Positions 1 to 64,000 of a stretch of 64,000 bases of DNA are shown one piece after another. The notes beneath the pieces were generated by a model. The model saw only the letters and a program-made list of their open reading frames with translations, ran no database searches and had not been told where the DNA came from. The position numbers and the translations under genes were made by a program. The DNA is taken from NCBI GenBank assembly GCA_030427505.1, contig JAUICH010000003.1, positions 62,001 to 126,000 of the forward strand, given 5' to 3'. This DNA comes from Verrucomicrobiia bacterium (GTDB lineage Bacteria > Verrucomicrobiota > Verrucomicrobiia > Verrucomicrobiales > DEV007). Position 1 is the stretch's first letter. Each line of letters begins with the position of its first letter.

Positions 1-961
1 CGTTGCCGAGCTTTTCGATTTCTTCGTGGGCTTGGTGGTGCCACTTCACGTAGGCGGTGTCGTCTTCGTTATAGAAGAACCAGGTGGGGGCGATGTGGTG
101 GATGCCGCGGAACTCGTCCTTGCTGGCGGAACCTGCCATGGGGACGGTGGCGGCATAGACATCCGGGTATTCCATGGCGAGGCGGAGGGAGGCGAAACCA
201 CCCAGGGAATAGCCGGTGACGTAGAGTCGGTGTTCGTCGATGTCCGGCACTTTGGCGGCGAGTTCTTTCACCAGGCTGGTGACGTGGTCGCCGGCGTCCG
301 GTTCCCGATTGAGGGGGCCCAGGCTCCAGACCTGTTTGGCGGGGCACTGGGGCACCAGGACAAAGCAGGGGTATTTTTCGCGGTTCTCGTCTTTTAGAAA
401 GAGCAGACCACGATTCACGTTCGGGACCTGCCGGACATTGTCGTCGCCTCCGCTGCCCGCGCCGTGCAAGTAAATGACCAGGGGCAGGGGAGCGCCAGCG
501 GGCTTGGACTCCGGCGCATAGAATCGAAACACCATGGTCCAGCCGTCGTCATCGGTGAAACGGTAAGGTTTCAGTTGAGCCGTGATGCCGGAGGCGCCGG
601 AGAGGTCAAGATCGTGCGCGGTCACCCGCGACGTGACCTGGGTGAGGTCCAGCGAATAGGGCTGCGGCGCAAACAGACCAAGCCGCAGAGGGACAGAGGC
701 CGCCTCACCTGATTTCACCTTTTCATAAGCCGCCTCTATCTCTGGCTGTTCCGCCTTCAGGGCGGCGAGATCGAATTTGTCCCAGGCCACGGCGATGTCC
801 TCCGCCTCCGGCGTGACGCGCAGGATGAGCCCGTCCAAGCGAGCTTCCTTTACCCCGGCCACGTTCAGGACGCGGCCATTGGCGCCTTTCAGTTCCAGGG
901 CGGAGGTGGGGGACGCCAAGCCGAAAATCGCCGTCAAAAATAGCAAAACGGTCAGCGCCAC
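1..961 (-). CDS. Secreted alpha/beta-hydrolase esterase (COG4099-like), C-terminus cut by window edge
   Basis: This is a secreted esterase or peptidase-like alpha/beta hydrolase of the PHB-depolymerase/COG4099 type. The GTG start gives a clean signal peptide (MALTVLLFLTAIFGLASPTS, then a mature N-terminus). An oxyanion-hole region reads VIYLHGAGSGGDDN, followed by FVLVPQCP, the nucleophile elbow YVTGYSLGGF near residue 249, and an acidic NEDD loop that probably holds the catalytic Asp. The catalytic His lies beyond the edge. No ATG exists in this frame near the signal peptide, so GTG is the best start. The substrate is not visible; relatives act on acyl or feruloyl groups of polysaccharides. 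It is transcribed off the left edge and appears monocistronic here. Confidence 0.85.
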   Translation of the reverse strand, partial: MALTVLLFLTAIFGLASPTSALELKGANGRVLNVAGVKEARLDGLILRVTPEAEDIAVAWDKFDLAALKAEQPEIEAAYEKVKSGEAASVPLRLGLFAPQPYSLDLTQVTSRVTAHDLDLSGASGITAQLKPYRFTDDDGWTMVFRFYAPESKPAGAPLPLVIYLHGAGSGGDDNVRQVPNVNRGLLFLKDENREKYPCFVLVPQCPAKQVWSLGPLNREPDAGDHVTSLVKELAAKVPDIDEHRLYVTGYSLGGFASLRLAMEYPDVYAATVPMAGSASKDEFRGIHHIAPTWFFYNEDDTAYVKWHHQAHEEIEKLGN

Positions 962-1611
962 GGATTGGAAAGCACCAGATGAAATTCCGCGCCCGGAAAG
1001 GTAGAAACATTGGGGGAACACAGCAAGAAACCTAGCAAGGCGGACGGACGGGCTCAAGGCCGATAAGATGGCGGGTTGCCGGGATGGGGGATTGCTGGTA
1101 GGGAGTGCGGCTGCATTCCAAGATCCCTGTAGTAACGCGGAACCCCGCGGGCGAAACCCGGATGACTCCAACACGCGCACTTCACTCCCCAGCCCCCGGG
1201 CTGAAAGTCCGGCAGCACAAAGCACAGGTCTTCAGGCCTGTGTTGGGTGCCCTCCCATTTTGCGGGCTGAAGGCCCGCGAGCGAGGGTTCGCCGGGTCCC
1301 GGCGAGTTGGGAGACCCATTGCAGAATTGATTGAGATAGCGGCCATCCGCTCGCGGACTTTCAGCCCGCAATGGTTTTCGGGGGACTTTCCCAGGGTTGA
1401 TACCCTGGGCTTTGTGCTCATGGGCTTTCAGCCCATCTTCAGAGGGAGAACTCTCTGGGCCGGTTTCCGGAAGGGGATTGTCTCGGTCCAAACCCTTTCG
1501 ACAGACTCAACAGATCGAAATTCCGATCATCAGCTGGGATCAGAGGTGAGGGGTTGTCTGAACGTCTGTTCCACAACTCTGCCGGTTCTCAACTAAGTCC
1601 CCGAATCTCTC
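962..1611. other. Gene-free intergenic region dominated by palindromic repeats
   Basis: I see no convincing gene here. Several open frames run through it, but they are rich in repeated GLKAR/GLKVR-like peptides that are simply translations of the palindromic DNA repeats. The right half (about 1190-1460) holds the repeat array described separately. The left part, about 962-1180, shows nothing recognisable apart from the likely promoter area of the leftward esterase. Confidence 0.7.
1190..1460. repeat. Array of short palindromes with a TGAAAG loop (REP-like)
   Basis: At least four hairpin units share a GGGC-TGAAAG-type core: near 1197-1212, 1262-1278 (GCGGGC, loop TGAAG, GCCCGC), 1353-1369 and 1420-1436 (ATGGGC, TTTCA, GCCCAT). 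The units at 1261-1283 and 1348-1370 are inverted copies that match at 21 of 23 positions. Further palindromes occur at 1224-1241 (ACAGG...CCTGT) and 1390-1409 (CCCAGGG, TTGATA, CCCTGGG). I read this as a REP-like palindromic repeat array; function is unknown. Confidence 0.7.
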
Positions 1612-2970
1612 ATGCCCACGCCCCGCTACCACCTCGCCTACGTCTTCGAACGCTTTCCGTCGTTCACGCAGACGTTTTGCGTGCGGGAGATCCTGGAACT
1701 GGAACGGCAGGGGCTGCGGCCGCTGATCTTTTCGATCCGCGACACGCGGGACGAGGCGCAAAAACACTTTCCGCCGGAACTTTACGAGCGCGTTCATTTC
1801 CTGCCGGAAGGCGACGCGCTGGTGGAGGAGGTGAAGCAGATGAAGGCGGACAACCTCCTACCCCAATCCGCAGTGCTGACGCTCCGCCACTGGGGTGAAA
1901 AGGGCGAACGTCCCGACAAACGCCGCGTGCACGAGGCGGCGTGGATCGGCCTGAAGATGCGGGAGGCCGGGGTGTCCTACGCCCACGCCCACTTCGCGGG
2001 CATCGCGGCGCGGACCTGCTGGTGGCTGAAGTTTTTCTACGGTCACGCCTACAGCTTCACCGGCCACGCGAACGACCTTTTCTGCAATGAAGGCTTCGAG
2101 TTGTCCCTGGAGAAACTAATGGGGGACGCCAGCCTGGTGGTGACGGTCAGCGACTACACCGTGCGCGATCTGCAAAGCCGCTTTCCGCAATCCGCAGCCA
2201 AGGTGAAACGCGTCTACAATGGCCTGGACCTGCGCCCCTTCCAGGAAGCCGCCCAGCGCCGCCGCAAGGAAACCGTGTGGGGCGGTCCGGAACGTCTCAT
2301 CCTGAGCGTGGGTAGATTGATCGAAAAGAAAGGCTTTGATGACCTGATCCGCGCCTGTGCTTACCTGAAAGGGAAGGGGATCGAAGGCTTCCGCTGCGTC
2401 ATCGTTGGTGATGGTCCGATGGAAGCAGAACTAAACGCGCTGAGCGCGGAACTCGGTGTGAGCGACCGCGTGGAACTCGCGGGCCCGAAAAGCCAGGCGG
2501 AGATCGTGGCGCTCCTCGAAAAAACCGCCGTCTTCGCCTTGCCCTGCGTGACGGAGAAAGACGGCGGCAAAGACAATCTGCCCACCGTGCTCATGGAAGC
2601 CATGGCCGCCCGCGTGGCCTGCGCCTCCACCATTCTCGCCGGCGTGCCGGAAATGGTGATCGACGGCGAGACCGGCCGCCTGGTGGCAGAACGCCAGCCC
2701 GAAGCTTTTGCCGGCATCCTGGCCGAGTTGTTAAGCGATCCTGACAAAACCACCCAAATGGGCGAAGCAGGAGAGGAACGGGCTCTGAAGCTTTTCGCCA
2801 AAGAAGTTACCGCCCGCAGTCTGCGCAGGTTGCAGGTGAGCCGTGGTTTGGTCGGTTTTGATCCGGCGCTGATCGGGAAGGACCCGGCCTTGGCGCTGGG
2901 TTACCTGAGGCAGGTGGCTCCACGCGTGGCGAGACTGTTTCAAGCCAAGGACCGGAAAGAGGCGGGGTAA
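1612..2970 (+). CDS. Glycosyltransferase family 4 (GT-B fold)
   Basis: A 452-residue retaining GT-B glycosyltransferase of the GT4/WcaL-like group, which moves a nucleotide-activated sugar onto a lipid-linked or polysaccharide acceptor at the cytoplasmic membrane face. The N-terminal acceptor domain begins YVFERFPSFTQTFCVREI. The C-terminal donor domain starts with SVGRLIEKKGFDDLI, followed by VGDGPMEAEL and the E-x7-E region LMEAMAARVACASTILAGVP, which binds the nucleotide sugar. There is no signal peptide or membrane segment. It stands alone between two repeat-rich intergenic regions, so the pathway (exopolysaccharide, O-antigen or cell-surface glycan) cannot be told from context. The ATG follows a weak translation signal. 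Confidence 0.9.
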   Translation: MPTPRYHLAYVFERFPSFTQTFCVREILELERQGLRPLIFSIRDTRDEAQKHFPPELYERVHFLPEGDALVEEVKQMKADNLLPQSAVLTLRHWGEKGERPDKRRVHEAAWIGLKMREAGVSYAHAHFAGIAARTCWWLKFFYGHAYSFTGHANDLFCNEGFELSLEKLMGDASLVVTVSDYTVRDLQSRFPQSAAKVKRVYNGLDLRPFQEAAQRRRKETVWGGPERLILSVGRLIEKKGFDDLIRACAYLKGKGIEGFRCVIVGDGPMEAELNALSAELGVSDRVELAGPKSQAEIVALLEKTAVFALPCVTEKDGGKDNLPTVLMEAMAARVACASTILAGVPEMVIDGETGRLVAERQPEAFAGILAELLSDPDKTTQMGEAGEERALKLFAKEVTARSLRRLQVSRGLVGFDPALIGKDPALALGYLRQVAPRVARLFQAKDRKEAG

Positions 2971-3160
2971 CGAGAGAACCGTGCTAGCGGCGGCGGCGAA
3001 TCAACCCGGTCGCAGAGAGTATATCAGGTGCAAGGGAGCGAAGCTCTTTGGACGGCGGCGATTCTTCCTGACCGTTACCCATAAGTCGCCTAGCTTTCAT
3101 AGTAAGCGCTTTGAGCCGGAAATGCCCGCTGAGTCCCGGATCGTCCGGGGAAGCGAAGCT

Positions 3161-3222
3161 TCTTTGGACTGCGCCGATCGGAATCGGCGCTTTGTGGCAG
3201 GCAGCCGGAGGCGCGGTGGGGG
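3161..3222 (+). repeat. Structured intergenic repeat, copy A
   Basis: This begins TTTGGACT, followed by a perfect hairpin GCGCCGAT-CGGA-ATCGGCGC (3171-3190), then CTTTG-like flank and AGCCGGAGGCG with a GGTGGG tail. Copy B at 3376-3434 is the same unit in inverted orientation. The stems differ between copies but both pair perfectly. Confidence 0.7.
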
Positions 3223-3375
3223 TAGGAAGCGTCCGCTTTCTCTTGTCCGTGGCTCTTTACCCCATTCTCCAGGAGACTTTGTCTCACCCAGCGGGGCTAC
3301 TGGCCTGGCATGAACTTGGCCAAATGCTATCGGGCGTTAGAGGACGTTAGTTGGAACCGCGTTCGCCAAACCTGT

Positions 3376-3434
3376 CCCACCACGCCTCCGGCTCCCACCC
3401 CAAAGCGGTGATTTAGATCACCGCAGTCCAAGGA
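3376..3434 (-). repeat. Structured intergenic repeat, copy B (inverted)
   Basis: Read on the minus strand this is CTTGGACT, hairpin GCGGTGAT-CTAA-ATCACCGC (3405-3424), CTTTG, GGAGCCGGAGGCG and GGTGGG. It matches copy A over about 60 bases apart from the stem and loop changes, and the stem changes keep base pairing. Confidence 0.7.
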
Positions 3435-3613
3435 CGCTGCGCGTCCCCGCATGCGTTAAGATTCAGGAGAACCTCGTGGAAAGCAACTTCGGCACTACCG
3501 TACCTATGTGATTTGTAGGTAAAGGTCAGGATTTTTCGGCGCATTCCAAAGAGGCTGCGCCTTAGGCGGACGCTTTGAGATACGGTCACCGCGTTCCTTC
3601 GGTCGCGACCCGC

Positions 3614-4807
3614 TTAGCTCATTGAAGAATTTTTCACGACTACTGACCCCAATGCCCCGGCCAACTGCCGCACTTGGTCTTCGGAATGAGCGGCGGTGAG
3701 GGTCACCCGTAGGCGGGCCTGGCCTCGCGGGACGGTGGGGTAGCGGATGGCGGGAATGACAAAGCCCTGCTCTTTCAAAGAAGCCGCCGCCGCAAGGGCT
3801 GCGTCCGATTCTCCCAGGATAATCGGCAAAATAGCGCTCTCCGCTTGGTTCGACTCAGGCAGGACATCCTGAGCGCCCAGTTCCGTCCCCAGCAGGGAAA
3901 GATTTCCCCACAGCTTCTCCCTTAACGCATTGCCCCGCTCCCCAGCCACGATCTCCAGCGCGGTAACTCCCGCCGCCGCGACGGAGGGCGGGGGAGCGGT
4001 CGAATAGATAAACCCACGGGCCCGGTTGATGAGGAGTTCGATGACCGCCCGGCTCGCGCAGAGGTAGCCGCCGCTCAGGCCAGCCGCCTTACTCAGAGTG
4101 CCCATCTGAAGTTCCACCTGTTCAGACAGCCCGAGTTCGTTAATCAAGCCCCGTCCTCCGGGTCCGATGACTCCAAAGGCATGCGCCTCGTCCACCAGCA
4201 GCCAGGCGCCATATTGCTCCTTCAAGGCCACCATATCCGCCAGCGGAGCCCGGTCCCCATCCATGCTGAAGACGGATTCCGTCACCACGATCACTCGACT
4301 TTCAGAAGAAAATTTTTCCCGCGCCCAGCGTAAATGACTTTCTAACTTATTCAGGTCGAGATGAGGAAACACGCGAATGGTCGCGCCACTGAGCCGGGCG
4401 CCGTCGATCAGGCTGGCGTGACAGAGCTTGTCCAGGATCAGGATGTCGTCCTTCCCGCAAAGAGCCGTCAACGTGCCCACGGCGGTCACGTAGCCCGAGG
4501 AAAAGGTGAGGGCCGCCTCCGTTCCCTTCAGCGCGGCGAGACCTTCCTCCAGGTCCGCGTGGGGGCGCTGGGTGCCGCAGACCAGGCGGGAGGCGCCGGA
4601 GCCGGTGCCGTACTTTTCCACGCCCGCGATGAAGGCGGCCTTCAGTTCCGGATCGTTGGCCAGGCCCAGGTAGTCGTTGGAAGAAGAGTTCAGGTAGCGC
4701 CGTCCATCGATCTCCACCTCCGGGCCCTGGGCGGAATCCAGCGTGCGCAGTTCCCGGTAGAGAGACTGGGCTTTCAGGTCGGCGAGTTCGTCTTCCGGCT
4801 GGCGCAT
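3614..4807 (-). CDS. bioF: 8-amino-7-oxononanoate synthase (AONS/BioF-type PLP enzyme)
   Basis: A 397-residue member of the alpha-oxoamine synthase family, which condenses pimeloyl-ACP (or CoA) with L-alanine to give 8-amino-7-oxononanoate, the first committed ring-forming substrate of biotin synthesis. Length is typical. Visible motifs are SSNDYLGLA near the N-terminus, GTGSGASRLVCGT, the DEAHAFGVIG loop whose Asp contacts the PLP pyridine nitrogen, and the PLP lysine in GTLSKAAGLSGGY near residue 240. Other biotin genes are not adjacent, so 2-amino-3-ketobutyrate CoA ligase, a close relative, is the main alternative. It diverges from the LptF/G-like gene with about 110 bases between starts. 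Confidence 0.85.
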   Translation of the reverse strand: MRQPEDELADLKAQSLYRELRTLDSAQGPEVEIDGRRYLNSSSNDYLGLANDPELKAAFIAGVEKYGTGSGASRLVCGTQRPHADLEEGLAALKGTEAALTFSSGYVTAVGTLTALCGKDDILILDKLCHASLIDGARLSGATIRVFPHLDLNKLESHLRWAREKFSSESRVIVVTESVFSMDGDRAPLADMVALKEQYGAWLLVDEAHAFGVIGPGGRGLINELGLSEQVELQMGTLSKAAGLSGGYLCASRAVIELLINRARGFIYSTAPPPSVAAAGVTALEIVAGERGNALREKLWGNLSLLGTELGAQDVLPESNQAESAILPIILGESDAALAAAASLKEQGFVIPAIRYPTVPRGQARLRVTLTAAHSEDQVRQLAGALGSVVVKNSSMS

Positions 4808-4921
4808 CGGTCAATCATGGGCGAAGTGCTGGCCGGAGTCGAACGGCGATTCCAGCATGCCGCCATTTCCGTTTGCCGTGAGGTGGGGCATGGACTTTAT
4901 TCGCCTTTCTTAAGAACCCGC

Positions 4922-6052
4922 ATGAATTTCAAAATCATCGACCGCTACATCGGGCGTCAGTTGTTGCTGACGTCTTTCTTCGCGGTGGTGGTGCTCAGCA
5001 TTGTGCTGGTGCTGGGGAACGTTTTCAAACAGGTGCTCGGCCTCCTGGTCACGCGCCCGGACATCGAAATGGGCTTCGTCGCCCAGTTCATGTTCTACCT
5101 GCTGCTGTGGTCCCTGAGCCTCACCATTCCCTGGGGCTTTCTGACGGCCATTCTGCTGAACTTCGGACGCTTGTCCGCGGATAACGAACTGGTCTCCCTC
5201 CGCATGGCGGGCCTGAGCATGCCGCGCATCTGCATGGCGGTTTTCGTCATCATGGGCGTTCTGACCGGGTTCTGCTTCTGGATGAACCTGAGTGTCTCGC
5301 CCTCCGCGAAGGACAAGATGACGAACCTCCTCCCGAACAAGCTGTTCGATATGGCACTGGAAAATCCGCTGGCCATGTTCGCTGACGAGCAGGTCATGGA
5401 CGAGATACCGGGCCACCTGGTCTATGCCAAGAAGACGAAAGATGGCCTGGAAAACATTCAGATCATCAAGATGGACGATAGCTATCGCCCTGAAGTCTTC
5501 GTCATCGCGAACTCCGCGACCCTTTCCACCGAGGAAACCAACGGCCAGCCGGAGATCGTGATGGAATTGGAGGACGCCATTTTCGAGCTTAAGTCCGATC
5601 CCGATCCCCGGAATTTTGTGGAAGCTCAGCCTTACAAGGCGAAGAAAGCCCCCATTTCCATTTCGCTGGCGAAGCTGAAGGAAAAGAAGGACCGCATCCG
5701 GCCAGGTGACTTGCCGCTGGGCACCCTGCTTTCCTATCTGGGCCGGGATGATTTTTCCAAGGGCGTGCGCACCTCTCTGATCACGGAGTTGAACCTGCGC
5801 CTCTCCGTTTCCATGGCCTGCGTGACGCTGGGCCTGATCGGCATTCCCCTGGGCATTACCGCCCAGCGCCGGGAGACTTCCATCGGCTTCGCCATGAGTC
5901 TCATTGTCGGCCTGGTCTATTTCCTTTTCATCATCATCGCTCACATCACCCGGGAAAAGGCCAACCTCTTCCCCTACGTGCTGGCCTGGATGCCAAACAT
6001 CATTTTCATGACAATCGGTTTCTTCCTCTTCCGGCGCGCCTGCCGGAGATAA
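4922..6052 (+). CDS. LptF/LptG family lipopolysaccharide export permease
   Basis: A 376-residue YjgP/YjgQ-family permease. LptF and LptG form the membrane part of the LptB2FG ABC transporter that extracts lipopolysaccharide from the inner membrane for transport to the outer surface. The start MNFKIIDRYIGRQLLLTSFF is the classic N-terminus of the family. Membrane helices cluster at about 15-40, 60-85 and 100-120 and again in the last 100 residues, flanking a periplasmic jelly-roll-like domain at roughly 125-260. The frame is open further upstream, but that extension overlaps bioF on the other strand and lacks family similarity. Only one permease is here; its partner must be elsewhere. I cannot decide between LptF and LptG. 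Confidence 0.9.
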   Translation: MNFKIIDRYIGRQLLLTSFFAVVVLSIVLVLGNVFKQVLGLLVTRPDIEMGFVAQFMFYLLLWSLSLTIPWGFLTAILLNFGRLSADNELVSLRMAGLSMPRICMAVFVIMGVLTGFCFWMNLSVSPSAKDKMTNLLPNKLFDMALENPLAMFADEQVMDEIPGHLVYAKKTKDGLENIQIIKMDDSYRPEVFVIANSATLSTEETNGQPEIVMELEDAIFELKSDPDPRNFVEAQPYKAKKAPISISLAKLKEKKDRIRPGDLPLGTLLSYLGRDDFSKGVRTSLITELNLRLSVSMACVTLGLIGIPLGITAQRRETSIGFAMSLIVGLVYFLFIIIAHITREKANLFPYVLAWMPNIIFMTIGFFLFRRACRR

Positions 6053-6096
6053 GAGCCGCGTTCCCAGCGCCCGCGGAGGCGCTGGAGAAAGGAGAA

Positions 6097-6621
6097 ATGG
6101 CCAAAGCCCGCCAGCGAAAAAAGGGGGATTTCGGCCCCGGGCCTCATGCGGCCGCGGAGTTCGGCGCGGAAAGGCTTGGTCAACTGTGTCATCAGGTTCG
6201 CGCGGTCTACGAATCCCTGAATGACCAAACGCTTCCGGAACGTTCCTGTATCTCCCGGACCACTTGCTGTCAGTTCCGCCTGACGGGAAAGACTCCCATG
6301 CTCACCTTTGGCGAAGCCATTTACGCAGCCAAAGGGGTGCGCGCCTCAGGCCGGACATCGCTGCCTGAAAGCCGCGATGCGGTTGCCGGACGGTGTCCTC
6401 TGCTGAACGAACTGGGCCAGTGCACTATCTACGAATTCCGGCCGCTCGGTTGCCGGACGCACTTCTGCAAGGCAGCAGGAGGTCCCTATCCGCGCACTTT
6501 GGTGAGAGATCAGATTCGCGCACTGGAGACCTTGGCGGAGGAATTTCAACAAACCGATCCTCGCCCCATCGCGGAAGCCGTAGAGGATGGCCTGCGGCGG
6601 CTGGCCAAGAGACGGCGCTAA
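6097..6621 (+). CDS. YkgJ-family cysteine cluster protein
   Basis: A 174-residue cytoplasmic protein of the YkgJ/UPF0153 family, thought to bind zinc or an iron-sulfur cluster through conserved cysteines. Visible cysteines are CISRTTCCQFRL, RCPLLNELGQCTIYEFRPLGCRTHFC, giving the family's CxxxxxCC, C..C, C pattern with the typical LGCRTHFC ending. A strong ribosome binding site (GGAGAAAGGAG) lies a few bases before the ATG. It follows the LptF/G-like gene by 44 bases and is probably cotranscribed. The biochemical role of the family is not established. Confidence 0.85.
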   Translation: MAKARQRKKGDFGPGPHAAAEFGAERLGQLCHQVRAVYESLNDQTLPERSCISRTTCCQFRLTGKTPMLTFGEAIYAAKGVRASGRTSLPESRDAVAGRCPLLNELGQCTIYEFRPLGCRTHFCKAAGGPYPRTLVRDQIRALETLAEEFQQTDPRPIAEAVEDGLRRLAKRRR

Positions 6622-6640
6622 AATTGGCTGCCCATTGTCG

Positions 6641-6910
6641 TCAGGGCAATTGGTCCCACCAGTCAATGTAGGATTCGTAGACAGGCCACTCTTGGTAGAG
6701 CCAGATGACGGGGGTGAAGAAAATGGATAAAACTTCCGCAAGCCAATAGGGGACATCGTCGACTCTGTCCAAAAGGTAGACAATCGGGCCGGGAACAATC
6801 AGGTAACCCAGGAACACAATGAGTATGACACCCAAGGTGTTTTGGATCCGGTGTCTCTGGGCAGCGGAGTATCCGGGCTCTCGTTCGCCAGCATGAGAAG
6901 GATCCTTCAT
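6641..6910 (-). CDS. Small membrane protein, member A of a three-copy local family
   Basis: An 89-residue protein of unknown function. It has a short charged N-terminus, one strong hydrophobic segment (LGVILIVFLGYLIVPGPIVY) and a C-terminal segment with FFTPVIWLYQEWPVYESYIDWW. The pattern P-x-P, a tryptophan-rich linker, FxxPxxWL, and YxxYxxWW near the C-terminus recurs in the genes at 6981-7274 and 8279-8596, showing these are paralogs. I chose the ATG over a TTG five codons upstream. The C-terminal aromatic tail is probably membrane-interfacial. I recognise no known family. Confidence 0.65.
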   Translation of the reverse strand: MKDPSHAGEREPGYSAAQRHRIQNTLGVILIVFLGYLIVPGPIVYLLDRVDDVPYWLAEVLSIFFTPVIWLYQEWPVYESYIDWWDQLP

Positions 6911-6980
6911 GTGAACTGGGAGCAATTCTCAGAGGAACGGACGCGGACCGGGAAGACCCGCCAGCCTGGTCCATTTCATT

Positions 6981-7274
6981 TCACTTTGCCAAGTTTCGCC
7001 ACCACTCAATGTAGATCCCATAGGGCTCCCAATGATCGTAGAGCCAGGAGGGAGCGATGTAAAAGCTTTCGATAAGATCTTCGAACCACGACAGGCCTGC
7101 TCCCCCTTGTTTTTCCGCGATGGTATAGAAGAACACCACCGGCCCTGGAGAAGCAAAGTAGAGAAAAAGAATGACAAGGACCGAGGTGAGAACATTCAAC
7201 CCTACCCGGGAGGCTGGCTTTCTATCCATACCCTCCGGTGCACCGGGGGGCTCTGTATGATCGGCGGGATCCAC
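6981..7274 (-). CDS. Small membrane protein, member B of a three-copy local family
   Basis: A 97-residue paralog of the neighbour downstream. The hydrophobic segment reads LTSVLVILFLYFASPGPVVF, followed by a linker and FYIAPSWLYDHWEPYGIYIEWW at the C-terminus. A GTG start is chosen because it gives an N-terminal tail of about 25 residues before the membrane segment, matching members A and C; an internal ATG fifteen codons later would leave a very short tail. It lies 70 bases upstream of member A on the same strand, so the two may be cotranscribed. Function unknown. Confidence 0.65.
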   Translation of the reverse strand: MDPADHTEPPGAPEGMDRKPASRVGLNVLTSVLVILFLYFASPGPVVFFYTIAEKQGGAGLSWFEDLIESFYIAPSWLYDHWEPYGIYIEWWRNLAK

Positions 7275-7521
7275 GAAGAATGGTGGGTGGACGAGTTACG
7301 GAGAAGACTAAGAGCTGGATGAACCAATCGGAGACTGACGCTTCTTGGGTTCTCGATACTATTCAAAGTCCTGCGCTCCGCGCAAGATTTGCCCGCCAGT
7401 TCGATTGCGGAAACGCGGATCTAACCATTCTCGAAAAGGCAACCGGCGCTCGGCGGGCGGCCGTGGGGCATGGCGAAATTTCCTGCTGGTGAAACCCCGC
7501 CCACCGGGCCACCATGAGCGC

Positions 7522-8253
7522 ATGCTTAGAAACATCCTGTCCGCCGTCCGAAAGGAAGCGAGCCCGCGCCAAGACCTGGAGCCGGGAAAGACCGCCTTTC
7601 TCTTCGACCTGGACGGCACCCTGATCGACAGCGTTTATCAGCACGTCCTGGCGTGGCGGGCCGCCCTTGCGGAGGAAGGAATCGACATCGCCGTCTGGCG
7701 GATTCACCGGCACATCGGCATGAGTGGCGGCCTGATGGCGAACGCCATTCTGCGGGAAACCGGCCAGGCCGTTACCTCGGCAAAAGCGCAGCGGCTGACC
7801 AGCCTGCACAAGGAGGCCTATGCCAAGCTTTCCGGCCAGATCGAGCCGCTGCCCGGCGCCCGGGAGCTGTTGAACTACCTGACCAACGCGGAGGTCCCCT
7901 GGGCCATCGCCACCAGCGGCCGCCGCGAAAGCGCGGGCCCGACCTTGGAGCTACTCAAGGTGCCGGAAGACGTGCCCATTGTCTGCCGGGACGAAGTGGC
8001 TCACGCCAAGCCGGACCCGGACCTCTTCATCGCCGCGGCGGAGAAGCTGGGTGTCCCGATCACGGACTCCGTCGTCGTGGGAGACAGCGTGTGGGACCTG
8101 CTGGCGGCGCGCCGGGCTCGCGCCCTGGGCGTGGGCCTGCTGTCTGGGGGGTATGGCCAGGAAGAACTGGAACGCGCCGGCGCCTACCGCGTGTATCAAG
8201 ATCCGGCGGACCTTCTACGCCATTTGGACGAGGTAGGAGTCAGGGAGGCTTAG
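7522..8253 (+). CDS. HAD-superfamily phosphatase (phosphoglycolate phosphatase-like)
   Basis: A 243-residue haloacid-dehalogenase-type hydrolase, subfamily IA, expected to dephosphorylate a small phosphate ester using Mg2+ and an aspartyl-phosphate intermediate. Motif I is FLFDLDGTLIDS (nucleophile Asp near residue 30), the cap domain follows, motif II is AIATSG, motif III the lysine in HAKPDPDLF, and motif IV VVGDSVWDLLAA. The open frame extends about 60 codons upstream, but that part is arginine-rich and non-conserved, so the ATG immediately before LRNILSAVRK is preferred. Substrate cannot be assigned; phosphoglycolate or beta-phosphoglucomutase-like activities are possible. It is embedded between small membrane protein genes on the opposite strand. 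Confidence 0.88.
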   Translation: MLRNILSAVRKEASPRQDLEPGKTAFLFDLDGTLIDSVYQHVLAWRAALAEEGIDIAVWRIHRHIGMSGGLMANAILRETGQAVTSAKAQRLTSLHKEAYAKLSGQIEPLPGARELLNYLTNAEVPWAIATSGRRESAGPTLELLKVPEDVPIVCRDEVAHAKPDPDLFIAAAEKLGVPITDSVVVGDSVWDLLAARRARALGVGLLSGGYGQEELERAGAYRVYQDPADLLRHLDEVGVREA

Positions 8254-8266
8254 TTGAAAAGGAAAT

Positions 8267-8297
8267 AAAAAACGCCTCTCACCGGTTGGGTGGAGGC
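8267..8297 (-). terminator. Rho-independent terminator of the small membrane protein C gene
   Basis: On the minus strand the stem GCCTC-CACC pairs with GGTG-A-GAGGC (one bulged A, loop CAACC) and is followed by GTTTTTT. The stop codon of the gene lies inside the 3-prime arm of the hairpin, so termination is immediate. This supports the gene being real. Confidence 0.75.
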
Positions 8298-8596
8298 ATC
8301 ACACTGACCCACCAAGTCAAGTAGTCGTCGTAGGGCTCGGAATGCTCCGCCAGCCAAAGTGCCGGAGCGAATGCGACTTGAAGGCCGTCAAGAAACCACT
8401 GTGGGGGAGGCCGGTGATTTGAGAGCAGGACGGCGGGTCGCTCCACCACATATGCCAGTGGCACGGGAAAAGCAAAATAGAGCGTCGCCAGGATCAGAAA
8501 CGTGACCAGCGCCTTGAGAAAGACGTTGGGCTTGACCGGGGTCTTCTCAATCTCTTCGGTGTGGGAGCGCGTGGGTTTCATCCGGACCGCTTTCAT
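8279..8596 (-). CDS. Small membrane protein, member C of a three-copy local family
   Basis: A 105-residue protein and third member of the local family. Features in order: a basic/polar N-terminal tail of about 27 residues, a hydrophobic segment LVTFLILATLYFAFPVPLAY, a proline-rich linker with a tryptophan (PPPQWF), and the signature FAPALWLAEHSEPYDDYLTWW. The P-x-P turn, FxPxxWL and EPYxxYxxWW elements align with members A and B. It has an ATG start and its own terminator, and is separated from its paralogs by the HAD gene on the other strand. Function unknown; no known family recognised. Confidence 0.7.
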   Translation of the reverse strand: MKAVRMKPTRSHTEEIEKTPVKPNVFLKALVTFLILATLYFAFPVPLAYVVERPAVLLSNHRPPPQWFLDGLQVAFAPALWLAEHSEPYDDYLTWWVSVMPPPNR

Positions 8597-8676
8597 GGTA
8601 AAGCGATCCGCTCCTCGAAGCCAGACTGGTTTGATTCCGGAAGACGCCGGAAGACGGCTCCCGGATTCTTGTGGCC

Positions 8677-9750
8677 TCAGGCCAGAAACGTCTTCCGCCG
8701 CCGCCGTACCGCGTCCGCCAGGTTGTCCAGCATCTCCACCGTGGTTTCCCAGGACACGCAGCCGTCCGTCACGCTCTTGCCGTATTCCAGGTTCTTCGGG
8801 TCCTCCATGGTCTGGGAGCCCCCCTTGAGGAAGCTCTCGATCATGACGGCCACGATGCCGGTTTCTCCACCCGCCACTTGCTGCGCGATGTCCTGCGCCA
8901 CCAGCGGCTGACGCCGGTAGTCTTTCTGACTGTTGCCGTGCGAGCAGTCGATCATGACGAAGGGATCCAGGCCCGCCGCTTTCAGGCGCTGCTTCACGTC
9001 CATGACGGCGTCATGCTCGAAGTTGGGTCCGGCCCCGGAACCGCGCAGAATGACGTGGCAGGATTTATTGCCCGTGGTGGCGACAATGGCGGTGGTACCA
9101 TGTTTCGTCACGGATAGAAAATGGTGCGGACAGCGCGCCGCCTTGATGGCGTCGATGGCGATTTGGATGCTCCCCCCCGTGCCATTTTTGAAGCCCACCG
9201 GCACGCTCAGGCCGGAGGCCAGTTCGCGGTGCACCTGGCTCTCCGTGGTCCGCGCGCCAATGGCGCCCCAGCTCACAATATCCGTCACAAACTGCGGACA
9301 AATCGTGTCCAGAAACTCCGTTCCCGCTGGCATGCCCAGGTTCCCCAGATCGACCAAGAGCTGCCGGGCCACGTGCAGGCCGCGGTTGATGTCGAAGGAA
9401 TTGTCCATCCGTGGGTCGTTGATCAGCCCTTTCCAGCCAATGGTGGTGCGCGGTTTCTCAAAATACACGCGCATGATGATGGCCAGGTCGTCGCTATGGG
9501 CGTTCGCGTAAGCTTTCAACTTGGCGGCATACTCGAGAGCCGCCTGGGGATCGTGGATGGAGCAGGGGCCGACGATCACGAGGAGACGGTCGTCCTTCCC
9601 GGCGAGAATGGCTTCCGCCTCGGCCCGGGTTTTGGAGACCAGCTCAGCGATCGATTCCGTGATCGGAAGCTCCTCCATCAGCACCACGGGGGCAATGAGC
9701 TGATGCAGGTCGCTGATCCTCAGGTCGTCGGTGACGATAGGTTTTGACAT
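8677..9750 (-). CDS. aroG: 3-deoxy-7-phosphoheptulonate synthase (DAHP synthase, class I)
   Basis: A 357-residue class I-alpha DAHP synthase that condenses phosphoenolpyruvate and erythrose 4-phosphate, the first step of the shikimate pathway. Motifs include VGPCSIHDPQAALEYA, the substrate-binding KPRTTIGWKGLINDP, MPAGTEFLDTICPQ, WGAIGARTTESQVHRE, GFKNGTGG and DCSHGNSQKDY, all in the usual order and length. The open frame continues more than 200 codons upstream, but that extension is antisense to the next gene and not conserved; the ATG at MSKPIVTDDLRI matches the family start. It diverges from the LOG-family gene. Feedback regulation (Phe, Tyr or Trp) cannot be deduced with confidence. Confidence 0.95.
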   Translation of the reverse strand: MSKPIVTDDLRISDLHQLIAPVVLMEELPITESIAELVSKTRAEAEAILAGKDDRLLVIVGPCSIHDPQAALEYAAKLKAYANAHSDDLAIIMRVYFEKPRTTIGWKGLINDPRMDNSFDINRGLHVARQLLVDLGNLGMPAGTEFLDTICPQFVTDIVSWGAIGARTTESQVHRELASGLSVPVGFKNGTGGSIQIAIDAIKAARCPHHFLSVTKHGTTAIVATTGNKSCHVILRGSGAGPNFEHDAVMDVKQRLKAAGLDPFVMIDCSHGNSQKDYRRQPLVAQDIAQQVAGGETGIVAVMIESFLKGGSQTMEDPKNLEYGKSVTDGCVSWETTVEMLDNLADAVRRRRKTFLA

Positions 9751-9882
9751 GGCGGGGAATAAGGCGTGAATTGCCCCGCGATAAAGGGAAAAATCCAAAG
9801 GATTTAACGCCGGCCCCGGCGAAAGTATCACCACTTCCCGTATTTTTTCGTAATTAAGTCCAGAAACAACGCCGACCGTACT

Positions 9883-11031
9883 TTGCCAAAACGCCCCAAA
9901 TCCGAGGAACGAGATTTTACCGGCGGCGGCATCATGACCCAGCCGCGGCACCGTGGCAGCACGGGCGACCCGGAGGCGGACGAGAGGGTGGCCGAACTCG
10001 TCGCCAAACTCGGCACGGAAGAAAACCGCGAACTCATTGAGGAACTGGTCATCACCGCCCTGCGGATCGGCCGGGACGACTTGGGCGCCGGAGACCTGAA
10101 GCTCATCAACCGGGCCCTCCGGGAAATGCGGGTCTCCTCCCGTGTCTTCTCTCCCTACAGCCACGAGCGGAAGGTGGCCTGCTACGGTTCGGCCCGCACT
10201 CAGCCGAGTGAAGTGGAGTTTCAGGTGGCCGAGGCTTTCGCCCGGAGAATGCGGGAACATGGCTTCATGGTCATCACGGGCGCTGGCTCGGGTATCATGG
10301 GGGCTTCCCAGCGTGGGGCGGGCCGGGACAAAAGCTTCGGTCTGAATATCCGCCTGCCCTTCGAACAGAGCGCCAACGAAACGATCGAGGGAGATCACAA
10401 GCTCATCAATTTTAACTACTTCTTCACCCGCAAGCTGGCGTTCGTGAAGGAGTCAGACGCCGCGGCCCTCTTTCCCGGCGGCTTCGGCACCATGGACGAG
10501 TGTTTTGAGGTGCTGACCCTCATCCAGACGGGAAAGGCGGCCATTTTTCCCGTCGTCATGGTGGATTCCCCGGGCGGGACGTATTGGAGGACGTTCCACC
10601 GTTTTATCGAAGAGCACTTGCTACGGCTTGGCCTCATTTCTCCGGAGGACTTCCACCTCTTCAAGATTACGGACAACGTGGATGAAGCCGTCGAGGAGAT
10701 CCTGGGCTTCTATCGCGTCTTCCATTCCTACCGCTTTGTCCGGGACCTCACGGTCATCCGGCTGACTGAAAAGCTGGAAGCCCAGGCAGTGGAGGCTTTG
10801 AATGACGAGTTTCCCGACCTGTTGACCAAAGGCAGATTGGAATTGGGGGAGGCGCTTCCTGAAGAAGTGGAAGAAGAGACGGCTTCCCACCTGCCCCGAT
10901 TGGTGGGACGGTTGGATCGCGGTTCGGTCGGCCGGTTCCGCCAACTCATCAACCGCATCAATTCCTTTGCCAAACCGGTGCCGGACCCGGTCGTGAAAGG
11001 GCACGCTAACCGGCCGGATGCCCTTTCATGA
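9883..11031 (+). CDS. LOG-family (TIGR00730-like) Rossmann-fold nucleotide hydrolase
   Basis: A 382-residue long-form LOG protein. Family members hydrolyse nucleoside 5-prime monophosphates to free base and ribose phosphate (cytokinin-activating LOG, PpnN). The core shows VACYGSART, GFMVITGAGSGIMGA and the signature LFPGGFGTMDE, in which Arg/Glu residues handle the phosphate and glycosidic bond. A C-terminal helical extension of about 120 residues follows. The start is uncertain: TTG at 9883 keeps an RDFTGGG segment that looks conserved in similar proteins, while the first ATG is at 9934. It overlaps tlyA by four bases (ATGA), forming an operon with tlyA and nadK. Confidence 0.85.
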   Translation: MPKRPKSEERDFTGGGIMTQPRHRGSTGDPEADERVAELVAKLGTEENRELIEELVITALRIGRDDLGAGDLKLINRALREMRVSSRVFSPYSHERKVACYGSARTQPSEVEFQVAEAFARRMREHGFMVITGAGSGIMGASQRGAGRDKSFGLNIRLPFEQSANETIEGDHKLINFNYFFTRKLAFVKESDAAALFPGGFGTMDECFEVLTLIQTGKAAIFPVVMVDSPGGTYWRTFHRFIEEHLLRLGLISPEDFHLFKITDNVDEAVEEILGFYRVFHSYRFVRDLTVIRLTEKLEAQAVEALNDEFPDLLTKGRLELGEALPEEVEEETASHLPRLVGRLDRGSVGRFRQLINRINSFAKPVPDPVVKGHANRPDALS

Positions 11032-11759
11032 AACCCCGCTTGGACCAGTTGTTAGTCGATCGTGGGCTGGTGGACTCCCGGGAGCAGGCTAAACGCTTGA
11101 TCCTGGCGGGTAAGGTCGCCGTTCAGGGCGTGGAAAATCCCAAACCCGGCCAGAAAGTGAATGACGACGTGGAGGTCACCCTGGCCGAGCCGCCGAAATA
11201 CGTGGGCCGTGGAGGCTTCAAGCTGGAGGGCGCGCTGGATTACTTTGGCATTTCCGTGGAGGGAAAAGTTGGATTGGACATCGGAGCCTCCACCGGCGGC
11301 TTCACGGACTGCCTGCTCCAGCGCGGCGCGGCGCGGGTGTACGCGGTGGATGTGGGCACCAATCAGTTGGCCTGGAAGCTGCGCCAGGACGAACGCGTCG
11401 TCGCGCGGGAAAAGTTCAACGCGCGACACCTCACTCCGGACGACCTGCCGGAAAAAGTGGATCTAGTCGTGACGGACGTGTCTTTCATCTCCCTGACCCT
11501 CATCCTGGGACCCGCCTTCAATGTGCTGAAGGAAGACGGGGACATCGTCTGCTTGATCAAACCGCAGTTCGAACTGAAGCGGGAGCAGATCGGGAAGGGG
11601 GGCATCGTGCGGGATCCTGAGCTACACGAACAGGCGGTGGAAAAGATCCGTCACTTCGTTACCATGGAGTTGACAAAAGCCTGGCAAGGCGTGACACCAT
11701 CGCCCATCGCCGGTACGGACGGCAATCGCGAATTTCTGGCATGGCTAAGACACGCGTAG
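11028..11759 (+). CDS. tlyA: TlyA-family rRNA 2'-O-methyltransferase
   Basis: A 243-residue S4-domain/FtsJ-fold methyltransferase that 2-prime-O-methylates cytidines in ribosomal RNA using SAM; once called hemolysin TlyA. The N-terminal S4 RNA-binding domain (MKPRLDQLLVDRGLVDSREQ, residues 1-60) is followed by the SAM motif DIGASTGGFTDCLL, the aspartate-rich VDLVVTDVSFISL and LIKPQFEL, supplying the K-D-K-E type active site. Length is typical. Start overlaps the LOG gene stop and its end overlaps nadK by 19 bases, a common gene order (tlyA-nadK) in several phyla, pointing to translational coupling. Confidence 0.93.
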   Translation: MKPRLDQLLVDRGLVDSREQAKRLILAGKVAVQGVENPKPGQKVNDDVEVTLAEPPKYVGRGGFKLEGALDYFGISVEGKVGLDIGASTGGFTDCLLQRGAARVYAVDVGTNQLAWKLRQDERVVAREKFNARHLTPDDLPEKVDLVVTDVSFISLTLILGPAFNVLKEDGDIVCLIKPQFELKREQIGKGGIVRDPELHEQAVEKIRHFVTMELTKAWQGVTPSPIAGTDGNREFLAWLRHA

Positions 11760-12634
11760 GCATTATCGCCAACCTCATCAAGCCGGGTGTGGCCCTGGTC
11801 TTGCAGGGGCTGATGGCCGCATTCGAAGACGCGGGGGTGCCGGTCACGCTGGATCATAGCGCCGCCGAGCCCCTGGGCCGCCCGGAAGAGGGGAAAGACC
11901 TGAAGGACGTGGCCGAACAAGTGGACGTGCTGGTGGTGCTGGGAGGCGACGGCACCATCCTGAATGTCTGCGGCCGGCTGGGCGCTTGCATGAAACCCTT
12001 GGCGGCCGTGAATATTGGCACCTTGGGGTTCCTGACCTGCGTCACGGCGGAAGATTCCGCCCGCCTGGTGGAACTGCTTGCCTCAGGCGATTACCCGGTT
12101 AGCCATCGCTCCATCATCCGGGCGCGAGTGCTGGAGAGCGACGGCGAGGAGAAGCTCGATCACATTGGCCTGAATGAGATCACTATCAGTCGCGGCACCA
12201 TTTCCCGGCTGGTTCACTTGGAAACATGGATCAATGGCGAGCCCCTAAATATTTACTCGGGTGACGGGCTTATTATTTCAACTCCCACGGGATCAACGGC
12301 TTATTCGCTCTCAGCTGGCGGGCCCATCGTGGAGCCAAACTCGGACGTGTTTGTCCTGACGCCCATCTGTCCCCACTCCCTCAGCAACCGGGCCATCATC
12401 GTGAAGGACGACAATCTCATCGAAATTCACGCTCCGGAACAGCGGGACCAGGTCTTCATGACCGTGGATGGCGGCTTCGTGACCGAGATCAGACCCGAGC
12501 AGCGAATCGAGGTTTCCCGCGCCGACTTCGATCTACCCTTGGTCACCATGCCGGACGCCTCTTTCTACGGCATCGTCCGGCAAAAGCTCGGCTGGTCCGG
12601 CAGCACCGTCGTCCGGAACGGGGAAGCCAAGTAG
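11741..12634 (+). CDS. nadK: NAD kinase
   Basis: A 297-residue ATP/polyphosphate-dependent NAD kinase producing NADP. The GGDGTILN motif (about residues 68-75) binds substrate and carries the catalytic Asp, with LNEITISRG and the diagnostic TPTGSTAYSLSAGGP following, then PICPHSLSNRAIIV near the C-terminus. Length is typical for bacteria. The ATG lies inside the 3-prime end of tlyA, so expression is likely coupled to the LOG-tlyA operon. No other NADP-related genes adjoin it. It is followed convergently, 9 bases away, by the DUF2726 gene. Confidence 0.95.
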   Translation: MAKTRVGIIANLIKPGVALVLQGLMAAFEDAGVPVTLDHSAAEPLGRPEEGKDLKDVAEQVDVLVVLGGDGTILNVCGRLGACMKPLAAVNIGTLGFLTCVTAEDSARLVELLASGDYPVSHRSIIRARVLESDGEEKLDHIGLNEITISRGTISRLVHLETWINGEPLNIYSGDGLIISTPTGSTAYSLSAGGPIVEPNSDVFVLTPICPHSLSNRAIIVKDDNLIEIHAPEQRDQVFMTVDGGFVTEIRPEQRIEVSRADFDLPLVTMPDASFYGIVRQKLGWSGSTVVRNGEAK

Positions 12635-12643
12635 TAGCCGTCA

Positions 12644-13240
12644 TCAGCCAGCCGGCGAAACGGGCGCCAGTGACGCTCTGCTTCCGGAGAGATGGGGCTG
12701 AAGCCGCCGCTGCAATTCCTTGACCGAATAGCGCCGGGCCGTAGGAACCCGAACCAAGGGCAACCCGGCGGCCTCGAACACCGCCTCCACCAGGGCGTCC
12801 CGCCGGACGCGGTCCGGCCGTTCGTGGCTGGGATCGTCCAGTTCCACGCCCGCTAAAGGCTGAAAGGTTTCGCCGTCGCAGATCAGGAAGTCCACATGCT
12901 TCTGAGAGATCCGGGCAAAGTGCCGGATGTATTCGCCCCGGCCTCCGCCGGTCACCTCGGTCTGAAACACGTCCGCCAGCCGGGGCTTTATCGCGACGTA
13001 GCAGGTCGGGACGGTCGTCTCCAGTTCGTCCACCGCATCGAAAAGCGCTTCCGCGAAGTGCCGTTCCGTTTCGGTAAGAAGGGAAGGAATCACGCCGTAG
13101 GGAAAGGTCTCCGGCTTGGAAAGCAGCCAGCGGACTACTTTGACGCCCCACATCAGACTAAACGCGGCGCCAAAACTGATCCATACCGCCGGGGGAATGT
13201 GCCGCGGAGACTCAAGCACCGTCTGGAAAAAGGGTTCCAT
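12644..13240 (-). CDS. DUF2726 domain protein with N-terminal membrane anchor
   Basis: A 198-residue protein. A hydrophobic segment near residues 16-38 (VWISFGAAFSLMWGVKVVRWLL) probably anchors it, and a DUF2726 nuclease-like domain follows, with LTETERHFAEALFDAV, FARISQKHVDFLICDGETFQPLAGVELDD and a C-terminal region VFEAAGLPLVRVP. The domain is distantly similar to restriction-endonuclease-fold proteins: the D..E pattern in HVDFLICD...GVELDD is consistent with a PD-(D/E)xK-like core, but catalytic activity is not shown. The gene is convergent with nadK and divergent from the SdpR-like regulator. The role is unknown. Confidence 0.75.
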   Translation of the reverse strand: MEPFFQTVLESPRHIPPAVWISFGAAFSLMWGVKVVRWLLSKPETFPYGVIPSLLTETERHFAEALFDAVDELETTVPTCYVAIKPRLADVFQTEVTGGGRGEYIRHFARISQKHVDFLICDGETFQPLAGVELDDPSHERPDRVRRDALVEAVFEAAGLPLVRVPTARRYSVKELQRRLQPHLSGSRASLAPVSPAG

Positions 13241-13365
13241 GCAATCTGATTAAGAAAGCTTAACCAAGCAATACGCCTCATTCGTCCCACCGCCAAATGG
13301 GGAGGGGGTGAAAGGCGGTAGTACCCCGGCTTCCAAGGGAAAGAATCCAACGTGCGGATTTTATT

Positions 13366-13401
13366 TTGACATTTGGCTAATTAGCCGTTTAGCTAAATAA
13401 A
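13366..13401 (+). promoter_or_regulatory. Promoter and palindromic operator of the SdpR/SdpI-like operon
   Basis: A -35-like TTGACA (13366-13371) is followed by two adjoining perfect palindromes, GGCTAATTAGCC (13375-13386) and TTTAGCTAAA (13388-13397), that fill the spacer and the -10 position (best candidate TAGCTA at 13390-13395). Both palindromes contain TTAGC half-sites. The regulator's GTG start follows four bases later, so the operator overlaps the promoter, as expected for ArsR-type autorepression, and the transcript may begin at or next to the start codon. Confidence 0.65.
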
Positions 13402-13728
13402 GTGAACCGCGTCTACAAAGCTCTGTCGGACCCAACCCGGCGCCGGATTCTGGAACTCCTTCGCCGGGGAGATCTGTCCGCCGGCGATCTGGCGGCTCAT
13501 TTCGATCTTTCCAAGCCGACACTTTCAAAACACTTCACCGTGCTGAAAGACGCCGATCTCATCCAGGGCCGGCGGGATGGCACCACGATCTATTACACGC
13601 TCAACCTTTCCGTACTGGAGGAGGCCCTGATGGACCTGCTTAGCACGTTTAAAATCGAACCCCAAACTCGTGAATCGGATGAAGGCACCCAACTACTTAA
13701 AAGACTTCCGCGGAATTCTGGTCTTTAG
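13402..13728 (+). CDS. ArsR-family autorepressor (SdpR-like)
   Basis: A 108-residue winged-helix repressor. The sequence VYKALSDPTRRRILELLRRGDLSAGDLAAHFDLSKPTLSKHF is the classic ArsR/SdpR helix-turn-helix, followed by a wing (GRRDGTTIYYTLN). No metal-binding CxC motif is seen, which fits the SdpR branch rather than metal sensors. In Bacillus subtilis, SdpR represses itself and the immunity gene sdpI, and SdpI in turn sequesters SdpR at the membrane. Here too the next gene is SdpI-like and overlaps by about 50 bases. The GTG is immediately downstream of an operator-promoter palindrome, with no ribosome binding site. Confidence 0.88.
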   Translation: MNRVYKALSDPTRRRILELLRRGDLSAGDLAAHFDLSKPTLSKHFTVLKDADLIQGRRDGTTIYYTLNLSVLEEALMDLLSTFKIEPQTRESDEGTQLLKRLPRNSGL

Positions 13729-14386
13729 CGCTCTGGTCATGACATTCGCGGTGGGCCTGGCCGCCTGGGCCTGGACCCAGCTGTCCGCCGACGCACGAAT
13801 CCCCATTCATTGGGGAATGAACGGAAAGCCCAATGGCTATGGCAGCCGGAATTTCCTCTTTTTCGCCCCGGCCATGATGCTGAGCGTGACCGTTCTGCTT
13901 GCCGCGATTCCGGCCATCGAGCCAAGGAAGAGCCATCTCTTGAACTCGTCCAAGGCATTCAAAATCATGTGGGGCGTCGTGCTGACGTTTCTGTTGGTCC
14001 TGCACGTCACCATGACCTGGGCCGCGTTGGGACATGCCGTCGCCATGTCACTGGTGATCACTACCGGATTGGGTATCCTCCTGATCGTGCTGGGAAACTA
14101 CATGGGTAAAGTGCGCAGCAATTTCATGTTCGGCGTTCGCACGCCCTGGACCTTGAGCAGCGAACTTTCGTGGAGCAAAACGCACCGGCTCGCCGGGTGG
14201 TTATTCGTCATCTTCGGTGCCGCCGTTCTGGCCTGTGGCTGGGTGTTTTCAGATCTCCGGTGGCTGACCTGGTTCCTGTTGATCGGCATTCCCTTGCTCG
14301 TCGTCTCCTTGTCGGCGTATTCCTACCTGGTATGGAAAAATGACCCGCAGAGACAGGGGGACCGCAGGCTCAATGCCGGATCGTGA
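13679..14386 (+). CDS. SdpI/YhfL-family integral membrane protein
   Basis: A 235-residue membrane protein with about six hydrophobic segments (near 10-30, 55-75, 95-115, 120-140, 175-195, 200-220). The first region ADARIPIHWGMNGKPNGYGSR matches DUF1648, and GVRTPWTLSSELSWSKTHR is the diagnostic SdpI loop. SdpI gives immunity to the SdpC killing factor in Bacillus and relays the signal by binding SdpR; in most other bacteria only the SdpR/SdpI pair exists, with unknown ligand. No sdpC-like gene is here. The ATG (MKAPNYLKDF) is preferred over a GTG three codons earlier. Its start lies inside the regulator gene, so the pair is translationally coupled. Confidence 0.85.
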   Translation: MKAPNYLKDFRGILVFSALVMTFAVGLAAWAWTQLSADARIPIHWGMNGKPNGYGSRNFLFFAPAMMLSVTVLLAAIPAIEPRKSHLLNSSKAFKIMWGVVLTFLLVLHVTMTWAALGHAVAMSLVITTGLGILLIVLGNYMGKVRSNFMFGVRTPWTLSSELSWSKTHRLAGWLFVIFGAAVLACGWVFSDLRWLTWFLLIGIPLLVVSLSAYSYLVWKNDPQRQGDRRLNAGS

Positions 14387-14422
14387 GGGGTCCGTGGAGG
14401 CCAGTGCCAACGGACCGGTCCT

Positions 14423-15022
14423 CTACTGGTGCGTGGGAAGCTTCCGCCACTGAATGATGAACTTCAGATCCTCGTAGGCCTGCAGGCTGCGCAGCACCTG
14501 GAGAGATTCCGGAGGCAGATCCTGTTCGATGGCGGCCAGGCATTGGTTCATGGCAATGACTTCCTCCATGTCGATCCCGCTGTCATAGCGGTCGCCTGCC
14601 TTGGGGAGCGACTTTTCGATCAGTTCGCTCAGCCGGATGTTCTCCGATTGCAGAATGCCGACTCGCTCGCGGAACTCGATGAAGCTGTCGGTCAGGTCTG
14701 AGTTTTCCCGTTTCAACGCGTTAATGCGCTGCTCGTCCACTTCACGGGTTTCGCCGGCCGTGGTGAGGGCCGCGTTTAGCGTGGCGATTTCAAGGTCTTG
14801 CTGCTCCACGCGTTTTTGCAGCACACCGGGACTGCGCCCGGTCACGGCCTGGAAAGCCTGGTGTCCCAAGAACCCCACGACCGCCGCCACGAGCATCAGA
14901 ATAAGAGTTACCACCGGTACCGGCCGCGATCCTTTACCCGGCTTGGCGGGAGAATTTGCGGAGACCGAAGCCGGAGAAGACGCGGGCTCGGGGGAAGGGG
15001 TGTCGTTGCTGCTGGCGCTCAC
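14423..15022 (-). CDS. Single-pass membrane protein with coiled coil, unknown
   Basis: About 199 residues from a GTG start (SASSNDTPSPEPASSP...). It has a proline/serine-rich cytoplasmic tail, one membrane segment VVTLILMLVAAVVGFLGHQ, then a coiled-coil region (VLQKRVEQQDLEIATLNAAL, ERVGILQSENIRLSELIEK) and a small C-terminal helical part. This looks like an anchored structural or scaffold protein; I recognise no family. An upstream ATG at 15127 would add 35 arginine-rich residues and leave only 11 bases to the divergent fxsA gene, so the GTG is preferred, but this is not certain. Confidence 0.6.
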   Translation of the reverse strand: MSASSNDTPSPEPASSPASVSANSPAKPGKGSRPVPVVTLILMLVAAVVGFLGHQAFQAVTGRSPGVLQKRVEQQDLEIATLNAALTTAGETREVDEQRINALKRENSDLTDSFIEFRERVGILQSENIRLSELIEKSLPKAGDRYDSGIDMEEVIAMNQCLAAIEQDLPPESLQVLRSLQAYEDLKFIIQWRKLPTHQ

Positions 15023-15138
15023 ATCCGGACGATACCTGAGGGTGGGCCCGGGAGCAAACTCCGCGAAAGGCCGAAGCGCGGCGAAGAGGCGCGGATCGCT
15101 TCCCGGCCGGATTTGCCCGTATCGCACGCCTCTATTCC

Positions 15139-15666
15139 GTGTTAAGGTTTCGGGTGTTTGCCCGTCTGTTGCTCCTTTTCATCGCGATTCCGCTGGCTGA
15201 ACTGACGCTCTTCATTCAGCTCAGGAAAGTGATCGGCTTGGGCCCCACGATCGCCATCGTGATTTTCACCGCGTTTTTGGGTGCCTACCTGACCAAGCAA
15301 CAGGGCCTCCGCGTGCTTCAGCGCTACCAGGAGACCCTCGCCCAGGGAAAACTTCCCACCGCCGAGATCATGGACGGCCTCATGATCCTGGTGGCCGGAG
15401 CCGTGCTCCTGACGCCTGGCTTTCTGACCGATACCATCGGCTTTCTTCTCCTCGTTCCGCCGGTGCGCCTGTGGGTTCGCCAGGCGCTGGCCGCCTATCT
15501 GAAGGACCGGGTCCAGATCGTCACCACCACAACCGGCACGCCGGGGACGAACCCCAGCGGACAGCAGGCCGGCGGTCCGGGCCGGGTCGATACGACCCCT
15601 AAACCGGGCGAAAAATCTCCCGGCGGAGTGATCGAGGTGGAGACAGAAGTGGTGGACGAGAAGTAG
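15139..15666 (+). CDS. fxsA: FxsA family membrane protein
   Basis: A 175-residue FxsA/YtzA-type protein with four hydrophobic segments in the first 115 residues: LLLLFIAIPLAELTLFI, the glycine-rich IGLGPTIAIVIFTAFLGAYLTKQQG, MDGLMILVAGAVLLTPGFLTDTIGF and a C-terminal hydrophilic tail. The AYLTKQQG and LLTPGFLTDTIG motifs are diagnostic. In E. coli FxsA lessens F-plasmid exclusion of phage T7; its physiological role is not known. GTG start, divergent from the coiled-coil membrane protein gene. Tail residues 130-175 are low complexity. Confidence 0.85.
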   Translation: MLRFRVFARLLLLFIAIPLAELTLFIQLRKVIGLGPTIAIVIFTAFLGAYLTKQQGLRVLQRYQETLAQGKLPTAEIMDGLMILVAGAVLLTPGFLTDTIGFLLLVPPVRLWVRQALAAYLKDRVQIVTTTTGTPGTNPSGQQAGGPGRVDTTPKPGEKSPGGVIEVETEVVDEK

Positions 15667-15683
15667 CCGCTCTTGATATGAAA

Positions 15684-15706
15684 GGTTAGGAAACCTCTTT
15701 CTAACC
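15684..15706 (+). promoter_or_regulatory. Hairpin just upstream of the SUFU start codon
   Basis: GGTTAG-G-AAA pairs with TTT-CTAACC around a CCTC loop (nine pairs, one bulge), ending two bases before the ATG. It could end fxsA transcripts or restrict translation of the next gene; there is no U-run, so a control element or a chance structure are both possible. Confidence 0.4.
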
Positions 15707-15708
15707 CT

Positions 15709-16452
15709 ATGGAGTATTCTGAATCTGGCGCCCCCATCTATTCTCACAATGAGCCGGACCGGGAGATGGAACTCGTCTCGGGCAACCCGGAGAACATTGA
15801 GAAGATTGCCGCTCATATCGAGCAACACATCGGACCGGTGGAGCGGGTGTTTCACGAGATCATCTCCGACATGGTCCACCTCGATCTGCACCTGGTGGCG
15901 CCCACCAAGGAAAAGCCCTGGTACACCGTGGTCACCTCCGGCATGAGCGACCGGCCCATGCACGTTCCCGAAGGCGCGGAAGAGTGCCGCTATTCCGAAC
16001 TGCTCCTCAGTTTGCCGCCTGACTGGCCCATGGATCAGGAGAAGTGGGAGAAGTCAGAAGACCACTACTGGCCCATTCGCCTGCTCAAGACGCTGGCCCG
16101 CTTTCCTCACGAATACCAGACCTGGCTCTGGGCCCTGCACACCATGCGCAACGGCGAACCACCGGAACCCTATGCTTCCAATACCGAAATGTCCGGTGTC
16201 GTATTGCTGCCGCCCCTTTTAACGGGTGAGGCGTTTTGGGATCTCCCCATGGATGAAACCAAGACGATTTCCTTCCACGCCGTCATCCCCCTGCATGGCG
16301 ACGAAATCGATCTCAAACTACAGGAAGGCGGCGAAGCCCTGCTCGATCTCCTGGAAAAGAACGAAGTCTGCGAATACCTCGAACCCCGCCGCCCCAGTTG
16401 CCTGGCTCCCAAGAAAAAGAAAGGCTGGTTCGGGTTTGGGAAAAGGAACTGA
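15709..16452 (+). CDS. Suppressor-of-fused (SUFU) domain protein
   Basis: A 247-residue bacterial SUFU-domain protein (PF05076). Visible motifs are VHLDLHLVAPTKEKPWYTVVTSGMS, CRYSELLLSLPPDWP, the WPIRLLKTLARFPHEYQTWL helix and MSGVVLLPPLLTGEAFWDLP. In animals SUFU regulates Hedgehog signalling; bacterial versions are cytoplasmic, sometimes immunity-like proteins linked to toxin systems, but no toxin partner is evident here. It ends in a basic tail (KKKKGWFGFGKR) that may bind nucleic acid or membrane. It lies 42 bases after fxsA, probably in the same transcript. Confidence 0.8.
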   Translation: MEYSESGAPIYSHNEPDREMELVSGNPENIEKIAAHIEQHIGPVERVFHEIISDMVHLDLHLVAPTKEKPWYTVVTSGMSDRPMHVPEGAEECRYSELLLSLPPDWPMDQEKWEKSEDHYWPIRLLKTLARFPHEYQTWLWALHTMRNGEPPEPYASNTEMSGVVLLPPLLTGEAFWDLPMDETKTISFHAVIPLHGDEIDLKLQEGGEALLDLLEKNEVCEYLEPRRPSCLAPKKKKGWFGFGKRN

Positions 16453-16470
16453 ACCAAACCAGATCACCGT

Positions 16471-16782
16471 GTGAAACAGAATACTTTCAAACGGCTGGGC
16501 TTCGCGCCGTTCGCCATCGGTGCGGCGAATTTCCTGACCTTCACCATCATCGCGGAGCGGCTCGGAGGCGATGCCGCGAACGGCAAAGAAGAAGCAGGCC
16601 ACTACTTCCTGGCAGAACACGGAAGCCTCACGGAAGTCAGCAAGTCGATTTTCGACTACAGCCGCTTCCATGCCTATTCCGTCTGGATCACCCATCGGTT
16701 GGCGATCATCGGCATTGTGGTCGGAGGTGCCATGGTTCAACGGGAAACTTTGGGGCGAAAGAGATCCCTTGGGTTTTCATGA
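16471..16782 (+). CDS. Small membrane-associated protein, unknown
   Basis: A 103-residue protein with a GTG start, 18 bases after the SUFU gene. Two hydrophobic stretches are visible: FAPFAIGAANFLTFTIIAERL near the N-terminus and WITHRLAIIGIVVGGAMV near residues 70-90. Between them lies a soluble loop of about 45 residues. I do not recognise the family. The stop codon overlaps the start of a 43-codon frame (ATGA), suggesting an operon running fxsA-SUFU-this gene. Confidence 0.55.
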   Translation: MKQNTFKRLGFAPFAIGAANFLTFTIIAERLGGDAANGKEEAGHYFLAEHGSLTEVSKSIFDYSRFHAYSVWITHRLAIIGIVVGGAMVQRETLGRKRSLGFS

Positions 16783-16910
16783 CACCTTTTAGATCAGGGG
16801 ATGAGGCCTCCATCCAGGCTGGGCTTGACGAATTGCTGCAAGAGTTCGATCTCTATTTTTCGATCACATCCGGTTCCGGCGATCCCTGGCCCTCCGCTGT
16901 GCGAGAATAG
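16779..16910 (+). CDS. Possible 43-residue protein, translationally coupled
   Basis: A 43-codon frame starting in the ATGA overlap of the preceding gene: a polar, acidic peptide (SGDEASIQAGLDELLQEFDLYF...) with one predicted amphipathic helix. Only the overlap and the position in the operon, 22 bases before the next gene, support it; there is no recognised family. Treat as tentative. Confidence 0.3.
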   Translation: MTPFRSGDEASIQAGLDELLQEFDLYFSITSGSGDPWPSAVRE

Positions 16911-16932
16911 CAAACCTGCTTAAGAATACGTC

Positions 16933-17451
16933 ATGCCTCAGTTCATCCATCTTACTGACCAGCGAACCGTTCCCAAGATCCGGAAGAACGGTATCACGGT
17001 CTATCGCGTGCGTGGCATCAGCCCGAAGGCCAGGGGAGTGTATGCCATGCCCGTCACGCCGAATCATTTTCTCACCCATCAGTGGTTGAGAGAATTAAAA
17101 CGCGCTGGAATACGCACCATCACGGCCATCCAGTTTCGCTTGGAAGACGACACGCCCGTTACCGTTGGCCGCTACGACATGGTGCACCTTGCCACCACAG
17201 CGGCTGAGGCGGTGCGGATTTTTCAAGAACACGAAACAGGACTGGGTCTGGAAGTCATCGTTGGCCAATCCATTCCACCGCGGTCCATCACTCGTATCTA
17301 CACACCGCCCCAAGTCGCCGGCTGGCGCTACTATCCAAACGCTCATGCCGACAAGAGAAAACCCTGCGGGTGCCGCTACTGCCAACGAGGCCAGATTAAT
17401 AACCGTAAACTTCGGGCCTCCTATGAAGCCGGGATCAAGTCCTCAGGCTGA
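16933..17451 (+). CDS. Conserved protein, possible ADP-ribosyltransferase fold with CxCxxC motif
   Basis: A 172-residue cytoplasmic protein of unknown function. The start MPQFIHLTDQRTVPKIRKNG resembles the first strand-helix of RNA 2-prime-phosphotransferase and DarT-like proteins, in which an H-x-T/S near the N-terminus binds NAD. Next come GVYAMPVT and HQWLRELKRAG, a GRYDMVHL segment and VAGWRYYPNAH, then a C-terminal PCGCRYCQRG, a CxCxxC motif that may bind metal. I infer an ADP-ribosyltransferase-like fold from these patterns only; no catalytic glutamate can be assigned. The gene ends the fxsA-SUFU cluster. Confidence 0.6.
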   Translation: MPQFIHLTDQRTVPKIRKNGITVYRVRGISPKARGVYAMPVTPNHFLTHQWLRELKRAGIRTITAIQFRLEDDTPVTVGRYDMVHLATTAAEAVRIFQEHETGLGLEVIVGQSIPPRSITRIYTPPQVAGWRYYPNAHADKRKPCGCRYCQRGQINNRKLRASYEAGIKSSG

Positions 17452-17503
17452 AAACTCGCTGTTCTGAGCCGGACGGGGAAATGAATGATCGATCCAAGCT
17501 CCG

Positions 17504-18910
17504 TTAGCGAGAGTCCAAGGCCAACCGTCCGTTTTCATAAGAGTAGCTGAGCCGGGAACCTCCCTGGCTGACGAGCGTGGTGGTCGTCTTTACCCGGATC
17601 CGCGAATTCTCGCTGGTTGCCAGCGGGGCGGGAGGCTCCGTGGTGGTCGTGATACTGGCGCTAGCCGGCCTGGAGGAGGGATAGACATCCGGTCCAGGAA
17701 ACGTGCAGTTCACAAACACACAGCCATCCGTGGCTATCAGCACACTTTCCGGGACCTCGCAGTTCACGAAGCGGCAGTTCTTGACCGTCATCCATTGGTC
17801 AGTGGATTCGCTGGATGCGTCTTCGCGATATTCAATGGGAACGAAGCGCACGTCATGGAAGGTGCAATCTTCCAGCTTCACTCCGAGCAGGTGCGTGTTC
17901 CATTCCGGGAGAAAAGATTTTGCGAACACACAATTCGAAAAGATCAGCTTTGCTGAAAACAGTTTAAACGTCCAGCCGCCCTCTTTTTCCACGGTACAAT
18001 CCTGGAAGAGACAGTCCTCCGCCGAAATGGTGCCACCCAGGTCGCACGTCAGTTTCACGTTGGAGAACACTTCTCGTTCCACCGTGAAGTTTCCCTGAAC
18101 GACAAAGATGCTGCCGTTCTGAAATACGCAGTTCGCCGGGGCGATCACTTCGCCTTCCACCTTCAGGTTGCCGTCCTTTCTGGGGGTACCCACGGTCACT
18201 TTGCGGCCATCCAGATCGTATAAGCCCGCTTTCAGTTGATGGCTGCCCTCAATGGTTTCCAAATCGTACATGGGTCCGTCTTTGATGACTTCGAGACTCG
18301 GGTACGCAGAGGAGAGGGGAGCGATATTCGAGGCGGCGGGTTCTTTGCTTTCAAGCAGACTTTGCCGGCTTTCGATCTCTGCTTTTGCCAGAAGGGCCTT
18401 ATCCAATAGACCGGCTTTGGTCAGGGCAACCTTGATGACCTCCAATGTGGGAAGTTCCTTTTCGGCCAAAGTTCTTAAGTCGGTGTTCTCTGAAGCTTCA
18501 ATCGAACCTAACTCGGTCGCCAGAATCTCGCGGGCCGAATCCAAAGCCGGAAACTCAAAGTCAGCTGCCCGGGAATTCTGACGGACATACTCGATTTCCT
18601 GCCTGACTTGGAGCAATGAATCCAAATCGCCACTCTCCTGGAGGCTTTGGGCGATCTTTTCGATGGCGCCCACGTACTTTTCCACTAGGTCCTTGCGCTG
18701 GTTGTCATACTTCTTGTGAATCTCGGATCGCTCCACTTCCGCGACAAACTGGAAGTCCTCCAACGTTTTTGCCGGATCTTTGCCGGAAACGGAGTCCGCG
18801 GCCAGGACCTCTCCACCACCTATTCCAGCGAATGCCAAGATGACCAGACAGAGGACCACCGGCAGGGTTCGGTACGCGTTTTCGTGACGCCCGGAAAGAA
18901 ACGATGCCAT
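17504..18910 (-). CDS. Secreted protein: GDLD-type coiled coil plus parallel beta-helix
   Basis: A 468-residue secreted protein. A signal peptide (about residues 15-38, VVLCLVILAFAGIGGGEVLAA) precedes a helical region of about 160 residues (YDNQRKDLVEKYVGAIEKIAQSLQESGDLDSLL...), a pattern common in Verrucomicrobiota and Planctomycetota secreted proteins. Residues about 235-420 are a repetitive beta-helix-like region rich in C/V/F repeats (NCVFQNGS, DCLFQDCTVE, NCVFAKSF, DCTFHDVRF, NCRFVNCEV, GCVFVNCTF). A low-complexity C-terminus follows. It may bind or modify surface glycans; no catalytic residues are recognised. It is single, convergent with the ADP-ribosyltransferase-like gene. Confidence 0.75.
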   Translation of the reverse strand: MASFLSGRHENAYRTLPVVLCLVILAFAGIGGGEVLAADSVSGKDPAKTLEDFQFVAEVERSEIHKKYDNQRKDLVEKYVGAIEKIAQSLQESGDLDSLLQVRQEIEYVRQNSRAADFEFPALDSAREILATELGSIEASENTDLRTLAEKELPTLEVIKVALTKAGLLDKALLAKAEIESRQSLLESKEPAASNIAPLSSAYPSLEVIKDGPMYDLETIEGSHQLKAGLYDLDGRKVTVGTPRKDGNLKVEGEVIAPANCVFQNGSIFVVQGNFTVEREVFSNVKLTCDLGGTISAEDCLFQDCTVEKEGGWTFKLFSAKLIFSNCVFAKSFLPEWNTHLLGVKLEDCTFHDVRFVPIEYREDASSESTDQWMTVKNCRFVNCEVPESVLIATDGCVFVNCTFPGPDVYPSSRPASASITTTTEPPAPLATSENSRIRVKTTTTLVSQGGSRLSYSYENGRLALDSR

Positions 18911-19283
18911 GAGGGAAGAGATTCTAAGTTACTCGGCCATACTGGATATCCGAGGCTGGTGAGTCAAGCGGTCAAGCACCGGGGACCGCCGTCTCTTCAA
19001 AGGCATTCTGTCATGCCCGCTCTGGCTGGAGAATTGGGGCCCGTTTTTCGCCCCGCCACGCTGCCGCTCCCGCCGTGATGATTCGATCATCTTTTATCGC
19101 GGCGCCTTGCGGGCGCGAAAAAATGCCCTCTAACGCCGCCCCGCCTTTTACTGAACCAGCCCTAACCCAAGGGGCGAAAACTTTCCCGGTAAGTTTGCTG
19201 GGGTGATCCGCGACAGTGTGGGGCAAAACCGGAATCTCGAGGAGAAAAGCCGGGCTGTTTCCGAACTATCCGCCAGCTAATCA
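18911..19283. other. Gene-free intergenic region, 373 bases
   Basis: Between divergent genes. I see no open frame that I would trust and no clear hairpin terminator; a GC-rich stem (about 19097-19118) followed by an A-run on the plus strand is not a terminator in either direction. Likely holds the divergent promoters. Confidence 0.5.
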
Positions 19284-19685
19284 ATGCCCATGAAGCCAAC
19301 TGTTATCCTAAGCTGGGTTCTCCAGCTAGTCGTGGCCGTCATTCTCGGTCAGACTCTGTTTTTCAAGTTCTCTGGCGCTGAGGAGTCTGTAGAGCTATTC
19401 ACGGCGTTGGGACTGGAGCCATACGGGCGTATCGGAATAGGGATACTTGAACTCATCACGGTCGTCTTGGTCCTGATTCCCCGCACGGTTCCCTACGGAG
19501 CCATACTGGCCCTGGGAACCATGAGTGGTGCTTTGTTCAGCCATCTCATCAAGCTGGGGTTTGCCGGGGACTTGGGAGTTCTCGCCGTCATGGCGGCGGT
19601 GGCGGGGATCGCCAGCGCTACTCTCATCCTGCTGCACCGGGAACGGTTGCCAGTGCTGAAAGGGCTGTTCGCGGAAGATAAATAG
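19284..19685 (+). CDS. DoxX-like small integral membrane protein
   Basis: A 133-residue protein with four membrane helices (about 8-28, 46-66, 72-92, 98-118), as in DoxX/DUF4281-type proteins: QTLFFKFSGAEESVELFTALGLEP and RIGIGILELITVVLVLIPRT are typical. DoxX relatives are linked to terminal oxidases or quinone chemistry in some bacteria, but function here is not evident. It stands alone, convergent with purT, with an ATG start (an in-frame second ATG lies two codons later). Confidence 0.75.
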   Translation: MPMKPTVILSWVLQLVVAVILGQTLFFKFSGAEESVELFTALGLEPYGRIGIGILELITVVLVLIPRTVPYGAILALGTMSGALFSHLIKLGFAGDLGVLAVMAAVAGIASATLILLHRERLPVLKGLFAEDK

Positions 19686-19792
19686 ACGGTTCGCCGGCCA
19701 GTCAGTTCCTTCAATTGATGGCTGGTTTGGAAGGAGAAAAGCTGGCCAGAACTTTGGCGCAACAATCGTGCTTATTTCATGAGAAATGCAGG

Positions 19793-20977
19793 CTAGAGAC
19801 TGATGCTGACCCCATCCGCCGCCCGCTTCGCTTTGACTCGGGCCTCGTCGATGGATTCGCCCCGGGCGACGGCCACGCCCATGCGGCGTTTTCCTTTAAC
19901 GCGGGGCTTTCCAAAGAGCCGCAACTGCGTGTCCGGTTCCGCCAAGGCGGCCTCCAGGTTGCCGAAAGTGACACTCTCCGACTGGCCTTCCACCAGGATA
20001 ACGGCGGACGCGGAAGGGCCGTGCTGATGAATGTTCGGAATCGGCAAGCCCAGGATGGCGCGGGCGTGCAGCGCGAACTGGGAGAGGTCCTGGCTGATCA
20101 TGGTGACCATGCCGGTGTCGTGCGGGCGGGGGGAGACTTCGCTGAACCACACGTCGTCTCCCTTGACGAAAAGCTCCACGCCGAAAATGCCGCGTCCGCC
20201 CAGGCTGTCCGTGATTCGCTTGGCGTAGTCGCGAGCCTTTTCCAGGGCGGCTTCGCTCATGGGCTGGGGCTGCCAGCTTTCCACGTAGTCTCCGGACACC
20301 TGCCGGTGACCGATGGGCAGGCAGAAGCTGGTGCCGCCCGCGTGGCGGACGGTCAGTAGGGTGATTTCGTAGTCGAAATCCACGAAACCTTCCACGATGA
20401 CTTTGCCCTTTCCGGCGCGGCCGCCTTCCTGGGCGTATTGCCAGGCGGGACCGATCTCGTCTTCGGTCCGGATCAGGCTCTGACCTTTCCCGGAGGAACT
20501 CATGATGGGCTTAACCACGCAGGGCAGGCCGAGATCCGCGATGGCGGCGCGGTAGTCCTCTTCGCTGCCGGCAAAGTGGTAGGGTGAGGTTTGCAGGCCC
20601 AGTTCCTCTGCGGCGAGGCGGCGAATGCCTTCGCGGTTCATGGTGAGTTGGGTGGCGCGGGCGGTGGGGATGATGGTGGCAACGCCTTCAGCCTCCAACT
20701 CGGCCAGGATGGCGGTGGCAATGGCTTCGACCTCTGGGACCACCAGGTGAGGCTTCTCTTTCTCGATCACGGCCCGCAGAGCGGCGCCATCCAGCATGGA
20801 AACGACATGGGCGCGGTCCGCCACCTGCATGGCGGGCGCATTGGCGTAGGCATCCACCGCGATGACTTCCACGCCGAGCCGCTGAAGTTCGATGACCACT
20901 TCCTTGCCGAGTTCTCCCGAGCCGCAGAGCAGGACGCGGGTAGCGGTTTCCGTAAACGGGGTGCCGATGCTTGCCAT
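19793..20977 (-). CDS. purT: Formate-dependent phosphoribosylglycinamide formyltransferase (PurT)
   Basis: A 394-residue ATP-grasp enzyme that makes formyl-GAR from GAR, formate and ATP in purine synthesis, an alternative to folate-dependent PurN. Motifs: [20 protein letters not shown] at the N-terminus, [46 protein letters not shown] in the ATP-grasp domain, [17 protein letters not shown] and [15 protein letters not shown]. Length matches the family. The next two genes downstream (MpaA-like and SMUG1-like) lie upstream in the map on the same strand and may share its transcription in the order SMUG1-MpaA-PurT, with short gaps. Confidence 0.95.
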
Positions 20978-21006
20978 ATGCGCCCAAGGGTGGCGAATTC
21001 AGCGCC

Positions 21007-21720
21007 TCAGGCAAGCTGAAACGGGTCTTCCGCGGCAAGAAGCTCCACCAGCAATTCGGTATGAACGCGGGTCAGTTCTTCCACGGACTGGCGGGGCAAC
21101 TCGTAGGTGATGACGGGTAAATCGTGTTCCGCCGCCCAAGTGCCAAAGGAACCCGGCGTGGGATAGCCGACGTCCGCCACCAGGGGTAGGCCGGTGCGGC
21201 TGGCGAGCCAGCGGGCGAGGGGTGTCTCAAGCGGATCGTCCATACAGCCGAGTGGAGCGTGGAGGGCGATTGCCTGCTCAGGTTGAAGTCGCTTGATGAG
21301 GGCCAGCAGGGCCTGGGTCTCTGGCTCGGAACCCGGCGAGGAGCCGGTCCCGATGGTCAAGCGGGGGCTACCTTCTTCGAATAACCAGCGATACGGCACG
21401 GGCTCCGGCTGCCAGTCCGCCGTGGGAAAATTCCGGTTCAGATCCACGCCATTGGCATTGCCGCGGGTGCCGTGCAGGATGCCGTCGGGGTTGGCGGCCA
21501 GAATCACGGAACAGGCCGGTGAGGGCTTTGTCAGGGCGCGCAGGGCCCGGGACAGGACCACGGTGGTTTCCGGTTCTTCCCCATGTATGCCCGCAAAGAT
21601 GAGCAGGCGGGTCTTGCTGGCGGCGGGCCAGATCTCCAGCGGTCGCCCCAGGGCTGATTGCCCGTAGGTTTCGGGCTTGAGAAGCAGCGCGGCGCGTTCG
21701 GAGATGGGTCGGGGAGTCAT
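21007..21720 (-). CDS. M14-family murein peptide amidase (MpaA-like)
   Basis: A 237-residue zinc carboxypeptidase of the MpaA type, which cleaves the bond between gamma-D-glutamate and meso-diaminopimelate in murein tripeptide during cell-wall recycling. Zinc ligands and active-site elements: GIHGEEPET (His and Glu), RGNANGVDLNRNFP (Arg and Asn), ALHAPLGCMDD (second His) and ITYELPRQSV, whose Glu is the base. It has no signal peptide, so it is cytoplasmic. Positioned between the SMUG1-like and purT genes on the same strand. Confidence 0.85.
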   Translation of the reverse strand: MTPRPISERAALLLKPETYGQSALGRPLEIWPAASKTRLLIFAGIHGEEPETTVVLSRALRALTKPSPACSVILAANPDGILHGTRGNANGVDLNRNFPTADWQPEPVPYRWLFEEGSPRLTIGTGSSPGSEPETQALLALIKRLQPEQAIALHAPLGCMDDPLETPLARWLASRTGLPLVADVGYPTPGSFGTWAAEHDLPVITYELPRQSVEELTRVHTELLVELLAAEDPFQLA

Positions 21721-21742
21721 GCGGCTGGCGGATCGGAAAACT

Positions 21743-22474
21743 CTACCACACGCCCAGAGCTTCCATTTGCCGCGTGGCCTGCTCCGCCCAGCCCCGGTTG
21801 GCCGCCGGACTGGCCGGACTGGGGTGCAGGATGCGCCCGGTCTTGATCGAATCCGTCAGCCCTTCCGCTTTCAGAACGCGCAGAATACAGCCTTCCGCAA
21901 AGCCACCCACGCCCAGCGCCCATTCGGGCTGCAAGATTCTCAGACACTCCGCCAGGTGCCGGTCGCAAGCGGTATTGACGGCTTCCATTTCGCTGGCGGG
22001 AATCTTGTCCGGTGTACGATTGCGGGCGCTTTCTTCCATGAAGACCAGCGGGCAATAGTTCAGCACAAAGTGATCTTTGAAAAACGCTTCCGCCGGGCCG
22101 AAACGCTCCGCGAACAGACCCCACAGCCGCCGTCCGCTCACTTCGGACTTGGCGCAGGCGAAACCCTCGATCGGGCGCTTCGGGTGTTCGTTGGACGGCT
22201 TCTCCACCGGAGCTTCAATGCCCATCCAGTCCCGCACCGCCGGGATCTCCCCAAAGGGCACGCCCGTCTGCGCCATGCCCCAGGGGCCCGGGTTCATTCC
22301 TAACAGAACCACCTTCTTCGGCGCGCCGCCGTAGGTTTCCAGATACTGCCGGTGCGGCTCCCACGCGTAAGAGAGCGGGTTGTAAACGTGCGTGGTGGGG
22401 GGAGAGAAGGAAAGGGCATCCACCGCTTTATTCAGTGTCCTGGCGGCAGTGACTAGATCAGAAGTGATGGACAT
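21743..22474 (-). CDS. SMUG1-like single-strand-selective uracil-DNA glycosylase
   Basis: A 243-residue family 3 uracil-DNA glycosylase that removes uracil and hydroxymethyluracil from DNA to begin base-excision repair. The family motif is VVLLGMNPGPWGMAQTGVPF with Asn in GMNPGP acting as the catalytic residue, and the second motif is HPSPASPAANRGW, which intercalates in DNA. KVVLLGMNP and FVLNYCPLVFMEE flank a core of typical length. Bacterial SMUG1-type enzymes are sporadic and occur in Proteobacteria, Planctomycetes and Verrucomicrobia. Confidence 0.92.
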   Translation of the reverse strand: MSITSDLVTAARTLNKAVDALSFSPPTTHVYNPLSYAWEPHRQYLETYGGAPKKVVLLGMNPGPWGMAQTGVPFGEIPAVRDWMGIEAPVEKPSNEHPKRPIEGFACAKSEVSGRRLWGLFAERFGPAEAFFKDHFVLNYCPLVFMEESARNRTPDKIPASEMEAVNTACDRHLAECLRILQPEWALGVGGFAEGCILRVLKAEGLTDSIKTGRILHPSPASPAANRGWAEQATRQMEALGVW

Positions 22475-22521
22475 GTTAGGGAGTCATTGATTGGTCAAAA
22501 AAGAGCGGGGGAATCTCTATC

Positions 22522-22830
22522 TCATTTAGTCTTTCTGTAGTCACCGAGATGCTTTGGAAAATCCATGGCCCCGTGAAGTATGCGGGCAATTTCCAATGTT
22601 GTTCGATCCTGGCGGAACAAGATGACGTGTTTACCTTGTGAGGCAATCTGGCACTCTGGAAACAGATCCCGCCGATATCGCCATCGTTTTGGATCCGAGA
22701 GGATCTCTTCACATTTTTCCCAAAGCTCGGCAACGTATCGCTCCGCTTGCTCTTCTCCCCAGCGATAGGCTGTGTAGGAATAAATGGATTGAAGATCAGA
22801 CCGGGCTGCTTTCGTAAAGACCAGAGTCAT
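22522..22830 (-). CDS. ParE/RelE-family toxin
   Basis: A 102-residue type II toxin of the ParE branch (MTLVFTKAARSDLQSIYSYTA; FRQDRTTLEIARILHGAMDF). ParE relatives inhibit DNA gyrase, whereas RelE cleaves mRNA; the sequence SIYSYTAYRWGEEQAERYV and the C-terminal ILHGAMDF look ParE-like. It overlaps the antitoxin gene by four bases (ATGA), as usual with the antitoxin first. No RelE-type catalytic basic cluster is obvious. The locus lies between the SMUG1-like and TMEM143-like genes. Confidence 0.88.
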   Translation of the reverse strand: MTLVFTKAARSDLQSIYSYTAYRWGEEQAERYVAELWEKCEEILSDPKRWRYRRDLFPECQIASQGKHVILFRQDRTTLEIARILHGAMDFPKHLGDYRKTK

Positions 22831-23066
22831 TCGTCACCTTTGGCGAGAGCCAGCAATTCTTCTTTTGAATGCACAAGATGAACTTCGCCGGCCTCCAATT
22901 GAGCAAAACCGATGGCGGCCTCCCGCTGCAACCACTGGTTCTCGCGGTCGCGCTCGTTCAAGAGGCGAAGCGCCTCGCGAATGACCTCGCTGGAATTGTT
23001 GTAGAGACCAGACTCAACCTTCTGCTTTACCATGGCTTCAAGTGCCGGAGTCAGAGAAACATGCAT
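22827..23066 (-). CDS. ParD-family antitoxin
   Basis: A 79-residue ribbon-helix-helix antitoxin (MHVSLTPALEAMVKQKVESG, YNNSSEVIREALRLLNERDR), the typical ParD architecture: an N-terminal DNA-binding beta strand and helices, then a C-terminal region that neutralises the toxin. It precedes the toxin with an ATGA overlap. A candidate operator palindrome lies just upstream. Confidence 0.88.
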   Translation of the reverse strand: MHVSLTPALEAMVKQKVESGLYNNSSEVIREALRLLNERDRENQWLQREAAIGFAQLEAGEVHLVHSKEELLALAKGDE

Positions 23067-23088
23067 GGTTGAAGTCTTGATCTGGGCT

Positions 23089-23107
23089 CAAAGATTGTCA
23101 ATCTTTG
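23089..23107 (-). promoter_or_regulatory. Candidate ParD operator palindrome
   Basis: CAAAGAT-TGTCA-ATCTTTG is a 7-bp inverted repeat located 23-41 bases upstream of the antitoxin start and just after the stop of the upstream gene. It lacks a following U-run, so an operator for ParD autoregulation is more likely than a terminator. Confidence 0.45.
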
Positions 23108-23108
23108 T

Positions 23109-24530
23109 CTAGCCTGCGATCCGGTTCGAGTAATCAAACACGTTGTCCCACAACTCGTCCAGGATGCGGCAGGAGTCCTCCAGCGAGGCGACGTGGAGAT
23201 GGCCGCTGTCGTCGATGTGGAGCAGGGGCAGGTCCTTTTCCCCGTGGGCGCCGGTGCCGCGCAGGTTTTGGAGAATGGCGATGGGGCCGTCGATGTCGAA
23301 GTCGATGATCCGTCCAAACTTGTCTGACATCCACTGTTCGATGGTCTGGTCCAGTTCTTCCTTGGTCAGGCCTTTGGTGGGAGAAACGAGCAGGTGATAG
23401 TAGACTAGGAGAATCTCTTTCGACTCCGCTTCTTCGGCCTGATCGATCAGGCGGTGAATCACGCTGTCGTTGGTCGCCAGATTGCGGAAGAAAAGTGTGT
23501 CCGCGACGTTCTTCTGGAACTGGATTTTCTTGTTCTTGAACTTGTCGAACTGTTTGAAAGCAAACCCGCCCAGGGTCACCACGACGGCGAGGATGGCGGC
23601 CAGCACGGGCATGAAGTTGGAAGCCGTCTCGCGGTTGACCCCCATTTTTTCCGCGGCCTGTGGGCCCATGGTGAAAAACAGAATGACTCCCACCAGGATG
23701 AGCAGCTTGGGCAGGGCTTTGGCGACAACCCCGATGGACGCCCCCACCGCCGGCACGCCGAAGAGCAGCCGGTCTTTCAGGGTCATTCCAACCTGGACGT
23801 TAGGGAAGAGCAACTCAATGTCGTGCTTGGGCACGTTCTTATACAGGTAGAGGTAAATCTTCCCCGGTTTGAAAGGCAGTTCCTCCTTCTTTTTCTTTCC
23901 CTTCTTACGCTGCTTCTTCTCTTCGAAGTACGCTTCGTCTTTGAACTGCAGGAGTAACGCGACCCGTTGCAGGATGTCGATTTCGGTTTCCACCTTCCGG
24001 AAGAATCGCTTCCGGGTGAGCGTCTCATACACGTCGCCCCGGTAAAAACCGACGATGTGCTCGTAGTCATCGAAATCCACGGTGGTCCGGACGTCGATGA
24101 GAGAGGACAGGTCCAGGGCTTCCTCAATCGCCGCGAAGGGGATCTCCCGGTAATTGCCTCGCTCTGCTAAGACCCGGAAGAGTTTGACCATCTCTTCGCT
24201 GGCTTCCGCGTCCGAGGGGCCGGTCCGTATCCCGGCGTCCAGCCACATGTCTGTATCCGGATTCTTGGGCGCGTAGGTAGCCTTTAGGGTCTCCTCCGTT
24301 TCGTGAAGGTCCTGGTGAAACCACGCGGTGAGAATCTTTCCAAAGTGGCGAAACGCCTCCCGGTCCGAATCCTTCAGGCGTTCGTCTTTAAGGCAAAGCT
24401 CCACCAAGTCGCGGCGGCGAATCGGGATGAACGATTCCGGATCGGGCGAATAGTGGGTATTTGGGGCCTCTTTCTTCGGGGAAGTAGAGACAGCTTCTTT
24501 AGTTTGTGTGTCGGATACGGCGGTCTTCAC
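23109..24530 (-). CDS. TMEM143/DUF3754-family membrane protein
   Basis: A 473-residue protein with a GTG start. The N-terminal third is a soluble region (FIPIRRRDLVELCLKDE, AFRHFGKILTAWFHQDLHETEE), the centre carries a basic stretch (KKQRKKGKKKKEE), then a DUF3754 core (KIYLYLYKNVPKHDIELLFPNV, MTLKDRLLFGVPAVGASIGV) and two membrane helices near LLILVGVILFFTMG and FMPVLAAILAVVVTLGGFAF. The C-terminal part has a soluble domain (LFFRNLATNDSVIHRLIDQAEE). Eukaryotic TMEM143 is mitochondrial and of unknown function. It stands upstream of the ParDE pair. Confidence 0.8.
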   Translation of the reverse strand: MKTAVSDTQTKEAVSTSPKKEAPNTHYSPDPESFIPIRRRDLVELCLKDERLKDSDREAFRHFGKILTAWFHQDLHETEETLKATYAPKNPDTDMWLDAGIRTGPSDAEASEEMVKLFRVLAERGNYREIPFAAIEEALDLSSLIDVRTTVDFDDYEHIVGFYRGDVYETLTRKRFFRKVETEIDILQRVALLLQFKDEAYFEEKKQRKKGKKKKEELPFKPGKIYLYLYKNVPKHDIELLFPNVQVGMTLKDRLLFGVPAVGASIGVVAKALPKLLILVGVILFFTMGPQAAEKMGVNRETASNFMPVLAAILAVVVTLGGFAFKQFDKFKNKKIQFQKNVADTLFFRNLATNDSVIHRLIDQAEEAESKEILLVYYHLLVSPTKGLTKEELDQTIEQWMSDKFGRIIDFDIDGPIAILQNLRGTGAHGEKDLPLLHIDDSGHLHVASLEDSCRILDELWDNVFDYSNRIAG

Positions 24531-24719
24531 GGAACGGTGGTGTCAAACGCGGTAAGAGAATTGGGATGAGAATGAAAGAAAGTAAAGGGTATCGGCAAGG
24601 CGGAAAGTAGATCTGGCGCGATTGAGGCGCCTTTTGCGGGCGGCAGCCGGTCCGGCGGGTCCTGACTTCCATCCCCAGGCGCTTCAGCCACAAGCCCCTT
24701 CGGAAGCTTGGGGAAGAAT

Positions 24720-26063
24720 TCAACCGCCCTGGGGGCCGTTTCCTTCAATACGATGGGGACCCAGAATCTCGCTGTCTCTGGGCACTTCGCGCAGGGGCTT
24801 GGCTTCGGGGCCGATCCGGTTGTTGAGAATCGTGAATTTTCCAATCTCGTACTTGGTCCACACCCACCAGTCGGGCAGGCCTTTCTCGGGACGGTTCGAA
24901 GCGCCCTCAGCGGTGATGATAGCCTGGACGCCTTCGAGACGATTGTTCCGCGCGATAGTGCCAAACGCTTCATAATAAATCTCTTTCCCGCTGGTCTTGG
25001 CGTTTATAACCATGAAACTGTCCAGCTTGCCATCCACCTCACAATTCTGGGCCAGGATGTCGCGGCCAGAGGCGGCAATAGCGCCCCTTCTATAGCCGCC
25101 TCCAAAGCGGCAGCCATCGACCACATAGTAACGAACGTCACGCCGCTCCCAGGGATCGAGATTTCCGTCTCCGGTGATGTCGAGGGAAAGATCGTCATTC
25201 GTGAACAGCAGGATGGCGTTGCTCCACAGCCGGTCCGCACCCGCGAAGGTGCACTGAATGGCGCCCGAGCCCTGAACCCCGTCGAGGTAATAGGCGTTGG
25301 CGTGATGACCGGAGAATTCGCAGCCCCGGAACCAGATGCCGCGAATGCCCATGATGCCGGTGACCGGCAGGGGCCGGTACCACCGCAGCACTTTCTTTCC
25401 ATTGCCATCCACGGCTCCCTCGTCCCGGTTTTCAGGCTGATGAAAAGTGCAGCCGTCAAAGAGGACCGACCGGCACGCCCCCAGCCGAACGGGACTTTGT
25501 TCGAAGGTGATGTTCTTGAAGTAAATGTTGTGGGTGGGCAGTTCCCTCAGCGCCTTCACGGCGGCGGGATTCTGGTGAAACACCGCCTCGCAGAAGGCTC
25601 CGTAATCGTGATTCAGCGAGCTGCCGACCACGAAATTTTCCGAGCCGCGAATGACGGCTTCGCCCTCGCCAATGAGGTGAATATTCGCCCGGTTCAGGAT
25701 TTCAAAGCCTCCTTCGTAAGTGCCAGCCGCCAGCCGGAGGGTGCCACCGGTAGATGGGAGCGAGTCAATGGCTTCCTGGAGAGAAGGGCCGGAAGGTTGA
25801 AGCGCCACCACGGGTTCGGGAGATTGAATCTCGACGGCGTCACCAGTCCGCGCGGGATTTAGGGGATGCTTTCCCCACCACTCGTCCGCCGTGAGCGAGT
25901 AGTCGATTGGGACGTCGGGTACTCCCTCTGAAACTTCAGCAAGAGCCGTGAAATAGGAAAATAACCAGCTCAGTCCAAAGGCGGTAAGAAAGTAAATAAA
26001 TCTACTTTGGATGACTCTGGAGGAAGAGGGTTCTTCTCGCGGGGCGGACAGGTTGAATACCAT
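24720..26063 (-). CDS. Secreted or anchored right-handed parallel beta-helix protein
   Basis: A protein of about 447 residues with a hydrophobic signal or anchor (SRFIYFLTAFGLSWLFSYFTALA) after a short basic N-terminus; the ATG at MVFNLSAPRE is preferred over one twelve codons upstream. The body is a pectate-lyase-like right-handed beta-helix: SLQEAIDSLPSTGGTLRLAAGTYEG, IHLIGEGEAVIRG, NIYFKNITFEQSPVR, RSVLFDGCTFHQPEN, IWFRGCEFSGHHAN, TFAGADRLWSN, then C-terminal repeats. An EF-hand/dockerin-like loop DITGDGNLDPWER sits between coils (about residue 290) and may bind calcium. A polysaccharide lyase or glycan-binding role is a fair guess, without catalytic proof. Confidence 0.75.
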   Translation of the reverse strand: MVFNLSAPREEPSSSRVIQSRFIYFLTAFGLSWLFSYFTALAEVSEGVPDVPIDYSLTADEWWGKHPLNPARTGDAVEIQSPEPVVALQPSGPSLQEAIDSLPSTGGTLRLAAGTYEGGFEILNRANIHLIGEGEAVIRGSENFVVGSSLNHDYGAFCEAVFHQNPAAVKALRELPTHNIYFKNITFEQSPVRLGACRSVLFDGCTFHQPENRDEGAVDGNGKKVLRWYRPLPVTGIMGIRGIWFRGCEFSGHHANAYYLDGVQGSGAIQCTFAGADRLWSNAILLFTNDDLSLDITGDGNLDPWERRDVRYYVVDGCRFGGGYRRGAIAASGRDILAQNCEVDGKLDSFMVINAKTSGKEIYYEAFGTIARNNRLEGVQAIITAEGASNRPEKGLPDWWVWTKYEIGKFTILNNRIGPEAKPLREVPRDSEILGPHRIEGNGPQGG

Positions 26064-26206
26064 GCCCCCGGGTTTACACAACCAGATTCGCCATGGCAAG
26101 GCTGGCTGAAGCGATTGCCGGCCAGGCTATGGCTGGAAGAAATGTCGCCGATTTTTCTCGGCCCGGCAGGCTTCACCCGCGCCATGCCCAAAGGGCGGAA
26201 GGCGGC

Positions 26207-28561
26207 TCAGCGAGCCTTGAAAGAGTCGATCCAGGCTTCGATCTGGGGGTAATACCTTTGATGCACCCTTAGGATGAGATGTCCGTTTTCGGAATTGTAG
26301 ATCGCGTTGGAATAAGGGGGAAACCGGACGCCGATGTGTTCGAGAACTTCCTTCGCGCTGGACTTGCCGGATTGCTGGCACGCCAAATCAAATGCGCTCT
26401 TGGGCAAGGCGTAAACTCTCGTGTAAATGCCGGCGGCATTGTAGTCTGCCTCACTGAGCGGAGGGCGGGAATTTTCCGCGGTGTTCGCAGATGCCGGAGG
26501 CTGGAGGATCAGCACGGAATTGTCCGAAATCTCAAAGGACAGTCCGGTGACCTCGGTGGCAAAGCCGAAGGCTTTCATCAATGAAACGTTCCGAAAACTG
26601 CAGGTGATTTTTCTCGTCACGCCTTTTTCCACTGACGGGTCGAAGACCACGTTCACGGCACGCTTGTCGGGATCGAGTTCGACCGCCTTCTGTTGAATGA
26701 ACTTGATGGCGTCTTCCAGGGATGACTCGCGGAACTCTAGAAGAGGAATCCGGGTATCCATCAGCCTTTGGAAGAGGTCCACCTTAGCCGCCATAGACTC
26801 CGCGGAGGCGGAGCCGGGGGAAGTGTCCCGTGGGCTGGCGAAAGCCTCCAGCTCTTGTATCTTCTCCAATGACAAGATACGGACCGAGTCTGCTTCGGTC
26901 ACGTAGGCAACGCCCCCGAGTTGCGTGATATAGCGAAGCGCTTCGGCTACGGGTACTTGAGTAAGTTTCAGGGTGATGAGAGCGTCTTGCCGGGGTTCCG
27001 CGGAGGGATCGAGGATAAAATGGATTCCTTTCTTCTCGGGATCCTGTTGCCGGGACTGCTGCTGGAGAAGCACGAGGGCGTCTCTCAGGGGAACCTCCTC
27101 CAGCTTGATCTGGGGAATGACAACGGAAGCCATTTTCCGCCCCAGAGCAGTGCCGGGCAGGGAGCCTGAGGGTTTCTCCCAGCCGTCCGCCAGGGCGGGT
27201 TTTGGCTTCGCCTTGATGACGACCGCGTTTTCTTCGATCTGAAAGATAGCGCCCGCGAGTTGGGTGGCGTAGCGGATGACTTCGGTAACGGGAATCTGGG
27301 ACAGCTTCAGATTGACCGGCGCATCCAGAAGCGACTCAGCGGAAGGATCGTAAACCAGGTTGAATCCTTCTTTTTCGGGATCGAGTTCACGCGCTCTCTG
27401 TTGGATAAATTCAAGCGCGTCTTTCAGCGGAAGATCAGTGAATTCAGCTTCCGGAAGAATGATCCGCTTCAACTTATTCGAAAGACCGCCCTGTTCGGGG
27501 TCGCCGGCGGATGACGCCGGTTCCGAGAATTCAAGTGTGCCCGCAACCACTCCCGAAAGAGTCAGGACACAGGCCAGAGAACGGGCTTTCCAACTGGCCG
27601 GGGGACGAAGCCGGGCGTGATGCCCGACTTTCCGCAGACGCCGGCTGACGGAAGGAATCCGCAGCAGCGCCGTGGCGGGCAGAGGCTGGGGAATGAGCTG
27701 AAGGGCCAAGTTCGCCAAAGCGCTGGAGTAGGCGGTGGCATCGCCGCCACGGCGGGCCGCCTCGGCATCGCTGGCTTCCTCCGCGGAGCGAAGATGCAGG
27801 CCTTCCAGCCACCAGGCCAGGGGATGAAACCAGAAAAGGCAGGTGGTAAACCGGGCGATCAGAATCCAAACCGGATCGCGGTGCGCCAGGTGCGCGGCTT
27901 CATGCCGGAAGACGTGTTCCAGGTGGCCGGAACCCCCGTCTTCTTCCATGGTCTCTAACAAGCAGGCGGGAATGACGAGGTTCGAGTTGGAGAGACTGGG
28001 AGACAACCATGGAGATTCGTTTCCCACCGAGATACGCAAACAGCAAGCGCGGACACCATAGTCACGGCAGATGGTGTCCCAGGCGCCCTGAGCCTGTTGA
28101 GGCGCTGGTTGGGTGTATCTGAGATGGCGGCCTTTCGGTCCAAATTGGCGAAGCCGCCACGCCTCGCGGAGGGAAAAGGCCAAGGCTGTCAGCAACCAGG
28201 CAACGACCAGTGCGGCTACCAGGGATTCCGAAGAACCGGAGGACCGATTTATCTGGCCTGAAACCGTGACCGCCTTTGTCTGAGGATCGATTTCAAACTT
28301 CCGCTCCAGCATCAAATGATCCGGAGCCTGCGTTTCAGCCTCAAACAAGACCTTCAGTGGCATATAAGGCACGAGAATCCGCGGACTGCACACGGCGGCT
28401 ACTAGAAGGATGGGGAGCGTGATGTATGCGACACGCGCGCCGAGCACGCGCCATCGCGGCTCGGCCCGGTGAAGGCAGAGTATCAGTCCGATGGCCATGG
28501 CCATGAAGAGGCTCACTTTGAACAGGGAGGCACCCAGGTGGAGGAAAACGTCCGGGTTCAT
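26207..28561 (-). CDS. BlaR1/MecR1-like M56 metallopeptidase fused to three secretin-N-like repeats
   Basis: A 784-residue protein. The N-terminal part has membrane helices and an M56 zinc-metalloprotease with the HEAAH motif (about residue 220, FRHEAAHLAHRDP) followed by ARFTTCLFWFHPLAWW. BlaR1/MecR1 proteins sense a signal and cleave the BlaI/MecI repressor. Instead of a penicillin-binding sensor domain, the C-terminal 420 residues contain three repeats (about 365, 480 and 604 onward) of the type F-x(4)-L-x-D-A-L-x-F-I-Q-Q ... N-x-V-Y-D-P-S-A-E ... L-S-Q-I-P-V-T-E-V-I-R-Y, resembling the secretin/TonB short N-terminal (STN) domain. It overlaps the repressor gene by four bases. Confidence 0.85.
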   Translation of the reverse strand: MNPDVFLHLGASLFKVSLFMAMAIGLILCLHRAEPRWRVLGARVAYITLPILLVAAVCSPRILVPYMPLKVLFEAETQAPDHLMLERKFEIDPQTKAVTVSGQINRSSGSSESLVAALVVAWLLTALAFSLREAWRLRQFGPKGRHLRYTQPAPQQAQGAWDTICRDYGVRACCLRISVGNESPWLSPSLSNSNLVIPACLLETMEEDGGSGHLEHVFRHEAAHLAHRDPVWILIARFTTCLFWFHPLAWWLEGLHLRSAEEASDAEAARRGGDATAYSSALANLALQLIPQPLPATALLRIPSVSRRLRKVGHHARLRPPASWKARSLACVLTLSGVVAGTLEFSEPASSAGDPEQGGLSNKLKRIILPEAEFTDLPLKDALEFIQQRARELDPEKEGFNLVYDPSAESLLDAPVNLKLSQIPVTEVIRYATQLAGAIFQIEENAVVIKAKPKPALADGWEKPSGSLPGTALGRKMASVVIPQIKLEEVPLRDALVLLQQQSRQQDPEKKGIHFILDPSAEPRQDALITLKLTQVPVAEALRYITQLGGVAYVTEADSVRILSLEKIQELEAFASPRDTSPGSASAESMAAKVDLFQRLMDTRIPLLEFRESSLEDAIKFIQQKAVELDPDKRAVNVVFDPSVEKGVTRKITCSFRNVSLMKAFGFATEVTGLSFEISDNSVLILQPPASANTAENSRPPLSEADYNAAGIYTRVYALPKSAFDLACQQSGKSSAKEVLEHIGVRFPPYSNAIYNSENGHLILRVHQRYYPQIEAWIDSFKAR

Positions 28562-28992
28562 GATTTGTTGGGGTGTTTTTTTTCGTTCTTGGGCTTATCG
28601 GAAGCCCCATAGTGCTGGGCAATCTCGGAAAGCTCCCGGACTTCCTCCGGGGTAAGAGAGTCTTCCTGAAGCAACTGAGCCAGGAGCCCGACCCGGGAGC
28701 CGGAGGAAAACACCTTGGACAGCCCGGCAAGCAGATCGGAAAGCGCATGGATCTTCTGGCGTTTGGGCTGGTAAACGAAGGCTTTTCCACTCTTCCCGCG
28801 TTGGAGTTCGCCGCGTTCCACCAGAACCCGGAGCACTGAGCGCAGGGTGGCGTTTTCAATGGGCCACTCGAAGCGCTCTTCAATTTCCGCCGGTTTGAGA
28901 GGCCGGTCCGCGTTCCAAAGTATCTGCAGGACGTGAAGGTGCGCCCGATTCAAGTGAGGGATGCCGGAATCCTGGGGGTCAGGTGGGCTCAT
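28558..28992 (-). CDS. BlaI/MecI-family transcriptional repressor
   Basis: A 144-residue winged-helix repressor (IPHLNRAHLHVLQILWNADR, EIEERFEWPIENATLRSVLRVLVERGELQRGKSGKAFVYQPK), a typical BlaI/MecI/CopY-type protein, in which the C-terminal helices dimerise and the site is cut by the M56 protease. The ATG at MSPPDPQ is chosen because the upstream extension to 29028 runs through the operator dyad. The gene overlaps the protease by ATGA. Two palindromic sites sit immediately upstream. Regulated targets beyond its own operon are unknown. Confidence 0.9.
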   Translation of the reverse strand: MSPPDPQDSGIPHLNRAHLHVLQILWNADRPLKPAEIEERFEWPIENATLRSVLRVLVERGELQRGKSGKAFVYQPKRQKIHALSDLLAGLSKVFSSGSRVGLLAQLLQEDSLTPEEVRELSEIAQHYGASDKPKNEKKHPNKS

Positions 28993-28995
28993 ATG

Positions 28996-29051
28996 TGTGA
29001 GAAAATCACAGATGGAAAGATGGGGCAAGCCTTTTCTGTGATTTTTTCACA
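28996..29051 (-). promoter_or_regulatory. Paired TGTGA-N5-TCACA operators upstream of the BlaI-like gene
   Basis: Two identical dyads: TGTGA-GAAAA-TCACA (28996-29010) and TGTGA-TTTTT-TCACA (29037-29051; spacers given in plus-strand orientation), 41 bases centre to centre. The near one starts four bases upstream of the repressor's ATG. They are the most obvious candidate binding sites for BlaI-type autorepression. A CRP-type site would have N6 rather than N5 between the half-sites. Confidence 0.6.
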
Positions 29052-29105
29052 TATTAAGCCAGCCTCCGAGAGGAGAGCTGGCTCGATCTATGGGAGAGGG
29101 GACGA

Positions 29106-30152
29106 TCAGTTCCCGCTCTTCACCCGGTCCCAGGCTTTGGAGTAAAGCTGGTTCTGTTCGCCCAGGTCTTTGATGACTTCACTTTTCTCCAGGACGTCGG
29201 AAGGGGGGAAGACCGCAGTGTTGGAGCGCACTTCCTCGCTGAGCAGTTTGTAGGCTTCCGCGTTGGGAGCCAGGAAGTAGACGAACTCAGTATTTTGCGC
29301 CGCGTTTTCGGCATCGGTCAGGAAGTCGATGAAGGCATACGCCAGGTCCGGCTCCGGCGCGTTCTTGAGGATCACCAGGTCATCGCAGGCGATGGAGGTG
29401 CCTTCCTTCGGGATGTAGTAGCCGATGTCCTCGTTTTCATCCATGACCTGAAGCAGGTCGCCGCTATAGCCTTGGACAGCGAAAAACTCCCCGCTGCCGA
29501 TGCCGGGTTTGTAGGATTCACTGTCGAACTTGGCGAGGTTCTCCTTCCAACCCTTGAGGACTTCCACGGCTTCATCAATTTCGGCCTGGTTGGTGGTGTT
29601 CAGACTGTAGCCCTTGAACTTGAGAGCCGCGCCGAGGGCTTCGCGCACGTCGTTCAGGAGAGTCATGCGGTTCTTCAGATCGGTGCGGTCGAAGATGGCC
29701 CAGGAAGGGTCCACGTCGCCGAGCTTGGACACACTGTAGGCAATGCCGGTATTGGACAGCATATAAGGCACGCTGTATTTCATGTCCTTGTCGAAAGCCA
29801 GCGTCTTCAGGTAGGCAGGGTCCACGTTCTTCAAGTTCGGGACCTTGGCGTGGTCGATCTCCTGGATGAGACCTTCGTCCCACATGATGGCCGCCATGTA
29901 GCTGCTGGGCACGACGACGTCGTAGCCCGTGGCGCCGGCCTGAAGCTTCGCCAGCATGGACTCGTTGCTGTCGAAGGTGTCGATCACGAGGCGGCAATGG
30001 TTGGCCTCTTCAAAGGCCGTGACCAGGTCGGGATCGATGTATTCCGCCCAGGTAAAGAGATGAAGGCTCTTCTTATCTCCGCCGCAGGCGGCAAGAAAAC
30101 CAGCCATCACGAGCGTGGTGGCGGACAACCAGAAACGAGTCAGCGGTTTCAT
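29106..30152 (-). CDS. potD: Spermidine/putrescine-binding lipoprotein (PotD-like)
   Basis: A 348-residue periplasmic solute-binding lipoprotein. The start MKPLTRFWLSATTLVMAGFL leads into a lipobox LAACGG, so Cys about 23 should be acylated. The mature protein has LHLFTWAEYIDPDLVTAFEE, DVVVPSSYMAAIMWDEGLI, YMLSNTGIAYSVSKL, GIGSGEFFAVQGYSGDLLQV and AYAFIDFLTDAENAA, all PotD/PotF type. It is the last gene of potABCD, 109 bases after potC. The polyamine preference cannot be told from sequence alone. The open frame extends 19 codons upstream without similarity, so the lipobox start is preferred. Confidence 0.9.
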   Translation of the reverse strand: MKPLTRFWLSATTLVMAGFLAACGGDKKSLHLFTWAEYIDPDLVTAFEEANHCRLVIDTFDSNESMLAKLQAGATGYDVVVPSSYMAAIMWDEGLIQEIDHAKVPNLKNVDPAYLKTLAFDKDMKYSVPYMLSNTGIAYSVSKLGDVDPSWAIFDRTDLKNRMTLLNDVREALGAALKFKGYSLNTTNQAEIDEAVEVLKGWKENLAKFDSESYKPGIGSGEFFAVQGYSGDLLQVMDENEDIGYYIPKEGTSIACDDLVILKNAPEPDLAYAFIDFLTDAENAAQNTEFVYFLAPNAEAYKLLSEEVRSNTAVFPPSDVLEKSEVIKDLGEQNQLYSKAWDRVKSGN

Positions 30153-30261
30153 GATGGCCGAAAGAATACGCAAGCCGCCGCGCTGGAGCCAATGGAAAAG
30201 ATGCGGCAAATTTCACTCGTTCATCAGGCTCAAAATCTTGGAACAATCGGGACTTCCATTC

Positions 30262-31038
30262 CTAATGAACGGGCCGGTTCCGTGAGAAAAACTGTGAGAT
30301 CACCACTACGGCAAAGGTGACGGTCATGAACAGGACGCTCAAGGCATTGATGACGGTGGTCGAGCCGTGCTTGATCATGCTGTAGATGTGAACGGGCAGG
30401 GTGGAACTACCGGGCCCGGCGACAAAGAAGGTGATGACAAAGTCGTCCACGGAAAGGGTGAAGGCCAGCATGGCGCCCGCCAGAATGCCAGGGCCCAGCA
30501 CAGGCAGTAGCACGCGAAAGACGATGCGGCCCCATCCGGCCCCGAGGTCTTGCGCCGCCTCCACCAGGGAATAGTCAAAATCCTGCAGCCGGCCCAGCAC
30601 GACAAAGGCGACGTAGCTGATGCAAAACGTGACGTGCGCCAGGATCACGGTGCCGAGGCCGAGCAAGATTTTCAAGTTCACGTAAAACAGCAGCAAGCTG
30701 ATGCCCATGAGAATGTCCGGCACCACCAGAGGCGCGTAGGTCACCAGGTAGTGCAGGCGCTGGAGTCGCGTGCGGTAGCGATGCAACACCCAGGCCGCCA
30801 GGGAACCGATAATGGTGGAAACGGCCGTGCAGGAGATGGCCACCACCAGGGTGTTTCGCGTGGCGGACCAGATGGAGCGATCTTCGAAAAGCTTGGCATA
30901 CCAACTGAAGGTGAAGCCCTTCCATTCGCCCCCGTAGCGGGCGGCATTGAAAGACTGCACCGTCATCACCACGATCGGCAGGTAGAGGAACGCCAGCACG
31001 GCCAGCGTGGTGTAGAGGGGAACGCGGCTGGGCTTCAT
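30262..31038 (-). CDS. potC: Spermidine/putrescine ABC transporter permease (PotC-like)
   Basis: A 258-residue inner-membrane permease with six helices. The EAA loop EAAQDLGAGWGRIVFRVLLP contacts the ATPase, and YLPIVVMTVQSFNAARYGGEW near the N-terminus with LVTYAPLVVPDILMGISLLLF are family features. It overlaps potB by four bases (ATGA) and lies upstream of potD. With PotB it forms the transmembrane channel. Confidence 0.93.
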   Translation of the reverse strand: MKPSRVPLYTTLAVLAFLYLPIVVMTVQSFNAARYGGEWKGFTFSWYAKLFEDRSIWSATRNTLVVAISCTAVSTIIGSLAAWVLHRYRTRLQRLHYLVTYAPLVVPDILMGISLLLFYVNLKILLGLGTVILAHVTFCISYVAFVVLGRLQDFDYSLVEAAQDLGAGWGRIVFRVLLPVLGPGILAGAMLAFTLSVDDFVITFFVAGPGSSTLPVHIYSMIKHGSTTVINALSVLFMTVTFAVVVISQFFSRNRPVH

Positions 31039-31964
31039 CCCTGAGCGCCTCCTTCCCGCGGCCCGCCTTTCTCACGCTCGACGGGTACTTTGTCAGGGTG
31101 ACGGCTCCGGACTACCATGGCGATGACCATGGGCAGGATGACCGCGAGGGCCAGCAGGGCGGAAAGGCCGCTGGCGTGGGGAAGGTTCCGGTCCGTAAAG
31201 ACCCGCTGGGCGATCTTGTTGCCCACCATCTCGCTGCTGGGACCGCCGACGAGATCGGGAATAGCGTAGGAACCCAGCGCGGGAATGAAGACCATGAGCG
31301 TGGCGGTGAGGAGGCCGATCTGAATGGAGGGCAGAAAGACCCTGACAAAAGCCTGAAACCGCGTGGCGCCCAGGTCCTGAGCAGCGTCCAGCAGTTGAAA
31401 ATCAAAGCGCTCGGCGGCGGCATAGACCGGCATTATGGCAAAGGGCAGATAGGTATAGATCAGCACGACGAGCACCGCGCCTTCGTTGTAGAGCAGGGAG
31501 GCGTTGGAGGAGAGAATACCCAGCTTCACCAGACTGGTCTGAAGGAAACCTTCCGGATGGAGTACGGTGCGCCAGGCAAAGATGCGGATCAGGAAATTCG
31601 TCCAGAAAGGCAGGATGACGAGCAGCAGCGTCCAGTGGCGGCGGGAAGCCGGTTGGCGGGCGAGCCAGTAGCCGGCGGGCACGGCCATCACCAGGCAGAC
31701 CAGCGTAGTCACCATACTCACCCGGAGCGTGCGCCACAGGATCGCGGGGTAAGACGGCTGCATGAGGCGGGCCAGCGTGTCGAGCGTCCACCCCTCGCCA
31801 ATGCGGCCATAGGGATCGGGAGGCCGGAACGCCACGGTGAAGACCAGGAGGCTGGGGATAACGAAAAACAGGAGCAGCCAGAGGAGCGACGGCGCGGTGA
31901 GCAGCCACTCCGGCAGAAAGCGGCGGAGGCGCGAAAGAACCCATCGTCCGAGTCTGGTAATCAC
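31035..31964 (-). CDS. potB: Spermidine/putrescine ABC transporter permease (PotB-like)
   Basis: A 309-residue permease with a GTG start chosen because it forms a GTGA overlap with the potA stop and because the upstream extension is not conserved. Six membrane helices are visible, beginning TAPSLLWLLLFFVIPSLLVF, with LPFWTNFLIRIFAWRTVL, YTYLPFAIMPVYAAAERFD and the EAA-type loop DAAQDLGATRFQAFVRVFLP. IPALGSYAIPDLVGGPSSEM is typical of PotB. Second gene of the pot operon. Confidence 0.93.
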   Translation of the reverse strand: MITRLGRWVLSRLRRFLPEWLLTAPSLLWLLLFFVIPSLLVFTVAFRPPDPYGRIGEGWTLDTLARLMQPSYPAILWRTLRVSMVTTLVCLVMAVPAGYWLARQPASRRHWTLLLVILPFWTNFLIRIFAWRTVLHPEGFLQTSLVKLGILSSNASLLYNEGAVLVVLIYTYLPFAIMPVYAAAERFDFQLLDAAQDLGATRFQAFVRVFLPSIQIGLLTATLMVFIPALGSYAIPDLVGGPSSEMVGNKIAQRVFTDRNLPHASGLSALLALAVILPMVIAMVVRSRHPDKVPVEREKGGPREGGAQG

Positions 31965-33100
31965 GGGGCTGAATCCGCGTTGGGTGTTGTGGCCGGGGTC
32001 CCGTTGGTGGACTGGAGGATATTTCCATCGTCCGCGTGCCAGGTGAGCCAGACCGAATCTTCCCAAGTGATGGGTTTTTCCTCCAGCAGGCAGCGGTTGT
32101 GCTGGCGCAGCACGTTCAGCTTGAACTCACCGCAGCGGACCACATATCGGGTTTCGGAACCCATGTAGATGATGGTGTCCACGACCCCGGGAAGCAGGTT
32201 CTGAATGCTGGGCACGGTGGGCTTTTCCCGGGACAGGTTGAACTTCTCCGGCCGCAGGCTCAGGGTGACGTTCTCTCCGGGGGCCACGGGCCGGTCCTGA
32301 TAGGCGAGTATCTTGCCCAGGCCGGGAACCTCCAGGTGGCAATAGTCGCTACCCTCCACGCTGGCCACCTTTCCTGGGAAAAGGTTGGTGTCGCCAATGA
32401 ACTCCGCCACGAAGCGGCTCTTCGGTAGCTCGTAGACTTCGGCGGGGGTGCCAAGTTGTTCGATGACCCCTTCGTTCATGATGGCGATGTGATCGCTCAG
32501 ACTCATGGCCTCATCCTGATCGTGGGTCACGTAGATGAAGGTAATGCCCACCTCATCGTGTATGCGGTCCAGTTCCAGCAGCATGTGCTGGCGGAGCTTC
32601 AGGTCCAAGGCGGCAAGGGGCTCGTCCAGGAGCAGGATCTTTGGCTTCTTTATCAAGGCACGGGCAATGGCAACGCGCTGTTTCTGGCCGCCGCTGATCT
32701 GGCTGGGCTTCTTGTGGGCGTGTTCGTGCATGCGGATGAGATCCAGCATGCGGTGGACTTCTTCCTGAATCTCAATCTTGGGTTTTCCTTCGGCGCGAAG
32801 GCCGAAGGCAATGTTGTCCGCCACGCTCAGGTGGGGGAAGAGGGCGTAGTTCTGAAAGACCGTATTCACCTGACGGCGGTTAGGCGGCAACTGAGCCACA
32901 TCGGTTCCGTCCAGGAGGATGCTTCCCGAATCCGGGCGCTCAAAGCCGGCGATCATGCGGAGTAGCGTCGTCTTCCCACAGCCACTGGGTCCCAGCAGGG
33001 AAAACACCTCCCCACGCTTTACAGACAGGCTGACATCGCGAACCACCCGTTGAGCCCCAAAGGCCTTGTTGACGGTTTTGATCTCCAAGATGGATTCCAT
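31961..33100 (-). CDS. potA: Spermidine/putrescine ABC transporter ATP-binding protein (PotA)
   Basis: A 379-residue ATPase. Walker A is LGPSGCGKTTLL, Q-loop VFQNYALFPH, signature ISGGQKQRVAIARAL, Walker B ILLLDEPLAALD, switch His in YVTHDQDEAM. The C-terminal TOBE-type regulatory domain includes RPEKFNLS and GSETRYVV. It is the first gene of potABCD and overlaps potB. The ATG at MESILEIKTVNKAFG is used; a longer upstream frame is not conserved. It powers polyamine import with PotB, PotC and PotD. Confidence 0.95.
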   Translation of the reverse strand: MESILEIKTVNKAFGAQRVVRDVSLSVKRGEVFSLLGPSGCGKTTLLRMIAGFERPDSGSILLDGTDVAQLPPNRRQVNTVFQNYALFPHLSVADNIAFGLRAEGKPKIEIQEEVHRMLDLIRMHEHAHKKPSQISGGQKQRVAIARALIKKPKILLLDEPLAALDLKLRQHMLLELDRIHDEVGITFIYVTHDQDEAMSLSDHIAIMNEGVIEQLGTPAEVYELPKSRFVAEFIGDTNLFPGKVASVEGSDYCHLEVPGLGKILAYQDRPVAPGENVTLSLRPEKFNLSREKPTVPSIQNLLPGVVDTIIYMGSETRYVVRCGEFKLNVLRQHNRCLLEEKPITWEDSVWLTWHADDGNILQSTNGTPATTPNADSAP

Positions 33101-33211
33101 GTAAGTGGTTCTGTCAGGGAACTCATTTGATTGGCAAAGCCGGTCACGGAAGTAAACCAAAAACAGAATTGAATCGAGCCCTGATGTCAGAGAGAGGAGT
33201 CCCAAAGAGAA

Positions 33212-33252
33212 GAGTCCCCGGGCAGGCGATGGGTCACCTGCCGCGAGGACTC
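33212..33252 (-). terminator. Strong hairpin between ppk2 and potA
   Basis: GAGTCC and GGCAGG pair with CCTGCC and GGACTC around a 10-base loop with a small internal loop. It lies 28 bases after the PPK2 stop, in the direction of transcription, and is followed by a T-rich stretch. It probably ends or attenuates transcription before the pot operon. Confidence 0.5.
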
Positions 33253-33279
33253 CTGAAAACGCTGGGCTTTCTAAATTCC

Positions 33280-34353
33280 TTAGTGCCCTTGCTTGGTGGG
33301 ATCGGTCGGGAATGGCATTTTCTCGCCGTACTCATAGATGTCCTTGGCACTGCCCACGATGTGAGGATCCAGATCTTTGAGCAAGCCATCATCCCGTCCT
33401 TCATAGGGAACGTTCTTGAGCAGGAACTTGATCGCGTTCAGGCGGGCGCGCTTCTTGTCGTCCGAGCGGACAATGGTCCATGGTGCATCCGCCGTGTCCG
33501 TGTAAAACAGCATGGCCTCCTTTGCCTTTGTATATTCGTCCCAGCGGCCCAGGGACTCCACGTCCATGGGGCTTAGTTTCCACTGCTTGAGCGGATCGTG
33601 AGCGCGGCCCAGGAAACGGCGCAGTTGCTCCTCGCGGCTGACGGAGAACCAGAACTTGAACAGGCGGATGCCGCTGCGGACAAGCATGCGCTCGTATTCG
33701 GGCGCCTGGCGCATGAATTCCAGGTAGTCATGCGGATTGCAGAAGCCCATGACGTGCTCCACGCCCGCACGGTTGTACCAGGAACGGTCGAAAAAGACGA
33801 TCTCACCACTGGTGGGCATCTGCTCGACATAGCGCTGAAAGTACCACTGCCCGCGCTCCGTCTCCGAGGGCTTGGTAAGCGCCACGATCCTGGCGCCCCG
33901 AGGATTAAGATTCTCCGTAAAGCGCTTGATGGTGCCGCCCTTCCCGGCGGCGTCGCGGCCTTCGAACAGCATGACGACCTTCTCGCCGCTCTCTTTGACC
34001 CAGGCCTGCATTTTTACGAGCTCGATCTGCAAGGCCTCGATCTGAGTATCGTAGAGCGAACCTTTCATCGCCCGTTTGTAGGGATACGTCGGAGCGATGA
34101 TCTGCTTCTTGCTGGTGACGCGCTTGACCCGGTCGACCAGCTTCGGAGGGATGCTGGTGCGTACTTGTTCGTCAATGATGGCGACCATGGGGAAAGCCTT
34201 CTCCAACAGACCATTGGATTCGGTCCCGGAACTCCCGTTCCCGTTGCTGGACTTCGGAGCGGCCGGTTTCTTAGGCTTTTCCGTTTTTTTCCCAGTCCGG
34301 TTCTTGGGGGACACGGTAGATTTCTTCGTACGATTCGCGGTCTTTTCTTTCAT
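33280..34353 (-). CDS. Polyphosphate kinase 2 family protein
   Basis: A 357-residue PPK2-family enzyme, which transfers phosphate between polyphosphate and nucleotides. Walker A: VMLFEGRDAAGKGGTIKRF; substrate-lid and Walker B segment EIVFFDRSWYNRAGVEHVMG. A basic low-complexity N-terminal tail (lysine-rich, NRTGKKTEKPKKPAAP) of about 55 residues precedes the core. The class (ADP-, AMP- or GDP-preferring) is not decided. The ATG at MKEKTANRTKK is chosen because the upstream extension is not conserved. Located upstream of the pot operon and separated by a hairpin. Confidence 0.9.
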   Translation of the reverse strand: MKEKTANRTKKSTVSPKNRTGKKTEKPKKPAAPKSSNGNGSSGTESNGLLEKAFPMVAIIDEQVRTSIPPKLVDRVKRVTSKKQIIAPTYPYKRAMKGSLYDTQIEALQIELVKMQAWVKESGEKVVMLFEGRDAAGKGGTIKRFTENLNPRGARIVALTKPSETERGQWYFQRYVEQMPTSGEIVFFDRSWYNRAGVEHVMGFCNPHDYLEFMRQAPEYERMLVRSGIRLFKFWFSVSREEQLRRFLGRAHDPLKQWKLSPMDVESLGRWDEYTKAKEAMLFYTDTADAPWTIVRSDDKKRARLNAIKFLLKNVPYEGRDDGLLKDLDPHIVGSAKDIYEYGEKMPFPTDPTKQGH

Positions 34354-34534
34354 GGTGCTAAGCAAACAGACCCTCCGCACCAGGATGAGGGAGGCGGTAA
34401 AACCCTCCGGCGAATGACTCTGATTGGGTAAATAACTACCCAAATCGAGCAGCAGAATACGTACCCGATGAGAAATTCACCGGAATTTAACTTGAAATGA
34501 AGCCAACTATTCGCCGGCGAGCTGTACTGGAGCC

Positions 34535-35023
34535 CTAGCGCAGGGCTTCCAGACGTTTCTCGGCTTTCGCGAGCTTATCCGAGGTGGCCTCCAATCGCTG
34601 CGCCAGCAACTCGGCCAGAAACCGGTAGAGCGCGGCGTAGAAGGAACTGAGTTCTTGCAGCGTCAGATCCTCCAGGAATCCGGGATCCACTTTCAGGCAA
34701 TAGACCTGGTCCTCGGCAATGATGGTGGCGGACCGCTGTCCTTTCTTGAGAAGCGCGATCTCGCCCAGCAATTGTCCGCCCCCCGAGGCGGCGGCGATGA
34801 TGGAGCCTTCTTTTTGGATGCGGACGCGTCCCTTCAGCAGGAACAGCAGGAACTGGCCGTCGGCGCCTTCTTCCAGAATCACGTCCCGAGGATCGCAGTC
34901 CAGAATGGTGGTGTTTTCCAGAATCTCATCGATGAGCTTCGGAGCGAGGTTCTTGAAGAAGGGAACCGCGGCCACGGCCGATGGCACATGACCAGGACGG
35001 TAGTCGAGAGAAAATTCTTTCAT
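34535..35023 (-). CDS. Cyclic nucleotide-binding domain protein
   Basis: A 162-residue protein made of a single cNMP-binding beta-barrel (FFKNLAPKLIDEILENTTIL, EEGADGQFLLFLLKGRVRI, GGGQLLGEIALLKKGQRSATI) followed by a short coiled helix (LLAQRLEATSDKLAKAEKRL). The phosphate-binding cassette is LLGEIALLKKGQRSATI, in which the usual R-(S/T)-A-T is present. There is no helix-turn-helix, so it is not a CRP-type regulator; it may be a standalone sensor or a regulatory subunit. Partner not known. Confidence 0.82.
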   Translation of the reverse strand: MKEFSLDYRPGHVPSAVAAVPFFKNLAPKLIDEILENTTILDCDPRDVILEEGADGQFLLFLLKGRVRIQKEGSIIAAASGGGQLLGEIALLKKGQRSATIIAEDQVYCLKVDPGFLEDLTLQELSSFYAALYRFLAELLAQRLEATSDKLAKAEKRLEALR

Positions 35024-35154
35024 CCAGGCGAATTGAAGGTGTGACGATGGGTGGAGAGAGCAAAGGCTCGGTGTTTTTGCCCTTAACTGAAGGGTGATAG
35101 AGCAAAGATGACGAAAAAGAAACGAACTTCTTTTTGCGAAGGGAATTTGTCACA

Positions 35155-36084
35155 TCAGCCCGCGGCGGGCACCGGGGTCAGTGTCTTCCGTAGGGCGCGA
35201 ATGTAGCCGGGTGTCGTCCGGCAGCATCCGCCAATGATCCGGGCGCCCGCCTCCGCCCACTGTCCGGCCCATTCCACGAACTGGTCTGCGCCGGAGGTCC
35301 CTTCCCATCGCTTCTTGATCAGGTCGTAGGTTTCCCCGGAGTTTGGATACGCAACGAGTGGCAGTGAAGTGTGATTCCGCAGCCGCTCCAACAGGCTGCG
35401 GGTGTCCTCCGGGCGGACGCAGTTGACCCCCACGGCGGCCACCTGGGGATGGCCGTCGAGCAGTTTGGCGCATTCCTCGATGGCCGTCCCGTCGTGAAGT
35501 TCACGTCCGTTCCGGCAGGAAAAGCTCAACCAGGCAAAGGCGGTGGGTTCTTCCGTGAGAAGCTCGGAGATGGCGATGGCCTCGGCGAAGCAGGGCAGCG
35601 TCTCGAAGGCCAGGACATCCACCGGCAGGTGAAAGAGGGTATCGAAACGGTCGCGGTGAAAGCATTTCAGCAAGCCGGTATCGATGCCATAGTCGCCCCG
35701 GTATTCACTGCCATCCGCCAGGAAAGCGCCGTAGGAACCGAGGGACGCGGCGATCAATGGGGCGGGGGAGTCGGGTTTTGCCGCCCGCAGGGCGAGATTC
35801 ACGGCTCGCTCCAGGAGCATGGCGGACTGGGAACCGGTCAGGCCCAGTTTGCTGAATCCCGGGTAGGTGGCCTGGTACGTGGCGGTGGTCAGGATGTCCG
35901 CGCCCGCGGCGGCGTAAGCTTTGTGCACGGCGAAGATCGCGTCCGGCTGGTCCAGCAGCACGCGGGCGGACCAGAGGTGGTGGTTCAAATCGTGTCCCTG
36001 GCGCTCCAGCTCGGTGGCCAGAGCACCGTCCAGGAGGAGGAAAGAGGCATCCTCCAATCGTTTCTGGAAGCGGCTTGCGTCCAT
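35155..36084 (-). CDS. mmuM: Homocysteine S-methyltransferase (MmuM-like)
   Basis: A 309-residue zinc-dependent homocysteine S-methyltransferase that uses S-methylmethionine or SAM to methylate homocysteine. Cysteine ligands are in VAAVGVNCVRPED and the C-terminal IIGGCCRTTPGYI, the standard zinc motif. ADILTTATYQAT and LLDGALATELERQG are typical. The ATG at MDASRFQKRL is used, because the upstream frame is unconserved. It diverges from panE. The methyl donor preference is inferred from the family. Confidence 0.9.
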   Translation of the reverse strand: MDASRFQKRLEDASFLLLDGALATELERQGHDLNHHLWSARVLLDQPDAIFAVHKAYAAAGADILTTATYQATYPGFSKLGLTGSQSAMLLERAVNLALRAAKPDSPAPLIAASLGSYGAFLADGSEYRGDYGIDTGLLKCFHRDRFDTLFHLPVDVLAFETLPCFAEAIAISELLTEEPTAFAWLSFSCRNGRELHDGTAIEECAKLLDGHPQVAAVGVNCVRPEDTRSLLERLRNHTSLPLVAYPNSGETYDLIKKRWEGTSGADQFVEWAGQWAEAGARIIGGCCRTTPGYIRALRKTLTPVPAAG

Positions 36085-36174
36085 CGCGGCACGGTCCAAT
36101 GATGTAAACACATCAGCATCAGGTTTGCCGTCCAGGAAAAAAGAAAAAGGATTGTCACGGAGGTTCCGAGGGGA

Positions 36175-37140
36175 ATGAAGCAGCGCCACATCCTGCCACA
36201 CTATCGAATTGCCGTTGTGGGAACGGGCGCGGTGGGCGGCTACTATGGCGCCAAACTGGCCCACATGGGCCGGGATGTTCATTTCCTGTTGCGGAGTGAC
36301 TTGGAATACGTGCGGAAACGGGGCCTGCGCATCCGGAGCAAGCAGGGCGACTTTCACCTCCAAAAGGTACAAGGCTACGGCAACCCGGAAGAGATCGGGC
36401 CGGTGGATGTGGTCATCATTGCCCTGAAGGCGACCCAGAACGAAGCGCTGGAGACGCTGATCCCGCCGCTGCTGAAAGAGAACACCACCTTGATTACCCT
36501 TCAGAACGGCTTAGGGAACGAAGCCTTTCTGGCGGAACGGTTCGGCGCGGATCGAGTGGTGGGCGGACTGTGCTTTGTGTGTCTGAACCGGACCGCGCCG
36601 GGCGAAATCCAGCATCTGGGTCATGGCCTTATCGTCCTGGGTGAATACGGCAAATATCCACTGCCCCGAACCCACGACCTTCAGTGGGAGTTCAAGCGAT
36701 GCGGCGTGGTCTGCCAGGTGGCGGGAGACCTAGGCCAGGCGCGGTGGCGGAAGCTGGTCTGGAACATTCCTTTCAACGGGCTCTCCATTGCGGCGGGCGG
36801 CGTTGACGTGGGCCACATCCTGGCCGATGACGACCTTCTTTACCTGACCCGCCAGCTGATGAGGGAAATCATCCAGATCGCCCGAACCCTCGGGCATGAG
36901 ATTCCCGAGTCCTTCGTGGAAGATCAGATCCGAAAGACGAAAGAGATGGGCGCCTATCTACCTTCCAGCCTGATTGACTACCAGAAGGGAAAACCGGTGG
37001 AGGTGGAAGCCATCTGGGGCGAACCCTACCGCCAGGGTTTCAACGCGGGCGCGGAAGTGGGGCGTCTGGAAATGCTCTACCACCAGTTGAAGCGGATGGT
37101 CAGAGAGAAGCAAGAACAGGTGGCCTTGTCAGGAAGTTGA
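36175..37140 (+). CDS. panE: 2-dehydropantoate 2-reductase (ketopantoate reductase)
   Basis: A 321-residue NADPH-dependent reductase making pantoate for coenzyme A synthesis. The N-terminal Rossmann motif is RIAVVGTGAVGGYYGAKLA, and the C-terminal all-alpha domain has the conserved lysine in KLVWNIPFNGLS (catalytic Lys about residue 203), with SSLIDYQKGKPVEVEAIWGE near the end. A good ribosome binding site (GAGGGGA) precedes the ATG. It is followed closely by the purine nucleoside phosphorylase gene, so the two may be cotranscribed. Confidence 0.92.
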   Translation: MKQRHILPHYRIAVVGTGAVGGYYGAKLAHMGRDVHFLLRSDLEYVRKRGLRIRSKQGDFHLQKVQGYGNPEEIGPVDVVIIALKATQNEALETLIPPLLKENTTLITLQNGLGNEAFLAERFGADRVVGGLCFVCLNRTAPGEIQHLGHGLIVLGEYGKYPLPRTHDLQWEFKRCGVVCQVAGDLGQARWRKLVWNIPFNGLSIAAGGVDVGHILADDDLLYLTRQLMREIIQIARTLGHEIPESFVEDQIRKTKEMGAYLPSSLIDYQKGKPVEVEAIWGEPYRQGFNAGAEVGRLEMLYHQLKRMVREKQEQVALSGS

Positions 37141-37157
37141 GTCTTCCACAGTTGAAT

Positions 37158-37979
37158 ATGAAGAACGAATTTGGCCGTCAGCAGTTGGCGCATGTCCTGG
37201 GCGAGGATCCGCCCCAGTTTGCCATTGTGTTAGGGTCCGGGCTCAGTGGTTTCGTCGAGGAGATGCAGATTTCCCGGGAGATTCCTTACCACGCCGTGGT
37301 GGGGCTGCCCAGGTGTGGAGTCCCAGGTCATGAAGGCCGCTTTGTTTTCGGAAGTCTGGGAGCCATTTCTCTAGTGGCAGCCTGCGGCCGCGTCCACCTC
37401 TATGAAGGAAAAAGCGCCCGGGAAGTCACGGCCCAGATCCGGTGTCTGGCCGCAGCGGGTGTTGAGACCGTGTTTCTGACGAACGCCGCCGGAACCGTGA
37501 ATCCCACGCTGGAGGCGGGCGGCTGGATGCTGCTGAAAGATCACCTGAACCTGACCGGAACCTCGCCGCTATTGGGCGGCCCGGACTTTGTGGATCTGAC
37601 TGAAGTGTATGATTCCAGCCTCAGGCTTCTTTTCTTAGAAAAGGCGAAAACCCTGGGCCTGCCGCTTCCGGAAGGCGTGTATGCGGGCGTCACCGGTCCC
37701 CATTACGAAACGTCGGCGGAGATCCGGATGCTGAAAGTCTTGGGCGCGGACGCGGTCGGGATGTCCACTGTGCTGGAGGCCATTCAGGCGCGAGCCTTGG
37801 GAATGCGCGTGGCGGCTTTTTCCTGTCTGACCAATCCCGGAGCCGGGTTGTCGGACCAGGTCATCGACCACAAAGATGTCCTGAACCAGACCAAGGGGTG
37901 CGCCCGGGAACTGGCGCGGCTCTTGAAAGAAACCCTACCGGTGCTGGACGGGGCAGGGGACGAAATGCTCCAACGGTAG
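37158..37979 (+). CDS. Purine nucleoside phosphorylase (PNP)
   Basis: A 273-residue trimeric-type PNP, which reversibly cleaves purine nucleosides with phosphate. Motifs in order: VLGSGLSGFVEEM (phosphate-binding loop), GVPGHEGRFVFGS, GRVHLYEGKSAREVT, FLTNAAGTVNPTLEAGGWML, YAGVTGPHYETSAEIRML, VGMSTVLEAIQAR, CLTNPGAGLSDQ with the base-binding Asn. It follows panE by 17 bases; a TTG at 37137 overlapping the panE stop is an alternative start. It converges with nuoC. Confidence 0.92.
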   Translation: MKNEFGRQQLAHVLGEDPPQFAIVLGSGLSGFVEEMQISREIPYHAVVGLPRCGVPGHEGRFVFGSLGAISLVAACGRVHLYEGKSAREVTAQIRCLAAAGVETVFLTNAAGTVNPTLEAGGWMLLKDHLNLTGTSPLLGGPDFVDLTEVYDSSLRLLFLEKAKTLGLPLPEGVYAGVTGPHYETSAEIRMLKVLGADAVGMSTVLEAIQARALGMRVAAFSCLTNPGAGLSDQVIDHKDVLNQTKGCARELARLLKETLPVLDGAGDEMLQR

Positions 37980-37983
37980 CGGC

Positions 37984-38565
37984 TCAGTCTTGGCTGAACT
38001 GCTTGGCGCGGGGCTCGCGCTTCACGGTATCCGCGCTGGTCGGAGAGGTCACGAAGGGGCCGCCCGCGAGTGGCGCGGCATCGCTGAAAGCCACGTCCGG
38101 CATTTCGCTGTGCTTGCCTGCCAGAGGAAAATCTTTCCGCAGGGGGAAATAGGGAAAACCTTCCCACATAAGAATACGCCGAAGATCCGGGTGATCCGCG
38201 AACTTGATCCCCATCATGTCGTAGACCTCCCGCTCGTGCCAGTCTGCCGTGGGCCAAATGTCCGAAACCGTGTCCACGGTTTCGTCCTCGCTCACGGCAG
38301 CCTTGATCCTGAGATGTGCCTTGGTGGCGAAGGAGTAGAGTTCGTAAACGATCTCAAAACGCGGCTCGCTGCCCAGATTGTCCACGCTGCTGATGTCCAG
38401 CAGGTAGTCGAAATCCAACTCGTCATAGCAGTGCTGCAGCAACGCGCGGAGATCCACCCGGTTTACGATTACCGTGTGTTCGTCCCGGAATTCGACGACC
38501 TTCTTGACCGTGTTGGCCAGCGTATCTCTCAGCGCCGCAACGGCGTCAGCGGAAGCGGTGCTCAT
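37984..38565 (-). CDS. nuoC: NADH-quinone oxidoreductase subunit C (NuoC)
   Basis: A 193-residue complex I 30-kDa-type subunit. The family signature ADWHEREVYDMMGIKFADHP and DLRRILMWEG followed by PLRKDFPL are clear. It has a normal size for a separate NuoC (not fused to NuoD). The ATG shares its A with the nuoB stop codon (TGATG), so translation is coupled. A TTG immediately upstream is an alternative start. NuoD is not downstream: the next gene is the convergent PNP. Confidence 0.93.
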   Translation of the reverse strand: MSTASADAVAALRDTLANTVKKVVEFRDEHTVIVNRVDLRALLQHCYDELDFDYLLDISSVDNLGSEPRFEIVYELYSFATKAHLRIKAAVSEDETVDTVSDIWPTADWHEREVYDMMGIKFADHPDLRRILMWEGFPYFPLRKDFPLAGKHSEMPDVAFSDAAPLAGGPFVTSPTSADTVKREPRAKQFSQD

Positions 38566-39101
38566 CAACTGAATTGTTCGAGAAGGTGTTTCTTCTGATC
38601 GACGGTGGAGTGCTCCGTATCGATCTTATTCTGAAGCTTCATCAGCCCTTCGAGCAGGGCTTCCGGGCGGGGCGGGCAGCCAGACACATAGACGTCCACC
38701 GGCAGAAGGCGGTCGATGCCCTGTAGCACGGCGTAGCTGCGATACATGCCGCCGCTGGACGCGCAGGCGCCCATGGCGATGACCCACTTCGGCTCGGGCA
38801 TCTGGTCGTAAACGCGTTTCACGGCCAGCGCCATCTTGTAAGTCACGGTGCCGGCCACGATCATCACGTCGGACTGGCGGGGAGAAAAGCGCATCACCTC
38901 CGCGCCGAAGCGGGAAATGTCAAAACGGGAGGAAGCGGTGGCCATCAGCTCGATGGCGCAGCAGGCCAGGCCCATGGGCATGGGCCAGAGGGAGTTCTTC
39001 CGCATCCAGTTGATGGCGGCGTCGAGGCGGGTGAAAATCACGTTCCCCTCGATCTTCGAGTCGTAACCCACCGGAGTGGGCGTGTCAGTGGTCGGAGCCA
39101 T
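38565..39101 (-). CDS. nuoB: NADH-quinone oxidoreductase subunit B (NuoB)
   Basis: A 178-residue subunit that carries the N2 [4Fe-4S] cluster of complex I. Cluster ligands are in [13 protein letters not shown] (two adjacent Cys), [14 protein letters not shown] and [20 protein letters not shown]. It pairs with nuoC immediately downstream, but nuoA (normally upstream) and nuoD (normally downstream of nuoC) are not here; the upstream 195 bases contain a regulatory dyad and then the divergent transaldolase gene. The remaining complex I genes must lie elsewhere in the genome. Confidence 0.95.
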
Positions 39102-39179
39102 GGTTCAGGAAGGGGCGCACGTTTTGTACCTGCTCCCTGTTACGAATCTTAATTCCGGGCCGTTGGGCCGCAACCCTAT

Positions 39180-39197
39180 TTGTGAAATTTTTCACAA
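39180..39197. promoter_or_regulatory. CRP-like dyad TGTGA-N6-TCACA between nuoB and tal
   Basis: TTGTGAAATTTTTCACAA is a perfect 18-base palindrome matching the TGTGA-N6-TCACA consensus of CRP/FNR family regulators. It lies about midway between the divergent nuoB and transaldolase starts (some 79 and 100 bases from each), so it could control either. Confidence 0.5.
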
Positions 39198-39296
39198 GCA
39201 CGATGAAAGCGTTTCAACAGTGTCACCCGATGGGAGGTTGCAGCCGCCCGTCAAACGCTATAGCCTGACTTTAATTTCACTAAAGATCCATTTCTC

Positions 39297-40280
39297 ATGA
39301 GCGCCGTAGCCGAAGCCACCAGCACCAGTCAACTTGCCCAGTTGAAGAAGTTCACCACCGTTGTCGCTGACACGGGGGATTTCGAGGCCATGAAGGCCTA
39401 CGAACCCCAAGACGCCACCACGAACCCGTCCCTCATTCTGAAGGCGTCTCAGCAGGAACAGTATCTCGGCCTGGTGGATCAAGCGGTGGCGGAGCACAAG
39501 AACAGCTCGCTGTCCGGGGACGCGCTGGTGCAGGGCATCATCGACCGCATCCTCATCCTCTTCGGCTGCGAGATCCTGAAGATCGTTCCCGGCCGGGTCT
39601 CCACGGAAACGGACGCCCGCCTTTCTTTCGACATTGAAGGCACTCTGGACAAGGCGCGGACGCTCATCGGCCTTTACGAAAAAGAGGGCATCAGCCGCGA
39701 CCGCGTGCTGATCAAGATCGCTTCCACCTGGGAGGGCATCAAAGCCGCCGAGGTGCTGGAAAAGGAAGGCATCCACTGCAACCTGACCCTCATGTTCTCC
39801 CTGGTTCAGGCCGTGGCCTGCGCCGAAGCGAAGACGCAGCTCATTTCGCCCTTCGTGGGCCGGATTTACGATTGGTATAAAGCGAGCACCGGAAAAGAGT
39901 ACACCGGCGCGGACGATCCGGGCGTTCAGTCCGTGGTGGAAATCTTCACCTACTACAAGAAGTACGGCTACCCCACGGAAGTCATGGGCGCCAGTTTCCG
40001 CAACAAGAGCCAGATCCTGGAACTGGCGGGCTGCGACCTGCTGACTATCAGCCCCGATCTGTTGGAAGAGCTGGCCTCTTCCGAAGAGCCGGTGGAACAG
40101 AAACTCTCCGCGGACGACGCGGCCAAGAGCGACATCGAACGCCTGGAACTGGACGAGAAGACCTTCCGCTATCTCCTGAACGACAACGCCATGGCTACCG
40201 AGAAAACAGCGGAAGGTATCCGCAAGTTCGCGGCGGACATGGTGAAGCTGGAAGAGATCGTTGCGGCGAAGGTTTCCTGA
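39297..40280 (+). CDS. tal: Transaldolase
   Basis: A 327-residue class I transaldolase that moves a dihydroxyacetone unit between sedoheptulose 7-phosphate and glyceraldehyde 3-phosphate in the pentose phosphate pathway. Signatures: [20 protein letters not shown] near the N-terminus; the Schiff-base lysine in [66 protein letters not shown]. The TalB-type length is normal. An ATG start follows a long AT-rich upstream stretch with the CRP-like dyad. A perfect 12-bp terminator-like stem follows the gene. Confidence 0.96.
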
Positions 40281-40327
40281 GCGGCCTTTCCGGCGCTGTA
40301 TTGGCCGTTACAGACTCTCTGTATTTG

Positions 40328-40372
40328 CAAAGCCCCGGCTTTAACGCCGGGGCTTTGGCGCGTACGCGCCAA
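40328..40372 (+). terminator. Hairpin after tal and a perfect 18-base palindrome
   Basis: Stem CAAAGCCCCGGC, loop TTTAAC, and GCCGGGGCTTTG pair perfectly over 12 bases. Immediately overlapping is TTGGCGCGTACGCGCCAA, a perfect 18-base palindrome. There is no U-run, so it is a strong transcription-stop or 3-prime-end hairpin rather than a textbook Rho-independent terminator. Confidence 0.55.
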
Positions 40373-40466
40373 GGCGTTTCCTGGCTTGAGGCTTGAGCTG
40401 CGGGGCATCTCTGCGTAGACCTAAAGCCTTCTTTCCCCGGAAACTTCACCCCCGTTTGGTCAAACC

Positions 40467-41978
40467 ATGAAAACCCTGGCTGTCTCTGCTGTTGCCGTCC
40501 TGCTGACTTTCCTAAGTCCTCTCTCACCCCGCCTTCAGGCGGCGGAGCCCGGTTCGCGGCCCAATGTGTTGTTCATGATCTCGGACGATCTGAATGATTA
40601 CCTGGGCTGTTATGGCGATCCCCGGGCCAAGACGCCGAACCTGGATGCCCTGGCGGCCCGGGGCGCGCGTTTCGACCGCGCCTATTGCCAGTTCTCTCTC
40701 TGTGGCCCCAGCCGGAATTCCATGCTGACCGGCCTCTATCCGAACAGCACGGGCATTCTTCGCAACGCGCAGATCTTCCGCCAGACCATCCCTTCACACG
40801 TTTCGATGCCGCAGGCCTTTCGCCAGGAAGGCTACCTGGCGGTGCGGATCGGTAAGCTTTATCACTACAACGTTCCGAAATCCATCGGCACCAACGGTCA
40901 TGACGATCCCGGTTCTTGGGAGATCGAACTGAACCCCGCCGGCGTCGATCGCCTGGAGGAAGAGCCCAGTATCTTCACCCTCCGGCCCGGAAGCTTTGGC
41001 GGCACGCTCAGTTGGTATGCTTCGCCGAAGAGCGATGAGTTTCACACCGATGGGTTACAGGCCTCCGACGCCGAATGGGTCCTGGAACGCTGTGCAAAGG
41101 ACAAAAACAGGCCGTTCTTTCTGGCGGTGGGTTTCTTCCGGCCCCATACCCCATACGTGGCTCCGAAAGACCCCTACTTCGGCTACTACCCGGAGGCGGA
41201 GATGCCCGTGGTCCAGGGCGTGGAGGAGGACCAGAAAGACATCCCCGCGCCCGGCCTGGCCAGCTACAAGAAGGAGCAGGACGCGCTGACGGATGACCTG
41301 CGGCGCCAGTGCCTCCAGGCCTACTATGCGTCCATTTCATTCATGGACGCGCAGGTGGGACACGTTGTCGAAGCCCTCGACCGCCTGGGGCTGGCGGACA
41401 ATACCATCATCGTTTTCACCAGCGACCACGGCTACCACATGGGCGAGCATGGACTGTGGCAAAAACAGAGCCTGTTCGAGGAAAGCGCCCGGGTGCCGCT
41501 ACTGATGGTCGCGCCAGGAGTCTCGCAGCCGGGCTCGGTAGTGGAAGATCCCGTCGGTGAAGTCGATCTCTTCCCCACGCTGGCGGAACTGGCGGGGGTC
41601 AAAACGCCGGACAATCTCCAGGGGCAGAGCCTGGTCCCCCTCTTGAAAGATCCCTCAGCCGAGGGCTGCGGCTGGGCGCTCACCCAGGTCCAGCGGGGCG
41701 GTGGAAAGAACAATCCCGGTTTCGCGGGCTACAGCCTGCGCACCCGGCAGTGGCGTTACACGGAGTGGGACAAAGAAGGGGCCGCCGGGAAGGAACTCTA
41801 CGACCACGAGACCGATCCCGGCGAGATCACCAATCTCGCGGACGCTCCCGCCTACCAGGACACCGTGGCGGAACTGGCCGCGAAACTCCGCGCCGCGGTG
41901 AAGACCACTTTCCCCGCGGATGGGAAGATTCCCGAGCTTCAGGATGGCCTTTGGGCGCCGAACCTGACTGATCCATGA
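40467..41978 (+). CDS. Secreted sulfatase (iduronate-2-sulfatase-like, family S1)
   Basis: A 503-residue secreted sulfatase. The signal peptide (MKTLAVSAVAVLLTFLSPLS, ending near AAEPGSR) is followed by NVLFMISDDLNDYLGCYGD (calcium-ligand Asps), the modification site CGPSRNSMLTGLYP near residue 78 in which Cys becomes formylglycine, and TSDHGYHMGEHGLW. The architecture is like iduronate 2-sulfatase, acting on sulfated polysaccharides such as marine carrageenans, fucans or glycosaminoglycans. A hairpin overlapping the stop codon (GAAAGCGC...GCGCTTTC, 41977-41995) may end the transcript. The maturase (anSME) is not in the window. Confidence 0.9.
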   Translation: MKTLAVSAVAVLLTFLSPLSPRLQAAEPGSRPNVLFMISDDLNDYLGCYGDPRAKTPNLDALAARGARFDRAYCQFSLCGPSRNSMLTGLYPNSTGILRNAQIFRQTIPSHVSMPQAFRQEGYLAVRIGKLYHYNVPKSIGTNGHDDPGSWEIELNPAGVDRLEEEPSIFTLRPGSFGGTLSWYASPKSDEFHTDGLQASDAEWVLERCAKDKNRPFFLAVGFFRPHTPYVAPKDPYFGYYPEAEMPVVQGVEEDQKDIPAPGLASYKKEQDALTDDLRRQCLQAYYASISFMDAQVGHVVEALDRLGLADNTIIVFTSDHGYHMGEHGLWQKQSLFEESARVPLLMVAPGVSQPGSVVEDPVGEVDLFPTLAELAGVKTPDNLQGQSLVPLLKDPSAEGCGWALTQVQRGGGKNNPGFAGYSLRTRQWRYTEWDKEGAAGKELYDHETDPGEITNLADAPAYQDTVAELAAKLRAAVKTTFPADGKIPELQDGLWAPNLTDP

Positions 41979-42029
41979 AAGCGCGCCGCGCTTTCGTGGC
42001 GGCCCGGACATACCCCTAAATTTTAGCTT

Positions 42030-42243
42030 AGGGTGTATGGACAAATTCCCGAACCGCCCGGAATAGATGCAAAGGGGATCAAATTAGCGCCGCAAGCGGC
42101 GAATTTTCAATAGGCGCGGCCCATTTTCCGCCTGGCTGCGTTCCGCCTTACTCTATTGGGACCACCCAACGGCGTTCGGCGCGCCTTGCCAGCCGAAAAA
42201 ATGGCCTCGCGCCGGGCCGTCCGCCAATTTGTCCACACACCCT
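42030..42243. mobile_element. MITE-like palindromic element with 18-base terminal inverted repeats
   Basis: A 214-base element whose ends are AGGGTGTATGGACAAATT (42030-42047) and its complement AATTTGTCCACACACCCT (42226-42243), one mismatch. Complementarity continues inward (CCCGG/CCGGG and GGCGCGGCCCATTTTCCG pairs with the region near 42180-42218), so it could fold into one long hairpin. No coding potential is evident. No clear target-site duplication is visible, so the mobile nature is inferred. Confidence 0.5.
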
Positions 42244-42257
42244 GGTAGCCGAACCCC

Positions 42258-43049
42258 TCAAATGGAAGGGGTTCCAAACCTGAAGAAGCGTTGGTTCGAC
42301 GCCTCCAGCTTCACGGTCTTCTTCTCGGTCTGTTCGGGAGCGATTGCTGGTTGTTCTCCCTTTTTCTCAGCGGGCTTGTCGCTCGCCTTTGCGGTATGGA
42401 CGCTCCCGTCCACGATGGTCACCGGCGTTCCGACTTCGATCTTGGAGAAAAAGGTTGGCTGAATGACCTTTGGCACCCGGATGCAGCCGTGGCTGGCGGG
42501 ATAGTTCGGGACATAGCCGATGTGCATGCCGACGCCCGTAGGCGTGATCCGCATCCAATAGGGCATGGGCGTGCCGAGAAATTGCGGGTTGGGGTGATCA
42601 GGGATGTTCCGTGAGTCTCCGTCCGACTCAATGGTCTCGCCAGATTCCGCGTCCACCCATTTGCCGTAGAGATTCGACTTTTTGTCGATGGTTTTCTCAA
42701 GAATGCTGTACTGGCCGGGAGGCGTGTTGTGGCCCTGTTTGCCGGTGGAGATCTGCGTTTCGATAACGAGTTCGTTTTGGTCGTAGAGCCGGGCTCTTTG
42801 CTTTTTCAAATCGATCTCGATGCGCGCCGTATCCGGATTCATGGAGTTGAGAATCGCTTCATTTACATAAACGAAGTGAGTCTTGCTACGATTGGAAACG
42901 AGTTCGGTTGGAGGCGCCGGCTTAGGCTCGGGCCGGAGCAGTTCGAGCTCGCCATATTCATTGAAAGCGCATTGGCTCAAGACCAGAACCGACAGCAAAG
43001 CGGTGCCGAGTCTGAGACCATGACGGCAGGTCAGGGTGGAGACGGTCAT
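42258..43049 (-). CDS. L,D-transpeptidase (YkuD domain) lipoprotein
   Basis: A 263-residue YkuD-family protein that crosslinks peptidoglycan 3-3 bonds or attaches proteins to it. The N-terminus MTVSTLTCRHGLRLGTALLS is followed by a lipobox VLVLSQC, so it is probably a lipoprotein. The catalytic motif is MHIGYVPNYPASHGCIRVPK (H...SHGCIR with the nucleophile Cys). YGKWVDAESGE and PYWMRITPTGVG are part of the fold. The start at MTVSTLT is chosen because the upstream frame is not conserved. The C-terminal 50 residues are low complexity and lysine-rich. Confidence 0.9.
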   Translation of the reverse strand: MTVSTLTCRHGLRLGTALLSVLVLSQCAFNEYGELELLRPEPKPAPPTELVSNRSKTHFVYVNEAILNSMNPDTARIEIDLKKQRARLYDQNELVIETQISTGKQGHNTPPGQYSILEKTIDKKSNLYGKWVDAESGETIESDGDSRNIPDHPNPQFLGTPMPYWMRITPTGVGMHIGYVPNYPASHGCIRVPKVIQPTFFSKIEVGTPVTIVDGSVHTAKASDKPAEKKGEQPAIAPEQTEKKTVKLEASNQRFFRFGTPSI

Positions 43050-43210
43050 GTTCTCTGATTTAAGAAGGACGCGAAAGGTGGAGGCGCGGGAAAAGTTCCC
43101 GAAAGCAATCCGCCTCCGCAACAAAATTCGCTACGTCCGCTGGTCAAAAACGGGCGAAAAAATTTCTCCCCCTGGGCGCCGGGAGGAAGAGAATGGAATC
43201 GATCCGGAAA

Positions 43211-45187
43211 TCAGGGGTTTAGATCCCCAATTTCGCCGAAGTCCGGAGAGCCCGGGTCGCCATCCACTGAAGCGGACGTGTTGTCGCCATCAGGCAGGAT
43301 CTTGTTGGCGAGACGCTCGATCCCTTCTTTGGCGAAGGAGCTGTTGGGATAGATCTGGCGGCTCTTCAGGAACCACGCCAGCGAGGAACCGGCCTGATCC
43401 ATCTCCTCCAGATTCTCCGCCTTCTTCAGGGAGGCCACAAAGTCCGCGACCTCGGTCGTCAAATCCGAGCGCTTGGCGCCGAGAGGCGCGTCGTCCGGGA
43501 AGCGTTGAAACACTTTTTCGACCGTTTCCCAAGCGGCGTATTTGTTGCCTTCCTTGGCCAGGGCATTGGCGTTTTGAAGGGCCATCTCGATGATCTGGAT
43601 GTTTCCGATGATCTCCTGAAGCTGCTCCTGCCGTTCGGGATCGTCCACCGTGGCGGCGATGAAACGGGCTTGGTCATTGAAAATCTGGCGGTAACTCTGG
43701 GTGCTGATGAGGCGATCCATCTCGATGATGGCCTGGCTCTTCACGTCAGCATTGTCCGCCAATATGTTGAACTGTTCCTTCAGTTGCGGGTTGGTTGGCC
43801 AGATCTCCGTCGCGGCGGTGATGTTTTCCTCGTAAACCTCCATCTCGCCCTTCAAGGCCGCGTTCTTGGCGGTGCGGATGCGCATGTTGCTGGTCATCTT
43901 GGCCACTTCCACCGCCTGCATGGGCTTCGAGTGGTCGAAGTCGACCGCCTGGTCGCGCATCTTGTTGATCAGTTCTTCCGCCAGCAGGTAGTCCTTTACT
44001 TCCAGAGAGGAGATCAACTGGTTGGCCATCCGGGCGTAGTCGGAGACTTTTTGCTTTTTCTCCATGTCCAGCGTGCGGATGCGGGGCAGGTATTCGCCCA
44101 CGGCAAAGGCTTCGGAGAGGCGTTTCGTGGCGGAATCCAGTTTGTTCTGTTCGACCAGAAACTCGAAGGCTTGCACGCCTTCATCCACATCGCGAATCGC
44201 TTCGTTGGCCAGGGAGTCCAGCGTCGTGATGGTGGGATTGAAGCCAATGCTTTCGCCGAACATCTTTTCCACGTCCGAGCCGTCCTTGAATTCCAGCTCG
44301 CCGTTGCCGTCGGAAAACACGTCCGTGTAGAGCCGGGCCGCCATAATGACGTGCTCGAAGCGCCGCTGCATGAAGAACTGCACGATCAGGCCCTGAAACT
44401 CCAGCTTGGACTGGACCTCGGAAAGTTCCATTTTTGCGATGTTCTGGACCCGGCTGGCCTCCACTTCGGCGATGCGCTGGACAAAGCGCTGCACCTGGCC
44501 GGCGTTGGAGGTGTTCGTGGGATCTTTCTGCTTGGCGGCGTTTTCTTCCTGCCGGGATTCGCTGAGCTTGCGGCGTCCGTCGGACAGCCGGTTCGGATCG
44601 TTCCACTTCTCGAATTTCCAGTCCAACTGGCGGCGCTGCATGTCCAGTTCCACGTTCAGCCGTTGCAGGTCCGAAACATTCTTTTTGGCCAGGTAGGTGC
44701 GGTAAACGGCGTTGGCCAGGGATTCGCTGAGATAGGCGTCCTGCTCGAACTGTGAGGCATTCTGTAGCATCGCCACGGCCCGGGCCAGGCGCTTGAATTG
44801 AGGCTCCTGGTTGTGCGGGGACAGGGCATCCAGGATGTCCCGGATGACTTGGCGATAGGCTTTGTCCTCGTCCGTGTCGTAGACCGGGGAATTCAGATAC
44901 TTCTCAAACCGGGCGGCGAAGAGCCGGTTGTTGGTCACGTTCCAAGTGCGGCCGTCAAACATCAGCATCTCCGATCCGGGATCGAAGAACGGCATGTCAT
45001 TGCCGGTCACCTGATTGTTCCCGCTCTGGGGCGACTGGCGATTGACGATGGTGGTGCTGGAATTGTTGGATCCTCCCTGCGCGGGCGCGGGCTGGGGCTT
45101 CGGGTTGAACACCTGGGCCTGCACGGAAAGTCCCGGCGACAGAACACCGGCAAAGCCGATGGCAAGGATTCGAATCGCAGTCTTCAT
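43211..45187 (-). CDS. Large secreted helical-repeat protein, unknown
   Basis: A 658-residue protein with a signal peptide (IRILAIGFAGVLSPGLSVQAQ) and an extended helical body. It begins with a low-complexity linker (PKPQPAPAQGGSNNSSTT), then a region of predicted helices (LADIL-type repeats, RTYLAKKNVSDLQRLNVELDMQ) and ends in acidic/glycine-rich GDLNP. Recurring AMLQNASQFEQDAY, ALKGEMEVYEENITAATEI and TLDSLANEAIRDVDEG motifs suggest TPR- or HEAT-like repeats. I do not recognise the family; it may be lineage-specific. It is followed by a smaller gene on the same strand, likely in one operon in the order 45243-45671 then this one. Confidence 0.7.
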   Translation of the reverse strand: MKTAIRILAIGFAGVLSPGLSVQAQVFNPKPQPAPAQGGSNNSSTTIVNRQSPQSGNNQVTGNDMPFFDPGSEMLMFDGRTWNVTNNRLFAARFEKYLNSPVYDTDEDKAYRQVIRDILDALSPHNQEPQFKRLARAVAMLQNASQFEQDAYLSESLANAVYRTYLAKKNVSDLQRLNVELDMQRRQLDWKFEKWNDPNRLSDGRRKLSESRQEENAAKQKDPTNTSNAGQVQRFVQRIAEVEASRVQNIAKMELSEVQSKLEFQGLIVQFFMQRRFEHVIMAARLYTDVFSDGNGELEFKDGSDVEKMFGESIGFNPTITTLDSLANEAIRDVDEGVQAFEFLVEQNKLDSATKRLSEAFAVGEYLPRIRTLDMEKKQKVSDYARMANQLISSLEVKDYLLAEELINKMRDQAVDFDHSKPMQAVEVAKMTSNMRIRTAKNAALKGEMEVYEENITAATEIWPTNPQLKEQFNILADNADVKSQAIIEMDRLISTQSYRQIFNDQARFIAATVDDPERQEQLQEIIGNIQIIEMALQNANALAKEGNKYAAWETVEKVFQRFPDDAPLGAKRSDLTTEVADFVASLKKAENLEEMDQAGSSLAWFLKSRQIYPNSSFAKEGIERLANKILPDGDNTSASVDGDPGSPDFGEIGDLNP

Positions 45188-45242
45188 GAGCGGTGGCTGG
45201 GAGAGAGTGAAACGTGTCGTCGCTTCTTTTGTGGGGAAAATT

Positions 45243-45671
45243 CTAAATTTGGTCCAGCTTTTCGGCGATCAGCAGGCCGCCCTGGCCCACTTTGACTAAG
45301 AACGACATCTCCGCGCCGCGCTCGATGTTGGTCTGGCTGAATTCGTCCGGGACCAGGACGGGGACGGGGGACTTGGTGCTGCCCTGGGACACGTCCAAGC
45401 TGATCAGGCGGCCCTTATCCGGCGTCCACTTAATGCGCTCCTCCACCGTCCCGGCGACCCGGTAGACATTGCCTCGCAGGCTGTTCGCGTTCTCCAGGTA
45501 GTCGACCAGCTTTAGTTCCTCCGCCGAACCCACATTGGCGTGGCTGGAGCCCAGCATGCCGCCGCCGACAATTCGGTAGAGCAGAAACGCGGCAACCAGA
45601 AACCCCGCGATGGCGGCACTGATTCCGATGATTTGACCGATACTGATTCCTGAGCTGGCGCGCCGGGGCAT
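45243..45671 (-). CDS. Small membrane-anchored OB-like protein, unknown
   Basis: A 142-residue protein with one N-terminal membrane helix (IGQIIGISAAIAGFLVAAFLLYRIV) and a soluble domain with alternating strands: LKLVDYLENANSLRGNVYRVAGTV, EERIKWTPDKGRLISLDVSQ, MSFLVKVGQGGLLIAEKL, resembling an OB-fold (inference). It lies 55 bases upstream of the large helical-repeat gene on the same strand, so they may form a pair involved in the envelope. No family recognised. Confidence 0.6.
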   Translation of the reverse strand: MPRRASSGISIGQIIGISAAIAGFLVAAFLLYRIVGGGMLGSSHANVGSAEELKLVDYLENANSLRGNVYRVAGTVEERIKWTPDKGRLISLDVSQGSTKSPVPVLVPDEFSQTNIERGAEMSFLVKVGQGGLLIAEKLDQI

Positions 45672-45835
45672 GAAACGTGGGGGTAAACAGAAGTTGAGAA
45701 GCTAAGACGCAAAATACGGCGCTTCGGAACGACACTCAATCTAAAACCCTTATTCCTTCCAGGTTTCGGAAAAAATGAAAAACAGGAAATTTTAGGGCTG
45801 AAATCGCCTTTATTGGCCGCTTTTTACGCCATTAC

Positions 45836-47248
45836 TTACTCATCTGGCCGCTGCCAGGGAACCTTGCCGGCGTGGTTGATGTGGGTAGTTAGGAGGTTAA
45901 AAAGTTCGTTGTACACTCTGGGCGCCTTGTTTTCGGGGATGGGATTTTCCTCGCCCGGGTCGCGGGCCACGTTGAAGAGCTGGTAGCTTTCGTAGCCGGT
46001 GTTGCGGAGCAGTTTGAAGTCGCCCTTGCGGATGGCGTGGTAGTGCAGGCCACCGTATTTCTTCCCGCCTTCCAGCCGGACCCAGACCATGGGGCGCTCC
46101 AGATCGTCTTCGGTTTCTTCCCCCAGCAGAATGGGCAGGAGGCTGCGCCCATCTATTTCGTGCTCGATCTTAGCCCCGGCTATCTCGGCGAAGGTCGGGT
46201 AGAAATCCATGGTCATGGCCCGTTGCTGAGTGCGCTGGCCGGGTTCGATCTTTCCGGGCCAGACGACGCCCGTGCAGACCCGGATGCCGCCTTCCCACAT
46301 CTCCTGCTTGCCGCCATGGAGGGGATCGTTCCGGGCGCCCACTTCCTTTTGCCCGCCGTTGTCGGAAGAGAAGACGATCACCGTGTTCTCCGCCAGGCCC
46401 AAGTCCTGAAGCGACCGCCAGACCTGACCCACGCCGTCGTCCAGGTGCTCGATCAGCGCGACCAGTTTTGCCCGCTGTTCGGAAATGCCGGGTTCGCGAG
46501 CCTGCACCTTTTCCAGCCAGTCCTGGGGCGGCTGAATAGGCGTGTGCGGGGCATTGTAGGCCAGGTAGAGGAAGAAGGGCGTCTCCGGCGCGGCGGCGCG
46601 TTCGTTCAAGTAGTCGATGGCCCAGCCGGTGAAGATGTCCGTGGCGTGTCCTTCGGGTTCCACCGGCTCCGTGTTTCGCCGCATGTAGTGCTGACCGTGG
46701 CGCAGGTGGGTGTAGTAGTCGTCCATCATGTCGCCCAGGAAACCGTGGAAGAAGTCAAAGCCCCGGTCCGTGGGCCGGTCAGGGGCGTCCAGGCCCAGGT
46801 GCCATTTGCCCACGATGGCGCTGTGGTAGCCGGACGGTTTCAGCACTTGGGGCAGCAGGACGACGTCTTCGCTCAGTTTTCCCCAACTCGTCACCCGGTC
46901 CGGCAGCCGGGTGCGGATGACGCCCGGCACGCCCGCCATGTCCGGGTAGCGTCCGCTGAGCAGGGCCGCGCGGGTGGGAGAACAGACCGGGCAGTTGGCG
47001 TAGAATTGATCGAACCGCATTCCCGCCGCCATCAGACGGTCGATGTTCGGCGTTTTCAGGTCCGGCGCGCCGAAGGAGGAGAGATCGCCATAACCCAGGT
47101 CGTCCACCAGGATGAAGACGAAGTTCGGTGGCTGGTCTTCCGCCGCTCGGGCGCCGGTCACAAATGACGGCAACGCCAGGGCAATCACAAGAAAACCAAG
47201 AAACGAAACAGACCGGCAAATCTGGGGGAGGGGATTACGAAGATGCAT
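45836..47248 (-). CDS. Secreted arylsulfatase-type sulfatase (family S1)
   Basis: A 470-residue secreted sulfatase. A signal peptide (about residues 14-36, ALALPSFVTGARAA) precedes NFVFILVDDLGYGDLSSFGA, the formylglycine site CPVCSPTRAALLSGRYP (C-S-P-T-R, near residue 89), VGKWHLGLDAPD and SSDNGGQKEVGARND. The Asp-Asp-Asn calcium ligands and His-Lys catalytic residues are in place. It diverges from the SGNH hydrolase gene with 53 bases between starts, suggesting shared regulation of polysaccharide use. Confidence 0.92.
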   Translation of the reverse strand: MHLRNPLPQICRSVSFLGFLVIALALPSFVTGARAAEDQPPNFVFILVDDLGYGDLSSFGAPDLKTPNIDRLMAAGMRFDQFYANCPVCSPTRAALLSGRYPDMAGVPGVIRTRLPDRVTSWGKLSEDVVLLPQVLKPSGYHSAIVGKWHLGLDAPDRPTDRGFDFFHGFLGDMMDDYYTHLRHGQHYMRRNTEPVEPEGHATDIFTGWAIDYLNERAAAPETPFFLYLAYNAPHTPIQPPQDWLEKVQAREPGISEQRAKLVALIEHLDDGVGQVWRSLQDLGLAENTVIVFSSDNGGQKEVGARNDPLHGGKQEMWEGGIRVCTGVVWPGKIEPGQRTQQRAMTMDFYPTFAEIAGAKIEHEIDGRSLLPILLGEETEDDLERPMVWVRLEGGKKYGGLHYHAIRKGDFKLLRNTGYESYQLFNVARDPGEENPIPENKAPRVYNELFNLLTTHINHAGKVPWQRPDE

Positions 47249-47301
47249 GGATGGGAAAAAGGCTTTATGAAACCTTTGGGTTCATGTGAAGTGCTTTGCC
47301 A

Positions 47302-48504
47302 ATGAAAAAGGTCCCCCTCGCCTTCGTCGCTCTCTTTAGTCTGTTCTTTGCCAGGTATCCGGCGGCCGCGCCGGGCGCGGAACTTCCGGACTCCATACAC
47401 CCGCGTTCCGGTTTCTCCGGCTTTCGCGAGAAGTGCCAGCAAGCCGCTGGTCCGGTGCGAGTGGCATTCCTCGGTGGCTCCATCACGCAGAATGCTCACG
47501 GCCACAGCGCCATGGTGCCGGAATGGCTGGAGGAACAGTTTCCGGATACCGAATTTGTTTTCACCAATGTGGGGCTTTCCTCCACCTGCTCGGTCAGCGG
47601 CGCTTTCCGGCTGGAGGACCACCTATTGAGCCAGGGCCCGATGGATCTCCTCATTGTGGAGTTCGCGGTGAATGACGATCAAGACGCCGGTCATCCGCGG
47701 GAGGTAGCCATCCGCGGCATGGAGGGCGTCGTCCGTCATGTGCGGCGGGAGCAGCCGGGCTGCGCGATCCTCATGGTGCACTACGTGAACGAAGCTCTCC
47801 TGGAACTGGCACTGAAAGGAGAGGACTCCATCTCCATCGCCGCGCACGAAGCCGTGGCCGAGCACTATGGGATTACCACCGTGAACGTGGCGGACGCCCT
47901 TGCGGCGGCGGTGAAGAGTGGCGACATGACTTGGGAAACCTATGGCGGCACGCATCCCAAGCCAGAGGGCTACCGCTTTGCCTCGGGCCTCATCACCACC
48001 GCGCTGGAAGCCGGCTGGAGTGGGGAGGGGAACCCCGCGCTGCCGCCGCTCCCGGAAAAAGCGCTGGACCCCTACTGCTACAGCCAGGGCCGTCTGGTGG
48101 ACCCACAGGAAGCGGATTGGCTGGGCGGCTGGAAGTTCGGGCCCGTCAGCAAAGACCTGCTGCCCCTGGGAGCGATCCGGAAAGACTACGAGAAGTACGA
48201 TGTCCTCCGCGCGGACCGCCCCGGCACCATGCTCTACTACTCCTTTAGCGGCCGGACCATCGGGGCCTTCATCCTCGCGGGACCGGATGCCGGGATCGTG
48301 GAGATCAGCATCGATGGCGGGCCATGGGTCCGGCAGGATCTGTATCACCACTACAGTGAGAAATTGAACTATCCGCGCAGCGTCATTTTGGCCGACGGCC
48401 TCAGCCCCAGCTACCATCAGATGGCCTTGCGGGTCGCTGAGGAAAAGAATCCGGAAAGCCAGGGGCACGCGGCGTCGATTCTGTTTCTGGAAGTCAACGA
48501 ATAA
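47302..48504 (+). CDS. Secreted SGNH/GDSL esterase
   Basis: A 400-residue secreted esterase. Signal peptide MKKVPLAFVALFSLFFA, then block I VAFLGGSITQNAHGH with the nucleophile Ser, an Asn block in EFAVNDDQD, and the Asp-x-x-His-like block GTHPKPEGYRF with the catalytic His. A C-terminal beta-rich domain (KFGPVSKDLL, YYSFSGRTIGAFILAGPDAG, VEISIDGGPWV) is probably accessory. Carbohydrate-deacetylase activity is likely, with the divergent sulfatase as partner. The ATG at 47302 is favoured over a TTG two codons upstream. Confidence 0.85.
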   Translation: MKKVPLAFVALFSLFFARYPAAAPGAELPDSIHPRSGFSGFREKCQQAAGPVRVAFLGGSITQNAHGHSAMVPEWLEEQFPDTEFVFTNVGLSSTCSVSGAFRLEDHLLSQGPMDLLIVEFAVNDDQDAGHPREVAIRGMEGVVRHVRREQPGCAILMVHYVNEALLELALKGEDSISIAAHEAVAEHYGITTVNVADALAAAVKSGDMTWETYGGTHPKPEGYRFASGLITTALEAGWSGEGNPALPPLPEKALDPYCYSQGRLVDPQEADWLGGWKFGPVSKDLLPLGAIRKDYEKYDVLRADRPGTMLYYSFSGRTIGAFILAGPDAGIVEISIDGGPWVRQDLYHHYSEKLNYPRSVILADGLSPSYHQMALRVAEEKNPESQGHAASILFLEVNE

Positions 48505-48567
48505 GGGCGCATGGTGCAGGGGTAGGGCGGTGGGCGCTGTCCTCGCATACGCCCCAGGAGTCGCGCC

Positions 48568-49515
48568 ATGGAAACCATCACCTCACGCAGCCAGAAAGAT
48601 CATGACGCCATGATCTTCGCCATGCGGCTGTCCCTCGTGGCCGGGGCGGTCCTGCTGGTGGTGAAGATGGCCGCCGCGTGGTGGAGCCAGTCCGTCGCCA
48701 TCCTGAGCGACGCCGCCGAGTCCGTGGCTCACCTCCTGGCGGTAGGTTTCTCCTACTTCAGCCTGCGGCTGTCCCTGAAGCCCGCCGACGCGAACCATCC
48801 CTACGGCCATGCCAAGATCGCCTTCTTTTCCTCCGGCTTTGAAGGCGCCATGATCCTGGCCGCCGCCGTCCTGGTGGCCTATCAGTCGGTGCAGGACCTA
48901 GTGACGCACCCCGGTCTGGAGCACGCCGTCGTCGGCATCTGGTTCACCATTGGGGTGGTCATTGTGAATGGCTCTCTCGGCTGGTACTTACTGCGGGAGG
49001 GCCGGAAGCGGAACTCCATTGTCCTGGAGGCCAATGGTCAGCATGTCCTGACCGACTGCTACACCAGCTTGGGCGTCATTGCTGGGCTTGTTCTCGCCTA
49101 CGCCACTGGCTGGAAGCAGTGGGACCCCATCTGCGCTCTGGTCGTCTCCACGAACATGGCTTGGACCGCCATCCGCCTGATGCGCCGCTCTTTCCACGGC
49201 CTCATGGACCAGGCGGACCCCCAGTTCACCGAACACCTGGAGGCCATCCTTACCGCCGAAACCAAACGGCGCGGCCTCACCTACCACGCCCTCCGCCACC
49301 GCAACCTGGGAGACTCTATCTGGGTAGACGTCCACCTCGTTTTCCCTCCCGGCGCCCTCCTCCGTCCCTCCCACGAAAGCGCCACCGAAATCGAAAAAGC
49401 CGTCAACGACGCCTTCGGCCCCGCCGTTTACGTCACCACCCACTTGGAGTCAGCGGAGGATCATGACCGGATCCATCCAATGAGGGAAAGGGAAGAGGAT
49501 AGTTCTGGGGAGTAG
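48568..49515 (+). CDS. Cation diffusion facilitator (CDF) family transporter
   Basis: A 315-residue CDF metal efflux transporter. Membrane helices cluster in the first 200 residues with the metal-site LSDAAESVAHLLAVG (D...E...H in helix 2), HPYGHAKIAFFSSGFEG and TDCYTSLGV, followed by a C-terminal cytoplasmic domain of roughly 95 residues. The usual site A is H-D-H-D; the Asp in LSDAAES and the later Asp in DCYTS are consistent with zinc or similar. A good AGGAG ribosome binding site precedes the ATG. Confidence 0.9.
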   Translation: METITSRSQKDHDAMIFAMRLSLVAGAVLLVVKMAAAWWSQSVAILSDAAESVAHLLAVGFSYFSLRLSLKPADANHPYGHAKIAFFSSGFEGAMILAAAVLVAYQSVQDLVTHPGLEHAVVGIWFTIGVVIVNGSLGWYLLREGRKRNSIVLEANGQHVLTDCYTSLGVIAGLVLAYATGWKQWDPICALVVSTNMAWTAIRLMRRSFHGLMDQADPQFTEHLEAILTAETKRRGLTYHALRHRNLGDSIWVDVHLVFPPGALLRPSHESATEIEKAVNDAFGPAVYVTTHLESAEDHDRIHPMREREEDSSGE

Positions 49516-49917
49516 GGTCTTACGGAATCTCCCACCCCTTGAATTTTTGACCGTTGGATCACTAAAAGCTGGCGATTCTTCCCATTCATGTTAAGTTTGA
49601 GGTGTTTAGGCCCGCGCGCTGTCGTCGCTTGGCTTGAACAAAACTCCCATCAGATCTGAGGAATGAGCAGTCATGCGTCACGGGCGAAGGCTCACGGGCA
49701 CGCCTGGGTAACCTGGATGTTTGGACTCAAAAAATGTGTGGGTAACTGGGCGCCGCGCTGGCGTTCCTTTTACCGGCGGTGACTCGTAACACATTCCGAT
49801 AGGGTTTGGCGGGACCTCGAGATTCCGGATGCGCCCATTGGTAAGTTAAGAACGCTGAATTAGTTCTTCCAATCGGCGGCCGGATTTGATCTAGTCTACA
49901 AAATTCGAAAAGCAGGT
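49516..49917. other. Gene-free intergenic region, 402 bases
   Basis: I see no supportable gene, tRNA or clear terminator; one stretch near 49780-49860 is AT-richer and probably carries the promoter for the vWA gene pair. The region separates the CDF gene from a different operon. Confidence 0.5.
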
Positions 49918-51747
49918 ATGAGCGACTTTGAAACCCTCGTAAGTCGTCTGGAGGAAAGCCCCGAAGATTGGGACACCAGGCTGGATATTGTACACGCCTA
50001 TGCGCACGCCGGGATGATGGATGAAGCCCATCAGGTCCTTGCGTCCGCCCCGGAGCACGCGGAACCGAACGCGGCCCAAGTGCATCGGATCGAGTCGCTG
50101 ACCGGCGAGCCCTGGCATCAGAACGGCCACGTTCAGGTGGCCCACGCGGTTCAGGTATACGAAGACAGCGAAGAGGAAGCCGTGGAGGCGCATCCCGTCG
50201 CCGTGGCGGAGGAGGAAGATCCTGCCCCGGTTTCGCCGGCGGAAGGAGAGGAACCCGTCGTGCCGATCGGGCATGCGGTGAAGCTGCGCCCTCCGGGCGC
50301 TGGAGAGGCCGATGAAGATGCCGTGGTTCCCCTGACGTCATCCGTGGCCATCCAGGCGGATGGCACGGAAGGAGAAGAACTGACTGCCGCCGGAGTAACG
50401 GCCCCGGACGCGGCCTATGGGCAGGAGGAAGAGGAAGCAGATGAAGGATTGACCGTGTGGCAGTGGTGGCGGCCGAAAGATCGCCAGAACAGCGCCGCGC
50501 AGAAAGTCTCCGCGCTCACTTTGGCCCTGATCGCGCACATCGGGCTGGGTGCGCTTCTGACCGTCTTCATCATTTCCGTTCCCCGGAAGGAGCCTCCGCA
50601 GATCGTGGCCAGCGTGCAGCCGCTGTCTCAGGAGAACATTCTGGAAGAGCAACAGGTCCAGAAAGTAATGAAGACCACGCCGTCCAGCGCGGCGGCGCAG
50701 CCGACCTTTGCCATTGCGTCCCAAGCGGCTTCCAACATTACGGTGCCGGAGTTTGACAAGACGGAAGTGCTGGACGTCACCACGGGGGTCACTGGCCTGA
50801 GCGTGGGTTCTGGGCTCAGTTTCGGCGCGGAAGGCGCGCTTTCTGAAGTGAACTTCTTCGGCATCAAGTCCGCGGGCGAGCGCATTGCTTTCATCATCGA
50901 CGCGGAAAAATACATGCTGGAGGACAAGAAAGGCGGCATTCCGGCCTACACCAAGGTAAAGGACGAGATTGGCCAAATGCTGGCCGGCCTGAACCGGGGC
51001 ACGGCATTCAATATTCTGATGTATGAGGACAAGCGGGTATCCACCTTCCGGGACGAACTGGTCGCCGCCACGCCATCGAATGTCCGCCTGGCCATTGACT
51101 GGATGAGCCCCATTAACACGGTCTATGAGAACCTGGGTATCGGCAAGGACGGTTACAATTCCTGGGCCGTGAAGTCCCAGGCGGAGCCCATCCAGTTCAA
51201 AGATCTCTCCGGCTATTCAAAGGCTATCCAAGCAGCGTTCGAGATGGATGTGAACGCTGTCTTCGTTATTTGCAGCGGCTGGCGAAACTACAGCAAATCT
51301 TACTCGAAAGAGGAACGCGAAAAGTTCGAGAAGAAAACAGAAAGGGAGTGGGGCCCGAAAGAACAGGAAGCCTGGAATAAGGCCACCGCCAAGGCCAAAG
51401 ACTGGCTTAAGAAAGAGAACCAGAAGCGGAAGGAAAAAGGCATTCCGCCAAAGGTGGTCGCCAGCATGGGCGGCATCATCCGGCAACTTACCCCTGGCGT
51501 AAAGAGCAAGCCAAACCTGCCCAACTACGGCCCCGATCATGTGGAAGACTACACGCGGAACCTGGTGACCCTGCTCTATCGCCAGCAGAACAAGCCTCGC
51601 CCGGAACTGCACATCGTGCTTTTCCTCGGGGAAGACGAGAATGATGTGAGGTACGAAGATCACTTTCAAAACCTGGCGCGCCGAAACAGTGGCCGGTTTA
51701 AGGTGTTACAAGGGATGGCCGCCTTGCAAAACGTGACGGAAAGATGA
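49918..51747 (+). CDS. vWA-like membrane protein, degenerate copy
   Basis: A 609-residue protein. Layout: a short helical N-terminal region (SDFETLVSRLEESPEDWDTRLDI) of tetratricopeptide-like character, an acidic/proline-rich spacer (about 80-175), one membrane segment (about 196-217, ALTLALIAHIGLGALLTVFII), a periplasmic linker, and a vWA-like domain from about 310. The domain starts FIIDAEKYML in place of the metal-ion-dependent adhesion site D-x-S-x-S, so that site has been lost. It is the first of a tandem paralog pair; the following gene retains the site. The protein may be structural rather than ligand-binding. Confidence 0.75.
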   Translation: MSDFETLVSRLEESPEDWDTRLDIVHAYAHAGMMDEAHQVLASAPEHAEPNAAQVHRIESLTGEPWHQNGHVQVAHAVQVYEDSEEEAVEAHPVAVAEEEDPAPVSPAEGEEPVVPIGHAVKLRPPGAGEADEDAVVPLTSSVAIQADGTEGEELTAAGVTAPDAAYGQEEEEADEGLTVWQWWRPKDRQNSAAQKVSALTLALIAHIGLGALLTVFIISVPRKEPPQIVASVQPLSQENILEEQQVQKVMKTTPSSAAAQPTFAIASQAASNITVPEFDKTEVLDVTTGVTGLSVGSGLSFGAEGALSEVNFFGIKSAGERIAFIIDAEKYMLEDKKGGIPAYTKVKDEIGQMLAGLNRGTAFNILMYEDKRVSTFRDELVAATPSNVRLAIDWMSPINTVYENLGIGKDGYNSWAVKSQAEPIQFKDLSGYSKAIQAAFEMDVNAVFVICSGWRNYSKSYSKEEREKFEKKTEREWGPKEQEAWNKATAKAKDWLKKENQKRKEKGIPPKVVASMGGIIRQLTPGVKSKPNLPNYGPDHVEDYTRNLVTLLYRQQNKPRPELHIVLFLGEDENDVRYEDHFQNLARRNSGRFKVLQGMAALQNVTER

Positions 51748-51785
51748 ACGTTTCTGGCGGCAATCTTGACTAAATTGGGGCCGCC

Positions 51786-53606
51786 ATGACGAAGGAAGAC
51801 TTGGAACGGCAATCGGAGTTTCTCGCCGTCATCCCGGAAGACTGGGGGACGCGACTGAAGCTGATTGAGGGGTTTCTTGACCACGGAGACGTGGAAGAAG
51901 CGCGCCGTCTTGTCCGGGAATCCCCCGACGATCACCCCGTGCCGCCTGAGGTTCAGTACCGGCTGCACGAATTGTTCAGCCATGCCAACGCCACCGCGCG
52001 CGGAGCGGAAAGCGCGCGTCAGGAAGAGGCAACGGAGGAGACGGGAATCCCGGAAGCGGAGGAAAGCGTGTCTTTCGTGGTTCCCGAGGCGGAGGAAGTA
52101 GCCCCGGCGTATGAGGTGGAGACCGGCTCCATTGTGGATTTGGACTCCGAATATTCTGAGGAGTTTCCAGAAGAGGATAAAGAAGCGCTCCCCGTGGCGG
52201 TCGCGGAGGCCATTGAGGTAACGGATCCAGAGCCAGATGAAGCGCTTCCAGCCGCGAAAGCCATTCCACTGCCGGACGCCATCGCCGAGGAGGTGGCGGA
52301 GTATGAAAGATCTCTCCTGCCACAGGGGCGCCAGAACAATGCTTCACAGAAGATTTCCGCATTGACCATTGCGCTGCTGGCGCACGTCGTCTTCGCGTTT
52401 TTGACCGCGGTCATTTACGTGGCGGTGCAACGTCCTTCCCCGCCGCAGATCGTGGCGGCCCAGGTCGTTCAGGACCGGGACTACACCATCGATCAAAAGG
52501 TCATTCAAAAGGATGCCGATCCCAATGTGGCCAGCGCCTCGGCCCAGCCGGTTTTCGCGCTGAGTTCGATGGCCCCTTCCGATGTGACGGTGCCCGAATT
52601 TGATAAGTCTGAAGTGATAGACGTGACCTCGTCCATGATTGGAGTGGGCGAGCGGGGGATGGGATTGAGTTTCCATGGGGACAATCAGCAGTCGCAGATC
52701 AATTTCTTCGGTATCAGTTCCGGCGGTGACCGGGTGGCCTTCATCATCGATGCCTCGCCCTCCATGCTGGTGGACGAAAAAGGCGGCATGTATGCTTACG
52801 ACCGGGTCAAGGACGAGATTGGTCAGATGCTGGCCGGCCTGAACCGGGGCACGTCCTTTGATATCTACCTCTACCACGGGAAGCGAGTCGCCGCGTTCCG
52901 GAGCAATTTGGTGCCCGCTCTGCCGTCTAATGTTCGGGAAGCCGTGGCCTGGCTCGATCCCTTGAACCGGGACTATGGCGCTCTAGGGCTTGGGAATGAT
53001 TACAGTCTCGTCACGCTGAAGGACGAGATCGAACCCATCAAGAAGACGGAACTTTCCGGTTACACCAAGGCCATTCAGGCGGCTTTGGAACAACGGCCCA
53101 ATGCGATATTCGTGATCGCCAGCGGATACGAGCGTTTGCGGGAAGATCCACCGAAGGACATGAAGCGCACGGGCGGAGCCGCGGATCCTGGTGAAGTCAA
53201 GCGTTGGAACTCGGCGGTGCAACGGACCCGGGCCTGGTTAAAGAAAGAGAACGAGGCCCGAAAAAGCCGTGGCATGGCGCCGAAGGTGGTCGTCAATTTC
53301 AATGCGCTGGTGCGGCAGGTCACCGGACAGGCCCCGCCCCAGGGCGGCGGGGGTGGAGGGATGCGGCCCAAATTCTATGAGCCTCGTGACATTGAGGTGC
53401 ACATCTCAAACGTCGTGAATACCTATTTCGACAGCATGGATCTGCGCCTGCCGTCCATTAACATGGTCGTTTTCGTGGGCGAAGGAGAGAAGATCGGTGA
53501 ATTCGACCGGCACTTTGGAAACATCTCCCGCCGCAACCAGGGAAAGATGAAAATCTTGGAAGGCCTGGCCGCCCTGGAAAACGTCACAGGCAACGCGCCT
53601 AACTGA
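51786..53606 (+). CDS. vWA-like membrane protein, intact MIDAS copy
   Basis: A 606-residue paralog of the preceding gene, 38 bases downstream. The same layout: a helical N-terminus (TKEDLERQSEFLAVIPEDWGTRL), an acidic spacer with glutamate-rich runs, a membrane segment (LTIALLAHVVFAFLTAVIYV), a linker, and a vWA-like domain with FIIDASPSMLVDEKGGM, a D-A-S-P-S metal-dependent adhesion site near residue 321. VKDEIGQMLAGLNRGT is shared with its neighbour and is nearly identical at the DNA level. A glycine-rich loop (PPQGGGGGGM) lies near the C-terminus. Relatives sit near ExbB/ExbD or TonB-type genes in some Verrucomicrobiota, but none is here. Confidence 0.78.
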   Translation: MTKEDLERQSEFLAVIPEDWGTRLKLIEGFLDHGDVEEARRLVRESPDDHPVPPEVQYRLHELFSHANATARGAESARQEEATEETGIPEAEESVSFVVPEAEEVAPAYEVETGSIVDLDSEYSEEFPEEDKEALPVAVAEAIEVTDPEPDEALPAAKAIPLPDAIAEEVAEYERSLLPQGRQNNASQKISALTIALLAHVVFAFLTAVIYVAVQRPSPPQIVAAQVVQDRDYTIDQKVIQKDADPNVASASAQPVFALSSMAPSDVTVPEFDKSEVIDVTSSMIGVGERGMGLSFHGDNQQSQINFFGISSGGDRVAFIIDASPSMLVDEKGGMYAYDRVKDEIGQMLAGLNRGTSFDIYLYHGKRVAAFRSNLVPALPSNVREAVAWLDPLNRDYGALGLGNDYSLVTLKDEIEPIKKTELSGYTKAIQAALEQRPNAIFVIASGYERLREDPPKDMKRTGGAADPGEVKRWNSAVQRTRAWLKKENEARKSRGMAPKVVVNFNALVRQVTGQAPPQGGGGGGMRPKFYEPRDIEVHISNVVNTYFDSMDLRLPSINMVVFVGEGEKIGEFDRHFGNISRRNQGKMKILEGLAALENVTGNAPN

Positions 53607-53615
53607 GCCGCAGCC

Positions 53616-55547
53616 TCAAGGCCGGTTCAGCTTTTCCAGAATGGCGTCCAGATCGTAAACGCAGCCGCCCCAGCTGCCGCCGCTGACGTTCTGCAGCGCC
53701 GCCCACAGGCGGGTGTCAGCCGGAACCTCCGGACTGGCCTCCAGCCGGGGATGCATGGGACGCCCGGTGAATTCCTCCAGATTGCCCACGTAATCCAGGC
53801 TACCCGTCAGGTTGACCGTGTCGATCTCCACCCTGACAAAGTCACCATCACGAAGTTTTCCGATGGGGCCGCCCGCCCAGGCTTCCGGGCTGACGTGCCC
53901 GATACAGGCCCCGGTCGAGACGCCGGAAAAGCGCCCGTCCGTGATTAGGGATACCTGCTTGCCCCAGGAAAGGTGTCTAAGGGCGGAGGTTACCTGCGCG
54001 GTTTCCGGCATGCCACGGCCGATGGGTCCATGACCGAGCAACACCATAATGTCGCCCGCCTTGACCCGGTCGTCCCCTGAGGACTTGATCGCCGCAATGG
54101 CTTCTGGTTCGGAAACGAAGACCCGCACCGGGCCTTCGTGACGGTAGACGCCATCTTCCCCGATCACGCTGGGATCGATGGCGGTGCTCTTGATGACCGC
54201 GCCTTCCGGCGCGAGGTTGCCGCCAGGAAAGGTGACCGTGCTGGTCAACCCGCGCTCCCGGGCCCGTGAGGGAGAGAGGATGACGTTCTCCGGATCGATA
54301 CCGTCCAACTGATGCAGCTTCTCCTTTAGCCGTTTCCGGCGTTCGGATTGCTCCCACCATTCCAGGTTTTCGCCCAGGGTCAGGCCGCCGGCGGTCATCG
54401 CGGACAGATCCAGCAGTCCCAGTTCCCGCAGGTGCAGCATCACTTCCGGCACGCCACCCGCCAGGAAGACTTGCACCGTGGCGTAGCCATGGGGACCATT
54501 CGGAATCACATCCACCAGCCGTGGCACCTGGGCATTCACGCGGCGCCAGTCGTCCACCGTGGGGCGGGGAAGTCCTGCCGCGTGAGCGATCGCGGGCAGG
54601 TGGAGGATGAGGTTCGTGGATCCGCCAAAGGCGGCGTGGGTGACCATGGCGTTTTCCACGGACGCTGAAGTCAGCACCTTCTCGCTCTTGAGACCGGCGC
54701 GGGCCGCTTCCACCAAAGCCGCGGCGGAGCGCCGGGCCAGGTCTTTCCAAATCTCCGCCCCGGAAGGGCTGAGCGCGGCATGAGGAAGCGTCAGGCCCAA
54801 GGCTTCGCCCACCACTTGGCTTGTTGCCGCCGTGCCCAGAAACTGACAGCCGCCGCCCGGCGAACCGCAGGCGCGGCAGGCCAGTTCGGCGGCGCGTTCC
54901 AGGCTGATTTCACCCTGGGCGTAACGGGCGCCGATGGTCTGGATTTTCCCCAGGTCCTCGGCTTCTTCGGAAAGCAAGGTCACGCCCCCTGGCACCAGGA
55001 TCACCGGCAGGTCCCGCGTGCCCGCCAGCGCCATCATGGTGGCGGGAAGGCCTTTGTCACAGGTGGCCACGCCCATCACGCCCTTTCGCGTGGGCAGCGA
55101 GCGGATCAGGCGGCGAAAGATGGTGGCGGCATCGTTCCGGTAGGGCAGGGAATCCAGCATGCCCAGGGTGCCCTGGGTGCGGCCGTCACAGGGGTCGCTG
55201 CAAAACGCGGCAAAGGGTACGCCACCCATGGCGGAAATGACTTCGGCGGCCGCCTCCATGAGCAGGCCCACTTCCCAGTGCCCGGTGTGGTATCCCAAAG
55301 CCACGGGGGAGCCGTCTTCGCGGCGGATGCCGCCTTGGGTGCTCAGGATGAGAAAATCGCCACCGCTCACACCGCCGGGCTTCCAGCCCATCCCGACGTT
55401 CTGGGTCCAGCCAAAGAGATTGCCGCTCGGCTCGGTACGGAGTTGCTCCGGCGCGAAGGGCAGCGAGCCCACTGGGCCCGGCGCCGTGGTGCGGAGGGTG
55501 TAAATCCGCTCGTCCCCTGAGTCCAGCACCGGATTATTCGACTTCAT
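53616..55547 (-). CDS. D-xylonate dehydratase, YjhG/YagF type (IlvD/Edd family)
   Basis: A 643-residue sugar-acid dehydratase. The N-terminus [20 protein letters not shown] and [15 protein letters not shown] matches the YjhG/YagF branch, whose E. coli members dehydrate D-xylonate to 2-keto-3-deoxy-D-xylonate. Iron-sulfur and active-site regions: [32 protein letters not shown] and [16 protein letters not shown] provide cluster cysteines, and [20 protein letters not shown] the catalytic Ser. It is probably cytoplasmic. It overlaps the FAH-family gene by 14 bases, and a GntP permease diverges upstream. The start at MKSNNPVL is used because the longer frame is unconserved. Confidence 0.9.
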
Positions 55548-56367
55548 TTCGCAGGGTGCCGAGGTTGTCGATGGAAATGGAAACGATGTCGCCAGACCGG
55601 AGGGTGAACTCCGGCGGAGGGACAATGCCGGTGCCGGTCATGAGCAGGGCGCCCTCCGGAAACTCGTTGTCCCGGAAGAGGAACTCCGCCAGTTCTTCAA
55701 AGCGGCGCTTGATCTGGCTGACTTGGGTCTCGCCGGTAAACGCGACTTTCCCATCCCGCGCGATCTCCAGCGAAATGGCCGTCTCCGGCGCCGGTGGGTT
55801 CATCAGGATCAGTCCGGGTCCCACGGCACAGGAGCCACGATAGACTTTTGCCTGGGGCAGGTAGAGCGGATTCTCCCCTTCGATACTGCGGGAACTCATG
55901 TCGTTCCCGATGGTGTAGCCGAAAACGTCTCCACCTGAATTGATGGCGAGGGTCAGTTCGGGTTCCGGCACGTCCCAGTCAGAATCCGAACGGACGCAGA
56001 CCTTGTGCAAGTGACCGCGGGCCCGGCGGGCGGTGGCCTTCATAAACAGCTCCGGCCGTTCCGCTTCGTACACTTTGTCGTAAAAGATATCGCCACCCGC
56101 CTTCTCGGCTTCCTCCATCCGGGCTTCCCGGCTGCGGAAGTAGGTGACGCCAGCGGCCCAGATCTCCTGGTTCTCGACGGGAGGGAGCAGGGGAGTCGTC
56201 TCCAGGTCCAGCGGTCCGGTTTCCTCCGCGCTGGCGAGCACTTCCTCAACCCAGGCGGCGGGGTCTCGGCTTTGAAAGAGACCATCCAGCGAGAAGATAT
56301 CCGCCTGAAACCATTGGCCGTCTTTTACGATTGTGTAGTGAGTGGGGGTCCGATAGAGTCCGGTCAT
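55534..56367 (-). CDS. FAH-family 2-keto-3-deoxypentonate dehydratase candidate
   Basis: A 277-residue fumarylacetoacetate-hydrolase-superfamily protein. [40 protein letters not shown] and [16 protein letters not shown] are close to 2-keto-3-deoxy-D-arabinonate dehydratases of the Weimberg-type pentose pathway, with metal ligands E-x-E in [11 protein letters not shown] and D in [14 protein letters not shown]. The reaction would convert 2-keto-3-deoxypentonate to 2,5-dioxopentanoate. It is the first gene of the pair and its stop overlaps the YjhG-type dehydratase start, a strong operon signal. Function is inferred from family and neighbours. Confidence 0.82.
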
Positions 56368-56453
56368 TTCCCGCCCATTGTAGCCGGAATGTCAGGCAAC
56401 GCCAGCAGGGAAGAAGCGATTAACCACCCACCCGGATACCCCCTTTTGGAAGA

Positions 56454-58025
56454 ATGGATGTAGTCAACGCCCTCTCGCCCGTGCTGGCCCAGGCCTCCAC
56501 CGGCGGTCCCTCTCTCGCTTACCTCATTGGCCTGCTGATCGCGGGCATCGCTTTTCTTCTGGTCTTGATCCTGGCCCTGCGCATTCAGGCCTTCATTGCC
56601 CTGATCATGGCCAGCATCTTCGTGGCCATCGGCAGCGTTTACACGCCCGGCATGCCGGAGGAAAGCCGCCTCTCCTTTCCCCAGATCGGGCAGACCATCA
56701 TCGATGGCATGGGCAGCGCCCTCGGTTTCATCGCCACCATCATCGGGCTGGGCGCGATTTTTGGGGCTTTGTTAGAGCATTCCGGCGGCGCAAAGAGCCT
56801 GGCGCGAACGCTCCTGAAGTTCTTTGGAGAAAAGCGGGCCTCCTGGGCCATGCTGGTGACGGGCTTTATCATTTCCATTCCCGTCTTCTTCGACGTCGGC
56901 CTTGTCATTGTGGCGCCGCTCCTGTTTGCCCTGTCCAAGAGCACCAAGAAATCCCTGCTCTGCTTTGGGCTGCCGCTGATTGCCGGGATGGGGGTGACCC
57001 ATGCCTTCGTCCCGCCCACGCCCGGGCCCGTGGCGGTGGCGCAGTTCCTGGACGTCAGCCTGGGGCACGTCATCCTCTACGGCGTCATCGTCGGCATTCC
57101 GACTGCTATCATTGCGGGCCCTCTTCTGGGGACCTTCTTCGCCAATCGCCTCTATATTGAGGTGCCGAAGATCATCGAGGAACAACAGGAAGCCGTGGAG
57201 CACGATGAAGGCTCGCTCCCGTCCTTCGGACTCATCGCGCTCATCATCGGATTGCCGATCGTGTTGATTCTCTCTGGCACTCTGGTGGAACAATCCATTG
57301 CCTCCGGCTTGGACAAAGCCGCCATCCAGGCACAAGCACAGGCCGCGATGTCTCCGGACTTGAGCGGCCAGGCATTGCAGGAAGCCATGGCCAAAGAAGT
57401 GGCGGGCATTCGGAAGGTGGAACTGAAGAGTGCCCTCTCCAGCGCGCCGTTTCCGCTGCAATTTCTCTACTTCCTGGGGCACCCCGTCATCGCCCTCCTG
57501 GTCGCGACCTTGATGGCGCTCTACTTCCTGGGCACCCGGCGTGGGGTTTCCAAAGATGTGCTGGTGGAACTCAGCACCCGGGCCCTGGGACCCGCCGGGA
57601 TCATCATTCTCATCACGGGGGCGGGGGGCGTTTTCAAGCAAGTCCTGGGCGCCAGCGGCATCAGTGACGCCTTGAAAACGCTGTTCGAAGGGTCGGGCGT
57701 CCCGCCGCTGGTGTTGGCCTACATCTTTGCCCTTCTGGTCCGCGTGGCCCAGGGTTCCGCCACCGTGGCCATGATGACAGCCGCCGGTCTCATGACGGGG
57801 ATCGTCCAGGGGATGGGCCTGTCCCAACCCCAGTTGGCCCTGATCGTCATCGCCATTGCCGCCGGAGCGACCACGCTTTCGCATGTAAACGACAGCGGCT
57901 TTTGGATGGTCAGCCGCTACCTGGGCATGACCGAGAAGCAGACGCTCAAGACCTGGACCGTCATGTCCACCGTCATCTCCCTGGTTGGCTTTGCCTTGGC
58001 CTGGCTGCTCAGCCTGTTTGTGTAG
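56454..58025 (+). CDS. GntP-family sugar-acid permease
   Basis: A 523-residue gluconate:H+ symporter-family (GntP) transporter with about 12 membrane helices, for example LAYLIGLLIAGIAFLLVLIL and ISIPVFFDVGLVIVAPLLFA. The signatures PLIAGMGVTHAFVPPTPGPV, ITGAGGVFKQVLGASG and ATTLSHVNDSGFWMVSRYLG are typical, and a hydrophilic loop (about residues 240-330) is longer than in E. coli members. It diverges from the FAH-dehydratase operon with 86 bases between starts, so it probably imports D-xylonate or a related sugar acid. A ribosome binding site (GGAAG) precedes the ATG. In E. coli, YjhG is next to the GntP-type YjhF. Confidence 0.92.
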   Translation: MDVVNALSPVLAQASTGGPSLAYLIGLLIAGIAFLLVLILALRIQAFIALIMASIFVAIGSVYTPGMPEESRLSFPQIGQTIIDGMGSALGFIATIIGLGAIFGALLEHSGGAKSLARTLLKFFGEKRASWAMLVTGFIISIPVFFDVGLVIVAPLLFALSKSTKKSLLCFGLPLIAGMGVTHAFVPPTPGPVAVAQFLDVSLGHVILYGVIVGIPTAIIAGPLLGTFFANRLYIEVPKIIEEQQEAVEHDEGSLPSFGLIALIIGLPIVLILSGTLVEQSIASGLDKAAIQAQAQAAMSPDLSGQALQEAMAKEVAGIRKVELKSALSSAPFPLQFLYFLGHPVIALLVATLMALYFLGTRRGVSKDVLVELSTRALGPAGIIILITGAGGVFKQVLGASGISDALKTLFEGSGVPPLVLAYIFALLVRVAQGSATVAMMTAAGLMTGIVQGMGLSQPQLALIVIAIAAGATTLSHVNDSGFWMVSRYLGMTEKQTLKTWTVMSTVISLVGFALAWLLSLFV

Positions 58026-58221
58026 GCGGTTGAGAGGCAGTGGGGAAGGGGGCGCTTCTTCTCGCGCTTCCAGTAGGAGAAAATGCCCGGGCACAAGGTT
58101 TCCTGGGAGTCTGTCAGGGAACTCGCAAATGTTTTTCCGGGGGCCTTTCCGCCGGGCGGTTCGTAATCATTGGTAGGCTCACCAGGATCGTCCCCACCTG
58201 GTGCTGGCAACTTACCTCCCC

Positions 58222-59022
58222 ATGTGTTTGCAGCGGCTTTCGTTTTCTTATTTCTCAAGGCAGACCTTGGTTGCCGTGTTAGGCAGCATCGGTCTGGCGT
58301 CCTTCACCGCGGTCGTCCGCGCGGAGGAAGAAGCCGAGACCGAGGCTGAAGTCGCGACGATCCAGCCCGAAGACCTGGCGGAGTTCGGAGCGCAGCCCTT
58401 GGAGATTCAGCACATGATCCGCGAGGCCCTGGATCTGACCTCTCAGGAGCTGACCTACCGTTTTGGTTCTCACTCCCCAGAGAATGGGGGCATGGACTGT
58501 TCCGGCACGGTCTACTGCGTGCTTCAGCGGTTGGAACTGAAGGGCGTGCCGCGTTCGTCCTACGCCATGTTCCAATGGGCCGAAGCCCGGGGCGTGCTTC
58601 ACAAAGTGGTCGATCCCGTCAGCCTGAAAGATCCCGTGTTTGACGGGTTGAAACCGGGCGACCTGCTTTTCTGGACGGGAACCTATGCCACGGTCGATCG
58701 CGATCCGCCGATCTCCCATGTCATGGTCTATCTGGGCACCCTGAAGGAAGATGGCCGCCCCGTCATCTTCGGCGCCAGCGACGGGCGCTACTACCGGGGC
58801 AAACGCATTCGTGGCGTGAGTGTCTTTGACTTTCGGTTGCCCCGCGAAGGTTCCACCGCGGAGTTCGTCGCCTACGGGCCGGTTCCCGGCCTGGTCCCCG
58901 ATCCGCCGAAACCGTCTCCGGAAATGATGTGGCAGGGTTCCGCGGTCGCCGCCCTGAGCGGAGCGACTTCAGGCTATCTCGCGGGCTACTTTGTTGGTTT
59001 GATGGCCGGGTTGGGAAACTGA
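58222..59022 (+). CDS. Secreted NlpC/P60-like peptidase
   Basis: A 266-residue NlpC/P60-type protein. An N-terminal signal (MCLQRLSFSYFSRQTLVAVL, ending near FTAVVRAEEE) is followed by a helix, then YRFGSHSPENGGMDCSGTVY with the nucleophile Cys near residue 93, a central RSSYAMFQWAEARG, PGDLLFWTG, and ISHVMVYLGTL with the catalytic His. The last 30 residues (VAALSGATSGYLAGYFVGLM) are hydrophobic, possibly an outer-membrane or membrane anchor. It likely cuts peptidoglycan stem peptides. A GTG seven codons upstream is an alternative start. Confidence 0.85.
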   Translation: MCLQRLSFSYFSRQTLVAVLGSIGLASFTAVVRAEEEAETEAEVATIQPEDLAEFGAQPLEIQHMIREALDLTSQELTYRFGSHSPENGGMDCSGTVYCVLQRLELKGVPRSSYAMFQWAEARGVLHKVVDPVSLKDPVFDGLKPGDLLFWTGTYATVDRDPPISHVMVYLGTLKEDGRPVIFGASDGRYYRGKRIRGVSVFDFRLPREGSTAEFVAYGPVPGLVPDPPKPSPEMMWQGSAVAALSGATSGYLAGYFVGLMAGLGN

Positions 59023-59063
59023 AGGCTTTGCAGCCCGGAGGAACCTGTTTCCGAACCTGCTGC

Positions 59064-61217
59064 CTATTCGCTCTCACCGGAGGGAACGGGTTCTCTTGTC
59101 TCGAACTGCTTGGGCTCCCAGCCGAGGGTTTCGATGGTCTTTTCGGTGTATTCCCAATCTCCGGGTTGGTCCGTGTAGAGACGCACCATGCTCCGTTCCG
59201 CCGCCATGGTGACGGCCTGCGGCGTGTCCAGGTAGCGCATGACATTCAGGTAGTAGGGACCTTCGCGGTGGCTCGCGGGAAGGCCATGCAGGTCCAGGCG
59301 GTGAATCTGCGGTTCGTGCAGGGACGCATAGAGGGTATTACCCGCCATGGTGCCGGAGGATTGAAGCCAGAGATTGACTTCCGACATTCCCTCAATGCTG
59401 CGCAAGGCCTGAATCGCCCGGCGAATGTCCCAGGTCTGCATGCTGTCCAGGGTTTGGCCGAGAAGGAGGAAGCGGCGCAGGATGTGGGTGCGCTCCTTCG
59501 CATCGTCCGTCCACGCCGTGGGGCCGATGCCTCGCGGACAGACGTAAGCCATCGCCCATTTCTGGCTGTCATACATGCGCTTTTCCAGACCGAACGCTTT
59601 CTTGTTCAGCTCGGGAAGCGTTTCGCCTTCGAAGGCCTTGGGGAACGCGGCGCCAACATCGCCCAGGAAGCTGTTCCAGTCTTCCTCTTCCAGGGCGTTC
59701 AGCACCGCCAGGTCCAGTTCGGCAAGTGCCAGCCCTTCGCGGTGGACCAGGTAGAGACGCAGTTCGTAGGGCGACTGACTTAGGAAACTGTAGCGTGTCA
59801 GAGTGATGCCGTCCGTGGTCTGTTCGGCGATCTTGGTGAGATTCAGTTCCTCGGGCTTGTTCGGCCAGCCACGGAAAGCTTTTGCCTTCAGTTCGTGCAT
59901 CCACTCGTCGCGCTGAGTGGCCCATTCGCCCTGGGTAGCCGGAGGGGCGGGGGCTTTGGCGACGCGGGTGAACGTTTCGTCGATGGTGGTGTTCTTTTCG
60001 TCTTTTGGAAGACCGTCCGGAAACACCTGTAGTTGGGTGGGTTCCAGCAGCTTGGTAGCGGCCAGCTCGAAGGTGTCGGTGGGCTCTTTGCCTTTCAGGA
60101 ACCTCTCGAACCAATGGAAGGCTGGCACCCGCAGCGGTTGGGTGTCTTTGTGAGGGCCTTCCACGATGCACAGGCCAATGTGGTCCTCCGCGCCCAGTAG
60201 GGAATATACCCGCCGGGCCTTGGTGTAAACATCCACCACGCCATCCAGCGGGAAAATGCGGTCCTTGTCCGTGTTCGCAATCAGCAGCGGACGCGGCGCC
60301 ACCAGGGCGGCGATCATCGGATAGTCCCAGCGGTAGGTGTTCACCTGATACATGCAGTCGCAGTGGCCCTCCACGCAGCCATCCACTACGTGATTGTGCA
60401 GGCTGGTGATGCCCGCCACCGGCACCGCCACCTGGATGCGTTCGTCCAGCGCCGCGATCCACCAACTATATGCGCCTCCACCGGAGCGGCCCGTGACACC
60501 CATGCGCTTCGCATCCACCTCCGGCCGCGTCTCCAGGTAGTCCAGAGCCCGAATGCAGTTCCAGGCTTCCACGCCCGCTGAGGTGTAACCCCGGGCCGGC
60601 CACCACCAGCGGTCATAACGGTGCGTGCCGTGATGAATGCCTTCAATCTCTCCCATCTGCAGGGTGTCAATCGTCAAGCAGACATAGCCCATCCGGGCAA
60701 ACCATTCGCCGTGATGCTGGTAGGACGTTTTGTTTCCATAACTGACGCCGTCTTTCTTTGCCGCGCCGTGCCCGCATACATAGAGGATGGTGGGGGCGGG
60801 GCCTTCCACGTTCTTCGGCAAGTAAAGGTTCCCGGTAACGTAGAGGCCGGGTCTGGACTGAAAGTGAAGATTTTCCACCGTGAAATCTTCCTGCTCCACC
60901 TTGCCCGTGATGACCGGTTTCAGTTCGGTCCGTTTCGGTAGGGGTTGAAGGCCCAGCATTTCAAAGAGCTGCCGCCGGTAGTTGTCTTTCTTGGCCTCCC
61001 AGTCTTCCTTTGTCTGGATGTCCGCCAGGGTCCGGTTGGTCAGGCGCTTGGTTTCCTTGGCGAAGTATTCCGCCAGCAAGGCATCGCCCGGTTTCGGGTC
61101 GGTGGGAATGTCTTTAAAGCCGTTCTGGGCCCGTAGCTGGCCACAGGTGACCGCCACTGCCAGCAGGACGATCCACCGTGAAAGCGCCGGCATCGAAAGG
61201 GGGGGAAGGGGATTCAT
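59064..61217 (-). CDS. Secreted double alpha/beta-hydrolase (acetylxylan-esterase-like)
   Basis: A 717-residue secreted esterase. After a signal peptide (PALSRWIVLLAVAVTCGQLR), the N-terminal half is an AXE1/dienelactone-type hydrolase: TILYVCGHGAAKKDGVSYG, TIDTLQMGEIEGIHHGTH, nucleophile elbow MGVTGRSGGGAYSWW (Ser near 243), DKDRIFPLDGVVDV and a catalytic His after HIGLCIVEGPHKD. The C-terminal half (about 470-700) looks like a second hydrolase fold with QSSGTMAGN in place of the elbow and is probably non-catalytic. The substrate is likely an acylated polysaccharide. It is convergent with the NlpC/P60 gene. The ATG before PLPPLSMP is used; another lies eight codons later. Confidence 0.82.
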   Translation of the reverse strand: MNPLPPLSMPALSRWIVLLAVAVTCGQLRAQNGFKDIPTDPKPGDALLAEYFAKETKRLTNRTLADIQTKEDWEAKKDNYRRQLFEMLGLQPLPKRTELKPVITGKVEQEDFTVENLHFQSRPGLYVTGNLYLPKNVEGPAPTILYVCGHGAAKKDGVSYGNKTSYQHHGEWFARMGYVCLTIDTLQMGEIEGIHHGTHRYDRWWWPARGYTSAGVEAWNCIRALDYLETRPEVDAKRMGVTGRSGGGAYSWWIAALDERIQVAVPVAGITSLHNHVVDGCVEGHCDCMYQVNTYRWDYPMIAALVAPRPLLIANTDKDRIFPLDGVVDVYTKARRVYSLLGAEDHIGLCIVEGPHKDTQPLRVPAFHWFERFLKGKEPTDTFELAATKLLEPTQLQVFPDGLPKDEKNTTIDETFTRVAKAPAPPATQGEWATQRDEWMHELKAKAFRGWPNKPEELNLTKIAEQTTDGITLTRYSFLSQSPYELRLYLVHREGLALAELDLAVLNALEEEDWNSFLGDVGAAFPKAFEGETLPELNKKAFGLEKRMYDSQKWAMAYVCPRGIGPTAWTDDAKERTHILRRFLLLGQTLDSMQTWDIRRAIQALRSIEGMSEVNLWLQSSGTMAGNTLYASLHEPQIHRLDLHGLPASHREGPYYLNVMRYLDTPQAVTMAAERSMVRLYTDQPGDWEYTEKTIETLGWEPKQFETREPVPSGESE

Positions 61218-61407
61218 ACCGCTACTCGTAGCCAAGCAGAGGGAACACGCCAAGCGCTAAGATAAATAGGCCACCACATGGCGAGTTTGGTTGCGCTGGG
61301 GTGGCGCGGAACGGTGCCCGGAGTCCCTGATCGGAGTGAAGCTCAAACTCTTTAAAAGTATTAAGCTATGGAAATTACTGAAAGATTGACTAATCTTCGG
61401 TAAGCCC

Positions 61408-64000
61408 GTGGCCCTCCTGCCGATACCACTGTCTTCCCAACATAGAACTTCCATCACCAAAGCGACCCGGTTTTGTCGGGCCGTTTTCGTGGCTGGCGGT
61501 CTCTTATTGGCGTTGGCTGGCGCCTCTCCTGGACATGAGGGGGAAGATCACGACGAAGGCGGCGACACTCCAGTCCCTCAACCGGAGGACTTCGTTATGG
61601 AGGAAGTGGCGGGTCCCTGGGACATCGCCACCGGCATCGCTTTCGGACCCAACGCGGCGGGAGACAAGACCCGGCTCTATGTCTGGGAGAAGAATGGCAA
61701 AGTCTGGATTGTCGAAGACGGCGCTCGGCTTCCGCAGCCCATGATCGACCTCAGCGACGAGGTGGGGAACTGGCGCGACCACGGCCTGGTGGGCTTTGCG
61801 CTGGACCCGGACTTTAGAAGCAATGGCTATATTTATCTTCTCTACGTGGTTGATTACTATGCGCTCGTGTCCATGGAGCTGCCTGACTACAATCCCAATG
61901 CCAACCAGTTTTTCCACGCCAGCATCGGGCGGCTGACGCGCTATACCGCGCGGGTGCAGGATGATTTCCGTAGCGTCGATCCCGCGTCCCGGACAGTGTT
62001 GATCGGCGCGGACAAGACGTCTGGATTTCCCATCCTCCACGAATCGCACGGCATCGGATCGCTGGTCTTTGCCAAAGACCGCTCTCTTCTGGTCACCTGT
62101 GGCGACTCCGCCAGTTATAATGGGGTAGACCTCTCCAACAACGACGGCGGCTCGTACGGGGAAAAGGGCTTGAGCGAAGGCATCATCACGCCGGAGCAGA
62201 ACATCGGCGCTTTTCGCAGTCAGTCGCTGGATTCCCTGAACGGCAAATTACTGCGGATCGATTCCGCCACCGGCAATGGCTTGCCCACCAATCCGTACTA
62301 CGATCCCGCCGCCCCGGACTCAGCGCGCTCCCGCATCTGGGCGTTGGGGCTGCGGAACCCCTATCGCTTCGCCATCAAACCCGAGTCCGGTGGCCATGAA
62401 ACCGAGGAGGGCGATCCGGGAATCATCATGGTCGGAGACGTGGGCTGGAGCACTTGGGAGGAACTGAACGTGGTGACGGCGCCGGGGCAGAATTTCGGCT
62501 GGCCGCTCTACGAAGGCATGGATCAACAGCCCAACTACTGGGCGGTGAAACCGGCGGAATATCCCACCGGTCCCATTTCCCGGCCGGTGTTGGATTGGCG
62601 TCTCACGGCCCGCGCTACCCAGGACGGCGCCGATGTCTTCTCGCTAGGAGATGCCGCCAGCCCGGTGGTGGGGGAGAGCTTTCCCGGTAGTTCCTCAACC
62701 GGTGGCGCGTGGTGCATGGAGGGCGACTATCCCGAATACTACCACGGCACCTACTTTCACGCGGACTACTCGGGCCGCTGGATCAAGAACCTGGTGTTCG
62801 ACGACCAGAACCACCTCCTGGAGGTGCGGCCCTTTATTTCGAACGAGTCCGTTGCACCCATTCAATTGGCGGTACATCCGGACACCGGAGAACTGTATTT
62901 CGCTTCGTATCCCGACAAAGTGTTTCGCGTGGTCTATGCCCCCGGCGGGAACCGTCCGCCGAAGGCGGTCATTCAGGCGGACGTGACCAGTGGCGCGTCT
63001 CCGCTGGTGGTCACCTTCAACGCGGGCGAGTCCATCGATCCGGAAGGAGAAGCTCTGCAATACGAATGGGACTTTGGCGATGGCAGCGCACCGGAGATCA
63101 GTTCCAATCCCGTGCACGTCTTCACCGGGCAAGAGGGCACCCCCATGGTGCGTACGGTGCGGTTGACCGTTACGGACGCGGGCGGCACGACGGACACAGC
63201 GGAACAACTGGTGGGAGTGGACAACACGCCGCCCTCGGTGAAGATCACCAGCCCGGCGCCCGGCACCCGCTATCCCCTGGCTCAGGGGGAGATCGTTTAT
63301 CCTCTAACCGCGGACGTCACCGATCTGGAACAAGGCCAGGAGACCCTGACCTACGCCTGGCAGACCGTCCTGCACCACAACGACCACACCCACGAGGAGC
63401 CCGCGGACCCGAATCCAGAGACCAGTACCGTTATCAGCCCAGCCTACAGCCAGGTGGAAACCTATTTCTTCGTGATTTCCCTGACGGTCACCGACCCGCT
63501 GGGGCTCTCGACCACGGACTCCGTCACGCTGTATCCGGACGCGGCGGGCCTGCCGGTGGAGGCCAATGACGACTACGCGAGCGTGGAGATCGGCGGCGTG
63601 GTGGAAGTCGATGTGCTGGGAAATGACCGGGGCGCGATCAGCGACGCGGACCCCGCTTCCCTGAGAATTGTGCAACCGCCCACCAACGGGGTTGCCTCCA
63701 CCAATCCGGCGAAGGGCACCATCCGATACACGCACAACGGAGGACCGGCCACCTATGACGAATTGGCCTACACCATTTCCACCACTTCCGGCGTCGTTTC
63801 CAATCCGGGAACCGTCCGGCTGAGCCTGCCTCACGGATTGCGGGGGGAATATTTTTCGACCGTGTCGCTTGAGACCCCGGTGCTCACCCAGGTAGAAGGC
63901 CCCATCGATTTTTCCTGGCGTTCGGGAGCACCAGGGCCGGGAATACCAGCGGACGGATTTTCCGCGCGCTGGACGGGATTCCTGATTTCGCCGGTTTCGG
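61408..64000 (+). CDS. Secreted PQQ-type sugar dehydrogenase-like protein with PKD and PA14 domains, 3-prime end cut
   Basis: 864 residues are visible; the gene runs off the window. A GTG start (no ATG is present) gives a signal peptide (VFVAGGLLLALAGAS). A six-bladed glucose/sorbosone dehydrogenase propeller follows (about 55-510: GPWDIATGIAFGPN, VGFALDPDFRSNGYIYLLY, LNGKLLRIDSATG, RIWALGLRNPYRFAIKPES, DVGWSTWEELNVV, AGQNFGWPLYEG). Then a PKD domain (about 515-610, YEWDFGDGSAPE), a cadherin/Big_9-like module (about 718-800, EANDDYASVEIGG, VDVLGNDRG) and the beginning of a PA14 domain (about 810, GLRGEYFSTVSL). The PQQ-binding residues are not fully checkable. Likely secreted, sugar-binding or sugar-oxidising. 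Confidence 0.82.
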   Translation, partial: MALLPIPLSSQHRTSITKATRFCRAVFVAGGLLLALAGASPGHEGEDHDEGGDTPVPQPEDFVMEEVAGPWDIATGIAFGPNAAGDKTRLYVWEKNGKVWIVEDGARLPQPMIDLSDEVGNWRDHGLVGFALDPDFRSNGYIYLLYVVDYYALVSMELPDYNPNANQFFHASIGRLTRYTARVQDDFRSVDPASRTVLIGADKTSGFPILHESHGIGSLVFAKDRSLLVTCGDSASYNGVDLSNNDGGSYGEKGLSEGIITPEQNIGAFRSQSLDSLNGKLLRIDSATGNGLPTNPYYDPAAPDSARSRIWALGLRNPYRFAIKPESGGHETEEGDPGIIMVGDVGWSTWEELNVVTAPGQNFGWPLYEGMDQQPNYWAVKPAEYPTGPISRPVLDWRLTARATQDGADVFSLGDAASPVVGESFPGSSSTGGAWCMEGDYPEYYHGTYFHADYSGRWIKNLVFDDQNHLLEVRPFISNESVAPIQLAVHPDTGELYFASYPDKVFRVVYAPGGNRPPKAVIQADVTSGASPLVVTFNAGESIDPEGEALQYEWDFGDGSAPEISSNPVHVFTGQEGTPMVRTVRLTVTDAGGTTDTAEQLVGVDNTPPSVKITSPAPGTRYPLAQGEIVYPLTADVTDLEQGQETLTYAWQTVLHHNDHTHEEPADPNPETSTVISPAYSQVETYFFVISLTVTDPLGLSTTDSVTLYPDAAGLPVEANDDYASVEIGGVVEVDVLGNDRGAISDADPASLRIVQPPTNGVASTNPAKGTIRYTHNGGPATYDELAYTISTTSGVVSNPGTVRLSLPHGLRGEYFSTVSLETPVLTQVEGPIDFSWRSGAPGPGIPADGFSARWTGFLISPVS

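Follow-up and report, generated by a model that had tools for sequence, protein, structure and literature searches.

A verrucomicrobial BlaI–BlaR1-type locus with a secretin-derived N0/STN sensor module in place of the penicillin sensor

The blaI–M56 operon and its operators

We analysed a 64,000-nucleotide stretch of contig JAUICH010000003.1 (hereafter the window) from a Verrucomicrobiia bacterium (GCA_030427505.1). On its minus strand lies an operon of a repressor gene and an M56 protease gene, with the following features in window coordinates:

29037..29051, minus strand: distal operator TGTGAAAAAATCACA, 41 bp upstream of the proximal one (sequence)
28996..29010, minus strand: proximal operator TGTGATTTTCTCACA, 3 bases upstream of the ATG (sequence)
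28558..28992, minus strand: BlaI/CopY-type repressor, 144 aa (PF03965, Penicillinase_R, E 2.6e-15)
26207..28561, minus strand: putative M56 (BlaR1/MecR1-type) antirepressor protease with a secretin-derived periplasmic sensor, 784 aa (Pfam and NCBIfam)
27890..27904, minus strand: HEAAH zinc motif, residues 220-224 (invariant in alignments of relatives)
27524..27580, minus strand: TM4, residues 328-346, preceding the extracytoplasmic sensor (hydropathy; compare MecR1 TM4, 315-338)
27206..27469, minus strand: N0/STN repeat 1, residues 365-452 (repeat HMM; profile match to PilQ N0, 4AR0)
26867..27130, minus strand: N0/STN repeat 2, residues 478-565 (repeat HMM; profile match to PilQ N0, 4AR0)
26498..26761, minus strand: N0/STN repeat 3, residues 601-688 (Pfam STN over cut-off; structure model and Foldseek)
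26210..26464, minus strand: N1 (Secretin_N-like) C-terminal domain, residues 700-784 (BLASTP to the PilQ of the same genome; model)
24720-26099, minus strand: secreted right-handed beta-helix-like protein, directly downstream of the M56 gene

BlaR1/MecR1-type switches serve in penicillin detection by staphylococci. The window locus shares with them the M56 domain, four transmembrane helices, HEXXH with a downstream Glu and a reentrant WF(N/H)P helix, as well as an overlapping BlaI gene and paired operators at its own promoter. The M56 domain (PF05569) spans residues 13-289 at E 6e-17 (62.2 bits against a gathering cut-off of 31). Hydropathy places the transmembrane helices at residues 12-30, 39-57, 113-131 and 328-346, alignments and hydropathy reveal a reentrant segment with an FWFHP motif, and E261, the candidate third zinc ligand, is invariant in the alignments together with HEAAH. 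In MecR1, the experimentally mapped helices lie at 5-28, 36-58, 110-135 and 315-338, the reentrant segment at 213-243 carries FWFNP, and the zinc ligands lie in HE205LSH and at E245 within E245KVCD (PMC6925264). Since the topology matches that of MecR1, the residues after 346 are predicted to be extracytoplasmic, and by the same analogy the zinc site would lie on the cytoplasmic face. Topology, zinc motif and coupled BlaI gene together support the identification of the 784-aa protein as a BlaR1-type antirepressor.

The blaI stop and the M56 start overlap by 4 bp (ATGA), in agreement with the coupling to a BlaI-type repressor claimed in a preliminary description of this DNA. No sigma-70 consensus promoter was found at the operon, and a TTGCCC hexamer between the two operators may serve as the −35-like (TTGAC-like) element of a putative promoter. 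Given the positions of the operators and of this hexamer, a bound repressor would cover the transcription start. BlaI and MecI recognise TACA/TGTA half-sites, whereas the half-site here is TGTGA/TCACA. Exact TGTGA-N5-TCACA sites number three in the 6.4 Mb genome, two at the blaI promoter and one inside a gene; the latter, within a methyltransferase-like coding sequence, was rejected as an operator and ascribed to chance. Allowing one mismatch and an A/T core adds one further site genome-wide (C6:610750). The preliminary description had proposed a genome-wide look at genes carrying such sites; the operators mark no other gene.

An intact tandem operator pair, with a constant spacing of 41 bp, was found only at the locus's own promoter in five of the five genomes searched (this genome and four clade relatives); the four relatives also have one-mismatch sites scattered elsewhere. 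Other lineages keep the layout with other half-sites, namely TGCGAA, TGCTAA, GTGTTAA or TACA/TGTA. Of 103 upstream regions, 12 gave pairs in a strict tandem-operator scan, which misses longer or imperfect palindromes; the expectation was 0.05, and many more pairs were seen by eye.

The locus adjoins a polyamine-type ABC operon, not pilus genes, and its operon, unlike BlaR1/MecR1 systems, lacks a beta-lactamase gene. The downstream beta-helix gene was examined as a possible conserved output of the operon; a search of 74 other family genomes turned up no homolog, and this role was rejected. Among the adjoining genes in the window's list of open reading frames, no ECF sigma factor or TonB transducer gene was recognised.

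The extracytoplasmic sensor

After TM4, Pfam and NCBIfam detect no penicillin-binding or beta-lactamase domain, as the preliminary description had held, and the BlaR1 beta-lactam sensor model NF000326 reaches 15.4 bits against a cut-off of 400. Pfam also detects neither an anti-sigma domain nor the secretin beta-domain (PF00263) in the protein. Our results support a sensor that is instead a secretin-N module of three N0/STN repeats and one N1 domain. The preliminary description had recognised the HEAAH protease and the three repeats correctly, and had missed the N1 domain as a fourth.

The repeats are about 88 residues long each, with starts 113 and 123 residues apart. For repeat 3, Pfam STN (PF07660) exceeds the gathering cut-off (E 5.4e-8, residues 636-686). 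A repeat HMM, itself partly built from these repeats, finds all three with domain E-values of 1e-35 to 1e-39, and a profile from 52 repeats run against all PDB sequences matches PilQ N0 (4AR0) at E 3.7e-7. A first-pass Pfam STN search of the genome, which matched nothing, not even the window repeat, was discarded as insensitive.

For repeat 3 and N1 together, the structure model is secretin-like, with a mean pLDDT of 81 and the N1 part mostly above 80; its best Foldseek matches are periplasmic domains of PilQ, EscC, XcpQ, InvG and GspD, and lower-ranked ones are FecR-like anti-sigma factors and FpvA. The AlphaFold model of the whole sensor from a two-row alignment was poor (mean pLDDT 44.8) and was set aside except for its N1 part. 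Profile, structure and fold searches agree on the STN/secretin-N likeness first suggested from the sequence, with periplasmic domains of PilQ, XcpQ, GspD and EscC as the top matches.

The strongest NCBIfam match of the whole protein is NF042912 (Amuc_1098, the Akkermansia secretin that resembles PilQ), in three stretches at E 2.7e-53, and its score of 181 lies well under the equivalog cut-off of 750. Secretins of the PilQ kind are the gate of type IV pili in the outer membrane. In BLASTP against the PilQ of the same genome (L028), N0 aligns with the repeats and N1 with residues ~700-784; a weak PF03958 match falls in the N1 region of the ortholog L103. By these similarities, the closest kin of the sensor are the Amuc_1098-type (PilQ) secretins of Verrucomicrobia. 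The window protein shares with the NF042912 secretins the N0/STN repeats and N1, but has neither their TPR part nor their secretin beta-domain, and is tethered to an inner-membrane protease. Compared with BlaR1/MecR1, three N0/STN repeats and N1 stand where the class-D-beta-lactamase-like domain would be.

A second comparison is with anti-sigma factors of the FecR/PupR/FoxR type, whose C-terminal STN domain binds the STN domain of a transducer, such STN–STN contacts controlling proteolysis (PMC7186176, PMC11637429). The placement of an STN domain towards the C-terminus was reported as new in 2020 for PupR (PMC7186176). The window protein would have in common with this group an inner-membrane regulator, a C-terminal periplasmic STN and control by proteolysis. 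It differs in pairing an antirepressor protease with BlaI rather than an anti-sigma with an ECF sigma factor, and in having three STN repeats plus N1, and no TonB-dependent transducer gene was recognised next to it.

Relatives, sensor exchange and pilus parts

To analyze the distribution of this architecture, related loci were sought with the repressor as query. The survey of BlaR1 homologs that the preliminary description had proposed turned up at least 31 STN-repeat-bearing M56 proteins in Verrucomicrobiales; the architecture is not a one-off, and the window locus is one of many in the order. M56 proteins that have three repeats and a BlaI gene immediately upstream are encoded at L103 to L107 and L113, and proteins with one or two repeats at many more loci. 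The nearest relative, L103 (the same locus as L116) from an uncultured Verrucomicrobiales bacterium, keeps the M56 domain, three N0, N1 and the BlaI overlap; its repeats 2 and 3 are separated by an extra N1-like domain.

In a quick tree of 110 M56 proteins, made by a short search and weak at its deep forks, the STN label needs at least six changes on well-supported branches (11 as drawn), which points to repeated gain or exchange of the sensor. The supported clade of the window protein comprises, besides itself, L103, four lipocalin-type proteins and one short-tailed protein. In a set of 98 M56 tails, which is rich in repeats as many of the proteins were fetched because of them, 33 match Amuc_1098, 20 STN, nine Secretin and five Amuc_1099. 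Amidase_3 and redoxin are among the envelope-type domains matched by other tails. STN or secretin domains were found in 9 of 65 further M56 proteins that came from an M56 search after removal of those collected earlier.

Two side observations concern these tails. Three of the 98 match N-acetylmuramoyl-L-alanine amidase (Amidase_3), which suggests cell-wall sensing types. In the M56 proteins of L069, L070, L071 and L110, a secretin-domain-like stretch, HMM-detected only in L071, apparently precedes two STN repeats, opposite to the order found in secretins.

The genome under study encodes nine M56 proteins: the window protein with three N0 and N1, two with a secretin beta-domain, one with an Amuc_1099 domain, and the others. 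It also has a complete Amuc_1102-1101-1100-1099-1098 operon, whose Amuc_1098-type secretin is kin to the sensor. The Amuc_1099 domain scores 126 bits (cut-off 50) and matches the genome's own Amuc_1099 in BLASTP (E 2e-28); M56–Amuc_1099 fusions occur in five further genomes. The fusions to PF00263 lie at L015:4482-6299 and L012:5011-7272, and the protein with the Amuc_1099-family periplasmic domain at L011:4957-6885, with like cases at L204-L208. Separately, L026:5809-6771 of this genome encodes a stand-alone protein of 320 aa with a signal peptide-like start, a short TPR-like stretch and two N0/STN repeats; it has no secretin domain and is a possible soluble partner.

Four sister operons (L109:5787-8437, L114:4266-6926, L115:4796-7427 and L119:6986-9642) encode blaI, a secreted two-domain lipocalin-like protein and then an M56 protein with a homologous tail. 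At L115, the M56 tail matches the co-encoded secreted protein in BLASTP (E 3e-9); the secreted protein itself falls in no Pfam family. The sensor of BlaR1 resembles class D beta-lactamases (PMC7593790). Since in the sister operons, too, the sensor resembles an operon product, it is reasonable to suppose that the STN-type sensor may likewise copy the component that it watches.

A proposed switch and its alternatives

We then put forward a model, at a probability of roughly 0.7, in which the locus is an autoregulated BlaI–BlaR1-type switch whose secretin-derived sensor answers to a periplasmic protein partner. The computed domain make-up, MecR1-like topology, zinc motif, tandem operators, gene overlap and PilQ homology are its starting points. 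BlaI would repress its own blaI–M56 operon by binding the two palindromes, which lie around and across the promoter. The M56 protein would be anchored in the inner membrane, its zinc site facing the cytoplasm and its three N0/STN repeats and one N1 the periplasm. There it would bind or lose a partner protein, in the likeliest case a further STN/N-domain protein; candidates are this genome's own PilQ, of Amuc_1098 type, and the partners of that PilQ. The sensor would move against the membrane domain and switch the protease on, and the active protease would cleave BlaI and derepress the operon. The partner-state and sensor-movement steps are modelled on MecR1 and on the STN–STN control of anti-sigma factor proteolysis, and BlaI cleavage, signal dependence and the direction of the switch are what we infer.

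What the switch detects is probably the condition of envelope machinery of the cell itself, rather than an antibiotic. That the pilus secretin is the partner is plausible, and is the most speculative part of the model. Several points stand against the model: the locus lies next to polyamine-type ABC genes and away from pilus genes, the whole-sensor structure model is poor, and the operators mark no second target gene in the genomes searched. Nor does an output gene emerge from L103, whose operon comprises blaI and M56 only, or from the non-conserved beta-helix gene downstream of the window operon.

One alternative is a sensor that serves as a generic scaffold for protein interactions and whose signal, unrelated to secretins, might be a peptide, a secreted protein or stress on the envelope; the STN domains would then be no more than a handy module. 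The range of other M56 tails (CarboxypepD_reg-like, EF-hand, Amidase_3, redoxin and beta-helix) and the mixed sensors within the window protein's own clade (STN in two, lipocalin-like in four, short in one) speak for it. However, Amuc_1098 secretins are specifically the nearest kin of the repeats, and components of the Amuc_1098 pilus operon (Amuc_1099 and the secretin domain) recur in two further M56 types. We rate this reading at somewhat under even odds. It is also tempting to speculate that some verrucomicrobial M56 antirepressors form a set of surveillance switches for the Amuc_1098-1102 pilus, with sensors that copy parts of the machine (N0/N1 or the secretin domain of Amuc_1098, or the Amuc_1099 domain) and read its assembly state by competition between part and copy; we hold this to be rather unlikely.

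The M56 protein could also be the effector itself. As a self-limiting protease of the inner membrane, it would use a secretin-like adaptor and degrade or process an envelope substrate, with BlaI only setting its level. The confinement of intact tandem operators to the own promoter agrees with this, as does the L103 operon, which consists of blaI and M56 alone. But the MecR1-like topology would put the zinc site on the cytoplasmic face, away from envelope substrates, and the four sister operons co-encode a secreted protein; we regard an effector role as unlikely. A functionless chance or misassembled fusion of M56 to a secretin fragment, for which one might cite a closest match of 33-37% identity among genomes of other genera, is refuted by recurrence and has a negligible probability: the architecture and BlaI overlap recur in L103/L116, three-repeat M56 proteins occur in separate genomes at L104-L107 and L113, and the frame is open with intact motifs.

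In the open-licence literature, we found no description of a BlaR1 with STN or secretin domains or of M56 in Verrucomicrobia. To our knowledge, BlaR1 and MecR1 are known almost solely as beta-lactam detectors. The favoured switch model would add a BlaR1-type switch with an exchangeable sensor, assembled from pieces of secretins on several independent occasions. A regulator that carries STN repeats at or close to its C-terminus is a further addition, in the order known from PupR (PMC7186176). The rule that we offer is that the sensor resembles the envelope component that it watches, as the BlaR1 sensor resembles a beta-lactamase. In Akkermansia, the Amuc_1098-1102 operon encodes the host-active protein Amuc_1100. 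If the partner of the sensor is the Amuc_1098-1102 machine, the locus would open a way into the regulation of that machine.

Follow-up and report, generated by a model that had tools for sequence, protein, structure and literature searches.

A tandem pair of vWA-headed membrane proteins with a TonB-like neck and a degenerate metal site in a Verrucomicrobiia bacterium

Rpn10 and TFIIH p34 have vWA domains that are reported to work without a MIDAS metal, and the Bat aerotolerance proteins are encoded in a MoxR operon. The two adjacent genes described here, which encode the proteins P1 and P2, recall both systems. They share with Rpn10 and TFIIH p34 the same fold (Z about 14 to 15.6), which in those proteins serves protein-protein roles, although Rpn10 and TFIIH p34 are eukaryotic and have no membrane tether. 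With BatA and BatB they share the arrangement as tandem paralogous vWA membrane proteins.

Closer to the pair are the vWA force transducers, proposed in 2025 by Williams-Jones et al. from the PVC group, which according to the main text of PMC12204202 have a conserved His and lie beside tolQ-like and tolR-like genes; their function is given as unknown, and the words MIDAS and metal are absent from that main text. P1 and P2 resemble this class, as the main text presents it, in their His-bearing helix, vWA head and occurrence in Verrucomicrobia and probably in their linker, and distant relatives of their family lie behind one ExbB-like and two ExbD-like genes. Unlike the class so presented, the family lacks motor genes alongside, carries an N-terminal fused TPR-like region, includes a tandem A/B pair, has lost much of the metal site and shows Ala in place of Ser in the helix motif. 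That motif, S-x3-H-x6-L-x3-S, is described in PMC12215075 as common to TonB and TolA, with an essential His that contacts the motor; in Escherichia coli TonB, His20 makes the essential contact with ExbB. Like TonB and TolA, P1 and P2 combine a single membrane helix bearing this His with an extended, presumably periplasmic linker and a globular head, but the head is a vWA domain instead of the C-terminal fold and about 200 residues precede the helix. A literature search found no paper joining Verrucomicrobia, the VWA domain and ExbB, and none fitted degenerate-MIDAS tandem vWA proteins in bacteria among the matches listed.

A paralogous pair kept in order

The window, meaning the whole stretch of 64,000 nucleotides that was analysed, holds the two genes on the same strand with a gap of 38 bp. 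BLASTP aligned P1 and P2 with 247 of 623 aligned positions identical (40%, E 8e-137). Their parts are as follows.

49918-51747, + strand: P1, upstream paralog, type A, 609 aa (ORF, BLASTP; outside the B clade in the careful tree)
49948-50088, + strand: P1 N-terminal TPR-like segment, residues 11-57 (Pfam TPR_19)
50140-50487, + strand: P1 acidic spacer, about residues 75-190 (read from the translation)
50509-50589, + strand: P1 membrane helix, residues 198-224, with A-x3-H and the His207 codon at 50536-50538
50593-50622, + strand: P1 PPQIVASVQP behind the helix, candidate motor box (conservation; motor box idea from the main text of PMC12204202)
50839-51744, + strand: P1 vWA fold (AlphaFold2 model, fold matches)
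50899-50916, + strand: P1 degenerate site D-A-E-K-Y-M (sequence, alignment)
50914-50937, + strand: P1 family loop MLEDKKGG (Asp, Lys, Gly and Gly invariant in 50 of 50 rows)
50956-51000, + strand: P1 copy of the near-identical stretch VKDEIGQMLAGLNRG (42 of 45 bases)
51307-51582, + strand: P1 helical stretch inside the vWA fold, about residues 464-555 (DSSP of the model; invariant Trp, Glu-Asn and Arg)
51786-53606, + strand: P2, downstream paralog, type B, 606 aa (ORF, BLASTP; basal in the B clade, 99/99)
52356-52436, + strand: P2 membrane helix, residues 191-217, with A-x3-H and the His200 codon at 52383-52385
52440-52469, + strand: P2 PPQIVAAQVV behind the helix, candidate motor box (conservation)
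52689-53603, + strand: P2 vWA fold (AlphaFold2 model, fold matches)
52749-52766, + strand: P2 site D-A-S-P-S-M, with the last MIDAS Asp replaced by Ser further on (sequence, alignment)
52764-52787, + strand: P2 family loop MLVDEKGG (alignment)
52806-52850, + strand: P2 copy of VKDEIGQMLAGLNRG (42 of 45 bases)
53148-53441, + strand: P2 helical stretch inside the vWA fold, about residues 455-552 (DSSP of the model; invariant residues)

An earlier note on this DNA had described paralogs with a common plan (helical start, acidic spacer, one membrane helix and vWA-like domain), and both the translations and the models bear this out. The acidic spacers, read from the translations, are alike in composition more than in sequence. 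The gene upstream of the pair encodes a cation efflux protein, the gene downstream reads by eye as dehydratase-like, and a promoter and terminator scan gave nothing above shuffles.

The near-identity at the DNA level that had also been reported is real: VKDEIGQMLAGLNRG is protein-identical in P1 and P2. Third positions match at 12 of 15 codons in this stretch versus 118 of 233 at the other identical residues of the two proteins, a mild and post hoc excess in a segment chosen beforehand for its identity. The stretch is also conserved at the protein level across the family. At LNRGT, P1 shares its Gly with the B rows, whereas Gln, Thr or Ala stands there in the rest of the aligned A rows: possibly a small gene-conversion tract.

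Both types occurred together at eight loci (the window, L055, L056, L057, L058, L061, L068 and L085), and at all eight the A gene lies upstream and the B gene last on the same strand, so the pair is kept in relatives. Most B loci in hand have no A gene nearby. In the careful tree, from which four rows were dropped, B formed a clade (99/99) with P2 as its first branch; of the A rows, ten grouped together (99/99) and the others stood at the base without resolved order. A quick tree made beforehand, with a more distant outgroup and one fragment dropped, placed the A rows, P1 included, in a group of 16 (100), with B forming no group. A tree of the vWA domain alone united the 15 degenerate rows used (100) beside clades with canonical sites, one neighbouring canonical clade being nearly all ExbD-linked.

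Of the 57 genomes searched, 14 (the organism's own among them) hold close relatives (more than 300 bits), and every one of these belongs to the organism's family; by their titles, all 37 loci of the species collection are from Verrucomicrobiota. Loci mostly had different flanking genes, near relatives such as L036 and L038 or L037 and L042 being exceptions, and genomic context therefore gives no function. One locus (L036, 6168-13365) has four consecutive family genes, three A and one B, one of them without the TPR start; the array can therefore grow. The organism's own genome also holds three consecutive TPR-neck-vWA genes with intact metal sites (L051 on contig C4, 5576-12743), which means that tandem arrays occur in the canonical branch as well.

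The vWA head and its metal site

Pfam and NCBIfam gave no vWA match in P1 or P2, Pfam gave none in the 23 members of family alignment A1, and phmmer of P2 against PDB sequences found nothing but weak similarity to unrelated molecules, for the most part DNA polymerases. Despite these silent family libraries, the vWA-like call made from the letters was right for both proteins. AlphaFold2 models of the C-terminal regions (pLDDT 85.0 for P1 and 84.1 for P2) have the vWA fold and matched solved vWA domains with Z 18.3 over 166 residues at 2.1 A for P1 and Z 17.9 over 169 residues at 2.4 A for P2; matches at Z about 18 include the vWA domain of inter-alpha-inhibitor heavy chain 1. The invariant Trp, Glu-Asn and Arg lie in the helical stretch between two strands of this fold.

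The site motifs of P1 (D-A-E-K-Y) and P2 (D-A-S-P-S) stand as previously read, and we tallied each position across 50 aligned family rows (16 type A and 34 type B). All 34 B rows begin the motif with Asp, and 12 of the 16 A rows with Glu. At the fifth residue of DxSxS, Ser occurs in a single row of the 50, the P2 of the window; the residue is Tyr or Phe in all 16 A rows and other than Ser in 33 of the 34 B rows. Of the 50 rows, one retains the last MIDAS Asp and 49 lack it, among them all B rows, P2 included (one B row is gapped there). Both P1 and P2 have Ser at the MIDAS Thr position, as read by eye from alignments, and neither has the full MIDAS set of D-x-S-x-S, Thr and Asp. Canonical relatives in the same genome (L051) carry D-x-S-x-S and Asp-Gly at the last position. 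The family loop ML-x-D-x-KGG retains its Asp, Lys, Gly and Gly throughout the 50 rows.

The metal site is thus degenerate family-wide, among A rows and B rows alike; a single loss at the root of the family, before A and B separated, is the probable history. With the fifth Ser and the last Asp each found in only 1 of 50 rows, P2 is an outlier and not a conserved intact partner. Since P2 is the earliest branch of the B clade, it may have kept DASPS from an older site, and partial metal binding by P2 is possible. The earlier note had proposed a duplication followed by conversion of one copy into a non-binding partner. The tandem duplication holds, and so does the conservation of the degenerate copy as such, since the upstream copy never regains a full site; the contrast between one binder and one converted copy finds no support, as nearly all B rows are degenerate too.

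A conserved neck, mostly without adjacent motor genes in the family

The necks of P1 and P2 consist of a helix with SALT-x-A-x3-H followed by PPQIVA. By its sequence, the helix is a TonB-like anchor, with the His in a TonB-like setting, a feature that the earlier note had overlooked. All 50 family rows have the His, as do 49 of the 54 mapped rows of a distant set (62 proteins; length at least 300 and fewer than 300 bits), the 8 unmapped rows having S-x3-H by pattern. In alignment A1, P220 is invariant and Q221 nearly so (P2 numbering). The remainder of the motif is looser: among the 49 readable close rows, H-4 is Ala in 47, H+7 is Leu in 26 and H+11 is Ser in none. The family therefore lacks the full SHLS motif, which the main text of PMC12204202 ascribes to "many" members, not all. 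An acidic residue in the membrane helix was found in none of the 50 mapped close rows (one row starts past the helix). The linker from helix to head spans about 85-90 residues, where the class in PMC12204202 has some 100 residues that include a motor-box strand; its modelled part has pLDDT below 50, and the PPQIVA patch falls outside the models. By eye, the Verrucomicrobia ExbBs showed no recognisable counterpart of Ser34 and Trp38, the contact pair of E. coli ExbB.

Among the 62 distant relatives, which mostly have a canonical vWA, ExbD lies directly upstream in 23, and 20 of these also have ExbB within 2.5 kb. The count of 23 comes from rebuilt ExbB and ExbD profiles and equals the first count, although one rebuilt row (L117) may be a wrong ORF, and it scores as negative four distant rows with less than 800 bp upstream. 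Close rows were motor-adjacent in 1 of 50 cases; the window and 49 of the 50 were not. The exception, L089, lies directly behind ExbB-ExbD-ExbD (Pfam 103, 87 and 82 bits, all above cut-off) and is a long branch whose place is unsettled. Divided by N-terminus length, none of 57 long proteins (46 close, 11 distant) was motor-adjacent versus 17 of 47 short ones, counts that rest on the first profiles with wrong-strand ORFs at some loci; the TPR-fused form may for this reason have left the motor. The organism's genome gave 9 ExbD and 10 ExbB-type matches, none on the window contig (C43) among the matches listed. One of the motor-linked distant relatives belongs to this genome: on its contig C6 (L103, 6165-7715), ExbB-ExbD-ExbD is followed by a protein with the same neck and a squalene-hopene-cyclase-like alpha/alpha-toroid head, which is head swapping on one neck.

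At the N-terminus, Pfam TPR_19 matched P1 at 25.7 bits (cut-off 25) and 19 of the 23 members of A1 at E<=1, and P2 had no Pfam match anywhere. The charge pattern ahead of the membrane helix suggests that the N-terminus lies inside the cell. A TPR-like module also occurs as a short stand-alone ORF in two genomes that hold the family as well (L053, 5879-6325; L054, 5707-5967). Five loci (L092, L093, L096, L171 and L173) have an Hsp70 gene immediately upstream of a TPR-neck-toroid gene, which in all of these but L173 is followed by a TPR-neck-canonical-vWA gene; a cytoplasmic TPR may bind Hsp70.

Force transducer or static scaffold

We consider it rather probable that the paralogs P1 and P2 transmit force from a proton motor in the manner of TonB and TolA, a vWA head replacing the TonB C-terminal domain. 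They are best read as a motor-orphan, TPR-fused, duplicated and metal-independent branch of the vWA force transducers as the main text of PMC12204202 presents them, with membership likely: the conserved His (50 of 50) and the vWA head are present, adjacent motor genes are absent from the window, and adjacency is not strictly defining because that text calls the genes "often" adjacent. The His-bearing helix would dock, in trans, on an ExbB/ExbD motor whose genes lie elsewhere in the genome, a step suggested by the conservation of the His and the context of relatives. The linker and head would reach into the periplasm, the linker carrying force or movement to the head, and the head may grip an envelope partner without metal through the MLxDxKGG loop and the family-specific helical stretch. 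The cytoplasmic TPR could recruit or sense a cytoplasmic partner, and A and B may act together, perhaps as a heteromer.

The main competing explanation, which we regard as unlikely, is that the helix is a mere anchor and the motor has been lost, leaving P1 and P2 as a static scaffold that links cytoplasmic partners of the TPR to envelope partners of the vWA domain. The absence of motor adjacency in all 57 long-N-terminus proteins versus 17 of 47 short ones, the lack of ExbB and ExbD on the window contig among the matches listed and the Ala for Ser in the S-x3-H motif are in its favour. Yet it is not evident why a static anchor would need a His that never varies among 50 rows; the PPQIVA patch is also conserved, and a like helix sits next to a motor both in L089 and in the alpha/alpha-toroid protein of the same genome (ExbB-ExbD-ExbD). 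That every row has the neck His despite the loss of the MIDAS suggests that selection keeps motor docking and not metal-dependent ligand binding.

The arrangement put forward in the earlier note, a heteromer of a metal-binding P2 and a converted, non-binding P1, now appears improbable. P2 has DxSxS where P1 does not, the tandem order is kept at all eight loci and, with P2 as the first B branch, DASPS may be retained; against these points, only one of the 34 B rows, P2 itself, has the fifth Ser, no B row, P2 included, retains the last Asp, and most B loci in hand lack an A gene nearby. Most improbable of all is a pair of the pore-helix kind, the second family of PMC12204202, whose vWA proteins replace ExbD inside the TolQ ring. 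Heterologous pairs are typical of that family in the main text, but none of the 50 mapped close rows has an acidic helix residue (one starts past the helix) and no tolQ-like gene is adjacent; because the helix lacks Asp, the pair falls outside this TPH-vWA class.

Returning to the force-transducer reading, we tentatively extend it, as a possibility that we hold to be somewhat doubtful, to a transducer kit in Verrucomicrobia, in which one TonB-like neck bears swapped heads (canonical vWA, metal-free vWA and alpha/alpha toroid) and the metal-free branch departed from the motor operon, gained a cytoplasmic TPR by fusion and was duplicated into an A/B pair that uses shared ExbBD in trans. The family offers a direct test case for motor genes and transducers working in trans and for head swapping on one neck. 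If the kit exists, one type of inner-membrane motor would drive several envelope jobs and link them to the cytoplasm.
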